In this document: piece after piece, positions 1-64,000 of the stretch
How the letters are laid out: each line of letters begins with the position of its first letter
Numbering within the stretch: position 1 is the stretch's first letter
Origin: Aotearoamyces nothofagi
Lineage: Eukaryota; Ascomycota; Leotiomycetes; Leotiales; Tympanidaceae
Assembly: GCA_015345905.1 (NCBI GenBank)
Contig: JADDTR010000011.1
Coordinates: forward strand, 496,001 to 560,000
Reading direction: 5' to 3'
Length of the DNA: 64,000 nt
Program-made: the position numbers and the translations under genes
The notes under the pieces: model-generated
Told to the model about the DNA's origin: nothing
Databases searched by the model: none
What the model saw: only the letters and a program-made list of their open reading frames with translations

Positions 1-442
1 ATCTTTTCGACCGCTGGCAGGTCAGATCTGTGAGGTTCGGGCAACTCGAGTAGCTTCAGGCCCCAATCGGTCTTGGAGATCAGGTCTCCACGGCCACAAG
101 TCCGACGATCGCGTGGACCTGGTTTGAAAGTAACTTGAGTTTGTAGAGCCGAAGCCAAGTGATGACCCAGTTCTGCCCTAGAAGATGCTTTCCTATCTGT
201 AGTTGCCTGAGAATGAACAAGGCTGAGGTTAGCATATTTGATCGGATTAACGAAGGGCCGATAATATACTCGTACCGATATGGCCCAAGCGTTGTCGGCT
301 GAGACACACTCCTATTAAAGTCAGTTGCGTCCACTGGAGTTCTATCAACAACTCCTTCATCTCGCGGACTCACCTCCACCCCGACGCCATATTTCACCAG
401 CAAGTTTGACTGCTCACTAACTCCTGCAAGGTTGTCTGACAT
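1..442 (-). CDS. Unrecognised conserved-looking protein, N-terminal part (runs off left edge)
   Basis: Two exons are inferred: 442-374 (ATG at 442) and 206-1, continuing beyond the window. The 167-nt intron starts GTGAGT, has a TGCTAAC branch motif and ends CTCAG. Splicing joins MSDNLAGVSEQ... to a frame with no stop up to base 1 that contains the stretch RRTCGRGDLISKTDWGLKLL. I do not recognise the family. What is visible is a short polar N-terminus followed by a basic, Cys-containing then Leu-rich segment, with no signal peptide or membrane helix. It is divergently arranged with MOB2, sharing about 430 bp of upstream DNA. The unspliced frame would stop after 125 residues, so the intron is required for a longer product. 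The exon model rests on splice signals and the long open second exon only. Confidence 0.55.
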
Positions 443-871
443 ATTGAAAAGTGTCACAGGATAGTGAGGCTACGTTCAAAATGTCCAACCTCTTTTCAGG
501 GATGTACGTATCTGTACTTTTTACTGTCTGTTGTGGTGGCTTCATGTATTGCGAGTATGCGTATCTATTTTTCACGGGGTGAATGAAGGTGCTTATCTGC
601 CCTATGCAAGATCGAGCTAGTCGGCGCATGCGCCGGCGAGGTTGCCTACCGGAGCTCTGTTTTGCGGTCATTTCTAAATGTGACCATTACATCCTAATTC
701 TCAATTATCTTCTTCCTAACTACACAGAAGACAATCCATCATTTCCTACCTGAATTATTCTGTCTGTCAGCGCAAATATTTGTTTGCAGGCTTACTGATG
801 CAAGTTGCAATCTTCACCAACCTGTTTCTCTTTGTACTCTGTGAAGAATAACAAGTGTTCTTCTCCTCACA
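443..871. other. Shared upstream region of the left-edge gene and MOB2
   Basis: Divergent intergenic DNA of about 430 bp. The short ORFs here overlap each other and show no family motif. I see no RNA gene or clear repeat; it presumably holds both promoters. Confidence 0.5.
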
Positions 872-2331
872 ATGAGAAATAAGAAGCAGAATGCCCGCAA
901 GAGGCAACTTCCTAACAGGTATGTCGACTGATATATCAGCCCTAAAGCTTGTCGATTCTCTATGTGTAACGGATTGGACATATTTGGTCTCCAGATGCAC
1001 TACAGACTGGCAGAGGCAAGCCTGTTGCACTATTCCACTTACAACGAGTACAAGTCAAAGTCGGGATAGTCATTGCAATTGTGCTTTCTGTTAGCAAATA
1101 TTCATGCTAACATTCCTTCTTAATATAGTAGTGGGCGCTTTCGTGGGGTCTCTAGTAAGACTAGCAGTCAACCTAAGAGCCCTGTTGGATCTAACAATGG
1201 TCAAGGACCATCTTCAACACCTAGTCTCCAAGGCAGTCAATCTTCTTCAAACCTTGCCCCACGTGTTCCACCTCTCCCAGCATCGCAATCTCTATCACAA
1301 ACTCTCTCAATGGATGAATCCGGTAGCGCTCTGCCAAATGCCACACCTAACGGTGATGTTCTTGCTAGCTACAACCTTCCTCGGCCCAAGCCTCTCTGGT
1401 TGAATGCCACATATGCCAAGCATATCGTCAAAGGAAACTTCATGACGCTCTCGGCCAGACCTAAGACAGTCGAGCAAGGAGAATGGATTGCGCATCAAGG
1501 TCAGAATATTCATGACCACTCGAGGATCATCGCTAACATTGTTGAACAGTGGTTGAACACTACCGGATTCTCTGGAACTTCGTTCGTGTGATTCATGAGA
1601 AGGATGAAGATGGTACTACCATTTGCAATGCTCAGACCTGTCCTAGAATGTCTGCTGGCACGTAAGTATACTCTTCGTTGGCATTTGATCGCAATTAACA
1701 CCCATGTAGAAACCACTCTTTCACTTGGTTGAACGCTCGAAAAGAGCCCGTTGAAGTCCCTGCTCACGAGTATATCTCTCTGATGCAACGTTGGATCTCT
1801 GGCAAAATCGAAAACACCGATATCTTCCCAACCGACCCCGCTAGTGTATCATTCGCATTCAACACAGGTGCTCCAGGTGTTTCTGGCTCTACCTATGCTT
1901 CTGGTGGTCTTAACACTCCGGGTTCATCTACCCCAATTCCAGCTGGTCCTACAACCTTGAACACCTCACTTTCTCAGCTGGCTGGTCCGGGAGACTGGAT
2001 TGGCAAAAGCAGTGGCTTTCCACAGGAGTTTATCGATGTATGCCAGACTATCTTCCGACAGATGTTTCGTGTTTATGCTCATCTCTACTGGGCCCACTTC
2101 ATCGAACCATACTACCACCTTAACCTCGAGAAGCAACTCAACAGCTGTTTCAGTCACTTTGTGTTGACGGCTACAGCTCTTGATATGCTCAAGCCTCATG
2201 AGCTGGAACCAATGCAACCATTAATTGATCTCTGGGCTGCTAACGGCACCTTCCCTCCTGAGTCGAAGGCTTATGAGTGTGCTAACGTTAAGGCTGGCGA
2301 ACGCTTGCTAGCTTTGAGCGGAAACAACTAA
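872..2331 (+). CDS. MOB2: MOB kinase activator, Mob2 type
   Basis: Mob/phocein-family protein of about 383 aa. Mob2 proteins bind and activate NDR/LATS kinases (COT1/Orb6/Cbk1) in polarity and septation control. Exons: 872-918, 1129-1499 (or from 1132, since the acceptor reads TAGTAG), 1550-1661 and 1710-2331; all phases fit. The first intron has a GCTAAC branch. An N-terminal Ser/Pro/Gln-rich region precedes the Mob fold, which starts near VKGNF (about residue 116). The zinc ligands are visible as C-x4-C in ICNAQTCPRM and H-x4-H in AHLYWAHF. VKGNF and TCPRMSAG resemble fungal Mob2 more than Mob1. A Ser/Thr/Gly-rich insert of about 40 residues sits in the middle of the fold. Confident for the family, moderate for the Mob2 subtype. 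Confidence 0.85.
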
Positions 2332-2717
2332 AAGCTGTCACCTACAGCCTATGATGATTGCATAAAGACATTTTACGAATTGCATGAAAGGATATGAATT
2401 TGCTGGTTTGGCTCTGATCCTGACATTTCTTGCAAGGATAGTATATGGCGTTTGTTTTCAAGTACTAGCTCTAGCAGACCACAGGGTTGAAGAACATCTC
2501 GTCAGTGATTGAAAATAACTGAATCACAAGAATAGTTGATTATTCTACATTCATGAACTTGACACGGACCTAGTTGTGGACTACATGACCTTAAAGTAGC
2601 TCACATCGTAGTGATAATGCTCGAAGACAGCTCGAATGCGTTTCTCTGCCGACATCAATCTGCTTAAAAACTATCGGCGTGTTTATTGTATACTAAGTTT
2701 CCAGCTATCCTTGCCCT
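2332..2717. other. Convergent intergenic region (MOB2 / DUF3237)
   Basis: About 390 bp between two converging stop codons. It should hold both 3' UTRs; no gene or repeat seen. Confidence 0.5.
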
Positions 2718-3320
2718 TCAGGCTCCAACGACTTGGCTGAGTTTGTACTCTACCACCAATGGCTTACCCTTCTCAACAACGAATCTTCCACTTCCAACAT
2801 AGATATTTTGCTCAAGAGCTCTCAGTTTGTCACTGCCAGTCTCGAACTTCGCGTATGAGACTACCAAATCAGCTAGATTCATTCACGGTTCAGTTCATAT
2901 ACTTACAGACTTTGCCAAACTCGGTCGTCTTAGCATCTTTCCCTCCACCCAGTGCAGCTCCAATAGCAGCATCAATTTCAATAACGCCATAGTAGGTAAA
3001 TTTAATTAGTGCACCAGATTTATCCTTGAGCACGCTGTTAACGTCGAGGCGGAGGTGTTTCCCGGATGGATCCTGCGTGATGTAGTCGGAGCCCTGAACA
3101 AAGACTGCATCAACTGAGATGGGGTACGAAGGTTCGGAGATCAAAGCACCCGAATTCGTCACAAATGGAACAACATTAAGAGGAGTGCCCTTGGATACGA
3201 CTCCGACGGCGATGGTTGGGTCGACTGGGATCTGTAACCGTGAGAAACGAGTGGGAAGAGTGAAATCGCGTAACTCACCAGAACACTAAACGCCGGGATG
3301 AGCTTCGGGAAGTTCGACAT
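2718..3320 (-). CDS. DUF3237 (UPF0311) family protein
   Basis: A small beta-rich DUF3237-type protein of about 169 aa; function unknown for the family. Exons: 3320-3279 (14 codons), 3231-2907 and 2860-2718. The donors are GTGAGT and GTAAGT, and all phases close. After the N-terminus MSNFPKLIPAFSVL comes the hydrophobic-polar alternating core. It includes PSGKHLRLDVNSVLKDKSGA and IKFTYYGVIEIDAA, then YAKFETGSDKLRALEQNIYV, where the family's conserved FETGxxxYxWLN-like segment lies. It ends in VVEYKLSQVVGA. No signal peptide or membrane span, so it is probably cytosolic. Family assignment is from recalled motif similarity, and no substrate can be inferred. Confidence 0.8.
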
Positions 3321-4168
3321 CTTGCTAGATTTTTGAGTATTTGGAACAATGGTCTATCGTAATAACAACAAGAGAATTGGAGTTATAAGAAAAAGGAAGC
3401 CGCGAGGGGAGAAGTCATGAGAGATAAGTCATGAGAGAACCTTAGTCATCCGGCAGCTTGAAGTAGAAGCGGGGCACACCAGTCCCGCTTTCGGAATATG
3501 TATTCGTTAACGCCTTTGTTTCTTTTGTTTATATGATATCTTATGAGGTGATGTATACGATTAGAATGCTCTTAGCATATACTAATAGCTTGATAGGGGT
3601 TTCTTATTTGTTATATCAGTGCCACATGAATAGCTTACCGGGCGAGTCACGTTCTGTATGATGCCTTCTCCGTAAGGCACTCACAGGCCCCGCACTTAGC
3701 TCTGAGTACAGATCACCTTTTACAACTATATATAGCCTTCTTGACAATGAGTACGTTCTTACGCTGTATAGAATATTATATGACTTGTGGCTAAGACAAT
3801 TATAAAATCCGAACCCACTGATATTTGAGTGAGACAAATTCTAAAAATAATAAATCTCTGCTAAAATATATATTCATCTAATAAAAATATAGCTAGTTGA
3901 AATTAGAAATACATTTATTTCGTCGTTATAATATACAAGGTACAAAAGGCAAAAAAGGAATACTGAAGTGAATAGCTAGTGGATTTTTATATATTCATTA
4001 AGTATTAAGTGATTAAAAGCAAAAGGAAATTGTAAATATTGTACTGGCTTAATTGTCTATACCCTCTTAATATATCTATTAGGTTAGCACGGTAAGGTAC
4101 TCTGCAGTTGTAAACTCGCTTATGAAACTATAAAAATAAAAAAAATAAGAAAAAAATTACGGAATGTC
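3321..4168. other. Gene-free, increasingly AT-rich intergenic DNA
   Basis: No credible ORF. A short tandem copy of an AGTCATGAGAGA-type unit lies near 3413-3440. From about 3,840 to 4,160 the sequence is strongly A+T-rich with runs of TATA, and it ends in the A-tract that acts as a T-run terminator for the tRNA on the other strand. The AT-rich part could be decayed repeat DNA, but no element is recognisable. Confidence 0.5.
4150..4156 (-). terminator. Pol III T-run terminator of tRNA-Ser
   Basis: Seven consecutive T residues on the minus strand begin 13 nt past the 3' end of the tRNA. Further T tracts follow, as expected for RNA polymerase III termination. Confidence 0.65.
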
Positions 4169-4319
4169 CGACGTGAGCAGGATTTGAACTATTTGAATGT
4201 TAGTATTAATGTTGCTTTAATGCTTAGATGATGGATGACTAACCCTGCGCCTCCGAGGAGATGTGATAACTTGTGAATAAATTCTAGTCACACGCATTAG
4301 ACCGCTCTGCCATCACGCC
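4169..4319 (-). tRNA. tRNA-Ser (anticodon AGA) with two apparent introns
   Basis: Read from 4319 down to 4169. Acceptor GGCGTGA (4319-4313) pairs with TCACGTC (4176-4170) with one G-T wobble, and the discriminator is G4169. The D arm holds A box TGGCAGAGCGG (4312-4302). The anticodon stem is TGTGA/TCACA with anticodon AGA at 4285-4283. A 14-nt intron (4281-4268) lies after position 37, the normal endonuclease site. The variable arm CTCCTCGGAG is serine-type. The T stem GCAGG (4248-4244) is separated from loop TTCAAAT and CCTGC (4188-4177) by 55 nt (4243-4189). That segment starts GTTAGT, carries TACTAAC at 4205-4199 and ends ATAG. Without both inserts the RNA is 82 nt, the usual tRNA-Ser size. 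The B-box core GTTCAAATCC survives because the insert ends in AG. The gene may be active or a pseudogene. Confidence 0.8.
4180..4190 (-). promoter_or_regulatory. B-box-like element formed across the T-arm insert boundary
   Basis: AGTTCAAATCC differs from the usual GGTTCAAATCC only at the first base. The insert's terminal AG therefore rebuilds most of the B box in the DNA, about 110 bp from the A box, so Pol III recognition is still conceivable. Confidence 0.5.
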
Positions 4320-4751
4320 TTGTTGGTTGTTGAAGATTTCCGCTTATCCTATACTATTAAACCATTAGGGCAAATATTAGAACTTTCCGTCCATGTAAGC
4401 GAAACGGTCACACGCGCCCTTAAGCCTACTGGAGCAAGCACAGTACTATATCAGGGTATACATACGGCAGATACGCGTTAAATTAGCTAGAACTATCCGT
4501 TAGGACCATCTAGTCATCAATGGCTGCTTTTGATTAAAGGCCAAACTGTATTTGCTCTATGGCCGGTGGAGATGGATTAAAGGTGGTATCAGTTCCACTC
4601 GTCAGCTACTCTAGGGGAGAGGCCATTCTAGGACGTCGAGAGAGCCCCGACACTTTTGATAAATCTCTTGAACGCTTTGATCCTATTCACAATAAGTCGT
4701 GCTAGGTTTCATCATATCCTGTCAACTCAGCGCTCAACCTTCTCATACTAC

Positions 4752-4757
4752 ACGTGT
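4752..4757. promoter_or_regulatory. CACGTG site upstream of PPN1 (distal)
   Basis: CACGTG within the palindrome ACACGTGT, about 440 bp before the PPN1 ATG. This is the core bound by Pho4/NUC-1-type bHLH factors; use here is inferred. Confidence 0.4.
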
Positions 4758-5048
4758 AATAATACTCTGCCCGGATTGGTCGGTCACATTCTTAAAAGCG
4801 CAACCTTGACGGCCTCCCAAGCCCGCTGATCATATCGTGTGATACGTAGGAATCGCGAGCGCGGTATTATAAGTGGTGAGCCTTGCTGCAGCCAGAATTC
4901 CTTTTCTGGCGAGTACCACCTGTAGCATCAACAGCATCTGCGAAGCCTCTCTGCACTGTCTTGTCTTGAGCTCAGGTTTGGCGCAAACCGCTGCATCAGG
5001 ATTGGCGCCGATACCGCCTCGCGTACAGGACCCTACCTGCCTTATCAT

Positions 5049-5054
5049 CACGTG
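5049..5054. promoter_or_regulatory. CACGTG site upstream of PPN1 (proximal)
   Basis: CACGTGTT about 140 bp before the PPN1 ATG. In budding yeast PPN1 (PHM5) is a phosphate-starvation gene controlled by Pho4 through CACGTG/T, so this is a good candidate NUC-1/Pho4 site. Confidence 0.5.
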
Positions 5055-5192
5055 TTTCACTTCGAAAAAAGGGAAACAACATTACGGCGTTGCCCCGAGC
5101 TCCTGCCAGAAATATAAAGCCGCGCCTTTAATGACGTTGGTCTCACTGCGGGGATGTGCACACTTACCTAGATCTCCTCGCTCACCTTGAAA

Positions 5193-7510
5193 ATGCTTTC
5201 TTTCATAATCTTATTGGTAGCTACGTTCTTCATACTCGGGCATACCTCGCCCGTTGGACAGGTTCAAGCCGGCCTGCACACAGCGTCAGAGCACGAGACC
5301 ACAGAGCTTGCCACAGCTCCTAGGAAGCTTCATGGTCGATTCCTACAGATCACAGGCTAGTTACATATTAGAATTGCTTAAATACCTATACTAACCTTAT
5401 ACTAGATCTTCATTCTGACCAATTCTACAAGATCCACTCTTCGACAGAAGCCAAAAAAGCATGCCACCGCGGCAATGGACCCGCCGGTATCTATGGTACT
5501 GAGACCTCCGACTGTGACTCGCCGTTGTCATTAATAAATGCTACTTTCAAATGGATTGAGAATAACCTAAAAGACTCTGTCGACTTTGTTATATGGACTG
5601 GCGATAACGCACGCCATGACAGCGACGAGAAGATACCTCGAAGCGAAGAGGAGGTACTGGGTATTAACAAATTCGTTGCGGAGAAGTTCGCTGAGATTTG
5701 GGGCGATGGTAAGCACGAGACAGGCTCTCCTGCGGATATGACAGTTCCTGTCATCTCTACGTTTGGAAACAATGACATTATTCCGCATAATATTCTGCTG
5801 GCAGGTCCTAACAAGTGGCTGAGAAGCTACATGAGCATATGGAAGAACTTTATACCGGAAGAGCAAAGACACGGCTTTGAAAGAGGCGGCTGGTATTATG
5901 TTGAGGTTATACCCCACAAGCTTGCTGTCTTTAGTCTCAATACGCTTTATTTCTTTGATCACAATTCGGCTGTGGATGGCTGTCGTTCGAAATCCGAACC
6001 AGGATTTGAGCATATGGAGTGGCTACGAATCAACTTGGAGTCCATGCGCCAGCGTGGAATGAAAGCAATTATGATGGGCCATGTGCCCCCTGCACGAACT
6101 GACAGCAAGCAACTCTGGGATGAGACGTGCTGGCAGAAATATACTCTGTGGTTGAAGCAGTATCGTGATGTTGTATTGGCAGGCTTTTACGGTCATATGA
6201 ATATCGACCATTTCCTTCTGCAAGATACAAAGGCTATTGACATCAAGGTGATGGAAGGCTATGAAGTATCCACGAGAGAACATCTGGATGATGAGCTCAC
6301 CATTGAATCTGCAGCTGACTATCTGGAAGAGCTTCGAAATGGGTGGTCAAAGTTACCTGATCCGTCCGAGGCACTCGAGGATGGTGAAGATAATACTAAC
6401 ATAATGAAAAGAAGCCTCGAGAAGGGGAAAAAGCCGAAAAAAGACAAAGCTTGGAAGAAGTTCGGCGGCCCGTGGGGCGAACGCTTTCAAATAACTACCA
6501 TCAGCCCAAGCGTTGTGCCGAACTATTTCCCTACACTGCGCGTCATAGAGTACAACATTACTGGTCTGGATCCTAGTAACACGTGGAATGCGGCATCTAT
6601 TGCTCGCAATGGAGCACCGACTTCTCCGTCCGTAAATGACGGTGATGTTTCTATCCAGGCCTCGCGGCTAAAGTCTAGAGACGAGAGTGGAGTGCTATAC
6701 GTTACAGACGAAAATGAATCCGCTGGTAAAAAGAAAAAGAAGAAACACGATGATGAGAATAAGAAGAAAAAGAAAAAGAAGAAGCCAAAGAAGCCAAAAG
6801 ATCCTAACCTCACCGTCCCTCCGCCACCTTCGAAGTCAACGCCTCCCGGCCCAGCATATTCTCCACAGACTCTCACTCTTCTCGGTTATACACAGTACTT
6901 CGCAAACCTCACTTACATAAACAATGAGCTTTCGGAACCTAAAACCCTCGAGGAGGAAATTGGTGCCGATGGCTGGTACGAAGGTGGTAAAGTTAAGAGC
7001 AAGCATCCGAAGACCAAGAAGTTCAACTATGACGTCGAGTATAGTACTTTTAATGACTCGAAGGGGTTTCAGTTGAAAGATTTGACTGTAATGAGCTATT
7101 TGGAGCTTGCACACCGTATAGGGCAGTACGAGGCGGCAAAGGGTGATAACGTCGTCTGGGACGAGGATGAGGATGATGACAATCCTGATGAGACACCTGG
7201 CCCGTCAAGGTTATCAACGATACTGGACAATATCCAGCATTATGCTACTGTCATAAACGATTGGTGTTCATTCCGACCTACCGAAGATACCCTCGCATCT
7301 ACTGAAGAGGATGGCGAAAGCCTCGAGGTTGCGGAGAAGAAGAAAAAGGGACACAAGAAGAAAAATAATCACAAAAGAAAGAACCGAGCATGGCTCACAT
7401 TCGTCCGGCGGGCATTTGTCGGCACTTTGGGCGAAGAGGAAGTGCAGAACTTTCAGCTGGCACGAGAACAGCCCGTTGAAAAATCTGCCGATTATGACGA
7501 AGAGTTGTGA
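5193..7510 (+). CDS. PPN1: Vacuolar endopolyphosphatase
   Basis: Cleaves inorganic polyphosphate internally; the family acts in the vacuole lumen. Exons 5193-5355 and 5406-7510 give 755 aa. The intron begins GC (GCTAGT), has an exact TACTAAC and ends CTAG. Using GC is what joins FLQIT to DLHSDQFY and restores the metallophosphatase D-x-H at residues 55-57. Residues 1-16 (LSFIILLVATFFIL) are a signal-anchor-like helix. Later metal and catalytic motifs are GDNARHD (120-126), GNND (175-178), GHVPP (His 280) and GHMN (His 318). A Lys-rich low-complexity segment lies near residues 495-520, and a second basic-acidic tract is near the C-terminus. Length and motifs fit fungal PPN1. Upstream CACGTG sites suggest phosphate control. 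Confidence 0.92.
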
Positions 7511-8714
7511 GATAAGCGACGCATTATGAGCATCTGAGTTTGAATTATTGAGCGTCGCATAAGGTGCATAGCATTGTCATGCCAAAAGGGCATGTAGGAT
7601 ACGGTGGCTTCTGTGTCGCTGGTTCCCTATTCCTCAACACCCTTAGCATATTTTGCCTCTGGTTTCTCAATGGAAGACTACAAGTTACTTCTAATATAAA
7701 AAGGAGGTAAAACTGTACGACAATACAAGCTGACACCGAATCATATGCTGGCCATCCGTGTAACCCAAGGCCCTCGGGCCATGACGCTTAGAAGTTCCAC
7801 CACGATCAGACGGTCCACCACGTTCTGCAGCGCTTGCTATCATTTAAACCCGTAGCCGGTATTAATCACGAATTCCAAAATCCTCCTACCTTACCTACCT
7901 TGAGTGTAACACGCCTTGGCCTTGAAGTCTACTGCTAAGCCCTGCCCGCCAAGGCACCTGCCTGAGATATCGCCAATATGCAGTACTACCGTACTTTTAT
8001 TCCCATATCAGTGGCACCCTGCAGATCCAAACTTTGCCGGGAGAAGGCAGAGGCGATCAAGGCAGGGTATGGATTTCGTGGATCAGGCAATCATCTTATT
8101 TTGCGGGGCTGGGTATTTGAGACCGAGGGGCGCGGGGCTGGGGTGGTAGGACCGGGGTTTAAAGAGAGGGGATCAAGTTAAATCGGCAAGAATAGATGGA
8201 GATGGGCCGGTGTCCGAGTCAAGATCTCGTCTGTTTGTTCATTTGGGGAAGCTAATTTGGATACGGCTTCCTCCTATCACGCAGACCAGCCAGCAGCGGC
8301 CCCCTCCTACATATCCAAGCCGTCTATTGACTCCTGCATCCTGCCTCTGCCTCCCAATCCTGACCGCCATTTACCGAGCGAAAAAGGGGGTTGTATAATA
8401 ATAATATGGATGCGGGTTCAAACCGCGTAATCGTGATAGTATACTCCACTCCGTAAGGCTGTCTACCATGATTTAAGCTAGTAAGGGGGTACCGTTAGAC
8501 TTCTTAGCTGGGAGAACATTGGCCTTGCTTCTATTCTACAGAAGGAAAACGTGCTTGAAGCGTGCCTTTTGCGAAGTATCGAAGCTGTGCGTCCGACACC
8601 CCATCGTTGTACAAGAATGGTAGAAGTGACGTTCAGACTGAAAGCTATTGCTAGTACTCGGCAAGATAAATTCTCATCGGATCCGTGACATTCTTAGAAG
8701 TTGTCATGGACATA
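7511..8714. other. Convergent intergenic region (PPN1 / C2H2 factor)
   Basis: About 1.2 kb. Short overlapping ORFs on both strands lack motifs. A GGTTCAAACC string at 8413-8422 was tested as a tRNA B box and rejected. No repeat or RNA gene seen. Confidence 0.5.
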
Positions 8715-11612
8715 TCATCCATTGATAGTGTCGTTCGCCTTTTCGAGCAGGTCGGCGTAGATTTCAAGACTTGCCCCAATCACCTGGACAATATCGAAGA
8801 ATTGCGTGCCTTTGAATGTTTCGGCCCATAACCGTACGACAGCGGCACTTAGTTTCTTGATATTTGCCCGCTCATCAACATGAGATTCGTCATTTTGCGG
8901 GTCGAAGGAAACTGCGAATTCTGTCTCGTCTAACATACCCCTTACCATCTCAAGAAGGATGCGCTCATCGGCTGTAAGATCCATAGCAGATATAGCTATT
9001 GTCTCAAGCCATTTACCTAAGCCATTTTAGCCAAATTCAAATAAAAAGAGACAGGTACCTACTGAGGAGAAATGCACATTCGAGGTTACATAAGCTATGT
9101 TGTATACTCCATGAGAAAGTCTGCGTGCGCGCCATGAACTTGATTCCCATCCTTATAGGAATTGATAATGCATGTGCTGACTGCAAGACGGCACGGCCAA
9201 TGCGTGGGCTCCTAACAAGAGGAGGGAAATCTTTGAACGCAGCTGCAATGCGAACGGGGTCACGGGTATCAAGTCGCCGGCATGGCCCTAGATCGCTGTG
9301 AAGGCGAATATATGCAAGTCGTAATAAAGCAGTTGAGCTGAATGCAAGGGGTCCGTTGGGGTCTCCTGGGTCAAGGCTACTCTCAGGAGTACGCTCCCAG
9401 TTAGCTTGCCATGCGCGAAGAGCATGTCCTAGCTGCTCGATGTCCTCTAATCTCAATCCGTTATTTATCGTACTTGGCGCGCTTAGTGCTGAAGTCTGGC
9501 GGACAAAGAAAATCTGCTGAATAAGTGCAGTGATGAGAATATAATTGCCGAATGAGGACGTTGGTGAAGTAGTAATTTCTGGCCTAGACTTCGCAAACAA
9601 CTGTGCGAGGGCACCACGAAATGTCATACTGACCGACGGAGTCGCACGCCGGATTTCCCGCCACTGCCAAGAACTCTCTGCCTTCCACTCTTTCGCAGTA
9701 TGCGGAAGAGTCAGTTCAATTTCTGAGCTAAGAATCAATGGTGGCATATCGTATGCGATGCATTGGACATTGAAGAAACAATACGCAACAAACTTTGTGC
9801 GCTTCTCACTCTCTAGCTGAATCCAATCTTCCCAGATTAAGTGCTCATTTGTAGTGTCAGCATTTGTGTAGCTCTCCTCTCGCATTAGTAGTGATAGCTG
9901 ACTTCGGATCGAAAGTGCCTCCCGAAGTAATGGCCGAGCAACCCATGTACCCATTGCCATGAGAAGGAGCAGCGCCTGAATAGTCTCAAGTCGAGCTTGA
10001 GGGGTGTTTTCACTGTAGCAATACCATTAGTAATGTTGATCTAGATTGGATAGAAACAAAAGATAAAAAAACACAATGTAACTTCCTATACCTACCATTG
10101 ATCACTACTTTCATTCCTTGGTATGTTTCTAACATCAACACTATTTCGTCCATCATGTATTCTAGAGGAATTAGGAGACGGACCAGCTGAATCAGACCTG
10201 TATGTTGGCGGCGGCGACAGGATTTCAAGGACCTGTTGACTATTCCTTCGGCGTACCTGCTCCATGGCTACGGATCTAGCAGCATACCATATTGTGTTAC
10301 CCCGATGACACTCAAATCTGTATTGCGCCCCAATTGCAGCTAGTGCTAATAATAGTTCTGGAGCACAGTTCACCGCTGTCAAAGTCGGAATATGAAGGAA
10401 AGGTAGATGTTCGTGGAAGTCATCCACGTAACCCTCCAGATATCGCGATAATGTATGTCTTGAAGGGAGTAAAAACCCTTTCGGTAGGACAGACGAGAAA
10501 TCATCTAATTTGCAATTAATCAAATGATGATCTTGGCTAGATATTTTCCAAGGTGGACCGGGCTTTATCAGCTCTTCCGGAATCCTGTGGCGGTTGTCTT
10601 GATCTTGGAATTCGGGCTGTAAAGAAGGGAGGCGTGAGGCGAACCGAGAAAAGGAGTTGCTCTCATTCTGGCTAGAGTTATTTGGTGGCCTTTGATGCTC
10701 ATGCATACTTGTATTTTGATCCAGTGTCTGAGGCCGCGATCGAAAGGAGACAGGCAACTCAGTATCGAAGCTTGGAAAGAAATGAGAACTAATGCCAAAG
10801 TCGTCCAAGAAGAGGCTATGATCTTCAAGTAACCCAGCTGAACCTAGCGGAGCGTACCCTGAATTCCTCATCACGGTATCTTCTTGTAACCTTCCATTGC
10901 CGTTAGGGTATAATTGCTCGTGGGCTAGCAGCATTGGACCTTGGCTCCGAGTCTCTGTGTGTCCCATTGGAGACATAGCAGGAGCTAAGTGGTGGTGATT
11001 ATTTGACGCAATATGATTTGCAGCATCTGATAGCAGATCAAGTGAACTTCCCGCCAGCCTATGATGCATCGTAACCTCAGGCGTTCTCCCCTTTATCGAG
11101 TCCATGTCATGGTAAGAGCTTGGGTTCTGCGCTGCCAGCAGATCAGGATCTATAAGATTTGCTATAGAACTAATATGTGGAGGGCTGATTTGCGTAGTTA
11201 TTGCAATGCTCGTCTGGGCAGGCGTCGCATGATTTGTGTCCTTGATCGACTCATTTAGATGGACAAGCTTTTCGTGACGGACGAGAAGGTCACTAGGCCT
11301 TCATATTAGTTATGTTTTGTGAAGATTCCAACCATAAACCAACCGTCTACCAAATGTTTTCCCACAGGCGCATTGGAACGGCTTCTCCTTCGTATGGGTT
11401 CTCTCATGACGTTGAACATGCTCTAACCGGCGGAAGCGCTTCTGGCAGTAGCGACATGGCAAGGTTTTGGCTTTCTGCCGGGTGCTGTCCGGGGCAACTT
11501 CAGCAGCAGCCGTACTCTCGATAGATGGAATCGGCATCATCGCGACGTTGTGGTAATTGCTCCACACAGTGGATGTTGATGCGGTGGAACGACTCTTTCC
11601 CCAGACACTCAA
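8715..11612 (-). CDS. C2H2 zinc-finger transcription factor with fungal_trans domain
   Basis: Predicted nuclear regulator of about 905 aa. Exons: 11612-11344, 11292-10096, 10012-9063 and 9016-8715; introns 51, 83 and 46 nt. Two N-terminal C2H2 fingers are present: CRYCQKRFRRLEHVQRHERTH, then CACGKTF...RRDLLVRHEKLVH, the second completed by splicing. A Ser/Asn/Gln-rich linker follows. The fungal-specific transcription-factor domain starts near SRYLEGYVDDFHEHLPFLHI and contains LLLALAAIGAQYRFE. The last exon (EMVRGMLDETEF...RLWAETF...VIGASLEIYADLLEK) is the family's usual C-terminus and is joined by an A|GT AAA TGG splice that reads LLSKWLETI. Targets are unknown. An upstream ATG cannot be excluded, since about 2.4 kb of non-coding DNA precedes it. 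Confidence 0.85.
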
Positions 11613-13999
11613 TCCGACTTCCCCGCCTTCTGGTTTTGAGGCGTGGGAGCCCCAGATCTGTACGCCTTAGGCACTGAATGTCGGCCTCGGTTCTGTACGG
11701 CAGACAGGCATGCCGGAATGCTTATTCGAAGGAAACAAGGATGAAATGCGCCATTACATGTGACACCTGGAGCGCTGGGAAGCCTCAAACCACGGCGGCG
11801 ACGGGGGGCGGTGGCGGTTGCAAAACAGTGGTTCTGATAGGTGGCTGCTCGACGACGTCCCAAATACTCAGTCGGGAGTCGGGTGTCGAGTCGAGTCGAG
11901 AGCGCCAAGAGCGTCATCCTCGGCGACAGTCTACGAGCGCTTCTGCAGTCCTTTCCACCGCACCTGCCGCTCTTGCAGGCCTTGTTAAAGGCACGCAAGC
12001 ACAGTGCTTTGCACCATACCTGAGAGGTACCTTTTGCACCGGCCGCTCTTCCAAGATCGACCGCCATATCTATCACATCACACCTTTGCACAGCGCACAA
12101 GAGAAGCCACCTTACAAGTCCTTAGCAGATGCTACTATAGCAGCAACACCATTGACCGGGTTCTGATCCAGGCCATTACTCTATAACTCTTCCCCGAAGA
12201 CACACTGATCACACCGGCCAGCACCTTTGGGTCCAAACCATATCTATCTGGTCCCCCTGTTCGTAGGCTCAGATGAGCTGAGAATGTAGATCAATGAGAG
12301 GGTAGTTATTGATCTGTTTTGTTGCTAGCCTAGCTCTGGGCGGGCCGTAGTGGAGATGCTCTGTTAGTTGCCCATGGTGGCAGCGATGGGCTTCGCGCGC
12401 GTAGATAGCTCCTTTGTTCCTCTAGCTATGAATGACAAAGTGGCATTGTTAGCTCCGTTATACGCCGAGCCCATCTTTCTTTACGTCCTCACCAACAAGA
12501 CGTGCCATTTCTACATTGACGGTCGAGCACTCGATGCACAGCTTTCTTACACCAGTTAGGCAATCGTGAGGAGACAGGTCGATGGGTTAGTAAAAGCACC
12601 ATAAACGGGCGGCCTTGGTGGGAACCATTTATAACGACAATATCCTGCCTCGAGTCAGTACCGGCTCTCCAGAGCCATCATATGCTGGCCGTCTGACAAC
12701 TGCCGGCGACCCCGCATATTGCGTGACCCCACGGCCAGCTTCGGTCCCGATATCTCCAAATCTCCAAGAACCTCGACGCTTCCGGTCCAGTGAGGTGTGG
12801 GCAGCCGTCTCAGCGGCAACTCGGGATCTGGGCGACACTGCAGACCCCCGCAGCCGCCATCAGCATCTCCACAAGATCGCTGTCGTTCGGAGACTTGGCG
12901 AGCAAATTAATTAATTCATGCACGACACGCCATGCCTCCCTTGCGGGAAATCAGCATGATCGCCAAATTCCTAGAGTACTGTACTGTATAGATAGCTGAC
13001 AAGCTAAGAAGTGTAAAGGTGTAGCACCTGCTATTGAGTATTGATACAAATGTCCTACTCTTAACAGAATATCCTTCTCAGTGCCAGATATCAATAAATC
13101 ATAATGTCGACCTATTTGGCAGATCTCCAGTGAACGAATCCCTTCTATACGAAGACCAAACTTGGCAGGAGGCGGAAAAGGTTACAGGATACCGTATGAA
13201 TGACTGCAGACTGCAATAAATATCCTGTAGATAAATAAAAGTTAGCGATGGCCGTGGATGAGAGCGTCTTGTTGGATTGCAGCCTACCAATGCCATACCT
13301 CTGCCTGTAGACAAATGAAGCAAGATCTCTATCGGGATTATTCAGTGTTTATTTTGAACACTGAACAGTCTCGTAACCAAGTCTTAGTCTTCGGACAATG
13401 CTGTACTGCATCTGCATCTTGATATGCTGCTTCCGAATATATGCTGGAAACCCGAACTCCCGGCCCCGTGGACCTCCGTGCGGCTGTCGGCTGTCTCCCG
13501 ACCCTTGCAACGAAATTAACATAGCCTCGCTACTTACGGAGCCCTTGAGGGCCCTGAGAGACGCTGTACTGTACTTACGACTTACGAGTACACGCTTACA
13601 CGAGTTACTTACGCACCCCAGGTGCTGTGCATTCTTCCACTTATAGCCGCCCAGTGACCGGTCTTGTACACCGCGGTGAGATATTTCGACGGATGCACGG
13701 GACAAAGGTATATAGAGGGTATATCTGTCCATGTTGACATCCGCAACCTACGATCTACAATCCACCGTCTCAGACCGTGGGCAGCCCAATACCCTGGGTA
13801 AACGCCAGCCCCTCCATCCTGCCATGCTGATATGACATGCGCATTTTTTTCTGTGTCTTAACTCCAGGGCCTCATCTTATTCGTCTATATTGCCAAGATA
13901 CCAAGCCCATACATACGTATATAAGAGAGCCGCAGGCCCCGTTTCGCGCAGTTCATCTTTCATTTATCAACCATCCATAGTTACTATCACTTCAACGGT
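11613..13999. other. Long divergent intergenic region
   Basis: About 2.4 kb between the C2H2 factor and the PAP2 gene. Opposite-strand ORFs of about 160 codons at 11609-12166 mask each other, lack motifs, and are probably chance in GC-rich DNA. TACTGTAC-type strings occur near 12976 and 13563. A long regulatory region or non-coding transcript is possible, but nothing specific can be supported. Confidence 0.5.
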
Positions 14000-15423
14000 A
14001 TGGTAGACCGCAGCTCCTTTCGTGTACCGCCAAACATCTCGTTGAAGCTGGTCTTCTCGTATGTCCTGGATTGGGTTATCATAATGTGAGTCCTGTCTTG
14101 GCGCCGGCCGGGTCTCCCCCAGCTGACAGACAACAATAGCCTGGCCGCAGTCGTCGGCGCCCTCTTCAGTTCCATCGAGCCGAACAAGCGACGCTTCTCC
14201 CTTGCCGATCCGGATATCAGTTTCCCCTTCACTGAAAAGGAAAAGGTGTCTAGTGGAGTCCTCGTCTTGGTCTCCCTACTTGCACCTGCTGTTATCACTC
14301 TCTTTGTATCGCTTGTCCTCGTCCCTGGTTCTACTGTACCGAAGTCAACACCAAAGTCTTTGATTTGGAAGCGCAAACTTTGGGAGTGGAACGCAGCATG
14401 GCTGGGCCTTGCCTTGTCACTGGCATCTGCATGGCTAATCACCAATGGTAAGCACGTATGAATCCATTGAACTGGTGAATGTCATTCACTGCCAATGACA
14501 AATGCAAACCGGCTCGCTCTTCAACCTGCTCAAAGCATGCTAATGCGATTATATTAGGCATGAAGAACCTTTTTGGCAAGCCAAGACCTGATCTTCTTGC
14601 CAGATGTAACCCTGATATTGCAAATATTGCAAATTACAATGTCACTGTAGGCAATTTTCCGATCACACCTCAAAACGCCTTTCTTGTATCTTCCAGCATT
14701 TGCGTACCGGATGATGATAGTGTGTTGCGTGACGGGTTCCGAAGCTTCCCAAGCGGCCATTCCTCCTTTTCTGCTGCAGGTCTGATATACCTCAGCCTCT
14801 TTTTAGCATCTAAACTTGCCATTACGATTCCGTTTCTTGCCCCACGAACATATAGCACTGATACTACGACCTTATTTTCCGCATTTCCGTCTCGGGTGGC
14901 TAATAATAGCATACACCTGCCCGGAAGTGCGGACGGAATAACTGCTTCTACAGCTCGACCCTCAGGGCAGATTGATCCATACCAGGCTCCATCTGGTCAC
15001 AATGATGCACAAATTGCAGCCCGGAATCAGGCTGCAGCGCCACCAGTGTATTTACTCGTATTTGCATTCATCCCAACGGCTGCTGCTATCTACATCGCAT
15101 CAACTAGATGGTCAGACTTCAGACATCATGGATTCGATATCTTATTCGGTTTCTCTATCGGTCTTCTTACGGCTGTGTTTTCATTCCGATTTTATCATCT
15201 GCCGATCAGCCAGGGCGCAGGCTGGGCATGGGGCCCCAGAAGTAGCGATTGTGCGTTCTGGGCAGGTATCGGCAAGGGAAGCTATGCCAGTCCCAGAGGA
15301 AACACATGCTATTCGACCCTGGATAACCGTCACGGCAAGATGGATGGCAGCGATGATGTCGAGGCGGGCCCGAGTAGTATAGGCCCTATTACAACGGTTC
15401 GTCAAGAGATTGCCTGCATTTAG
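14000..15423 (+). CDS. PAP2-family lipid phosphate phosphatase (DPP1/LPP type)
   Basis: Integral membrane phosphatase of about 419 aa, expected to dephosphorylate diacylglycerol pyrophosphate, phosphatidate or related lipids. Exons: 14000-14085, 14140-14447 and 14558-15423. The second intron (GTAAGC...ATTAG, 110 nt) joins WLITN to GMKNLFGKPRPDLLARC. The three phosphatase motifs are present: K-x5-KPRP, PSGHSSFSAAG, and STRWSDFRHHGFDILFG with catalytic His. Hydrophobic segments fit six membrane spans (for example LVLVSLLAPAVITLFVSLVL). An insert of about 80 polar residues lies between the second and third motifs. The C-terminal tail is polar. Substrate preference cannot be read from sequence. 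Confidence 0.88.
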
Positions 15424-16056
15424 ACCAGTTAATAATGGTGGTGTTAGGATCAGATCGAACTTCTCGAGAGGGACGGTCGACCCCAGGCACGGTATGAGTC
15501 TTATGACCAGGTACGACGTGTAACAGAGCAGAATGGACTTCATTGAGTGTTTTTCAGGATTGTTATGGAGGGGTACTAGAGCTACGACAATCCCGTCCGT
15601 ATTATTAAGGCGAGAATGGACATGTAATATGGATCTCGCAATACCAATAGGGGCGCTGTTCTAGGATCGGAAAAGTACACTTGTTCAAACGTCGTTGCAT
15701 CTTATTGTCACTGATTCGCAATGCACCAATATAAGATATTACAAGGCATCTATCAAGTCACACATAAGATTAGTAATGATTTGTTGAACGACTGATCAAC
15801 TGAGTTATTCTATAGTCAACATAAAAGACCATCCTGTCCCACCTGTCCAATCCTTAACCATACATAGAGCGACCACCAACAATGAGTACACGTATGTGAA
15901 ATATATCCCCAGGCATCAAAACAGTAGTGGAGAGAGCCTGTGCGCCGTGAGGCTCAACAGATACAATGAGAACAGTGTTATATCCTCTTTCCAGGATCCT
16001 TGGACTACGCCCGGTCTCCTTTCCGAGGAGGCATCCCGTAGGTTGCAATTGAGTAT
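15424..16056. other. Convergent intergenic region (PAP2 / HMG-box)
   Basis: About 630 bp, probably both 3' UTRs. No gene, RNA or repeat seen. Confidence 0.5.
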
Positions 16057-17168
16057 CTATACAGTAGCCCTAGTCCTGGGAGTTCTAGGGGGAAGATCTC
16101 TGTGGAAGACTGTCTTGTACTCTTGCGAGTACCGCGCGAACTCAGCACTTGAAGCCTCTTCATAGACCTGTAACGTCCGTGTTAGCTACTAGAAGTTGGT
16201 ATGTACTATAAAGCCACGCACCTTTCTCTGGGATTCCGACAGACTGGCCCATTCATGATGGATCGTTCTAAATGCATCCGTTGGGGAAATTCCTTGGAAG
16301 TCGCCGCTCTGGTATCTCGAGGAGATGAATAACAGGCGAGCATTTCTCGGCTTATCTGGGAGACGCGAATCTCGGATCGGAGAATACTTGGTAGAGGCTG
16401 ACTTGCTTTTACCTGATTTATTTGCCCGTTTAAGTTGCAAGCGTGCAGCGTTAGCTTCCCGAATTTGATCTGGTGTGTGGGATTCTATCCATTTCTTGTA
16501 TGCAATCTCATTGGCGTTTTTGTTCTGGCTGGCCAAATGGTTATATCGCTAGATATTTCGTTAACATGCTACATATTCGAAGAACAATTACTTACCTCTC
16601 GTGTCGAAGTATCCAGTGCCTTGTAGCTGACAGCAGCATCTCCAGTCACCTTGGCCATGGTAAGGCCTCCATCTTTCCCAAGCTGTGACTTCTTGCTGGC
16701 AACGGCTTCTGCGAACACCAATCGCCATGCTGTAGCTGGCAGCGTCTTTGGAGGAGACAGTAAAGCCTTCTCTTTCAGTTGTTGCAACCGCGTCCTAGAT
16801 TTCGCAGCTGAAAGAGCAGCTAGCTTTGCCTCTGATGGGACCTTCTTCACTGGCTTCTTAGGCTTTGCAGCAACCTTCTTCTTGGGCTTCTTCTTTGGCT
16901 TCTTCGCACTAGCTTTCAAGGGTGACTTCTTGGTAGCTGTCTTTGCACCTGGCACAGCACTTTTGGTCGCGGTAGTAGTTGTGGTAGATCGCTTCAACGA
17001 GATAGTGAACTGTCTACGGCTTGTGGAATTTGGTTGCACCGCATGGTTCTGGATCTGGATCTGGTTCTGTGTGATGCAAACACGCTGAAACCGCCATGCG
17101 ACGCGCCCCGACGACGATTGACTTCCTCCGACTCTTCGAACAGCAGCTCTTCCAATGGTTGAAAGCAT
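16057..17168 (-). CDS. Mitochondrial-type HMG-box DNA-binding protein
   Basis: About 336 aa, likely a mitochondrial nucleoid packaging protein of the Abf2/Mhb1 kind. Exons: 17168-16596, 16548-16222 and 16167-16057. I chose the ATG at 17168 because MLSTIGRAAVRRVGG starts an Arg/Ser-rich presequence; an in-frame ATG at 17243 would add 25 residues. A long Lys/Pro/Ala-rich basic linker precedes two HMG-like regions. The first is around LPATAWRLVFAEAV to YKKWIESHTP. The second, clearer box runs from DKPRNARLLFISSRYQ through AFRTIHHEWASLSESQRK, then VYEEASSAEFARYSQEYK across the last intron. The gene is divergent from PRP5, with 408 bp between start codons. Confidence 0.8.
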
Positions 17169-17576
17169 AATGACGGGGTGAGGGAGTGCTCTCAATCTAA
17201 TATTAGGTGTCTCTGTGAGATGTTTCGTGGTTGCATGAGACAAACAGGCCGTTGCGGGAATGTCAACACCTACATACCCCTTCAGACGTAGTGTGGCTGG
17301 GACGCGAGCTTCTATCGCGCGACCCTTGCAGCTGTTTAGCGTCTTGGCGACCTAGTAGTCAATTCGCATAAAGACGGCTACCTCAGAGACCATGCACGCA
17401 TAATGAGGCTCCCAGTACTTGCGGTAACATTTTCTAAACTTCAGCCTTGCAAGTGCTCCATGCCTACACGCTCTAATAATTCTACACGGCTGCACTTGGA
17501 GATATTGCTACCCACAGCGCAGCTCTGCATCAGTTCATCAAAGTAGTTCTCACTGAAAATAATCTTTGGCGCAAGA
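17169..17576. other. Shared promoter region HMG-box / PRP5
   Basis: Divergent region of about 410 bp. No other gene visible; both promoters must lie here. Confidence 0.5.
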
Positions 17577-20500
17577 ATGGTTCGCCCAAGGGACTCTCGC
17601 TCACCATCGCCTACAGGATCTCATTCATCGAAACGAAGCCGAAGAGATGATGACTTTCGAAGAGATAGAGACCGCCGAGATGACGTTCGGCCACAGCGGC
17701 GCCGAAGTCGGTCCCGAAGCGTTGATGTGAGAGCTCGTATGCGACACCGGGGTGATTCCTACAATACTGACGGTTACCCCTCACAGCGGCGCTATAGAGA
17801 CCGCGATATCCTACCTCGAAGGCGAGATCGTTCAATAGACCGTCGAGATGATGGCTACAGCAGATTAGATCGGCGCGATAGATCACGAGACCGAAGGCGC
17901 TCGAGAGAGAGATATACAGAAAGAGATAGATCTCCAGACCGAAGGCGACGACGGAGCCGTGACCGTGATTACCGTGACAGGCGAGATAACTCCCGAGACA
18001 GGCCTCGAAGACGACGCGAGGACTCTACTGACTCATACTCGCGAAGCAGAGGTGATGACAGTCAAGATAAGGGTTCAGGCCGAAGTGGAAATGCCAAAGC
18101 AAATGATGTTAGTAATAGGAGTCCTAATGCTCCCAGACGATTTTCTAATGATGCCTATAAGGCGGCAAAACCAGCACCCCTCTCTGGCCCTACCGACGAA
18201 GAAAAGAAGGCAGAACGCCTTGCAAAGCTGGAAGCATGGAAAAAGAAGATGGCACAGGACAAGGAGCGAAAGGAGAGAGAGCTTGCTGCAGGCGGAACTC
18301 GAAAGTTGCTTGATGAGATTGATCAAAAAGCGAACGTTGCATCAATAACAGCATCGCCGGCATCCCCATCGACGCCCAGAGCTGTTACTTCTCCAGCACC
18401 GTATGCCGGCAAATTTGATCCAAAGGCAATAGCGAAAAAGGCAGCTGCAAGCTCCAATGCTGCAGCTACTTTAGGCAAAGATATTCCAGTTAAGGAACTA
18501 GCTATAGCGTCCGCTGCTTTACCATCTACGGTCAAAGGATTACAAGCTGACAAGAAGCCTGCAGCATATACCAGTTCATCCACCGGTAAGTCACGTGCTG
18601 ATAGTTCTAAGTTATCACTAACTCCTCTGATAGCCACCTCTGCGTTACCCAAAGCTCGCGGTAACCTCAGTGCTTTCGGACTTGGTGCGAAGTCTGCGCA
18701 TGACACAGAGAAGACTTCGAAAAGAGCTCTAGATTTCGGGGAGGACGAAGGATCTAGGAAGAAACTTGAGAAGCTACCGTCCCTACCAATGGCAAACATT
18801 GAGGACGATAATGCTGCACAGGCTAACAGTGATGAAGAAGACGACGATGACGACGTTGATATGGAGGGTGCCGGAACCGAGGAAGAAGCTGCTGCTGCTG
18901 CTAGAGCCGCTGTAGAGAAACGCGAGGAAAGACTGCAAGAAGAGGGCCCAGTGCAAGATTCTGATAAGCCTGCTCATATCAACGGTGATATTTCCATGTC
19001 GGGAACTACTGAGGTGGAGAGTGAGCCAACTCCAATTGAACAAGATGAGGATGTAGACCCCCTGGATGCTTTCATGGAGGAGATGGGAGATCCATTTGCC
19101 GCACCAAAAACGAACCACACATTTAATAGAGGCAAAAGCAAGAGCCAGATGCAGGAGCCCGAACCAATCTTCAGTGATGACGATGTCGAGCTCAAAGTGA
19201 TGGACGCGGATCCTGACGATATTCTTGCCATGGCGAGCAAAGTGCGCAAGAAGAAGGATTTACCAACAATCAACTATGCGAAACTAGATCTGGAGCCATT
19301 TCGCAAGAACTTCTACACAGAACCTGCAGAACTTTCCGAAATGACAGAGGCTGAGTTGGCAGATCTGCGGCTAGAGCTTGACGGTATCAAGGTATCTGGG
19401 AAAGATGTACCGAAGCCAGTACAAAAGTGGTCACAGTGTGGTCTCAATGTCCAGACACTAGATGTGATCCAAAGGCTAGGCTATGAACGACCAACCGCCA
19501 TTCAGATGCAGGCTATTCCAGCAATTATGTCTGGGCGCGATGTAATCGGTGTGGCCAAAACTGGTTCCGGAAAAACGATCGCATTCTTATTACCCATGTT
19601 CCGTCACATCCGCGATCAACGACCCCTTGAAGGCTCTGATGGCCCGGTAGGTCTGATTATGACTCCTACGAGAGAGCTAGCAACTCAAATCCACAAAGAG
19701 TGCAAACCTTTCCTAAAATCTATGAACCTTCGAGCAGTTTGTGCCTATGGAGGTGCCCCAATCAAGGATCAGATTGCTGACCTGAAGCGTGGTGCCGAGA
19801 TTATTGTCTGCACTCCAGGACGTATGATAGATTTGTTGGCTGCCAACTCCGGTCGTGTCACTAATTTGAGGCGCGTTACCTACGTTGTTCTCGATGAAGC
19901 AGATCGAATGTTTGATATGGGGTTTGAGCCACAGGTTATGAAAATATTCGCAAATATTCGACCCAACAGGCAAACCATCCTATTTTCTGCAACAATGCCT
20001 CGGATTATGGACGCTCTGGCAAAGAAGACCTTACAGTCTCCAGTTGAAATTACTGTTGGAGGAAGAAGTGTCGTTGCGCCTGAGATTACTCAGATTGTTG
20101 AAGTTCGAGAAGAGAAGGACAAGTTCATTCGTCTTCTGGAACTTCTTGGCGAGCTCTACGACAAGGATGATGATGTTCGTACTCTGATCTTCGTGGATCG
20201 CCAAGAAAAGGCAGACGACCTTCTGAAAGATCTTATGCGAAAAGGATACCCGTGCATGTCTATTCATGGTGGAAAGGATCAAATTGACAGAGACTCAACT
20301 ATCGATGATTTCAAGGCAGGCGTAACTCCAATCATGATTGCCACATCTGTCGCTGCTAGAGGTCTGGATGTCAAGCAGCTGAAACTTGTTGTCAACTACG
20401 ATGCGCCCAATCACTTGGAGGATTATGTACACCGAGCTGGCCGCACTGGTCGAGCCGGAAACACCGGCACTGCAGTCACATTTGTTACAGAGGATCAGGA

Positions 20501-21323
20501 GCAGTATTCAGTTGGCATTGCAAAAGCCCTGGAACAGAGTGGACAGCCTGTACCAGAGCGGCTTAATGAGATGCGCAAATCTTTCAGGGATAAAGTCAAG
20601 ACAGGAAAATCCAAGGATAGTTCTGGATTTGGTGGGAAAGGCTTGGAGCGACTCGATCAAGAGCGTGAAGCAGCAAGGAATCGTGAACGCAAAACTCACA
20701 AGACGGATGGCGATGATGATGAGGAGAAGGAAGACAAAGAGGGAGAAGATGACATCGTCCTTAAGGCAGCCTCTACTGTTCAACCAGCCTCAACTCCGGC
20801 GCCAGCTGTACAACTTCCAGGTGTACCCAAAGGTATTGATCTCGATGGAAAAATCACTGTTCATAGGACAGAAGCCCCTGCGACTACAGGAGGTTCCAAG
20901 AATCCCTTGGATAAGGTTGCTTCAGCCATTGATGCAATTAACAGCCGTCTTAACAAGACTGGACAGCTACGTTCGGGTGTGCCTATCGACAATAAGGGGC
21001 CAGATGCTGGCGCATTCCATGCGACATTAGAGATCAATGACTTTCCTCAAAAGGCTAGGTGGGCCGTCACAAACAGGACTAACGTTGCCAAGATTTTGGA
21101 AGCAACAGGGACGTCAATCACCACTAAAGGAAGTTTCTATCCAGCAGGAAAAGAAGTGCCAGCTGGTGGCGATCCAAAATTGTACATCCTTGTTGAAGGT
21201 GATACTGAGGTCGTTGTTACGAATGCTATGCGAGAATTGATGAGATTGCTCAAGGAGGGCACAATGGCTGCTGCTGATGCAGAGGGTAGGGCACCAGCAA
21301 GTGGTAGATACACCGTCACATAG
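17577..21323 (+). CDS. PRP5: DEAD-box pre-mRNA splicing helicase Prp5
   Basis: ATP-dependent RNA helicase that proofreads the branch site and promotes U2 snRNP addition in the spliceosome. Unspliced length is 1248 aa. A perfect 48-nt GT-AG intron (18586-18633: GTAAGT, CACTAAC, GATAG) is in frame and stop-free, so the mature protein is probably 1232 aa. The N-terminus (about 1-190) is Arg/Asp/Ser-rich. The Prp5-specific DPLD motif ([12 protein letters not shown], about 493) is present. Helicase core: Q motif [22 protein letters not shown] (about 659), PTRELA, TPGR, DEAD (about 773), SAT, ARGLDVK and [10 protein letters not shown] (about 952). The C-terminal segment ends in ASGRYTVT. A single other possible start was not found. 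Confidence 0.95.
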
Positions 21324-21725
21324 GTATTGTCATAGTATATAATATGAAGGTGTCCTATCTTCTCTGTTACGAGACTGCAAACATGCCGCTTTGTGATGAT
21401 AGGTTGTCGGTGTTCTTGACCGATCATATAGTGATAAAATACAGCTGAGCCAGGGTATCTCGCCACCACGACAAGTATTTATGGAAATTCTCGATTCAGT
21501 AGTAAGTTATAGGGTGTAGTGGAACCAGAATCTAGACGCGATTGGAAGCCTTTGATTCCTTGACGACCAGTTGCAGTGACTAGGTACCTTGCATGGCACC
21601 CTCGCCGCTATGAACACCGATATATTGAGTATGCCATTGCCATTGCCAGCCGATCTTTTGTACAGATCTAGCCGTGGCTGAATATTATTCGTATATTTCG
21701 TCGTAAATCAGACAAGCCCAAGCTG
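21324..21725. other. Convergent intergenic region (PRP5 / MGxxC protein)
   Basis: About 400 bp; both 3' UTRs expected. No gene or repeat seen. Confidence 0.5.
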
Positions 21726-22204
21726 TCAGTTGTAACTCCTCGCCTCTGCTGCCGCGTCCGAGTCACGTAGTCTTCTCTCATCTTTGCTCGCAGCGGCCAG
21801 AGTATCCGTCCGCGTCTGCTTCTTCTGCTCCTGTAGTTGATTTGCTAACTTGCCGGTGGCCTTCTTGGAGCTGCGTGCGCGTTCCTGCATAGCAAATCTA
21901 TCAGCGAACTTTTCCTTTCTACATACTCTAGGCTAGGAGCACCAAGGCTTGGCACGGGCCTGTCAAGCTGTCGTCTTCAACTCACCTCGGCAGCCTCGGC
22001 GGCTTTCCTTCGCGCATCTTTCTGCTCCGCGGTCTGGGATCCTCCTGTAGTTCGTCCGCTGCCGCTACCTCCGCCTAGAGTTCGTGGTGGGCCGCCGACC
22101 TTCTTAGGGACCGAGGAGGTGGACTTTGGAGGAGGGGCAGAGTCGAGGGTTCGGCCGGGTTGAGCGAAGGCATCGGGAGCTTCTTTGCCACAGATGTTGC
22201 CCAT
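21726..22204 (-). CDS. Small MGNIC protein, predicted N-myristoylated and palmitoylated
   Basis: Two exons, 22204-21986 and 21884-21726, give 125 aa; the 101-nt intron is GTGAGT...ATGCAG, phase 0. The N-terminus MGNICGKE has Gly2 for myristoylation and Cys5 for palmitoylation, predicting membrane anchoring. It continues FAQPGRTLDSAPP and a Pro/Gly/Ser-rich linker (PRTLGGGSGSGRTTGG). A charged, probably alpha-helical C-terminal half follows (AEQKDARRKAAEAAEERARSS... to AAAEARSYN). No enzyme motif. I do not know the family. The anchor-plus-helix layout recalls small vacuolar or plasma-membrane adaptors, but that is inference. Confidence 0.75.
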
Positions 22205-23094
22205 AGCGTGAAGAGGCTGGCGGACGTTTAAAAACGGAGAATTTCAGGTATTGCGGATGAAGGTTATTGTATTTATGGTGGCATTGGTTTGCTGCTGTGA
22301 CTAGCCAGTATTTACGTTGTCGCAACTGCTATCGCAACCGCTGTGTTGGGGGATTATCCGATCACCGATAGGGACCTACCTAAAAGGTAAGCGTGCTACC
22401 TCAGGTACGTGAGGTCCCGCACCGCGGGTACCATACGGCGCGTACCTCGTGCGCACGTGACGTATCGCGGCGTCTCGGGGTGTCTTACGAAGGCCTTGAT
22501 ATCAAGGCACAAGCCGTCAGAATCATGCCGGTGGAACGGGGGCCGAACGGGGTCCGAACTTGCCGACTTAAGCTGGCAGTCAGGCAGGCGCTATGCCTAG
22601 ATCGTTATGGCTACCACCGCACACTGAGAAAGCACGAAAGGCCTGCCGGGAGGTCAAGGGAAGATCTCTAAAGAGCATCAAGCACAACCCCGACAAGACC
22701 GCTGCTCAAGGACCCCATAACCCTTTTTACATCTTCCCAAGCATCCGACGGAGACGGCATCACTTCTGCGTCCACAAATCACACTCTCCCAGCTCCTCCG
22801 AGACAAACCAGCCTGATTGGCGCTATCACTCGCCTCTTATCGATTTTCAATTGCAACCTTGATGGGTTTTCGCGCTGCACGTGATCCGCCCGCATCGTTA
22901 CCCTCATTCTCACCGAACGGCGCCGTGTGGTTACTTACCATCGCTTCTCACAATCCTCCCTTGGGTAAGTCATCGCCTTCCATTTCACGATCATAGCCCT
23001 GCTTTCTCTTGCGTCCTTGTGGTTGCGTGTCTTCTACTGAGCTGGTTCAGCCTCATCTCGGCTTTTGCTAAAATATTTTCAGGCATCTCAAAAT
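22205..23094. other. Upstream region and probable 5' UTR of the C2H2 regulator
   Basis: About 890 bp. A good intron (22965-23082: GTAAGT, TTGCTAAAAT, TTTTCAG) ends 12 nt before the ATG at 23095, so the 5' UTR is probably spliced. An upstream ATG at 22862 would, after splicing, give a short reading frame that overlaps the main start in another frame. CACGTG also occurs near 22879. Confidence 0.55.
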
Positions 23095-24979
<1,885 letters not shown>

Positions 24980-25503
24980 ATATAGCCTACATCCTCCTTG
25001 TTGATTAAGCCTAGCATCATTTCATCTGTTTTGAATGTTGCATTTACAGTGTTGGAGTGGCGGATATGGACGGTACTTGTACATTATTCAAAGATACCCC
25101 GTATTGGAACATAACCAGCGGCTCTGGTAGGGAAAAGTCTCTCGGTGTTTTCGGAGTCTGTAGAATATGGTTATCTGGGTCTATGTGTTGCATAATTGAT
25201 GGGCTAGTCAGAAGACTGGAGCTAGGATCCTCGTATCCGCTCGTCTTGGTGGGCTAGAGTCCTTGTTGAATACTAGCAATGCTTCTTTCTTTCCGACAGT
25301 TGCACCCATTCAATATATAATACCATTCTCTCCAATGTTCGAACAAATTTTCATTGTACAGAGAGGCTATTTGTTCAAATTGTGCCCTGATAATGTAAGA
25401 CATGAACACGTAGTAGATACAAGTCTTCTAATTCTCATTTCATTACTGGTAGCGCACCATTATTCTATGATACAATCAATGTTAAATCCAAGCCAAGAAA
25501 TCA
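24980..25503. other. Convergent intergenic region (C2H2 regulator / VPS26)
   Basis: About 520 bp. Short ORFs only; both 3' UTRs expected. Confidence 0.5.
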
Positions 25504-26646
25504 TCATTGTGCCCGCTCAGGTGGCGGTGCCCCCGTGATCTGTGTTTGTTGACCGGCGCCCGCCGCTATCTCTGGAGCCTGGCGGTAGAGGACGATCTCG
25601 GATTGCTTGAAGTATCGTCGTGCATCTATTATTCTGTCAGCTAAAAACTTGAATATCGGCGACAGGGAGGCTTTTACCCTCGTCAATGAGGACAAGGCTT
25701 AGGTAGTATCTTGTTGAGTACTTCTTGTTGACCTCACGGAATGTCGGTGTGAGATCAAAGCCTCCTAAGAATAATCTGATAGGGATGGTTTCACCTGAAG
25801 TATGTTAATCAACGAACGCCGATCCAATTTATAAGGAAAATAAGGAAAGCAGCGCATACCTCTTGACGGCGAGCCGTCCATAATCTCAAATCGGACAAGC
25901 GTCTCGCTCTCATTATACTGATTCGGCGCCGCACCCGTCGTCTCTCTCCTAATAATTGATAATTCCATATGTTTGATCTTCAACCTCACGAGGAGAAAGT
26001 ATATCCTCCCCACAATAACATCCTTGAGATGGTATTTCGATTTCGAGTACTCAAACTCAATGTGTAGGCAGTCTTCAATTCCAACGTCCATCTTGATGGA
26101 GCTGTTCATCTCAGGCGGTATCCGATATGAATATACCCATATGTCCTTTTCCCGAATTACGTCTGCCATCCGCCTTGAGACTGTGACGCGGACAAAGTAG
26201 CGCAACTTGACGTTTATGCCATTGTAGGACTCGTATTGTTTCTCGATGTTCTTGAAGTTGAACTCGAAGGTTTGGGGGTGTTGGAGGTCGCCTGGAGCTG
26301 CAAGCTCTTGGCCTAAAGAAAGGAACTCATAGTGGTTTCCGCGATCGAAGAACATTTCTGAGGTAATGTATCATAGTCAGAACGGTCCGCCAAGCCATGG
26401 TGAAGGAATTGATAACGGAAGTGACTGACCTATTGTGCCAACGAATTGCACCTTGATGCCCGTATGCTCTAAACGTTTGCCATCTTTAGGTCTAATTGTG
26501 ACTGCGCCCTTGACCGACTCTCCGTCCATGTACAATGGAGCTTTCTCTCTTCTGTTCTTGTCCAGCTTCACATCTACCATCTGCCGGTCATCGGTATCTT
26601 CGAGGACAATGTCGATGTCTACGGGAGTTGAGAAGAAATACGCCAT
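25504..26646 (-). CDS. VPS26: Retromer subunit Vps26
   Basis: Arrestin-fold core subunit of retromer, which with Vps35 and Vps29 recycles cargo from endosomes to the Golgi. Exons: 26646-26430, 26357-25860, 25794-25678 and 25625-25504; all phase-1 junctions, 317 aa. The N-terminus is MAYFFSTPVDIDIVLEDTDD. Conserved segments include GIKVQFVGTIE, LAAPGDLQHPQTFEFNFKNI, GINVKLRYFVRVTV, VGIEDCLHIEFEY, GRIYFLLVRLKIKHMELSII, and PIRLFLGGFDLTPTFREVNKKYS in the last-but-one exon. The latter precedes a short Gln/Pro-rich tail. Length is typical. Confidence 0.95.
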
Positions 26647-27261
26647 CTTGGCGGATGTTTAAGTGATGCGCCCTTCACCGCAGATCTCTATGCAGCCGTA
26701 AGAAGTTATCATGGACGACGCGCAAGTTGAGGCTGATGATAGCTAAGTAGCGGCTGGATGTCATCTGTAGCTTGAACGTGGCGCTAGGCAAGCTTTAGCG
26801 AGGCTTCACAAGATTATGATCGCGAGATACAGAAGATACTTTTTAACTAGGTAGGTACAGAATTTGCTTAGCTGGCTAGTGAATGTTAGGTATTGAGAGC
26901 AGCTATATTAATTTTTTACTATTCACGGGAGATCCTGTCAAAGTACGACTGAAAAAAGTAAAGCTACTACATCTACCTTCTCAACTACGTTCAGCTAGAA
27001 CTCCATAACATATTAAATGCAACAGACATCTCTAAGGCTGTCTTAGTCAAGATTTCTATTCTTTCGTGCGGTATGATAATTAACAACTGCCGTTATAAAC
27101 CAAAGAACAGGAAGATCCTGAAGATGGATATTGGCGATATCATTTTGACTAACTTAGAGGGACAAAGCCTCTTCTGTACTTCAAGTTCTTCTATCTAAAG
27201 CCAGGCCAATTCCTGAATACTTTTTTATTTAGATAGTCTAGACGATGCCTTTGCTTGAATC
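26647..27261. other. Intergenic region with AT-rich part
   Basis: The promoter of VPS26 lies at the left. From about 26,850 to 27,240 the DNA is AT-rich, without ORFs. It could be decayed repeat sequence, but nothing identifiable remains. Confidence 0.45.
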
Positions 27262-28464
27262 TTAGGCTCCTGTCATCTCCTCATCTCCATCCTCACTGCC
27301 ATCTTCATCACCGGAATCCCCATCATCATCATCTTCTTCTTCCCCAGTAGCTGGCCCTCCTAGATCTTTATCGAGAATGGCAATAAGCTCTTTTGCATGC
27401 TCCCCTAATCGTTCATCTTCGTACTTCTGCATCCCGAACAGCCGCATGCTGTTATTTAACCACTGTCGGCTAGAAATCCACAAAATCTTATGCGTATCTC
27501 TATCACCATTTGCATGTCCATTAGCCGCGGTCTTCTGCTTGTCACCCATGATATAGAGACCCCAGCCACCTAAATACCACACCTCCACACTCTGATCATC
27601 CTCGCCTACTAGCCGCTCCAAGACTTCGATTGCTTCCTCTTCCATTTCCGCCTCCATTAACAGCCGCGCCAGACTGACTCTTGTCGGGAAATCGGGTACA
27701 GCTTCGTCATCTGGCGGTAGGTCTTTCCATAGCTCTAGACTTCGATCCAGAGCTGCTTTCGCATCTTCTAATCGCAGTTGTGATATACGCACGCTTGCAA
27801 GAGTTTGCCATGGTTCTGCAAACCCGGGAGCAACCATCGTTGCCTCTGTGACAAGCGCTTCACACTTTTGTTCCGCGTCTTCCTCCCATGAAAGGTCTGT
27901 CATATAAACCTCAACCACGCCACACAGGGCAACGGATAATTTTCTCCTCTTTTCATCAACAAGCGCTTCTATCCTAGCACTGAGGCCCTGCCGAGTACCA
28001 CTCTCAAGCAAGTCTTGTATTTGCTTTCTTAGCACGCTTGCGCCTCTCTCAAACCAGTCGACACTATCTTGCCCTCCCTCCTCACTCAACTGTGCCAGCC
28101 ACATAAATTTATCTGCTCCACCTCCATCTTCTTCACTGATAAGTCCATCTTCATCGATTTCCGCAGCCTGTGAAAAGTATGCTCGCGCCGCCTCGACGTC
28201 TCCAAGCTCGACATGGATCTCTCCCAGTAAATTTAATGCTGGAAGTGCCTCTGGGGAGTTAATATCAGCAATTCCAAGCGCGCGCTGCGCGATGGGTACT
28301 GCGCCCTCAATATCGCCTTGCTGTAGTAACACTGCTGCTTGTGCGAGAAGGACGGATGCGGAGGCGGGCGGTGAGGGGGCTTTGGTTGGAGTAGGAGTTG
28401 TGCGCTTGAGGGTAGATTTGTCGCCATTATTGGACTTGGAATTATTTGGCTTCGTTTTCGCCAT
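27262..28464 (-). CDS. ACL4: Assembly chaperone of ribosomal protein L4 (Acl4)
   Basis: Single-exon gene, 400 aa. TPR protein that in yeast binds newly made Rpl4 and escorts it to nuclear pre-60S particles. The start MAKTKPNNSKSNNG is followed by a Thr/Pro/Ser linker. TPR helices then run from about residue 40: LLAQAAVLLQQGDIEGAVPI, ALNLLGEIHVELGDVEAARA, and later AEPWQTLASVRISQLRLEDA and EEEAIEVLERLVG. Signature text DKFMWLAQLSEEGG and QSVEVWYLGGWGLYIMGD is typical of Acl4. The C-terminus is a long Asp/Glu tail ending MTGA. Length matches the family. Confidence 0.92.
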   Translation of the reverse strand: MAKTKPNNSKSNNGDKSTLKRTTPTPTKAPSPPASASVLLAQAAVLLQQGDIEGAVPIAQRALGIADINSPEALPALNLLGEIHVELGDVEAARAYFSQAAEIDEDGLISEEDGGGADKFMWLAQLSEEGGQDSVDWFERGASVLRKQIQDLLESGTRQGLSARIEALVDEKRRKLSVALCGVVEVYMTDLSWEEDAEQKCEALVTEATMVAPGFAEPWQTLASVRISQLRLEDAKAALDRSLELWKDLPPDDEAVPDFPTRVSLARLLMEAEMEEEAIEVLERLVGEDDQSVEVWYLGGWGLYIMGDKQKTAANGHANGDRDTHKILWISSRQWLNNSMRLFGMQKYEDERLGEHAKELIAILDKDLGGPATGEEEDDDDGDSGDEDGSEDGDEEMTGA

Positions 28465-29035
28465 TATCTGGTTTTGGATGTTGTGTGATATTTGTGTGCT
28501 TGAATATTTGGGAGAGTTGATGTTGATCTTGAAATTTATTGTTTGCGAAATTTCGAGATCCGGCAGAACAACTGCTTCTCACTTTTCGGGACGGAAATGA
28601 TGACGGTGCACTAAGCCGCTTTTATACTTGCTTCAGCTAACATGAAGGCCATAAATGTATTTCGAGCTGAGCTTTTATATTGATTTCCTCTTTTCTTTAT
28701 CTCTGTTTATGTACATTATTAGATTGAAAAGAAGTCCAAATTCTACAGAAACCTGGGGAAATTCTCCGGACGACCAGTACTATATCATGAGATAATCGAA
28801 TCGATTTAATCATTGAAAATACATAAAAAAAATTGAATCTTCATTATAATTATGATCATATATAATGCCTTTAGCTTTCACTAATAGTTATGTGCATCTT
28901 CCATGCATCTAATGATTGTACAAGTACCCAAGTACCTCCGGACTCGACATAATTCCAGAACGCCCCAATCCTCAAGTATTCGTATATAACTGAGCTCCTG
29001 ACCGAGCGCTTCTTGGACAGGATCACCGAGTTATC
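28465..29035. other. Intergenic region upstream of ACL4
   Basis: About 570 bp holding the ACL4 promoter and the 3' end of the next minus-strand gene. No other gene seen; the right part is AT-rich. Confidence 0.5.
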
Positions 29036-29992
29036 TTATCGGACCTCCTGCACTTCAGTGGCAGTATTGGCGGTCCCCGGTCGCTCGATATTTCCTAACT
29101 CTGCTCCTTGACCGCTTTGTCCACGTTTTCGGCCGGTAAGATGAAACCTTGATGTTGGCAGTGATGGAGTTGCACCTGGCTCTGAAGAGTCGCGTTCTCC
29201 GAACTTTGAGAAAAACCCTTTCTTTTTTGGCTTATTCTGCTCGTCATTCAATCCAACATCTTCGAAGCCTTCTTCGGTCGTGGGAGGTTGTCTCTCGAAG
29301 CGCCTTTCTCCGATTGCCGAACGTGGAAGCCTTGGTATTCGCGCAGAGTCGAGGCTTTGCCGTCCTGAAGGGGACTCCATGATGGGAGATCGTGCTGAGA
29401 TATCCTGTGGAGAATTAGCTATCGTTTCCTATACTTTAGTAGTCGAGATTACATACGAAGGAACGGCGATACGAGTCAAATGATTCGCGTGAGATTGAGA
29501 AGGGTTCGATTTCATCAGTGCTATTGGTTGTATTCGTGGAAGTGTTAGAAGGGTTGGAACGGCGAGGCCAAAAGCCCTTCTTCTCCGGCGGTGACGGCTA
29601 CTGAGATATCAGCTTTGGCTTATGCCTAGGTAGTTCGCGGACTATATACCGGAAGATACTCTCCACTATCACTGACCACTGAACCGTAAAAGAGTAATTA
29701 GCAAGTTGGTCTTGAATTATTTCATCATACACTGCCCAGACAAATAGTGATTTCAAAGCGACATATCTTGTGTGGATTGCTGGGGCGCATTACCACTCAT
29801 CTTGTACTCGGCAGGCTCAAAGCTTTTCCCACTACTTATACTCATCACAGCGGATTTTGACCCCACAGTATCGACCTTCTCGAATCCCGGACCGGCTCCA
29901 TTCTGAGGTCCCAATGCGCTGTTATCTTCTGTCAGCGTTTCTACGTCATTGCTGAAACCGGCGCGCTTTGCGAATGGATTACGGATGGGCAT
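29036..29992 (-). CDS. Conserved ascomycete protein of unknown function, Ser/Arg-rich
   Basis: About 245 aa. Exons: 29992-29794, 29678-29650 (a 29-nt micro-exon), 29597-29457 and 29404-29036. The third acceptor must be the second AG of CAGTAG, because the first would leave an in-frame stop. The start MPIRNPFAKRAGF is chosen because it fits a conserved start I recall from related fungi; an ORF extension to 30106 is ignored. Other recognisable stretches: GFEKVDTVGSKSAVMSISSG, PEKKGFWPRR, FSISRESFDSYRRSFDIS, SLDSARIPRLPRSAIGERRF and KKKGFFSKFGE. Many Ser within R-x-x-S contexts look like kinase targets. It appears disordered with no membrane helix. Function unknown. Confidence 0.75.
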
Positions 29993-30292
29993 TATGGAGG
30001 GGTTGGGGTTGTCGTGGATTCGATGTGCTGCGATGTTCAAAGAGAAAATTGCAGAATTTTGAACATGAAGAAATCCGTCGTCATACACGTGAAATCTTGC
30101 TCTCACGATCTACCTTTAACTGACGTTCCTTGAATAACGGATCTGTCGGGTATGGGACTTGGTCACGAGTCATGTGAGTGATTGGCTGAATGATAAAGTC
30201 CAGGCCGACCGGACTCGGCTGGACTATCGGAACACGGAGTTTCCGAACTTGTGGTGGTATTTGAGCCCTGGTTGAACACGCCGAATTCGTCG

Positions 30293-30541
30293 TCAGTCAC
30301 ATGATTCTGGGCAAAACGCGACGATCGACATGTGCGCGACTTTCCATACATCACCGTCCTTGAGACCTCCCGTCTCTTGACGTGTCGAGCGTCCCACAAA
30401 CCGCATTATCATCATAATCTGCGTATCTACGAGATCGTATAGAAATCGCGTGAAGGCACACGTGGTGGCATGGCCGTAGTAAGTGGCATGATGAGTTGCC
30501 GAGTAGATCTCATAATCATGCTGGCAGTACTGGAAAGCCAT
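30293..30541 (-). CDS. Possible small protein, 82 aa (doubtful)
   Basis: ATG-started frame, MAFQYCQHDYEIYSATHHAT..., with a protein-like middle, QIMMIMRFVGRSTRQ and GDVWKVAHMSIVAFCPE. It stops abruptly, and a different frame continues just beyond (HVTDDEFGVFNQGS). It could be a real short gene, a broken gene with a frameshift, or chance. No family recognised. Confidence 0.3.
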   Translation of the reverse strand: MAFQYCQHDYEIYSATHHATYYGHATTCAFTRFLYDLVDTQIMMIMRFVGRSTRQETGGLKDGDVWKVAHMSIVAFCPESCD

Positions 30542-33500
30542 GTAGCTGGCAATCCCTCATGATTTCATTGGCATCCGAGGCTTCCTAACAACAGCAGCCC
30601 GCAGTCAGCGTGCCCTGGAAATATAGTGACACATCCTTGGGAGCGAAAAGAGTCAACATCCAACGCCTGAGGCGGCCATAGAAGCATTAGCTGGAGTGCT
30701 GGCAGTGCATCAGAGACAGATCCTTCTTGGCCGTTGGAAGCTGGAGAACTCGGACATCGCCTTTGGATGAATAGTCATGTCTTACCCCAGCCTCATAGTC
30801 ACAAGGAAGCGTGCATGCGTTTGTTGCACCTTACTTTCCTCTTTGGCAAGTCACTAGAATACATTTTATGCAGAGAAAAGACGAAAATACTGTTATATCT
30901 TGCAGGATTGTGCAGGATTGCTGCAGAGATCTTCCTTGATTTGAGCGGTGTGGATAAGAGTGGACGGATGAGATGTACCCAGTTAAAGCACAGAGTTAAA
31001 GCGGCATGCATGTCCTGTTTGACAGCGGCTACTTGTGTGTGAGTGGTGTTCTATTTATTGTATGCACTTATAAGGGGCAGAAGGCGATATCCAACGGCAA
31101 AAGATTGACCACCTTCATTCATGGATCCTTGAAAAGAGAATGTGACAATGGCCATGTGACGTTGTTCGAGATGTTGGGAGCCATTCCCATCGATGACTCC
31201 AATGTACTGGGCCCTGTGGGAAAGAAGCTTCAGTGTTATAATTATCCTGCCAGTGAGGTTGCTGAAGCCATCACGCCGCGCCACGGCCTCTGTTTGCCTA
31301 TGGAGCTGCAGCATTGCATCATATATTTGCAGGAAGCATAGCAGTCAAGCTGAAACTCTGCAATATTTTTCACTCGGATCTGTTGAGTGCTCCTGGCTTG
31401 TATTTGGCCCCTCCACACGTCGTGACAACTCGGTATTGTAATTGTATGAGGGACAGGCATTGGTACTGGTACTGGTACACCTAACTAGCACGCGCTTCAG
31501 CTAAGGTACTCAGCTGAATGCAGTACGGCTGTTGATCAAACGTGCAGAGAATATCTAGAACATGCAAGCCAAGAACCACGTACGTCTATAATCTATTAGA
31601 TTATTATGGAAGAGATGTGACGAGAGGGACTCCGACGTGGTGCAGTATCTGAATAATCCCGCAAAGACCGTCCCGCCCCATGCTGGCTATCCTAGCATCC
31701 CCCGCGCCTTCAATAAAGCCGCAAAGGGATCTCTCCACTATTATCTAGAGATCTACCCTTTCGTGTAGGGATCCTGAAGCCTGCCCTGGAATAATGTACA
31801 TAATCTGTACACTAAATCCACAAGGGAGGTGTGGATAATGGCGAAAGTCCATGAGAACGAGGCGATAAATTTCGATAACGAGGCAGCTTTTGTATATAGC
31901 CAACTAGACTAAGGGATCTACGAAGTAGGTTGTAACGATGCAACGGCCTTTGGTACCTGCAACCATTCATTACCAGACGCGGTAGACAAGGTGCTTCCTC
32001 GTTATTATTGAATTATTGATTGGCTTGGCCGGCGTTTAAATTGCTTTTGTGCAAGATTTATCTTCTTGCTTTACGAGATCTCCATCCCTGCCTCGCGGCG
32101 TAGGACGGGACGGGAGTTGCTCATATGTGACCCAGTAACACCGTATGGACGGTATTGTACAGAGTGGCAGCCCAGGACTCGGACACGGGCGTGTGGTAGG
32201 CATTCAAACCTAATTTTAGTCAGGAGTAAAGGCAAAATTCAGTACCTGAGGTAGCTCGCACGGCTCCGTACCCCGTACTGTCTCGCCGGGAATAGCGTGG
32301 CTGTGGGTGCCGGGGATCGAGGACGACCACGCACGCCAGGCTTCGGAAAGTCGCCTGGAAGTCGCCTGGAAGTCGCCCCGCCACTACAACGCATCACCAA
32401 GGTTCCGTCCTCCTCCGGACTGCAGTTCCAACGACCAGCGATGCATCTCCCTACCTTTACAGACCACTGTTACAGCCGCTTCCTGCAAGCCATCATGATG
32501 TATGGCAGTTCTGTCCAGGCCTACCGCTCTGCCTTCAATATTGCTTGTAGTAGGCTTGCACTGTGCGCTTGTATTGCACACTCTTGCTCTACTCCCATGA
32601 CGAAGGACAGTGTGTATCATCGATCCCCCGAGTGTGCCCTGGGTATGTTGCATGTAGTGACCGCAGGTCTCTATGTCTCGTGGAAGACGCATTTGCCCGC
32701 CATCGATATTGCCGATCAAGTTCCCGAGAGTCAAGAAGCCAATCCAAATGGCATGGACCGGCATTTATGTTACATTTACCTGATCGATAGACTTGCACGC
32801 CTGCAGTCTGTACTCTACGTGAGCCTCTCATCTCTGTAGCTTCTTAAAAGTCCTCCAAGTCTCTGCAAATGCACGAGTAGACCCCTTCGAAAAGAGGAGC
32901 AGCACTGCAGCCCTATCTCTCACAGACCTATGTAGGTACCGCAGGTATCCTGACTGGGAGCTATCCTTCATCCTTTCCAGCTTCCGTCTGCCATCTGGGC
33001 ACCTTACCACCTTACCTTGCTTTCCCTTAACCCTCGTCCCAAAACTGAGTTCGGGCAACAAGGTCAAGGGTGGGACAGTCTGCAGCTACCCATAGTTCCA
33101 ACACACTTTGATTCGCCACGACTGCTGGAACTGGCACACGTTGAACATACTGTTAGTTGACTGAGATAACGTTAACGGGTTGCTGCCATTTATTGCGTTA
33201 CTTCGTCATCAGACCGCAATACACTGCCGCAACAATCCTCAGACTCAGCTTGTCAGTAGAAACGAACGGTACCCCTGCGTATTATATTTTCAGACACTCG
33301 TGAACATAGAGGTGAAGAAGCAGCCTCTAAAGGACTTGGACTGAGGAAGCTCCGGATAGCCACAATATCTTGTCTTCTCCTGCTTTGAGGCCGCACCTTC
33401 TAGATTTATCTCGGCCTATCTACCCGCAGCTACCACTTCGAGACGCATCGTTTTTCTACTTCGGCGGAACTCTTCTCTTGCTATTAACACTTCCTGGGCA

Positions 33501-33646
33501 TTCACCTTCTCACGCCATCCCTGTCTTCGATAGCAATTTGCTAAACCTGGGAAGCATCCCGCTCATGCGCAAGGCAGCACATTCTTCGAAATTCCGTTAC
33601 AACCTATGCATATACCTGCTTCTTCCACGACACTTCATATTACAAT
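30542..33646. other. Gene-poor region of about 3.1 kb
   Basis: Many overlapping ORFs of 60-180 codons on both strands, none with motifs or splice continuity. Small simple repeats are visible: TGGTAC units near 31461 and three copies of an 11-bp CGCCTGGAAGT unit near 32351-32377. The right end contains the promoter of the membrane-protein gene. No element recognised. Confidence 0.5.
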
Positions 33647-35085
33647 ATGACTATGAAATTCTTCAATTCTTGGCAGCTATGGGAAAAGATGACCTTTGTA
33701 AGCAACTCCCTCCGTATAGCTGTCGATGAAACAATTCATATATTCATAATCTAATTCCTATCTAGGTCTTGGGCTGTGCGATCTTTTTAGTCTTCCTTGC
33801 CGGTCTGTTCAAATTGTGGTGGGCTGGTAGGAAGGCTAAGAAGCATGAGATCGTCGATGAGGAAAAAAGGACGAAGATACAAGAAATGCGAAAAACTGGC
33901 CAACTTGTCGAATCTAAGAATAATGCAGATGTCCCATTCGGCGTCCGGGCTATAGAAAGTGGCATTGAGATTGATGGTATCTGGATCTCAAGGTCTAATA
34001 GTCCAGTTCCTGAGAGTGTCAGACGTGCTAGGAACGGTGTCGAATCTTCCGGCTCCTCAGTCGCATCGAACTCGAACGAAACCATCAAAAGCATTGCCTC
34101 GGATGCTTCTCAGCATGGTGTCCCATTCGCAGGTACACCTCTATCAGTTTTCAGGAAGAGCCAGCCCCTTGAACGTCCAATATCAACAGACTCTACGCCT
34201 TCTACAGCCGTTTCGAAACCTTCATCTCAACGTCCCGCATACAAACCGAGACGATCATCCCAACTACGCTTCACCAGCTACGGAGACTCGCAATGCCATG
34301 TAGAGACCCTTGATCAATTGGAAGGCAAGATTCCTTCTCAGCCCAGACGAACTGCCGAGAACAATAACCTACGAGTTTCAGGCGAGGCATCGATTATTGC
34401 TGATTCGTCTTCTGACGCTGCGGCTGATAATGAACGATCGTCTGGTTCGTCTTCAGATTCGGAGGGGACACTCTCTGGGGAAGGGAAGGTCACCAACTTT
34501 AGAACAAGACGGAGTCACCCTCTCTACACTCGAATTGCCGAGGAGATCTATACCGAAGCTCACCCTGATATATCCGAATCTACCGCGTCGATTGAAGCAT
34601 CCGATACTGCTGGATACTTTGCCATTCCAATTGACAATCTTTCACCCGAGAAAAGCAAGTCAAACCCCTTCGCAACTCCACTTCTCACTCCCACTCGGAA
34701 CTTAGAGGCACATACTCCTATGGAACTTGCCCCTTTAACCGAGTCTCGGTGGCCATTACTATCTAGCAAAGAGCTAGGGACCCCGAAAAGCCCATTATTT
34801 GGACCTGGTGGTCTTCATGTTAATAAGTCTGTGCGGAAAGTTAACTCTGCTTTTGAGGTATTGCCAGCTGGAACGTTTGGTACACGCACCGAATTGCTCG
34901 CAAATACATACGATAGGACAGGAGGCATGAATACAACTTCCCAGCAAGGACTTGATGCGACGAGGCTGTCTAGCAGCGATGGGACGGGGAGGTTAAGCAG
35001 CGATTGGAAAAGGACGCAGAACAAGCTGCAGAAGAAGGGGCCAGTACCGGCAACTATAACTCGTGATCCAGACCTTTTCGGGTGA
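33647..35085 (+). CDS. Single-pass membrane protein with long disordered tail, conserved in filamentous fungi
   Basis: About 456 aa. Exons 33647-33697 and 33766-35085; phase-0 intron GTAAGC...TCTAG. The ATG at 33647 (or 33653) gives MTMKFFNSWQLWEKMTFVL joined to GCAIFLVFLAGLFKLWW. The ATG in GATGGGAAAAG is in the wrong frame. One hydrophobic helix (about 17-35) is followed by a basic stop-transfer AGRKAKKHEIVDEEKR and VPFGVRAIESGIEIDGIWIS. The remaining 370 residues are Ser/Thr/Pro-rich and low in hydrophobics. I recall similar fungal proteins annotated as hypothetical. Topology (short lumenal N-terminus, cytosolic tail) is inferred from the positive-inside rule. Confidence 0.78.
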
Positions 35086-35837
35086 CCGAGAGGGGCCTAG
35101 ATCTGTAGTCAAAGATAACGCGCACACAATTATACGTACTGGCCTCGCCTGGACAGATGATGGATGCTGATCTATAACGGGTTTACGAACTTAGTGTTGT
35201 GTCAATCAGACCAATATTGAACTGGGTTTCATTTGCTTTGTTGCGTAGGGCTTTATACTGCAAGAGCTTCGGCATTTACTGCCTGCCTACTTTAAGCGGT
35301 ACATGAAGGTATTGCTGAGAACAGTGTATTTGGAAAGCGAGGATGATCTTGCTGGAATAGCTAATATGGGGCTTCACGTCTCACATCGTTTTCCAATTGT
35401 GTTAATAATTCCCAGGGCTTACGGGCACGCTCGTAAGGATTCATAATAACCCTAAAATATCTATTCAGATGGTGCTCACAAGAGTCTGGCCCGTTGATTA
35501 GATAGGAAGAAAAACGGGTATATATAGAAACAAAATTGAGAAATTCTCAATATATGTTGGAGCTTAGGTTGAATCCCAAAAACAACTGACAACTGGCATC
35601 ATATCATATCCAGCAGTCAGTCAAATGTAAACGAAGGTTGTCTCGTCTATTTAGCCATTTAATTCAAATTTATCATGTGACCTCGCGTCTGAGACGCGCC
35701 TTCTCGAGGAGGGGCGCGGCGCCCGTTCTGCCTGGGCTTGTCACCGTAAACAAACAACTCTCTCCCTCTTATCCATTACCTCAACGACCCCAAAATTTAC
35801 ATTCGCTTGTACTAAGCAAATCATTGCGGCTATCACA
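35086..35837. other. Upstream region of RAD51
   Basis: About 750 bp holding the previous gene's 3' UTR and the RAD51 promoter with the inverted ACGCG pair listed separately. No other gene seen. Confidence 0.5.
35684..35698. promoter_or_regulatory. Inverted ACGCG pair (MCB-like) before RAD51
   Basis: CGCGTCTGAGACGCG is an almost perfect 15-bp palindrome with two MCB-core ACGCG sequences facing each other, 140 bp before the RAD51 ATG. Yeast RAD51 is G1/S-regulated through MluI-cell-cycle boxes, so this is a plausible MBF site. Confidence 0.45.
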
Positions 35838-37001
35838 ATGACTGCAGAAGATATGGAAGCATCAGAGTCAGGTGTTGATGATGGGGCTGTGGGAGGTCCT
35901 GGCGCTCCAACACCACTATCTGCTTTGGAGGTATGCACACACTCTTACATGGGTCTTCAGAGCCAGTGTCTTACTTTCATGTTGTATCTAGGGCGTTGCT
36001 GGGCTTTCAAAACGCGATATTCAGCTCATAGTCGATGGCGGCTACAATACAGTCGAGTCCGTTGCTTACACACCACGACGGATTCTAGAACAAATTAAAG
36101 GTATCTCAGAGCAAAAAGCAACTAAGATATTGGCAGAAGGTTAGGATATTATAACACTTTGAATGATTTCGGTACTGACAGGACAACAGCATCAAAGCTC
36201 GTTCCTATGGGGTTTACCACTGCGACGGAGATGCACCAGCGGAGAAGCGAGTTAATATCAATCACCACTGGCTCGAAACAACTTGACACGTTGCTAGCGG
36301 GTGGAATTGAGACGGGTTCAGTCACGGAGATATTTGGAGAGTTCAGAACCGGCAAGAGTCAAATATGCCATACTCTGGCTGTCACTTGCCAACTTCCTTT
36401 CGACATGGGTGGTGGCGAAGGAAAATGCCTGTATATTGACACTGAAGGAACATTTCGACCAGTGCGATGTTTGGCGGTGGCTAATAGATATGGTCTTTCC
36501 GGCGAAGAAGTGCTTGACAATGTGGCATATGCTAGGGCTTACAATTCCGATCATCAGCTTCAGCTTCTCCAGCAAGCAGCAGCGATGATGTGTGAAACAC
36601 GGTTCTCTCTTCTCATTGTTGACAGTGCAACATCTCTTTACCGTACAGATTTTGTAGGAAGAGGTGAGCTATCGTCCAGACAGACACATTTGGCGAAGTT
36701 TCTTAGGACACTTCAACGCCTTGCAGATGAGTTTGGCATAGCCGTGGTCATTACAAACCAAGTCGTAGCTCAGGTTGATGGCGGGCCTAGTGCAATGTTC
36801 AATCCCGATCCCAAGAAACCAATTGGTGGCAACATTATTGCGCATGCCTCAACTACGAGATTGAGTCTGAAGAAAGGTAGAGGAGAAACGAGAATTTGCA
36901 AAATCTACGACAGTCCATGCTTACCGGAGAGCGACTGCTTATTTGCGATTAACGAGGATGGAATTGGAGACCCTAGCCCCAAAGACTTGGAGAAGGACTA
37001 A
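35838..37001 (+). CDS. RAD51: DNA recombinase Rad51
   Basis: RecA-family ATPase that forms the nucleoprotein filament for homologous strand exchange. Exons: 35838-35930, 35992-36139 and 36190-37001, 350 aa. The short acidic N-terminus [17 protein letters not shown] leads to the helix-hairpin-helix domain ([37 protein letters not shown]). The polymerisation linker [12 protein letters not shown] follows. Walker A GEFRTGKS is at about 130-137, Walker B LLIVD at about 222-226. DNA-binding loops contain [10 protein letters not shown] and [11 protein letters not shown]-terminal [20 protein letters not shown] is typical. Length matches fungal Rad51. NUP120 follows on the same strand 490 bp downstream. 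Confidence 0.97.
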
Positions 37002-37492
37002 ATAAGATGTGGAGGAATAATTCTTTACAGAGTTGTTTAGTGGAATAGTCGTAGCGTTGTCTGGCTTTGCATCGCAGCTGGCGTCCATGGATCTGGTGCT
37101 CTGGCGTTGTACATTGAATTGGCAGGATGCTTCTGAAATACTGTAGAATAGAGCACTGAACGAAGTACTAATGATTGTATCTGTATGCTTCTGGTTGGTA
37201 TGATAATATCTGTGTCATCTCAATTTTATCATAAAGTAAAGTGGGAGTTACCATATATTTGAACCTAAAGCCTGTCTAGCGGATATCTTTTTAATATCCT
37301 GCTACGTCTGCACAGTATATTAATATCAACTGGCCTAACGAAGAATTGGTTTAAGAATTATTAGATCTATTGGTTATTGATGAGGCTCTGTGTTTGGAAC
37401 TCTGGTCGAACTCATAACATGAACCTTAAGCTATCTACCTATCTGGGATTAGTGCGATATTTAAAAGCTGCAAGCCAAAGTTGAACGCGTTG
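37002..37492. other. Intergenic region RAD51-NUP120
   Basis: About 490 bp, AT-rich between about 37,210 and 37,400. No gene seen; it must include the NUP120 promoter. Confidence 0.5.
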
Positions 37493-40400
37493 ATGAGCAT
37501 AAATGCGATAGCTGCTCTACCATGCGCTGAGAGCACTCAACTACTATCCCTTGATGGAGAGAAGATGGACGATATTGCGCCCTCATACCTCTACAAGGAG
37601 ACGCGCCTGAACCTTGAATCGGCGGTCCCTGATTCCACAGTCATTCTACGTCTACCATCCCATGGTACCTCAGCCTGGTCCTCAAGAAATGTTCAAAAGC
37701 GCCCTCTATCCAATGGTGTGCCACCTGCAGAAGACGAAAATGCATTCAAGCAGAGACATCTAGCTTCTGCAGCTTCGATTTATCATCGACGACATCACAA
37801 CTCACCGCGAAGCTTCTCATGGAGAATCCTGGAGGATGGTAAAGCACTTGCTATCCGAACTGTGGACCTCTGCAAACAAGAGAAGGCTCCAGATACACCT
37901 CTCAATTTGCGATTGATATTCCCTAATCTGATTCGACCAGCTTGCATAGCTTTCGCTGATTCTGAAGAGCATGATGGCTTAAGTGTTTTTGCCTTAACAG
38001 AGCCCAACCACCTTTATACACTTACCCTACGACCAGAGTTTTTCCGGCGACGTTTCAATGCAGAGGATAATGTTGCAGATTGGTGCAAGATTTATATATC
38101 ATCTGCGTTTAGCTTCAAACACCCGCACAGGCTCGTTGCTCTGAGCTCGGAAGAGCTATTAACTTCACTCCACGACGGAGGGCTTTTAAAGCTTGATAGG
38201 AAACCAGGTGAAGATAGTTCTGTGTGGAAGGAAACATTCTACAATGAGGGCGGTTGGTCACATGGCCTGAGAAGCTTGATACCATTTCAAGGTAGCAATA
38301 CTGTCCGGTTTGGCAAGATCAATATCGAGCTCTCTGCAGCCACATCAATCGCATCGCCAGTCACGAAAATCGAGGGAGTGCCGTATGCTTTTACAGTATC
38401 TTTGGATCATAAGATCAGAGTATGGAATCTTGCGATCGGGATTATTGCATACACCGGCGATATGCTAGACCAGGAGAGGTTACCAAACGAACTGGGCAAA
38501 TATGTAATCCACCCATCGCAATCGCAGCTCATAAAAGTTTACCAGGATCGTGATGAAAGGTTCATGACTGTCACGTACTCCCCCATAGGCGCTGGTCAGT
38601 TTAAGTTTTGGACTGTGTTGGCAGATGATGATGGAATCGTGGAGCTGGTTGATCTATTCCCCGACCTTGTACTAGCTCCCCCGACCCCAACGACTGATGT
38701 TTGGACTCTAGCAGACTTTGCAGCTGTTCCAGACAAAGTTGATTCCACTAGGGTTTCTCTATGGGTTCTATGGAAGAACAACACCACATACCGCGTGCAA
38801 AAGGTAGACCTTCGGACGAATTCAGAAGCAGAGACCAAACATGCGTGGACAAGCGCCTGGGCTGGCGTAGCTGGGGAGGCTTTAACAGAGAGTCCTCTCC
38901 CCGTTCTTGTTCACTCTGACCCAGCCGACTACACCCAAAAGTGGATGAACTACATACTTTTTCCTGGGCGATTTACAGCTGCTACAATCGAGACCGCGCT
39001 CTCTATTTATGAAAGAGGCCTTGGCAGTTCAAAGAATGTCTCTCTTGGTAATAAAAAGAATCTTGCAGAAAGATTATGCTCAGTTGTGGCCTCGACGGTG
39101 ACATTGAGCCGATTTTCTGATGGCAATATGGACTATGATGGGTACAAAACAGCCGCTGATGCACAATGGCGACGATTCTATCGGCTATTACTTGAATTAA
39201 ATAAACAGCGAGGCGAAGCTTTGTCCCTGGCATTTGATCCAGAACATGAAATGGCTTGGGTCGTCACAGCTGATGGATTATCCGCTATCAGAGAGTGTGG
39301 TGCTGTCGAACGCTTATGGCATAACCCAGACAACAACTTGTCAGGCCAAGCAGAATCTGTAACATCACTTATCATCGCGGCGTCTGCATTCCGAGATACA
39401 TTTTCGGATACCTTGTTACAGACTTGCAACTCTGTTTTGCAAGCAGAGTTATTCCAAGACCCGTCTTTAACAGACTCGGCACGTCTGCAAGCATTTTATG
39501 ATAAATGCAACTTCGAAGGTCAAATCGGTGACGATGACTATGCACTGCTCCTAAACAATCTTGGGGGAGGCTTCAAGGGTGTGAGTGGTGAAGTATATGA
39601 ATCCTTACTTGGTGCCATGACCGCCTCTGAGGATTTTGATCAGCGTCTTGAGAGATTACCTCTATCCGGATTTGGTAGAAAAACTGTCATCAAGGGCGTT
39701 CAGGAAATAGCAGAGCTACATCGCTCAATATGTTTTGATCAATTGATGCTACTAGCTTTCATCGAGGGTGAGGTTGATCAAGACGAGGAAGGAATGCATC
39801 TCGAGACAGCTTCCATCTATAAGCGGTTGTTGATCATGCTGAAGCGTCTAGAGCTATTGGGCTGGCTTTCGAAAACGCTGATATCGATACCTCTACCGAA
39901 AACCGAGAGATCAAATGGTGTTAGTATGAAGGATAAAACTTCAAGCCCCACGAAGAAGCCAGACGAATCGAAGACAGTGACTGTGCTTGAAGGCGCTATT
40001 AGTCACCTACTCGGTATCGTAACTCATTCTGGAGAATCGACATCGTCGTTATTGACCGAAGTCTTAATGCGGGTCTGTGATCCTGCGAGCGCGTATGAAC
40101 TTCAGCCCGCTCTTATCCAATGCTTCTTATTGAACATGGAACGCCCAGACCTTGCTGTTGAGTTCTCACGTTTTGCTACTCAGGATCCTTTCTCTACCTA
40201 CGTTCAGGGACGAGCATTCCTTTCAGCCAAGGATTTACCGACTGCAGCTATATACTTCAAGAAGGCTGCTTTTGGATTAGGTACGCTTCCCAGTTTTCGT
40301 ATTAGAAGATTAATGCTAAGATCTGTACAGCTCATCACGAAACTAATAGTGGTGATCGCCATAGCTCCGGCCTTTTGGATGAGACGGAGTGGAACCTCAT

Positions 40401-41187
40401 TAATGCTGGTCTACCTAAATATTACTCACATATAGTTGCTCTTTTCGACAAGGATAAATCACATTCCTTCGTAATTGACTTCGCCCGCTTAGGCCTCCAG
40501 TTTGCGCGCCCGTCCGACAATGCAGATACCACCCAGCTCCGCACAGAGCTTCACAGTCGTCTCTTCAACGCTGCAGTCCAAACCTCCCGCTATGACGTCG
40601 CTCACTCATCTCTTTGCCTGTTCACAGATCACGCTATGCAACACTCGTCCCTCCGTACTCTAGTCTTCCGAATGTGCGAAACTTCCGACGCCTCTGAGCT
40701 AATCGATCTCCCTTTTGTAGGCCTACAAGATGCTGTTGATGAAATACTAGAACAGAAATGCCAGGGTATTGTCGATGTCAATATTGGCGTCCCGTACCAC
40801 AAAATTCTTTATGCGTGGCGTATCAAGCGTAATGACTTCCGCGGTGCTGCAGCCGTGAGTCTCGAACATCTTCAGCGGCTACAACAATCAGGCGACGGAG
40901 ACAAAATCTTTGGTCGCGGTCCAGGTCACGATGAGCTCGAGACACCTGTTACGAAGCAATACTTGGCGTTGATTAATGCGCTCAACTGTGTGGATCCAAA
41001 GCAGGCATGGATATTATCAGAGCCTCTTCCTAGCAAGGGATCAAAGGGCGTGCTCACTGCAGGCAAGAGGAAGGTCATCACACTTGAGGATGTGAGAAGG
41101 GGCTACCAGGAAGAGTTGGATAGGATTGCCGCCATTGAGAATAATCAGTTTCCGTTCACGGGGGGCGATGAGATGGATGTGTTATGA
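37493..41187 (+). CDS. NUP120: Nucleoporin Nup120 (Nup160 orthologue)
   Basis: Scaffold subunit of the Y-shaped (Nup84) nuclear pore subcomplex. Exons 37493-40280 and 40331-41187; 50-nt intron (GTACGC...GTACAG), 1214 aa from ATG 37493. An alternative ATG at 37565 (MDDIAPSYLYKETRLNLES) would trim 24 residues and starts nearer the conserved part. The N-terminal half is a beta-propeller with fused helices (SFSWRILEDGKALAIRTVDL, YAFTVSLDHKIRVWNL). The middle and C-terminus are alpha-helical (QRLERLPLSGFG, DETEWNLINAGLPKYYSHIV, and YHKILYAWRIKRNDFRGAA near the end). Splicing joins AAFGL to AHHETNSGD... without loss of frame. Size is typical. Confidence 0.92.
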
Positions 41188-41653
41188 TAGAATGGTCGGC
41201 ATAATATGCTATTTCCGCGGCGTCAGTCCTTGGGAGTTGAGCGGGTTGTACGGGTAGGAAAATCATGCTGTCTGGGACAATTGGCAAGTAGATATCCCCC
41301 AAAAAAGAGATGAAGGCAATTTTCTCATGCTCGTATTAAGCATAATAAACTACCTTTACGTGATTTCTACGCGCGAACAATAGGCTAGAAGTGTCATGCA
41401 TTTCAAAATGTGTCTCAGGGCATATATCCGATTCGTGATTACGTTGCAAATATCCTCAATTCATGTCCAATTCCTCACTTTCGGCCATGCACGCAGCATT
41501 TTGATAGCAAGTTGTTTGATGATCAAGTCATTGTATTTGAAAAAGCTTTATGCTAATTGCGATGATACACCTTTCATGACCCTCAAAAATGAAGCCTTTA
41601 TTTCTGCCATTCCATGAGCCATGCAGCAAATCATAAACTGTCCAACTAGCAAA
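41188..41653. other. Convergent intergenic region (NUP120 / RPL35)
   Basis: About 470 bp; 3' UTRs expected. No gene or repeat seen. Confidence 0.5.
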
Positions 41654-42316
41654 TTAAGCCTCCGCCTACAAATCGTTAGCCATAGGTCCCGCTGTTTAGC
41701 TCCAAGTGGTGCCGTTTATATGCTGTGCCGCAGCTTGTTTGGGGGATATTGTGATTTGGGGGATGTTGTGGAATATTCTCAACGTACCTTGACAGCGAAT
41801 TTACGTTGGGGGAAATGTACTGCTCGCTTTGCCGTCTTCTCCAACACGCGCTGGCTGTCAACCTTTGAAAGCCGTCTTCGGATGGCACGAGTCTGCTTTG
41901 GTCGGAGGTCGAGGGGAAGGTACTTCTTGTTCTTGTAGAAGAGGCGGAGTTGGGAGCGTTGGTTGGCGTTAATGACTGTGAGGACCTTGGCGATAGATTT
42001 GCGGAGATCGTGGCTATAGAGTAGGATGTCAGTATATGTTGTTGGCATCTTGACCAAGCTGCTGAACGCGTATGGAGTCGTCGTAAAACTGATGAAGAGG
42101 TACGCACATCTTTGTGAGCTTTGATGCTGATCCACCGGCAATCTTCTGAACGCGCAATTGACCAAGCTCCAACTTCAGCTCACCCAGCTGCTTCTTCAGG
42201 TCCTCCTTGTTCTTGGTCCATAAGGCACCAGTTTTGACTTTTCCGGACGACTGTCGCATTACAAGTTAGTCTACTGCCAATTCACATGATCTATATAGCG
42301 ATGGCCTCCTTACCAT
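41654..42316 (-). CDS. RPL35: 60S ribosomal protein L35 (uL29)
   Basis: Large-subunit protein near the peptide exit tunnel. Exons: 42316-42314 (ATG only), 42250-42108, 42013-41788 and 41665-41654 (AEA plus stop), 127 aa. The introns are 63, 94 and 122 nt; the last has GGCTAAC. The protein reads [19 protein letters not shown]..., [50 protein letters not shown] and [14 protein letters not shown]. It matches fungal L35 end to end. Without the last splice the protein would end FAVKVR. Divergent from GOS1; the shared promoter has TTAGGGTTT and CACGTG motifs. Confidence 0.96.
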
Positions 42317-42415
42317 TGTGAGTGATTGTCGTGATTACCGTTGCTGAAATGGTCGTAGTGGTCGAGATTCGTCGTCGTCGATCGTTAGTTTCCTTTCGAG
42401 GGTCTCTGCTTTTTC

Positions 42416-42443
42416 TTAGGGTTTCCGTTTTGCCAACCCTTAG
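42416..42443. promoter_or_regulatory. Two TTAGGG-like (Tbf1-type) sites in RPL35/GOS1 promoter
   Basis: TTAGGGTTT at 42416-42424 and its inverted variant AACCCTTAG at 42435-42443 lie 100-130 bp before the RPL35 ATG. Tbf1 binds TTAGGG-type sites in ribosomal protein promoters of several ascomycetes. Confidence 0.5.
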
Positions 42444-42494
42444 CGAGAAGCGATGGAGATTTCGCGCTAGTGCAATTAGTGCAAGGCTGAGTAT

Positions 42495-42508
42495 ATATCA
42501 CGTGATAT
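42495..42508. promoter_or_regulatory. CACGTG palindrome (Cbf1-type) in RPL35/GOS1 promoter
   Basis: ATATCACGTGATAT is a perfect 14-bp palindrome centred on CACGTG at 42499-42504, about 180 bp from the RPL35 ATG and 135 bp from the GOS1 ATG. Cbf1 plus Tbf1 is the known non-Rap1 ribosomal-gene arrangement. Confidence 0.5.
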
Positions 42509-42641
42509 GCGTATTTAGCGACTCCCGGAACGGGTATTGGCGACGTTTGGGACATGAGCTTGACAACAGCAAAAGGTTGATAATGGCAAAAGGCAGAATT
42601 TCTTGATTTAACTCTCAATTTTCAATACTAGATCATATTAA

Positions 42642-43422
42642 ATGTCATCCTCTACAGGAACTGGTTGGGCGCAGCTACGGCAACAAGCAAGGTCACTAGA
42701 GACCCAGGTATGGTAGTTGTACATGCCCAATACAGACAGGACTCATCATTCGCAGACTGAAGCACTATTCCACACATATTCCCAATACTCTCAAGTTTCG
42801 AACATACCTCCTGAACCAACAGAAGACGAGAAGAAGACAGAATCAAAGATCAAAGAGCTCCTTGAGAAGGTAGACTGGCATTTCACCCTTTATTAGAATT
42901 TTATCTAACATATAACAGCGGGAGACTCTATTAGCACAATTAACACGGCTACTCGACTCTGAATCAACTCTTACCTCTTCTGCTCTGAAACAAAGCAACC
43001 TCTCGCGACACCGTGAACTTCTCTACAACCACCAAAAAGAGCTCTCAACGTTAAAGGGCACCTTGAAGGATAGTCGGAAACGCGCTAATCTCCTAGGAAG
43101 TGTACGAGATGATATCGATGCATATCATTCTAGCAACCCAGAGCATGCGGAGGCAGAGTACATGCTTGGTGAACGGGCGCGAATAGACAACAGCAACAAT
43201 ATGGCGGATAGTGTGTTAAGTCAAGCATATGCCGTGAATGAGAACTTTGGGCTACAAAGAGAGACTCTGGCAAGTATCAATAGAAGGATAACTGGTGCAG
43301 CGAGCCAGGTGCCTGGTTTGAACAGCCTCATAGGAAGGATATCTGCAAAGAAGCGGAGAGATGGGATTATTCTAGGAAGCTTTTTAGCGTTCTGCTGTCT
43401 CATTTTCTTCTACTTCCTGTAA
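42642..43422 (+). CDS. GOS1: Golgi SNARE Gos1 (GOS28)
   Basis: Qb-SNARE for ER-Golgi and intra-Golgi fusion. Exons: 42642-42707, 42756-42869 and 42919-43422, phase 0 throughout, 227 aa. The N-terminus MSSSTGTGWAQLRQQARSLE and helix TEALFHTYSQYSQ match the family. Middle coiled coils include LLAQLTRLLDSES and LSRHRELLYNHQKEL. The SNARE motif runs through QAYAVNENFGLQRETLASIN to PGLNSLIGRISAKKRRDG, with the central-layer Gln in that stretch. The protein ends in a tail anchor IILGSFLAFCCLIFFYFL. Stop codons of GOS1 and ATP10 are only 121 bp apart, so their 3' UTRs may overlap. Confidence 0.95.
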
Positions 43423-43543
43423 GATTGGGCAGCTTATTTATGGATGCATAATAGCGGGCGTTATTTTTGGGGCTAGTGGAACAGCCAAGTGTTGTACATT
43501 ATGGGTATATTATATATATCATACAGGGGCGGCAGCTGACTTT

Positions 43544-44611
43544 TCAGTCGGCAATCCTTTTATCTTTCTGATCCTGCAGCAACTTCCTTTGAGCATCAGC
43601 AGCGATTTTCTCAACCTCTCGTGTCCTAGATTCCTCAATAAGCCTCCTTGTTCCTTTCACCAATCCTTCTTTCTCATCCCCTTCGGCGACACCACTTCCA
43701 GCCCACCTGATCCTACATTTTCCATCCAGCAGATATGTATATCCGACTTTGCTATTCAACATGCCAATTGCATCCCTTGTCTCGTCCGTGAGACCTCTTC
43801 TAATAAGGAAATACCGGCTCCAATTATCCCTTCCCATAATCTTCCTCAAGTTTGGAATGAAGAGCTTTATAATCATAGCCTTTAGTGTATTCTCCTCAAC
43901 ATTGATCTGCACTAGCTGAGCCATCCCCCCGCTCTCTTTGATAACGTGATGCAATTCTGGGTTCCTCTGTTCTGCTACGAAGCTTGCCGCTTGCCGCTCG
44001 GCCCACGCACTGCTAAAGACACTGACGACCGAGACACGATCTTCCAGAGTCGGAGTGGTATCATACAATGCTCCGTCCTTAAGCAATGTCTGTCCGTGTA
44101 GATTCGGGAAGTATAAGGCTCGATCGGATTTGAAAAGCCTAGGTGGTGCAAGGAAAGATTTTCCCTTATGATGACGCATATTCGACCATTCTCGAAAATA
44201 GGGCACTGACATCTTCTGTGTTCTGCAGATCATCAGCCCGGTGTGTCTCGTATTTTAAATGGTCAGAACAACATACAATTCCTTGCGCTTGGCAATATGT
44301 CTATCATAATTGGTGAAGTCATCCCATTTCTGCCTCCATGACCTATTATCAATCCCCGTATTCTCACCGGCTCTTGGTGGTTTGGGAAGTCCAATTGGTC
44401 TGCCAAGAGGCTTTGGCGTAAACTCTTCTACAGCCTTGCCATAAGCTCGTGGTGCTTCGTCCAAAGGAGAGGGTGGAAGGGCCGGTTTTGACGACTCAGG
44501 CTCGGCGCTACGCCTGTATGAGATACTGAAAGACCGCAATTGACATCTCAAGCAGTCAGATGCCTCAAGTGCGGCGTAGCCTTGCCGTAATGTAGGCCGT
44601 GAAAGGCGCAT
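43544..44611 (-). CDS. ATP10: Mitochondrial F1Fo ATP synthase assembly factor Atp10
   Basis: Chaperone for Fo subunit 6 (Atp6) incorporation at the inner mitochondrial membrane. Exons 44611-44277 and 44222-43544; intron GTATGT...CTGCAG, 337 aa. The Arg-rich presequence MRLSRPTLRQGYAALE...RSFSISYRR is mitochondrial in type. Conserved Atp10 stretches are PYFREWSNMRHHKGKSF, ALYFPNLHGQTL, VSVVSVFSSAWAERQAASFV, VQINVEENTLK and YLLDGKCRIRWAGSG. A charged coil ends the protein. The junction reads KRKEL-TQKMSVPYF; one or two residues there are uncertain. Divergent from the E2 gene, with 233 bp between start codons, both mitochondrial. Confidence 0.93.
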
Positions 44612-44844
44612 TTTAAATGATGGTTACTTTACCGGCGTGGTTCTCCGATTTCTCCAGAGAGCTCGGATTTAGTGGTCCAAGCTTCTCGGTCGTCGGCTCT
44701 CCGCTTACCGTCGGCTCTGCCCGCATTGTCAATTACCCTTGCAAAGGGTGCTGGCACGGGGTCCCCAAATATTATTTGCGGGTTGCATAATGTAGATTTC
44801 ATAGTTATCGCGGCATACGATTTAGAGGAAGAAGAGAGGCCATA

Positions 44845-46360
44845 ATGTATCCTTCAAGATTTTCTAGAACTTTCTTGCGCCGGTGGCTTCTTTCCAATGG
44901 CTCTAGACAGTACCCGTCACGGCCATTCCATGCATCGACAAGAATACTGGCTATTAAGCCGTTTCTGCTGGCGGACATCGGCGAAGGTAAGCGTTAATAA
45001 ACTCTACCATGCTATTAGAAATCTCAGGTTCTGACGTTTGTTAGGAATTCGAGAATGCGAAATCATACAGTGGTTTGTAGAGCCCAATGCTCGAGTTGAA
45101 GAGTTCGACAAGATCTGTGAGGTCCAGAGCGATAAAGCATCTGTGGATATTCCAAGTCGTTTTACGGGTGTCATTAAGAGGCTTCACTATGAAGCTGGCC
45201 AGATGGCAATTGTTGGAAAGCCTTTGGTCGATATTGATGTACAAGATGAGGTACATGATGACAGCACTGATATGTCTTCGGTTGTTCATGCTACTAAAGA
45301 TTCCGAAACAGCGAAAGGTCTCGAAGGCTCACCATCCAGAGCAAATCCTAGCATGACGAGTGAAGAAATAGCAGTTCAGGATAAAACAGCTCCAGGATTT
45401 AAGAGGGGGACGTATGCAACTCTAGCAACTCTAGCAACGCCTGCTGTACGGCACCTTTGCAAGGAATTGGATGTTAATATTGCCGATGTTACAGGCACAG
45501 GAAGAGATGGCCGTGTATCTAAGGATGATGTCCATAAATTTGCCAAGGCAAGAGATTCAGATCCAAGCTCTTCTCAAGAGACTATAAGCACACGCCAGCT
45601 ACTATCGCACGGGCGCCACGATGACGGCCTGCAAAAGGAGACAATAACGCAATTAACAAATATCCAGTCCCAGATGTTCAAGACAATGACAAAATCTTTA
45701 AATATCCCCCACTTCGTCTACGCAGACGAGATCGACTTCTCCAAGCTATCGCACTCACGGCAACGTCTCAATATGTCTTTTACAAAGTCTTCGCCAAGCC
45801 AGGGTATAAAGATATCCTATCTCCCATTTATCATAAAGGCTATGTCACAAGCTCTTTATCAATATCCAATCCTCAATGCAAGGGTAGAGATCAGTGGCGA
45901 GCCATCAAAACCGGCACTAATAACACGGAGCCAGCACAATATCGGAGTTGCCATGGACACGCCCCAAGGCCTCCTCGTCCCTGTGATCAAGAACGTGGCG
46001 TCTTTAGATATTTTATCTATAACCAATGAACTCGGCCGTCTCCAATCGCTCGCCAGCGCCGGCAAGCTCTCGACCGCGGATCTTACTGGCGGGACAATCA
46101 CCCTTTCCAACATTGGCAATATTGGTGGCACATATGTTGCTCCCGTCATCGTTGAAAAGGAGGTTGCCATCTTGGGTGTGGGCAAGATAAGAACTATACC
46201 GGCTTTCGACGATGCAGGGAATGTTGTGAAGAAGCAAGTCTGCAACTTCAGCTGGAGTGCAGATCACAGAGTCGTGGATGGAGCAACGATGGCAAGGGCT
46301 GCTGAAGTTGTAAGGGCGTTTGTCGAAGAGCCGGATATGTTACTGGTGCATTTAAGATAA
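44845..46360 (+). CDS. Lipoamide acyltransferase E2 of branched-chain alpha-keto acid dehydrogenase
   Basis: Mitochondrial E2 (DBT-type) that transfers branched-chain acyl groups to CoA. Exons 44845-44986 and 45045-46360, 485 aa. The presequence MYPSRFSRTFLRRWLLSNG leads to the lipoyl domain FLLADIGEGIRECEIIQWFV. The lipoyl Lys is in CEVQSDKASVDIPSR. The E3/E1-binding domain is ATPAVRHLCKELDVNIADVT with GRDGRVSKDDV. The catalytic domain ends ADHRVVDGATMARAAE with the His-x3-Asp-Gly active site. Linker DNA has a 9-bp tandem repeat encoding ATLATLAT. IGEGIRECEI is more typical of branched-chain E2 than of pyruvate E2. ATP10 shares its promoter. Confidence 0.93.
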
Positions 46361-47065
46361 ATAAGCATCGTGTAGTTTCGCCTACTTTTGGACTGGCATC
46401 GGTTGTTTTATCGAAGGATTTTCAGAAACCCCCTCCCTGGCGATGCTATATACTGTACGGTTTATTTCGACCAGTAGCGGATCAACACCCTGATTTTGGC
46501 GCAAAAACCAGCTTCATACATGCATCAGAAAAGTCAGCGAACTTGGGGAGTATGAGATTGGCTACATCTCAGCGGGCCGTGAGTGCGAATGAAGGAGCAG
46601 GTCCATATGCCGTGGTCGCATAATCCATGTATAATACCAGCCAAGACAAGATGTGCATACATAAGATATGGATACATGATATCTAGATCCCTTTTGCAAC
46701 ATGGATTTCATGTTCTGGCGTGCTTGGTGAGAAGTGACTGTGCAAAAATGTGGCTTGTTGCAGCCCAACGCAAGACCATTTGCCCAACTCAATGCAGCAC
46801 CCTCCGAAAGTAGTAATTCGGATTCCGATTGTCCCTGACTCGTGTGCGCTCAATGTCACACACGATGAATCTATGATGCTGTTGTTCTACCCCGGAATAT
46901 CCAACCCCTGTTGAGAACCAATTGGTTGGTAAAACGTCGTGATAGAGTAGGCCGTAAGTAGAACCTCCGGCTTCGCAACGCTTTACTACGACGACTGTGC
47001 ACCGTGTACAGCTGTTATGCTCAGATCCGATGTAAGAATTCAGACTTCGTGACTACTTCACAGTG
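46361..47065. other. Convergent intergenic region (E2 / gluconokinase)
   Basis: About 700 bp. Opposing 76-codon ORFs near 46,570-46,810 are mutual shadows without motifs. No gene seen. Confidence 0.5.
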
Positions 47066-47753
47066 CTACGAGTCCTGTTTTAGCGCCCCCATAATCCTTT
47101 GCTTTACCAATTCCAATGTCTTTGCTTCCACCTCCTCTTTCACCCCATTAACATCCACACTGATAACATCCGTCTCCTCTGCCGTTGGTACCTCTAGACT
47201 CTCTATCTGGCTATGCACCATTTGCGCGCCCATGTAATGACCTTGCCTTGCTGCTACACGTTGAAGCAGTACATCTTCACTCGCACTTAGGTAGACGAAG
47301 TGAACCAGCACGTTTGGATTGGTGTAGGCAGCAATTCTCAGCACGTCGCGGTATTTCTGCTTGAGTGCCGAGCAGGTGACAACCACGCCATAAGGCCCCT
47401 TGGAGAGTTCTTTGAGTGCGGCAGATCGGAGAGTTATCAGCCAATCCCAGCGGTCTTGGTCGGTTAGGGCGATACCATTGGACATTTTGTCAATGTTGGC
47501 TTTGGAGTGGAACTGCGCAGTCTGGTTAGAGAAGCAATTAATAGACCGGGCATCGGTAACTTACAGTGTCTCCTTCCAAATAGGGCAGATCAAGAGAATT
47601 TGCTATGTACTCTGCTACTGTTGTCTTGCCGCACCCTGCTGGCCCTGTGACGATCCATATGTGCTGGTGGTGAGTGGCCGGATGCTGGCCCTTTGGCGGT
47701 TGATGGCGATAGACATTTGCCAAATGATCCGAAGCAGGAATATCCATAGTCAT
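47066..47753 (-). CDS. Gluconokinase (GntK family)
   Basis: Phosphorylates D-gluconate to 6-phosphogluconate. Exons 47753-47565 and 47512-47066, 211 aa. The ATG at 47753 is used because the longer frame upstream starts with TTG. P-loop GPAGCGKTT follows HIWIVT. The second acceptor AG (GCGCAG) is chosen because it yields EGDTFHSKANIDKMSNGIAL, the family's GD-x-[FYL]-H...NxxKM motif; the earlier AG would insert TAQ. Further motifs are LTDQDRWDWL, VVTCSALKQKYRDVLR, FVYLSASEDVLLQRVAARQG and HYMGAQMVHSQIESLE. The C-terminal part is helical. Cytosolic by lack of a signal. Confidence 0.92.
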
Positions 47754-48368
47754 TGGCAGTCGACAAGCCTCTATGATGGCAGGTTGATGTCGACGTTTAG
47801 AGGGAAGAGCGGCGGACGTGTAGCCAATATTGAATGGAGGTAATAAAAAGCAGTGGAATTTCAAGACTGATGCCGTGCAGTTTCAAGCTATCCCGCCCTG
47901 GGTTTATATATGGGCGAGTCTTCTTGCCTCCTGGAGCTATATTAACAATGTGAGCACTGTAGCAAAAGCGGTAGTTTAAAAGGTCACGATACGGGGTGAA
48001 GGTCCTAGCCTTATAGAAATTCAACAAGCCCGCAATCCGTGTTCTGCCCCGCGCTAACCAGCTAGCCCGCCAGCGGAAGCTCCCCGTCTACAGTCGGAGG
48101 ATTACCTTGACCAGGGCGGTGAGCCGTAGAGGGTCGCTCCAGCACGGCTCAGGCTATTGTGTTATTGACGGCCAGAGGCGAGCGGGAGCATGGCTCGAGG
48201 CACAGCGATGGAAGGCTTCGGGCAGAAAGGACGACTGGGCCGGGCGTGCAGGTCATGTTTGATTGATGTCACTGACCCAGGACCCAGAAGCTGCCAGGGC
48301 GGATAAATAGCCGGACAAAGCAGTCACAGGGATGCTGGGCTGCGCGCTACCCAAGGGCCGGGACAAAG

Positions 48369-48402
48369 AGAATTAGAGAATTAGAGAATTAGAGAATTAG
48401 AG
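48369..48402. repeat. GAGAATTA microsatellite
   Basis: About four tandem copies of an 8-bp GAGAATTA unit, the last degenerating. Confidence 0.85.
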
Positions 48403-48423
48403 GATTCCCAGCTTCTGGCAAGA

Positions 48424-48558
48424 ACGGCAACGGGCAACGGGCAGCGGGCAGCGGGCAACGGAGCGCCGGCGGAGGATTGAAAGGAGAGGGAGAGGGAGAG
48501 CGGAGAAGCGAGAGGCGAGAAGCGAGAACGGAGAACGGAGGACGGAGGACGGAGGACG
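48424..48558. repeat. Purine-rich compound simple repeat
   Basis: Successive short arrays: GGGCAACG/GGGCAGCG units, then GGGAGA, GCGAGA/AGCGAGA, and ACGGAG/GGACGGA units. Strong purine bias on the plus strand over about 130 bp. Confidence 0.8.
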
Positions 48559-49613
48559 TCCACGGTGGGTGCGCGTACTCGTACTGTGTACGGCCGCCGG
48601 TACGGACTACAGCGGAAGAAGCTCCAGGCGAGACGAGGCGCGAGGCGGGAGGCGCGAGGCTCGTCATCAGCCACGGGTGAGTTGTCATGAGGCCGGTGTA
48701 ACGTTGGTGTTATGTATGTTGGCTTCGGGAACATGCCTTCCAGACAAGCGTCATTGACGTGGACCAGTCCGAGGGGCCAAGGGGCCAAAAGCCCGATGCC
48801 ATCCAGGAGGAAACGGCCCGCTGGATGGGCAGTGCAACCACACGCCGGCAGGGACCTGGACACGTACATGGACGCAACAGGACCCGAGGCTGCGAGGACC
48901 AGTTCTGATCAATACCGCAGAGGACCGAATACCGTAGCCATCCTGTCGCGTCATCAGCGCCGCGCCCGCCATCTGTTTGCATGAAGATTAAGCAGACAAG
49001 GAGGGTAGCAGGCGGCGTGTAGGGGATGTTAAGAGACCGACATATACCGCCTAGCCGGGACTCTGCGCTAGCTGAGCATGGCAATCCCGAGAAGGTTGAC
49101 AAACCTTCGGTACGGAGACGGGCACGGTGGTAGGTTCTCTGTATGTCTGTACAGGATGTCATGTCAGTATGATACAGTGTGTAATTGTGCAGCGTATGTA
49201 CAGGACAGTCCAGTGTACCGGTGGCCAGCGGACATACTATATCGCGTCTGCTAGGCCCTAGAGGGAGTAGGGAGTAACTCGTAAGTTATGGTATAGTATC
49301 TTGCTTTCTATATAGTGGGAGGTAGGTAGGGTATTAAAGTGGTGCTTGCCATGCCTATCTTGCCCGTCTACCTGTGTAAATAAACGAATGCTAATGCCAT
49401 GGTGCTACGTGGTTGGGCAGCGGATAGAGCACCTGCTTGTGCCTGTAACTAGTGACTCGTGCATAAATGTATGAGCACCCGCGCCTGCGGGAGGACAGAT
49501 ATACCCTATACGGTGCTGTAGATAGGTTGTACTGTGCTGTGCAAGGAGATGGAGTAGATGGAGGCCTCGCCGGGGTATCCAAGGCGTGACAAGTTGCTGG
49601 AGACTGCCTGCGG

Positions 49614-49770
49614 GAGTGCAGTACGGAGTGCAGTACGGAGTGCAGAGTACTGTACGGCAATACTAATAGTAGTTAGTAGTACTGTAGTACTGTACTGTAC
49701 TGTATATACCTTAGTACAGTACCTCCTCAGGGTCCCTTATCTTGCCTTGCCTTAGTACTGTACTTCGGTA
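49614..49770. repeat. AGTGCAGTACGG and TACTGTAC repeat cluster
   Basis: About three copies of a 12-bp GAGTGCAGTACG unit, followed by dense palindromic TACTGTA/TACAGTA strings able to fold back on each other. Confidence 0.75.
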
Positions 49771-49852
49771 CCTTGACGACCTACGTAACACAGCGGCTAG
49801 CACTTCGAGGTTAGGTGCCCTATAGTTGCTCGGCAGATGCTCTGCAGGTCTC

Positions 49853-49916
49853 TATACCTATACTCATACCTATACCTATACCTATACCTATACACATGAC
49901 TATACATACGACTATA
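49853..49916. repeat. TATACC microsatellite
   Basis: About five near-perfect copies of a 6-bp CCTATA/TATACC unit, followed by degenerate CATACGACTATA units. Confidence 0.8.
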
Positions 49917-50459
49917 CGCTGCAAGGAGTATATCGGGCACCAGCACGCCCCAGGAAGAGTTGGTTTGACGAAAGGATTTAGAATTTCCCAGTCGTTGCTA
50001 TTGCATGCTCGATATTTGTGCGTCAGCCATGTTTCTGGACGCAGTCTTTCATTCATTGCGCGCAATAGCATCCATTGGTAGTTTGGCGTGTTTGACCAGG
50101 TGCCTGTCATTTGCAGCATCTATGAATATCGGCGGCAGCTGCAACAGTAGCGTCTGGATCTTGGACGGATGAGGACATAACTTATATCTTTGGTGCAAGC
50201 CATCAATTGCTTCATTTAATGGTTATCCTGGCCAGAGCGACACATAGAATGGACATGCCGGAGGCTTCTGATTTCATCTATGAGCATAAAACTCCTTTGA
50301 TCGTCAATATATAGGGGCATTTGGATTGTATATAATGTTTAGAGTATAGTTTAAATTGTACTGCTGCCAGGTGTAACTGACCAAATATCTTGACAAGCCA
50401 CTCCAAAACTCCCGTAATGCAACTCCGACGATGCCCAACGCTCATGATCATTTAAATAC

Positions 50460-51321
50460 TCAAACCTTGAGCTGTTGTACTCCAGCAACTGGCACCTCGT
50501 CGTTCTCATCCCCGTCCTCTTCTTCATCATCCACCTTACCTGCTAGACCTCTCTCCCACAGCTGCTTCCCTGACAATCTATCCACAGCGTCCCTTCCCCT
50601 ATTGCGCTTCTTCTCTGCCGCTTCTTCTGCCTCGTCCTCCGCATTCTTCGCCGCCTCCATCTCCTTCCTAAATTCCAAGCGCCATTTCGCAAACGTCTCA
50701 GGATTAACAGGTGTGCCGTGAAACTTCTTGTTATCCTCCCTCTCCGCGGCCAATATCCGCTCTTCCTCAACTTTCCGTGCAGCCTCCTGTCTTTCAGCTA
50801 TAATCTGTTCGGCCGAGTCCTTCACCGTAGAAACCAGAGCGAATATCATAGCCATTCCAATGTTCTCTTCAATAGTTTCTGTGAGACTTTGCAACAACCG
50901 CTCCTTGTCAGACTCAACATCGAAGTATGGGTACATAGGTGGATTTTCTGGTGCGGACAAGTCAAGCTCTGGGGCTTCGTCTGGATAGCCTTCTGGGTAT
51001 TTGATCTCTAGGAGCATAGTCGGCGGCTGCGACTCGTCTCCATTTTCATTTGTGACGTCTAGGACAATTTCAATGCTGTATTCCGTCTCCGATATATCTG
51101 CAACACATTAGATTAGCTAAGGTAATGGGTAGTGGAGAAAAGCAGCGCTCCCTCCGCATCTATCCCCTCAGCCCGAGATGAAGCATTAAGATATAGATCG
51201 GGAAGGGAGAACGATAGTCCTGCTCTAGGAGAATTAGACGTCTAGGGGACTTACCAGTGATCTCGTTAGGGAATATCGAGTCGAGGACTTCGCGCTCCTC
51301 TATTTGTTCTTCCCGACCCAT
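50460..51321 (-). CDS. GIR2: RWD-domain protein Gir2 (RWDD1 family)
   Basis: Gir2 binds Gcn1 and the GTPase Rbg2 and modulates the Gcn2 stress response on ribosomes. Exons 51321-51255 and 51097-50460, 234 aa. The 157-nt intron (GTAAGT...TTGCAG) splits EIT/DISETEY. The N-terminal RWD domain (about 1-110) begins MGREEQIEEREVLDSIFPNE and contains LLEIKYPEGYPDEAPELDL and the conserved YPxxxP turn. A charged helical region follows (IIAERQEAARKVEEERILAA, HGTPVNPETFAKWRLEFRKE). The last part is acidic (GKVDDEEEDGDENDEV). The family's HGTPV signature is intact. Divergent from PUF6, with 265 bp between ATGs. Confidence 0.94.
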
Positions 51322-51586
51322 GGCGACGATTGTTCATGCTATTATATGAAGCTCTCAAATCCATGGTGGGGTGTGGTGAAATTCCAATACGAGACTAGCG
51401 CGCTATCCGAGAGCCAAAAAGTTTTGGAGATAGAAAAAAGTGTCGATAAGATTGTCGAGGTTCAGTCAAGAAATTCAGCAGCAATTTCTCCACCAAGTTG
51501 CAACCGCTCAACCAATTTTTAGAGCATCAGGACTGATAAATTGTCCATTGCATTGTCACTAAGAAGAACGACGATTGAACAGCAAT

Positions 51587-53867
51587 ATGCCGAGTGCCAC
51601 GGTTACAAAAAAGAGTAGCAGCGTCTCTGGGATGAAGAGAAAGGCCGAGTCTGTGAAGGAGCCATATGTAAAGGGAGTTAAGAAGACAAAGGTGGACAAA
51701 GTCTCAACCAAACATACGTCCAAAAAGGGCAGCAAGCTCTCTGTCAAACCTGCGCAGACATCAGAGGACTCTAGCGATGAAGATTTCGACAAGATGGACG
51801 TAGACGGTGGTGTACCGCTCAAAGATGTAGACGATTCGGAAGACGACTCACGCGCATCAGTTCCTAAAGTAAAGGATGGAGTGCATCCTGATCGAGTAAA
51901 GGCCACAGCCAATGGTGCTGGGCCAAATGGTAAACTCCATGCCATAACTTATACAAACTATGCTAATAATGCCAGGCACATCATCAAAAGAAGCCCACGC
52001 AAAACAAAAGCTGGCAGCCTTAGAGCGAAAGAATGCAAAGCCATTGGCAGATCAGTTGGCCCGGACAAAAAAGATCTGGGAAAGGTTAAGGCGAAAGTCA
52101 CACGTTCCATTGGAGGAAAGAAAGACGCTCATCACGGAGTTGTTCGAGATTATCACTGGCCGGATAAAGGACTTTGTTTTAAAGCATGATTCTGTTCGAG
52201 TTGTGCAGACAGCGATTAAATATGCGAATTTAGAGCAGAAGAGGCTGATTGCACGAGAGCTTAAGGGAACATATCGACAGCTTGCAGAGAGCAGATACGC
52301 TAAGTTCTTGATCGGAAAGCTTCTAGTTCAGGGAGATGATGAGATTAGAGCCCTCATTGTACCAGAATTCTTTGGCCATGTCCGTCGGTTGATAAAGCAT
52401 CCTGAAGCCTCTTGGATTCTTGACGATGTGTACCGCGGTGTAGCTAGCAGACAACAGAAAGCTACCATTCTTCGAGAGTGGTATGGTGCAGAATTTGCTC
52501 TCTTTCAGAAGGATGGCGAGAAAGTTACTGGCGAGCTTTCAGAGATTCTTGCTGAAGACTCCGGAAAGCGTGGTCCCATTATGCGTGCGCTGCAAGAGCT
52601 CATCAACCATTTGATCCAGAAGAAGATGACTGGATTCACATTACTTCACGATGCGATGCTGCAGTACTTCTTGAATGCCAAGCAAGGCACGGAGGAGATC
52701 ACTGATTATTTGGAGCTGTTGAAGGGAGATGAAGAAGGAGATCTACTTAAGAACCTTGCTTTCACGAAATCAGGATCTAGAGTAGTAGCCCTAGCGCTTG
52801 CCTACGGAACTGCCAAGGACCGAAAGCACATTCTCAAGGCCTACAAAGATACAATGCAGCTGTTGGCCGCCGACGTGAATGGCCATATTGTCATTCTCAC
52901 CGCGTATGAAGTCATCGACGATACTGTCCTGACAGCAAAATCCATCTTCCCGGAACTCCTTAGCAAAGACGCAGAGAAGCAGGTCGAAAACGTCGTCTCT
53001 TCAGCCAACGACCTGAATGCCCGCATAACCCTCCTCTACCTTTTCCAAGGTCGCGCAAACTCTCTGTTCCCTACCAGTCTCGCATCTGACCTAGAAATCC
53101 TATCAGAAATCGATACAATCCGTACTACGACTAGTAAGAAGGATCCTGAAAGTAGACGCCAGGAACTGGCCAAAGCATTATCTCCTCTTCTCCTCACAGC
53201 TATCGCCTCTGCGCCAAATGAGCTAGTGGCCACATCTTTCGGCTGCCAATTCGTGGCTGAAGTCCTCTTTGGTGCTGAAGGTGACAAGACGGCGGCGCTG
53301 AAGGCTATCGCCGGCACCGCTGTCGGTGACCCAACTCCCGTTATTGTCGAGGTTTCTGAGGATGTTGAGATGCAGACTGAGGGTGGGGCTGAGGCTGAGG
53401 ATACCTTCAACAACCACGAGGTCGCTCAACTACACATCGCAAACAGGCCTTCCGGTGGTAAGATGCTGAAGTGTCTCATCGCAGGCGGACGCTTCGACCC
53501 CAAGCTCAAGAAAGTCGTACCTGTCTCCCCACCCCTGAACTTCGGCGATATCCTCTACCCAGTCATCAAGGAACATATTGTCGCCTGGGCCACTGGGTCA
53601 AGCTCCTTCGTCGTGCTGAGCATGTTGGAAGCGGAGACCTTTTCACACAAGGCCGAGGTATTGAAGACACTGAAGAAGGAGAAGAAAGCACTTCAAAAGG
53701 CAGCTTCTGAGGAGACGCCAGAGCAGAAAGCCAAAGCGTTGGAGCTTGCAGCGATTGCCGAGAACGGTGAGGCGAAGCCGAAGCCGAAGGGAAAGAAGGC
53801 AAAGGCTGGACCCAAGGAGAGAGCAGTAGGAAATATGGGTTCGAAATTATTGCTGGCTCTGTTGTAG
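51587..53867 (+). CDS. PUF6: Pumilio-repeat protein Puf6
   Basis: Puf-A/Puf6-type RNA-binding protein; in yeast it acts in 60S biogenesis (with Rpl43) and ASH1 mRNA repression. Exons 51587-51929 and 51976-53867, 744 aa. The intron (GTAAAC, ATGCTAAT, GCCAG) is needed because the unspliced frame stops at 52189. The N-terminus is Lys/Ser/Asp-rich and disordered, nucleolar in type. Then follow TSSKEAHAKQKLAALERKNA, ARTKKIWERLRRK and the Puf repeats: ITGRIKDFVLKHDSVRVVQT, LAESRYAKFLIGKLL, HPEASWILDDVYRG, FTKSGSRVVALALAYGTAKD, and a CPL-like C-terminal domain. The C-terminus ends GNMGSKLLLALL. Confidence 0.93.
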
Positions 53868-54221
53868 GCTGTATAAGGCTTGGGGCATCGAAATAATTAG
53901 ATTAGTAGCATGACACACAATGCAATACAATAAGATCGGTATTTAGTATGCTGGTTTTGATTTCTTGTAGCAGTTTGATCGACCAGGCAATTATTGCATT
54001 TCTTGTGTAAATAAAGAAGTTTCATCAGCGTGGGGTATACCGTGTACGCCAGTTATGAATATGTCAAATGACATACAAACATTTTCTAATAATTATACAA
54101 GCTAGCTTTCCAAGCATTGATTATGCTTCCAGATGCCTTGCATGCGCCTTTAGAAACACCACAGCGTCCCATTAAACCCATATCCATCATTACGAATCAT
54201 TACGAATCATTAGCAGAAAAC
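53868..54221. other. Convergent intergenic region (PUF6 / GST)
   Basis: About 350 bp. A 16-bp CCCATATCCATCATTA repeat occurs at 54176 and again at 54229 inside the GST gene's end, with TTACGAATCA tandem copies between. Confidence 0.5.
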
Positions 54222-55202
54222 TCAAGGCAGCCCATATCCATCATTAACCGCATCCGCCAATTGGCTCGTGTTTGGCCGATTCTGCGCATATCTTTCATAA
54301 CTATCAATATACAGCTCGTCCGCACTTGTCGTTGCCTTAACATGTTCATCATTCTCTATAGCTTCAATCCATTGGGCCCATCGACTTCCAGGTTCTGGAT
54401 CAGGCCAGGCGCGGTAGTGCTTCAATACTCGATTGCAGCGCAGCATCCATGGAGCAAATTGGACATCAACGAAGGATAAGTGAGAGCCAAGGAAGAAAGG
54501 ACCTTGTGGGTCACTAGCTTCGACTATTTTGGCGATTTCGTCTTGGAGTTTTTTGGTGTGCTCAACTTGCTTGTTGAAGTCTTGAGCTTGTAGTAGCTGG
54601 TAAAATGCAGGAGTTATATGACGATTAATCTACAGTTCAGTCAGTTAGTCTTAATATCTAAAGAGCAGATCTAGTTCAGTTCACTCACGTGATCGCTCCA
54701 CAATCTACAATTAGCTCTCAGTTGAGGATTACCAATTGGAAATAAGGCTTTTCCGATACCAAGGTCTTCAAGCTGATAACTGTTAATATTACATCAAGTT
54801 GAAAGACCATTCTTACTTACATATTCCATAAGGACTGTGCTCTCTCCACATCCCCAATCGCCATGACGAATGCCCGGAACTAGACCTCTAGGATTTACTT
54901 CAAGAAGCGATAGGGGTTTTTTATACGGGTCCACTTCTATGTACTGGTATTGCAGACCTTTGAATTCCAGAGCAATCCATACACGCTGTACAAACGGACT
55001 GCAAACACGGAATGTCAATATAATTCGTATGTTGGACTGACGTCACCTGGGATAATCAACCGAATATAGCAGCGCACACTCACCAGAAACAGCTGCCAAA
55101 GAGCTTCAATTCATTCTCTTTAGAATGTTTTCTTACTGTAGCTAGAGCTGCTCCACTAGCTTTCTTATGATATGTTTTCTGTTGTGATTTACTGTTAGAC
55201 AT
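54222..55202 (-). CDS. Omega-type glutathione S-transferase
   Basis: Glutathione-dependent thiol transferase, probably cytosolic, 262 aa. Exons: 55202-55084, 54998-54821, 54772-54689 and 54629-54222. The first splice rebuilds LKLFGSCFCPFVQRVWIALE, with the omega-class catalytic Cys of the CPF motif. The thioredoxin fold continues with VNPRGLVPGI and GESTVLMEYLEDLG (Glu-Ser glutathione-binding pair). The second acceptor must be TATCAG; an earlier AACAG breaks the frame. The helical C-terminal domain contains PFFLGSHLSFVDVQFAPWML and RYAQNRPNTSQLADAVNDGY. The N-terminal extension YHKKASGAALATVRKHSKEN is Lys-rich and typical of fungal members. Length is normal. Confidence 0.93.
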
Positions 55203-55440
55203 TGTCGTAAAAGATGAAATGGTTATAATGTTTGGAAAGCTTGTGAAATGTAGATTTGAGAGACAAGGTGGTGCACACCGCAACGTGTAGAATAATAAAG
55301 GATGGAAATTAAAGACTCCATGACATCAATAATTAAATAGTCACAAAGGGCAGGCTACTTAGAAGGTTGTGAAATTGGAAAGTGGAGCGATCACTAGGAA
55401 ATGCGGAGAGTTCTCCGAAAGCTGGTAATGATTAGGATCG

Positions 55441-56633
55441 CTAAACCCGGCGATGCGCGGCGATCATAAGAAAATAAGTCACATCAATAATATTATCACT
55501 CACCTGTGTTTTCTTTTCCTCTTTGTCTTTCTTCATCAAGAAACGTTGCACACTATTCTTCTTGACGCGGTCGCTTTCCTCAAGGGTATGCTTGTGAGGA
55601 CCAGCAACTCCATCACCCTTTCCGTTTCCACCGTTGCCATTGACTCGCTGGATAGTGTAATATCGTTGACCAGAACTCCCGGGATGATTGCTAGGTATCC
55701 CATTGTTCGCAGCCAACATGCCAAAAGGCTGTTGCTGCGCTATCAAGGGAGTTTGCTGTCCTTGAGGAAAGAAGTTTCCGACATTATTTTCCTCGGGACC
55801 TTGTGGACCATCTGGAACAAAATCTGCTCGAAGCATCGCACCCGGAAAGTACTCAGTGATCTTGATCTTAACATCGCAGAGGTCGCGCTCACGGGCAATA
55901 CGCTTTCGCTTCTTCTTGTTTGGATCGTCAGACTTTGGTGTTCCCGGTGGACGTCCTTTAAGGCGACAGTCCCAGTAGTGAGAGACAAAAGGCTTCCGCT
56001 TGTATCTTTGGGTAGATCTATGGGAGTAGACATTGTCAACATGTGCGAAGTATGTTTGAAACCTGTAGGTATTAGCAAATAGCAGTTGCGCTGGCATGCT
56101 GATACTCACTCTTCCTCACTGAGCGTTATCATCTCGTCAACATTGAACAGTTTCTGGCGCCATCCTGCAAGATCAGGAGGGTCCACGACGATCGTGTTGC
56201 TAAGATGTCCATTGCTTTTCTGGTCTCCGGCGTCAGGTGTCCCAAAAATATCATCCTCGTGTTGCAATCTAGCGACTGAGTTATGCTGGACGGGACCTGG
56301 CGTTAAGATATCGAATTGGGCACTGCCAACATGCTGCTGCGGAGTATGCGGGGTTCCTGTAGGCTGCGTATGAATATGCCTACGTCCCTGATTGTGGTCG
56401 AAAGCGTTTGGGGTCTGGTAGACCTGGGCATGCACCGGGTTCTGCAGACGATGCAAGTCTTGGTGGAAGACAGCACCGTTATCGTCGAGGCCGGCCAAAT
56501 CCAAGCCAGATTGGGAGGCCAGGGTATGATGGGTGAGATGTGGCTGGGTATGTTGCAGAGCTTGGGTGGCTTGTGGTTGAAGGGTTCGGTATGCAGTGGG
56601 AATCTGCTGATGGAGAATAGATTCCGTCTCCAT
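55441..56633 (-). CDS. Conserved basic nuclear-type protein of unknown function
   Basis: Exons 56633-56110 and 56062-55441, about 381 aa if the last donor-like GTGAGT (after KKDKEEKKTQ) is read through. If spliced to the AG at 55441, only RS and a stop follow, giving about 361 aa; the C-terminus is therefore uncertain. The ATG at 56633 is the first in frame, since the longer frame starts TTG. The N-terminal 150 residues are His/Gln/Pro-rich and disordered. The core FNVDEMITLSEEEFQTYFAH, NVYSHRSTQRYKRKPFVSHY and WDCRLKGRPPGTPKSDDPNK, followed by KKKRKR, looks like a structured basic domain with a nuclear localisation signal. I recall close fungal homologues but no assigned function. A DNA- or chromatin-binding role is inference. 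Confidence 0.78.
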
Positions 56634-57519
56634 TTCTGTCAGGCGTTTCCCACGCTTCAACCTTACGCTTCGGTTGATGGGTTGATCGCTGCTTTTGCTC
56701 TGCGTCGACTTTATTTGAGAACAGATCGGATCGGAGCTGCGGGGCGGGTTAGACCATGTTTGCTACATGAGGTACAGTACCGACGGTACGCGCATGTGTG
56801 CATTTAGCGCGTGACCTGCTGTGCCAGTGCGTGCCAGCGTGCCAGCTACTTATCAGAAGCGCCCGGCACTCATTATCAGGGCGATAAAGTTGGCAAAAAC
56901 TTGAGATGGCGGCGGCCAACTGATGTCTGCCTCTAGCATATCCTAGATATGCAAATATATCTATATATGTGTACATCTATATAGGGTCACATCTTTGCGC
57001 TGATAAAGATTGCCTGGCAATCAATCTTCGAAGAGCTAGCTAGCTTCTTGAAATCTCTCTTCTCTGCCTTGGGCCTCTATGGCGGCGTGATGGGGCAGGG
57101 CATCGCTATTAGCTTCTAGCACTCACTTATCGAAGGCAAAAAGACGGCTGCACATCTTGCTTTTCTACCTTAGGCCCATGTCCAATGACGTCGACGTGCC
57201 TTCACCTGTACTGTACTGTACACTCGCGCTCACTAACAGAGCTATGCCACTGATAACCGTCAACCAGTTGGCACAGGCAACTGGGTAACACTAGGCAGGT
57301 TATCTCTTATTTCCTCAATTGCTTCTTCTATATTCCTTACTCTCCTGTTCCACTGGATTGCCAGCAGCAAGGCACACACTGACGGCCGCTCTACTGCTAC
57401 CGCCGTGCTGTAGCATCGCAGGCCTCCGTCAACTCTAGAAGACAATTGGCTATATCCCAGACACTGTTTTTTACTAGTAGTATCTTCATTGCCTTGTACT
57501 CTACCTTCCCGCCGCAAGA
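56634..57519. other. Divergent intergenic region
   Basis: About 890 bp between the basic protein and the transporter. It contains a GTACTGTACTGTAC string near 57,210. Short ORFs lack motifs. No RNA gene seen. Confidence 0.5.
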
Positions 57520-59010
57520 ATGCCAAGTGGAATGCTTCCTTCTTTTCTCGGGGCACTACAGGCATCCCTGGCAGTGCTCCTCACCATTACTTGTGGAGTA
57601 ATGGCCTCAAGGCTGAATGTACTCAAGGAATCTTCAGCACGAGATATTTCCAAAATGTGTGTTAGGTTATTCCTCCCAGCCTTGATGATCACAAGTCTTG
57701 GCGAGGAGCTGCATTACAGCACTATACACCGTTATGTTCCTATATTAAGTAAGTCGTCCAACGCATGCCAAATACTGTCAGACCTAACACACTCGAAACA
57801 TATAGTCTGGGCATTGTTCTACACTTCATTATCAATGGCGCTGGGCTGGACTTTAAAGAGAGCATTTAAATTCCCAGCTTGGACTGTGCCAGCTATTTGT
57901 TTCAACAACACAACAGCACTTCCACTTCTGCTCGTCCAGTCTCTTGATGTTGCTGGCATCCTGTCACAGCTCACAATGGGAGAAAGTGATTTGACTAGTA
58001 AATCAGTGAAACGTGCCAAGTCTTACTTCCTCGTCAGTGCCATGGTTGGTAATAGTCTCACCTTCGCCGTTGGACCAAAACTTCTAGATGACGAGGAAAC
58101 ACCAGATAAGCACGAGGAACAAAATAATATGCAGAATCAAAATGGGAGTGCATACAATGGCGAAGGACACACAGAAAGTAGGAATAGTGATGACAGGACA
58201 GCTGAAGAAGAAGAAAATTACGACAGCCCACGAAATTGTTCTGGAAGGACGGCCGAGGAACAGGAAGAATACGAGACTGAGACGACATCTCTTCTACCAG
58301 ACTATGTTCAAAACCGCACATCTTTGATAAGGGAAGGATTATCCAAGAGAAGCAAAAAATACTGGAAGAGGCTTCCAAAGGTCATCCAGGTAGCTCTCAA
58401 GGTTATAATAGAACTTTTCAATGCACCACTTGTCGGGGCACTTATCGGTGTAGTCATCGGTCTCACACCACCACTACATAAGGCATTTTTCAGCGATACC
58501 GAAGACGGTGGTGTTTTCACAGCATGGTTGACGACATCAATCCAGAATATAGGAGATCTCTTTGCAAGTCTTCAGCTGGTTGTCGTTGGAGCAAAACTGA
58601 GTGCTAGTCTTATGAGGATGAAAGAAGGTGAGGCTGGTGGTACTGTCCCACTGACTCCGATGATTTCAATATTTTTCATCAGGTTTATTCTCTGGCCGAT
58701 GTAAGTCACTCCTTCGTCTCTACCAAGACCGGGCTAACGTTTCTCCTTTAGCATCAGCATTGGAGTCATCTACCTCATCGGGCATAAGACCGACTTGCTA
58801 GCAAACGATCCTATGCTGTGGTTTGTATTGATGTTAATGCCTACAGGACCTCCTGCAACGAAACTTGTCTCATTAGCAGACGTTAGTGGCGCGGATGAAG
58901 ATGAGAAAATGTCCATCGCCAAGTTCCTCGCAGTTTCCTACGCTATATCGCCAATTATTTGTATAGCCGTTGTTGGATCTTTAAAGGCATCTATTGCTTT
59001 AGAATCATAG
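57520..59010 (+). CDS. Auxin efflux carrier family (AEC/Mem_trans) membrane transporter
   Basis: PIN-like fold transporter, likely in the ER or plasma membrane; substrate unknown. Exons: 57520-57748, 57806-58700 and 58752-59010, 460 aa. The first intron (57 nt, GTAAGT...CCTAAC...ATAG) is in frame and stop-free, so it is easily missed; removal gives HRYVPILIWALFYTSLSM. The N-terminal half has about five hydrophobic helices (ALQASLAVLLTITCGVMASR, LFLPALMITSLG, AICFNNTTALPLLLVQSL). A polar acidic central loop of about 110 residues follows. A second helical half includes PLVGALIGVVIGLTPPLHKA, SLQLVVVGAKLSASL, and the conserved LMLMPTGPPA before the last helix. This two-half layout fits the family. 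Confidence 0.9.
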
Positions 59011-59597
59011 AACGAATGATATGGAATATTATCCAATAACAGTTGCCAAAAGTCCTCTTAGTTGGCTTGAACCAGTAATTCTGGATGTTCTAAGATCTGG
59101 GAGGAGAGAGGTGTGTCATGTAGGCCAATGCCTGATCAAATAGAATAACTAGAACATACTAATGCCAGAAGCTCTTGAAATTGAGTATACTGGTTCCTAG
59201 AATCCTAACCCTGGAGCTTCAACTTGAATGGGAATACGCTAGTTGCTCTCAGCTCAAAAGCAACAACGGCCGAAGGAAATATTAAAAAGGAAATTCGCGC
59301 GTTGACAAACCCCAGAAGAGAGATGATGGAAGATCTCACAACGATAATGGCCCAATCCAAGACATCAAGACGCTTGAACATTGTGTGTATACTACCAGAA
59401 AGTAGTAAATAATAGCCACGTTTCGAGGAAATCACGACACCATAGAAAGGTTCAGTGTAGACCATAGGCATAGGCCATGTAGATTTTCGAGTATTTGTTC
59501 ATTTATGACTAGCTAGAGCAAATGCACTAAAATTGAGCTTTCTACTCATGCCCTTGAACGCCATAATCCATGCACACTTCCCATTCCTAAGACAACT
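59011..59597. other. Convergent intergenic region (transporter / eIF3h)
   Basis: About 590 bp, 3' UTRs expected. No gene or repeat seen. Confidence 0.5.
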
Positions 59598-60862
59598 TTA
59601 TTCCGACTCGCTAGGAATTAAAGTGTTCTTCACGGCGAACATCTTTCCTGTAATAGACGCTGTGAAGCCATCAACTTGCTGTCCATACCGGCTGATTTGG
59701 GCTGCTAGTAGCATGCCATCCAATCTCGAAGGCTCAACAGGGAGCTTGAAAAGCGTCTTCCACTCTTCTTCACTCAGTGGTGTCTGTCCTGCCGCCACTC
59801 GGCCAGCGTTCTCCGCCTTTCTCTTCGTCTGCCACGCAGTAACCTTCGTCTGTTCACGTGCTAGCTGTCTCTGATAGTATCTGATATCTTGTTAGCTAAC
59901 GGCTCCTTGGTGTATTATCGTAGAACTTACTGGAAGTTGTTCAACTCCGTATAATGTGACTCCACGGCATCCAAAAGTAGATCGCATGATTTTTCCAGGA
60001 ATGGGTCTATGGCGACATCCAAGGATTCATACGATGGGTAAAGTGGCAAATCTGGAATCTTCTGCTCAAGCTCCGAGATGCTTGAAGGCAACTCAAGTTC
60101 GGCCTTCTCGAGCTTGGAAGGCATTTGGTGTAGGAAAGATGTCAACAAGTGAGAGTTGTGGATAATGATTGGGAGCTCAACTAGGATATCTTTGTAGGTA
60201 AACTTCGACTTTTGCATGCTAGACCGCAAATCAGTAATGATTCTGTATATAATGATTTAGGTACTTACTTTTCAGTTGTGAACTTGCTAGTTCCGTCCTT
60301 GTATTGGGCCATGAAGTCGGGTGAAAGTCGGAAAGCTCGCAAGCTTAGGGCGCCTTGTGAACTTCTGCTAACATCGTGGACGAGCGCAACAGTTCTCTGC
60401 GATATCAATCAATACCAGAATCTTTACACTGCGGGATTCTTCACGTACCTCGTTAATTTCCTTCTGATAGAAGTACTGGTTCTCGATCAGGCTTGCATTG
60501 ATGAAGTTGCCCATATTTGCAGAGGTGTACCATCCGACATTGTTGGCATCCACATTGACCTCTCGTAGATACTTGATCATCTCGTTCTGGTACGCAATGT
60601 TGGCCTTGGCGCGTGGCGCGGCGGCAGCAGCGTTCGAAGGATTGAGATGATCATTCGAGTGAACATCAGATGTTGCAACGTCTGCGGTAGGGAACGGGAA
60701 GCTGTTGGTTACTTGTAAAGTGCTGTTCGTGTCCATGCCCACAATGGAACCGGTGGCCGTGGTAGGGAAGGTCGAGGTGCAGTGCTTGACAATTTTCATA
60801 ACAACCAGTGCCTCTACCTGAACCGCATTCAGTGGGATCTCAGTTGGGATTGCATCCGCCAT
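59598..60862 (-). CDS. eif3h: Eukaryotic translation initiation factor 3 subunit H
   Basis: MPN-domain (non-catalytic) subunit of eIF3, which assembles the 43S complex. Exons: 60862-60449, 60396-60269, 60218-59931 and 59880-59598, 370 aa. The start [20 protein letters not shown] leads to VVMKIVKHC, matching eIF3h. MPN core: [59 protein letters not shown] and [20 protein letters not shown]. The JAMM metal motif is not intact, as expected for eIF3h. The helical C-terminal half includes [20 protein letters not shown] and [20 protein letters not shown]. Length matches the family. eIF3h is absent from S. cerevisiae, so its presence supports a filamentous ascomycete. Confidence 0.94.
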
Positions 60863-61601
60863 ATTGAATTTATGGAGGGGGGAATGGAGGATATTCGATT
60901 GATCGGAGGACGCTTGACGAGACGCGGCGAGCTAAACAAATGACCCGAGTTGCTACGGAATCACAGAATATGCGCTGCGAGAGTGGTACAGATGGAGTGA
61001 CTAGAGAGTTTGGTATAGACTCAAAAGATCCAGGGCGTTGTGCTGTCGCAAATCGAATCCTCGTAGACTGATACTTTTTCCGTGATCAGGAACCGACTCT
61101 TTGTGGGTTTGGCGAAATCTTGGCATTTTGAATCGCGCTAGTAGATTGGCCCCGCGTTCTTAGATTTTAACCTGAACATCATACAGGTGAGGGAGATCCC
61201 TTAGATGCCTAATCTTCTACCCTTGGACTCTCCTTTAGGATATAAAACGAAAAGCCTTGCAGAGCTTCGTTTTCGCTAGCATTATATCAACTTTCATGCT
61301 CTGCGGTTTTGCTGCCTAGGCTGTAACCGGGAGTCCCAAGTGTAGGAATTATTTGCTGTCATGTCACATGACCAAATATGAGGTCGTTCATTCTGTAGTA
61401 TTTGTTGGCCAGCTTAATATGATTTCAGCTCCCTGAATGGTTGATCTATTAACCCAACGCCTCTCACAAACCAAACTCCAATGCGCCTGATGCTGTTCAA
61501 ATTCAGTACTCTGGTAGTGCCACGGCCATAACTGAACAAAAGCTCCAGCCATATATCGATGCCAGTTTTTAGTTCAGCCGCTACCTCTTACTGTACTATA
61601 C
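60863..61601. other. Upstream region of eIF3h
   Basis: About 740 bp containing the eIF3h promoter and the 3' end of the UPF0643 gene. No other gene visible. Confidence 0.5.
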
Positions 61602-62332
61602 TCAATCAGCCCATTGAGCGATTTTCCATTCCGTTACTCCATCCTTTACTACCAGCGCAAGGCGTTCAATCTCCCACGCCGTGTACAAATGCCTAGCAGC
61701 TCCTGCAGCACGAAGATGGGCTTCTCCGCGTCCTCCCAGTCGCGCGTCTTCCTTACTGCGCCACACACATGTCGCAAGATTTCGTCCCTGGAGGTCTGGA
61801 TGACCAAACCAATATCTTGAAAAATCAGCAAGGCAGCATGGCTAATCAAGAGAAAGACTTACTTCAAAAATCCACCACTTGCGACAGCCTCTCCATGCGC
61901 AGCTTTGTCTAGCTTTCCAAGATCCGAATAGACAGTGGTAGGTGGGATCCGGGATCTGAAAGCGACCACAAAGAACGTTTGAGACTTCCATGTGATTCCA
62001 GCCTCTATCGTGAGTTGATGGAGCTTCGTAAAGATCTCAGACCAGTTGAAGCTGTCGACATAAGGGGTGGCCGCGTAGTCTTCGCTCAGTGCTCGCATGC
62101 CCGTTAAAGCCCGTGCAATAAGCTGTTCTTGCGGACTGACTGAATTGAGATCTAGAAGATGGGGCTCGTCGGTGTACGGCGATATCTGGAGCAAATTCCG
62201 AGTGTCTCTACGCTGTCTTGAGCTGTTATTGAGATGTGGACCGGTCTTTAGATCTCCTAGAGGCTCCAAATTTGGAAATGGCACAGGAGATATTCTACTC
62301 GTAAGAATGGAATCAGAATTATCAATGGTCAT
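61602..62332 (-). CDS. UPF0643 family protein
   Basis: Fungal protein of unknown function, 227 aa. Exons 62332-61863 and 61815-61602; the donor GTAAGT interrupts FLK and the acceptor is TTCAAG, giving GGFLKYWFGHPDLQGRNLAT. The family's most conserved part follows: CVWRSKEDARLGGRGEAHLR, AAGAARHLYTAWEIERLALV and the terminal WKIAQWAD. The N-terminus is variable; then SPQEQLIARALTGMRALSED, FNWSEIFTKLHQLTI and ITWKSQTFFVVAFRSRIPPT. The Trp/Arg-rich block resembles a small-molecule-binding fold, but no catalytic motif is known to me. Confident for the family, none for function. Confidence 0.85.
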
Positions 62333-63119
62333 GATGGTGGATTGATTTAGAAGGTAGAAATAAGTTCGTAGACTTTAAGGAGTTTAGAGGTGCTCCCTCG
62401 AGAAATAGGAGATCAGACAAAGTGAGTTGTCAAGCCTTTGGGATGTCTTGTGATTAAATAGAGAAACTCTTTGTAAATCATTTAAAAGATGGAGAAGAGG
62501 AGTCACCTACAATGATATGTCGTTTTGAAGACAGCGGTGAATTGGAAAGGGCTTGTTTAATACTCAATATGTGCTGCGGACCGTTGTGCCATCGGTCGCG
62601 CAAATGGCGGCATTATTGCGCAAGAAGCTCTTAGGTTGAAGAACCTGAGTTTGCTTCGCGTATGCGTGCAGTCTGAAGGGCATTTTCTACTAGTTGAAAC
62701 GAGACTTCAATTTCCAAAAATAAACACCAGCTTGCCCTTACAGCTGGTGTCCATCTAGTACTGTAAAGCCCGTTGTACGTAGTGCTGTTCCACTTCCATC
62801 AAGAAATACTCGGCTTCGAGCAATTGACACCAGCCCGAGTCAAACGTGAAATCGAGAATGTCAGCCAAAGAATGTGCCATCAAGCAGTTAAATGTCGAGT
62901 GTCCCGTTATGACCATTTAGAGAGGACCCAGTCAGAACAACCAATGAGCAATTATCATGCAGAAACGGATGTTTCCGCATTCTCTGAGCTTTTCACCGCT
63001 ACACCATCACCTTGATAATGTGCTCACTATATTGTAGTAGAGGATTTGTCTCAAGCTAGATCTACCGTATGCACTGCGAGTGCATTTGTCTTAAGTCTAG
63101 ATGCTGTTGAAACGTCACA
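62333..63119. other. Intergenic region upstream of UPF0643
   Basis: About 790 bp. Contains a 9-bp perfect inverted repeat at 62724-62750 (listed separately) and otherwise only short random ORFs. Confidence 0.5.
62724..62750. repeat. Perfect 9-bp inverted repeat
   Basis: ACACCAGCT, a 9-nt loop, then AGCTGGTGT. It could form a stable hairpin; no T run follows, so a Pol III terminator is unlikely. Confidence 0.6.
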
Positions 63120-64000
63120 TTAGAATACCTCCTTATCACGCCGATCACTAAGCCATGCACGACCACTCTCGTAGATACCAAGATACAGACCGCTGCCCAA
63201 AGCTGTCCAGACAGCCCTGAGAATCGCACCTCTAAACAGACCCTTGACTCCGCTCTCCTTCAAGACTTCTCGTGCAACTGTGATTCCGCTTTTCCTGGTA
63301 ACCCCTTTCTCTTTGGCCAGCTTAGCTGCCGATTGACCTTGTGCTATGGCTTTTTGGACCTCTTTCTTTGCTTCTGCTCCCGAGCTCTCACTGAATGCAG
63401 AGAGCATGATGCGTGTTTTCACCACATCGACTGGTGTAGTAATTACAGAAGCGAGAGATCCCGCAATCCCCGCGCTTATTCCGGTGATGGTGGCCGTCTC
63501 GGCGAGGGTTCCAGTGGCCGTACCATTCTTCTGTCGATATGCTTTAATGATAGTCTTCAAGTGCTCAAACATCGGAAATTGCATTGCGGTAAATGGCAAG
63601 TTGCGAGCTACTAGTGCAGTATATCCTCTAAACATCTGTGAAGGCTTCTCCTTGAAATGTTTCAGTGTTTCCATAGTTACAGATGGTTGAAAGGTAGTAG
63701 AACCTTTTGACGACTTGGAGCGGGCTGGCCGCTGCACCATCTGGGCATTCTGCTTCAGTACCTCGGCAGGTGTAAGGATGAAGCAGGCCACGAGCTCTGC
63801 TATGGAAGAAGCGGCGCTATGGATAATAGGTTGGGGGATCATAGGATGAGAGGAGCCACTGAGGGTTGGATTGGCATTTGTCAGGGCCGATTTTATTGCT
63901 TCATAAGTCGTGAAAAAAGCACCGGCTTGACAGATCAGTATAGTCATTTACAAGAAGAAATAACTAGAAGACATACAAGAAGGAATTGTAATCAGTATAA
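63120..64000 (-). CDS. PET8: Mitochondrial carrier, S-adenosylmethionine type (PET8-like), truncated by window edge
   Basis: SLC25-family inner-membrane carrier; the N-terminal third lies beyond base 64000. Visible exons: 64000-63977 (partial) and 63925-63120, with a 51-nt intron (GTATGT...GTCAAG). The junction reads IPS-S-GAFFTTYEAIK, a usual SAM-carrier sequence. Carrier signatures are TPAEVLKQNAQM and TTPVDVVKTRIML (P-x-[DE]-x-x-K), with matching MFRGYTALVARNLPFTAMQF and LFRGAILRAVWTALGSGLYL. The latter plus GIYESGRAWL resembles PET8/SAMC ends. A 45-residue matrix loop (SESSGAEAKKEVQKAIAQGQ...) is longer than in yeast. Subtype confidence is moderate; another SLC25 member is possible. Confidence 0.82.

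Follow-up and report, generated by a model that had tools for sequence, protein, structure and literature searches.

The tRNA-Ser(AGA) gene and its two introns

The window (the whole 64,000-nt stretch of Aotearoamyces nothofagi DNA that was analysed) contains a gene for tRNA-Ser(AGA) on the minus strand (Table 1). When both introns are left out, the gene yields a class II tRNA of 82 nt with a complete cloverleaf. The acceptor stem (GGCGTGA/TCACGTC) has one G-T pair. As a sequence, the gene has an A box, a B box, a T-run terminator and a cloverleaf that is intact once spliced.

The two introns are of different types. One is an ordinary tRNA intron, which occupies the canonical position 37/38. 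The other is located at 53/54 and resembles introns of protein-coding genes. The original prediction described it as a 55-nt minus-strand insert (4243-4189) that starts with GTTAGT and carries TACTAAC followed by 10 nt ending in ATAG, and this proved exact on re-reading. The predicted placement between the T-stem strand GCAGG and the loop TTCAAAT, with removal restoring GCAGG-TTCAAAT-CCTGC, was borne out. As predicted, the gene has its acceptor stem, A box, variable arm and T-runs, and the B-box core is indeed rebuilt by the AG of the insert, since the G with which this core begins is supplied by the final base of the intron. The predicted product of 82 nt is reached, but not by the predicted route: removal of the insert leaves 96 nt, and the 14-nt intron at 37/38 (4281-4268), which had gone unmentioned, must also be removed.

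Table 1. Features of the window and further loci of the genome. Positions without a prefix refer to the window.
Feature	Position	Strand	Description	Basis
tRNA-Ser(AGA) gene	4169..4319	minus	151 nt, three exons and two introns	sequence, deletion test, ARAGORN
Ser(AGA) exon 1	4282..4319	minus	38 nt; tRNA positions 1-37; anticodon AGA at 4285-4283	
Ser(AGA) ordinary 37/38 tRNA intron	4268..4281	minus	14 nt, TTTATTCACAAGTT	flanks form the anticodon stem TGTGA/TCACA
Ser(AGA) exon 2	4244..4267	minus	24 nt; position 38, anticodon 3' stem, variable arm, T-stem 5' strand GCAGG	
Spliceosomal-type GT-AG intron at 53/54	4189..4243	minus	55 nt; donor GTTAGT, branch TACTAAC, 3' end ATAG	sequence, deletion test, signal count
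Ser(AGA) exon 3	4169..4188	minus	20 nt; T loop TTCAAAT, T-stem 3' strand, acceptor 3' strand, discriminator G	
A box of Ser(AGA)	4301..4312	minus	TGGCAGAGCGGT	sequence
B-box core of Ser(AGA) in the DNA	4181..4189	minus	GTTCAAATC	sequence
First downstream T-run	4150..4156	minus	T7, likely Pol III terminator	sequence
Upstream motif	4342..4347	minus	ATAAGC, common to other tRNA genes of the genome	
rad51 intron 1	35931-35991		61 nt; donor GTATGC	
rad51 intron 2	36140-36189		50 nt; donor GTTAGG, TACTGAC and 10 nt to the end	
U6 gene (L086)	G000:C3:1443403-1443509			
U6 gene (L087)	G000:C1:1441107-1441217			
Three tRNA-Ile(AAT) genes (L012, L013, L015)	G000:C22:218611-219418		within about 800 bases	
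Oversize tRNA-like match (L028)	G000:C23:266621-266764		67-nt insert at 37/38	
Weak tRNA-like match (L077)	G000:C1:874765-874849		24 bits, no clear tRNA	

A scan of the window with Rfam at gathering level and with ARAGORN gave zero matches. ARAGORN makes no call on the genomic sequence of the gene, but reports tRNA-Ser(AGA) for the 82-nt form. When the 55-nt insert is removed and the 37/38 intron is retained, the call is Ser(AGA) or Asn(ATT), depending on the settings.

Two further properties of the insert may be mentioned. The donor GTTAGT (4238-4243) is perfectly complementary to ACTAAC of the branch motif (4199-4204), and both are paired in the predicted fold. A 7-nt direct repeat spans the 3' splice site (4180-4197), with TTCAAATAG at the intron end and TTCAAATCC at the exon start. 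This repeat is perhaps a trace of the origin of the intron.

Interrupted tRNA genes in the genome

The genome assembly (25.5 Mb, 55 contigs, completeness not given) was surveyed with the Rfam tRNA model. At least 39 matches were obtained at E-values up to 10, from 63 scored of 791 candidates; the window gene is not among them. Reading these 39 matches by eye, 26 are ordinary tRNA genes, two are odd, and 11 have a GT-AG insert outside position 37/38. Thus, other tRNA genes with GT-AG inserts, for which the original prediction had proposed a search, do exist, and together with the window gene there are at least 12 of them. The 12 genes were selected from oversize or weak tRNA matches in which the GT-AG was first noticed by eye.

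The inserts lie in, or adjoin, the D or the T arm. By our own count of positions, those on the D-arm side are found at 9/10 (Leu(AAG)), 10/11 (Cys(GCA)), 18/19 (Thr(TGT) and two Lys(CTT) genes), 24/25 (initiator Met(CAT) and Ala(AGC)) and 26/27 (Gln(CTG)). Those in the T arm are found at 51/52 (the second Ser(AGA) gene and Asn(GTT)), 53/54 (Ser(AGA)-1, the window gene) and 57/58 (Ala(TGC)). Seven of the 12 genes have a second intron, which is of the 37/38 type and 7-38 nt long. Introns at 37/38 are also found in 18 of the 22 ordinary tRNA genes (out of 26) that were parsed.

Across the genome, the pattern CTAACN{2,28}AGTTCRANNC gave 25 matches (64 for the reversed-pattern control), among which only the window gene restores a T stem of 5/5 and an acceptor stem of 7/7 pairs. 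A pattern built on the Ser(AGA) anticodon gave eight matches (control: three), including the two Ser(AGA) genes of the set of 12. CTAAY combined with GGTTCRANYCC gave four matches (control: five), two being the already known Ser-2 and Asn genes. A close second copy of the window gene was not found in the genome.

Few tRNA genes were detected in this genome. Typed searches for Phe, His, Asp, Val, Trp, Pro(AGG) and Gln(TTG) returned only Pro(AGG), which by eye has an intron of the 37/38 type. Genes for Phe, His, Asp, Val and Trp were encountered neither among the listed Rfam tRNA matches nor in the typed searches. Perhaps they are hidden because they are interrupted as well.

The survey also returned some unusual loci. 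For one of the two odd matches (L028), ARAGORN reports the anticodon CTA (amber); its insert has the complementary heptamers CATGCTG and CAGCATG near its two ends. It is the one case among the oversize matches for which no GT-AG solution was found. The other odd match (L077) is listed in Table 1. The three clustered tRNA-Ile(AAT) genes have exons that look alike by eye and different 37/38 introns.

Splice signals

All 12 inserts are GT-AG and have a length of 50-67 nt. The donors are GTAAGT (four genes), GTAAGC (three genes) and GTTAGT, GTATGT, GTCAGT, GTAAGA and GTATGG (one gene each). A branch motif of the type YTNAY is found near the 3' end of every insert, with 9-13 nt after its A (11 nt for TACTAAC in the window gene). 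The inserts of Ser-1 and Lys-2 have a second branch-type motif further upstream, and the distances refer to the nearest motif. The strict form CTAAY occurs in 10 of the 12 inserts, while 1.74 are expected from shuffled sequences (P = 1.5e-7).

For comparison of length and donor with mRNA introns, the two introns of rad51, which is encoded in the window, were used. Their placement was assisted by homologs, and the spliced protein is 92% identical to that of two relatives. The second rad51 intron closely resembles the insert of the window tRNA gene with respect to donor, branch motif, distance and length. In database comparisons, the window RAD51 shares 99% identity with the Erysiphe pulchra protein (96% of the query covered) and 91-97% with RAD51 of other ascomycete classes. 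For a PUF6-like protein, the named best matches include Pseudogymnoascus and Phlyctema (72-75% identity). Both sets of matches suggest an ascomycete related to Leotiomycetes.

Restoration of tRNAs by removal of the inserts

A deletion test was applied to each gene. Every segment of 35-99 nt was removed (3,639 to 6,499 deletions per gene, 0.11-0.65% of them GT-AG), and the remainder was scored only by tRNA stems and conserved bases. In all 12 genes, a GT-AG deletion exists that restores a tRNA. In 10 of them, a GT-AG deletion reaches or ties the best score, compared to about 0.4 expected from tie sizes and GT-AG fractions. For the window gene (5,264 deletions, 0.47% GT-AG), two deletions tie for the best score (28.4), and one of them is the GT-AG deletion; the next GT-AG deletion has a score of 19.1.

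The strength of this test varies between genes. The tie sets comprise 2-5 deletions in eight of the ten top-scoring genes, and 33 and 34 deletions in the two Lys genes, which thus add little. In Thr(TGT) and Ala(AGC), one and four deletions, respectively, outscore the GT-AG deletion. When the coarser score of ARAGORN itself was applied, the GT-AG deletion tied for best in six of the nine genes scored, and for Ala(TGC) no deletion yielded a tRNA.

ARAGORN assigned the right isotype to the mature forms of all 12 genes, which were cut according to our own parse. For the genomic forms, it returned nothing in eight cases and a wrong isotype in four. Some details speak against individual genes. Ala(TGC) has a split B box (57/58) and an acceptor mismatch, and there is no ARAGORN call when its 37/38 intron is retained. 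In each of the two Lys genes, the anticodon stem contains a T-T mismatch.

U6 snRNA genes

In other fungi, U6 snRNA is a Pol III product, and fungal U6 genes with mRNA-type introns are known, for example, in Schizosaccharomyces pombe. The U6 model gave four matches in the genome, two of which are above the family cut-off. Each of these two clear U6 genes seems to be interrupted by a GC-AG intron, given that by eye they share the layout GAAACG-[GCAAGT...CTAAC...AG]-ATACA, located before the conserved core (ACAGA region). The inserts have 48 and 47 nt. Their bounds were read against what we take to be the conserved U6 sequence; the second copy (L087) has ATACATAG in place of the expected ATACAGAG.

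The U6 introns known from other fungi such as S. pombe resemble those described here in that a spliceosomal intron resides in a Pol III gene. They differ in that U6 is a single snRNA gene whose product is itself part of the spliceosome, so that neither a tRNA nor a second splicing system per transcript is involved. In addition, the U6 donor of this genome is GC, in contrast to GT in the tRNA inserts.

Which polymerase makes the precursor

The sequence data make it highly probable that the 55-nt insert is a spliceosomal intron of the U2 type, that the nuclear tRNA-Ser(AGA) gene which carries it is functional, and that at least 12 genes of the genome are built in this way. The spliced tRNAs might be real and yet be derived from Pol II transcripts (by read-through or from dedicated transcripts) rather than from Pol III precursors. 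In favour of this alternative, the least improbable of the three, is the usual coupling of the spliceosome to Pol II; we nevertheless judge it improbable. The A box, the B box, the T-runs and the upstream motif match those of the ordinary tRNA genes of the genome, and both clear U6 genes appear to be interrupted as well.

A run of four or more T is found downstream of all 12 genes. Within the inserts, T5 or longer does not occur. T4 occurs in two of the 12 (2.8 expected), so that avoidance of T-runs is not clear beyond the absence of T5. The upstream motif ATAA[GCA][CGA], at -22 to -48, is present in 17 of 23 tRNA genes without an insert and in 16% of shuffled sequences. It is also found in six of the seven interrupted genes that have enough upstream sequence. 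It should be noted that this motif was picked after the sequences had been inspected.

Which enzyme removes the insert

Ordinary eukaryotic tRNA introns are located at 37/38 and are removed by the TSEN/Sen endonuclease and a ligase. They resemble the inserts in that they interrupt tRNA genes, and the two types coexist in seven of the 12 genes; they differ in position and signals. Conceivably, the tRNA splicing endonuclease excises the inserts as noncanonical tRNA introns of the kind known from archaea, nucleomorphs and the red alga Cyanidioschyzon, and the GT-AG is incidental. In these systems, introns occur in the D and T arms, a gene may have more than one, and 53/54 is a known archaeal site, according to the relevant part of a 2014 review (PMC4090602). 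The abundance of 37/38 introns in this fungus would also fit.

We regard this possibility as quite unlikely. It predicts neither GT-AG in all 12 genes nor a nearly fixed branch distance. As characterised in that part of the review, the introns concerned have a bulge-helix-bulge or are very short (PMC4090602), while the present inserts have GT-AG and a branch motif and lack such a centre. The 4-bp centre of a bulge-helix-bulge would have one to three of four pairs in our genes (mean 1.8 in the one register assessed, about 1.5 by chance), three in the window gene and never four.

Are the interrupted genes functional

The original prediction left room for a pseudogene interrupted by chance. Applied to all 12 genes, this would mean chance insertions into dead copies, with working copies elsewhere in the genome. 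In eukaryotes, with the exception of nucleomorphs and Cyanidioschyzon, a tRNA gene with a D- or T-arm insert is usually taken to be a pseudogene, as stated in the corresponding section of the 2014 review (PMC4090602). Insert-free genes do exist for Asn, Leu(AAG), Ala(AGC) and Ala(TGC). We consider this the least probable of the three alternatives, as it requires that needed genes are dead, yet no working copy of these was found in searches that give lower bounds, and the stems and conserved bases of the mature forms are largely intact.

No cell can dispense with the initiator tRNA. In 25.5 Mb, a pattern for its signature from the anticodon to the T arm is matched exactly once (control: none), in the interrupted gene; the pattern is blind to copies with an interruption within this stretch. 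A search with the 12 spliced sequences found no uninterrupted gene for Ser(AGA), Cys, initiator Met, Lys(CTT), Thr(TGT) or Gln(CTG). That search represents a lower bound, because diverged copies can escape, as illustrated by the isoacceptor Ser(CGA), which was not listed.

The Asn paralog without insert is identical at 69 of 74 positions and the Leu(AAG) paralog at 80 of 82. Both align without a gap across the junction and are natural empty sites.

The other option of the original prediction, an mRNA-type intron in a Pol III gene, has strong support, because 11 more tRNA genes share the architecture. Among them are the sole initiator gene and, with the window gene, all genes for Ser(AGA), Cys, Lys(CTT), Thr(TGT) and Gln(CTG) that these lower-bound searches found. 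The suggested introner-like gain is not supported, since similarity among the inserts does not exceed that of shuffled sequences (the best pair has 72% identity, which is reached by 52 of 150 shuffles), many near-identical copies were not encountered, and the 231-nt region around the insert of the window gene matches the genome only once.

Relation to known systems

In the open-licence full texts of PubMed Central, a scope outside which most subscription papers and preprints fall, no report of spliceosomal introns in nuclear tRNA genes was found among the papers listed. A 2026 review, in the part devoted to this topic, sets tRNA splicing apart as spliceosome-independent (PMC13149111). The tRNAscan-SE 2.0 paper gives, in its treatment of introns, one intron as the limit for eukaryotic tRNA genes (PMC8450103).

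The nearest printed precedent is the presence of spliceosomal introns in lichen rDNA, one of which can be spliced by yeast from a Pol I transcript (PMC8527467). As in our case, these introns are short (57 bp in Cladonia grayi), spliceosomal, and located in a structural RNA that is not made by Pol II. They differ in that the transcript is a large RNA made by Pol I; the term "tRNA" is absent from the main text of that paper (PMC8527467).

Proposed maturation and implications

From these data, the following order of events may be proposed. Pol III would transcribe a precursor with two introns by means of the A box and the B box, the core of the latter being completed by the last G of the intron. 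The spliceosome would recognise GUUAGU, UACUAAC and AG and excise the 55 nt by its two-step reaction. The T arm, on which RNase P, tRNase Z and the tRNA endonuclease depend, would thereby be restored. In a last step, the endonuclease would act together with the ligase to take out the 14-nt intron at 37/38.

At the level of sequence, the evidence strongly favours functional tRNA genes that contain spliceosomal introns. Teaching keeps tRNA introns and mRNA introns apart, each with enzymes of their own, and here both types are found in one gene. This would permit direct study of how the spliceosome finds a Pol III transcript, of the order of splicing, and of the relation between tRNA supply and spliceosome capacity.

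The failure of ARAGORN on the genomic forms represents a blind spot of tRNA detection. As nothing or a wrong isotype was returned for all 12, fungal genomes that seemingly lack tRNA genes may hide such introns.

It seems likely that nuclear tRNA genes of this fungus have been widely invaded by spliceosomal introns, with 12 genes as a lower bound, that two unrelated splicing systems act in turn, and that initiation of translation is spliceosome-dependent. Because such introns appear to be present in at least 12 tRNA genes, including the only initiator gene found, the making of tRNAs in this fungus probably depends on the mRNA splicing machinery.
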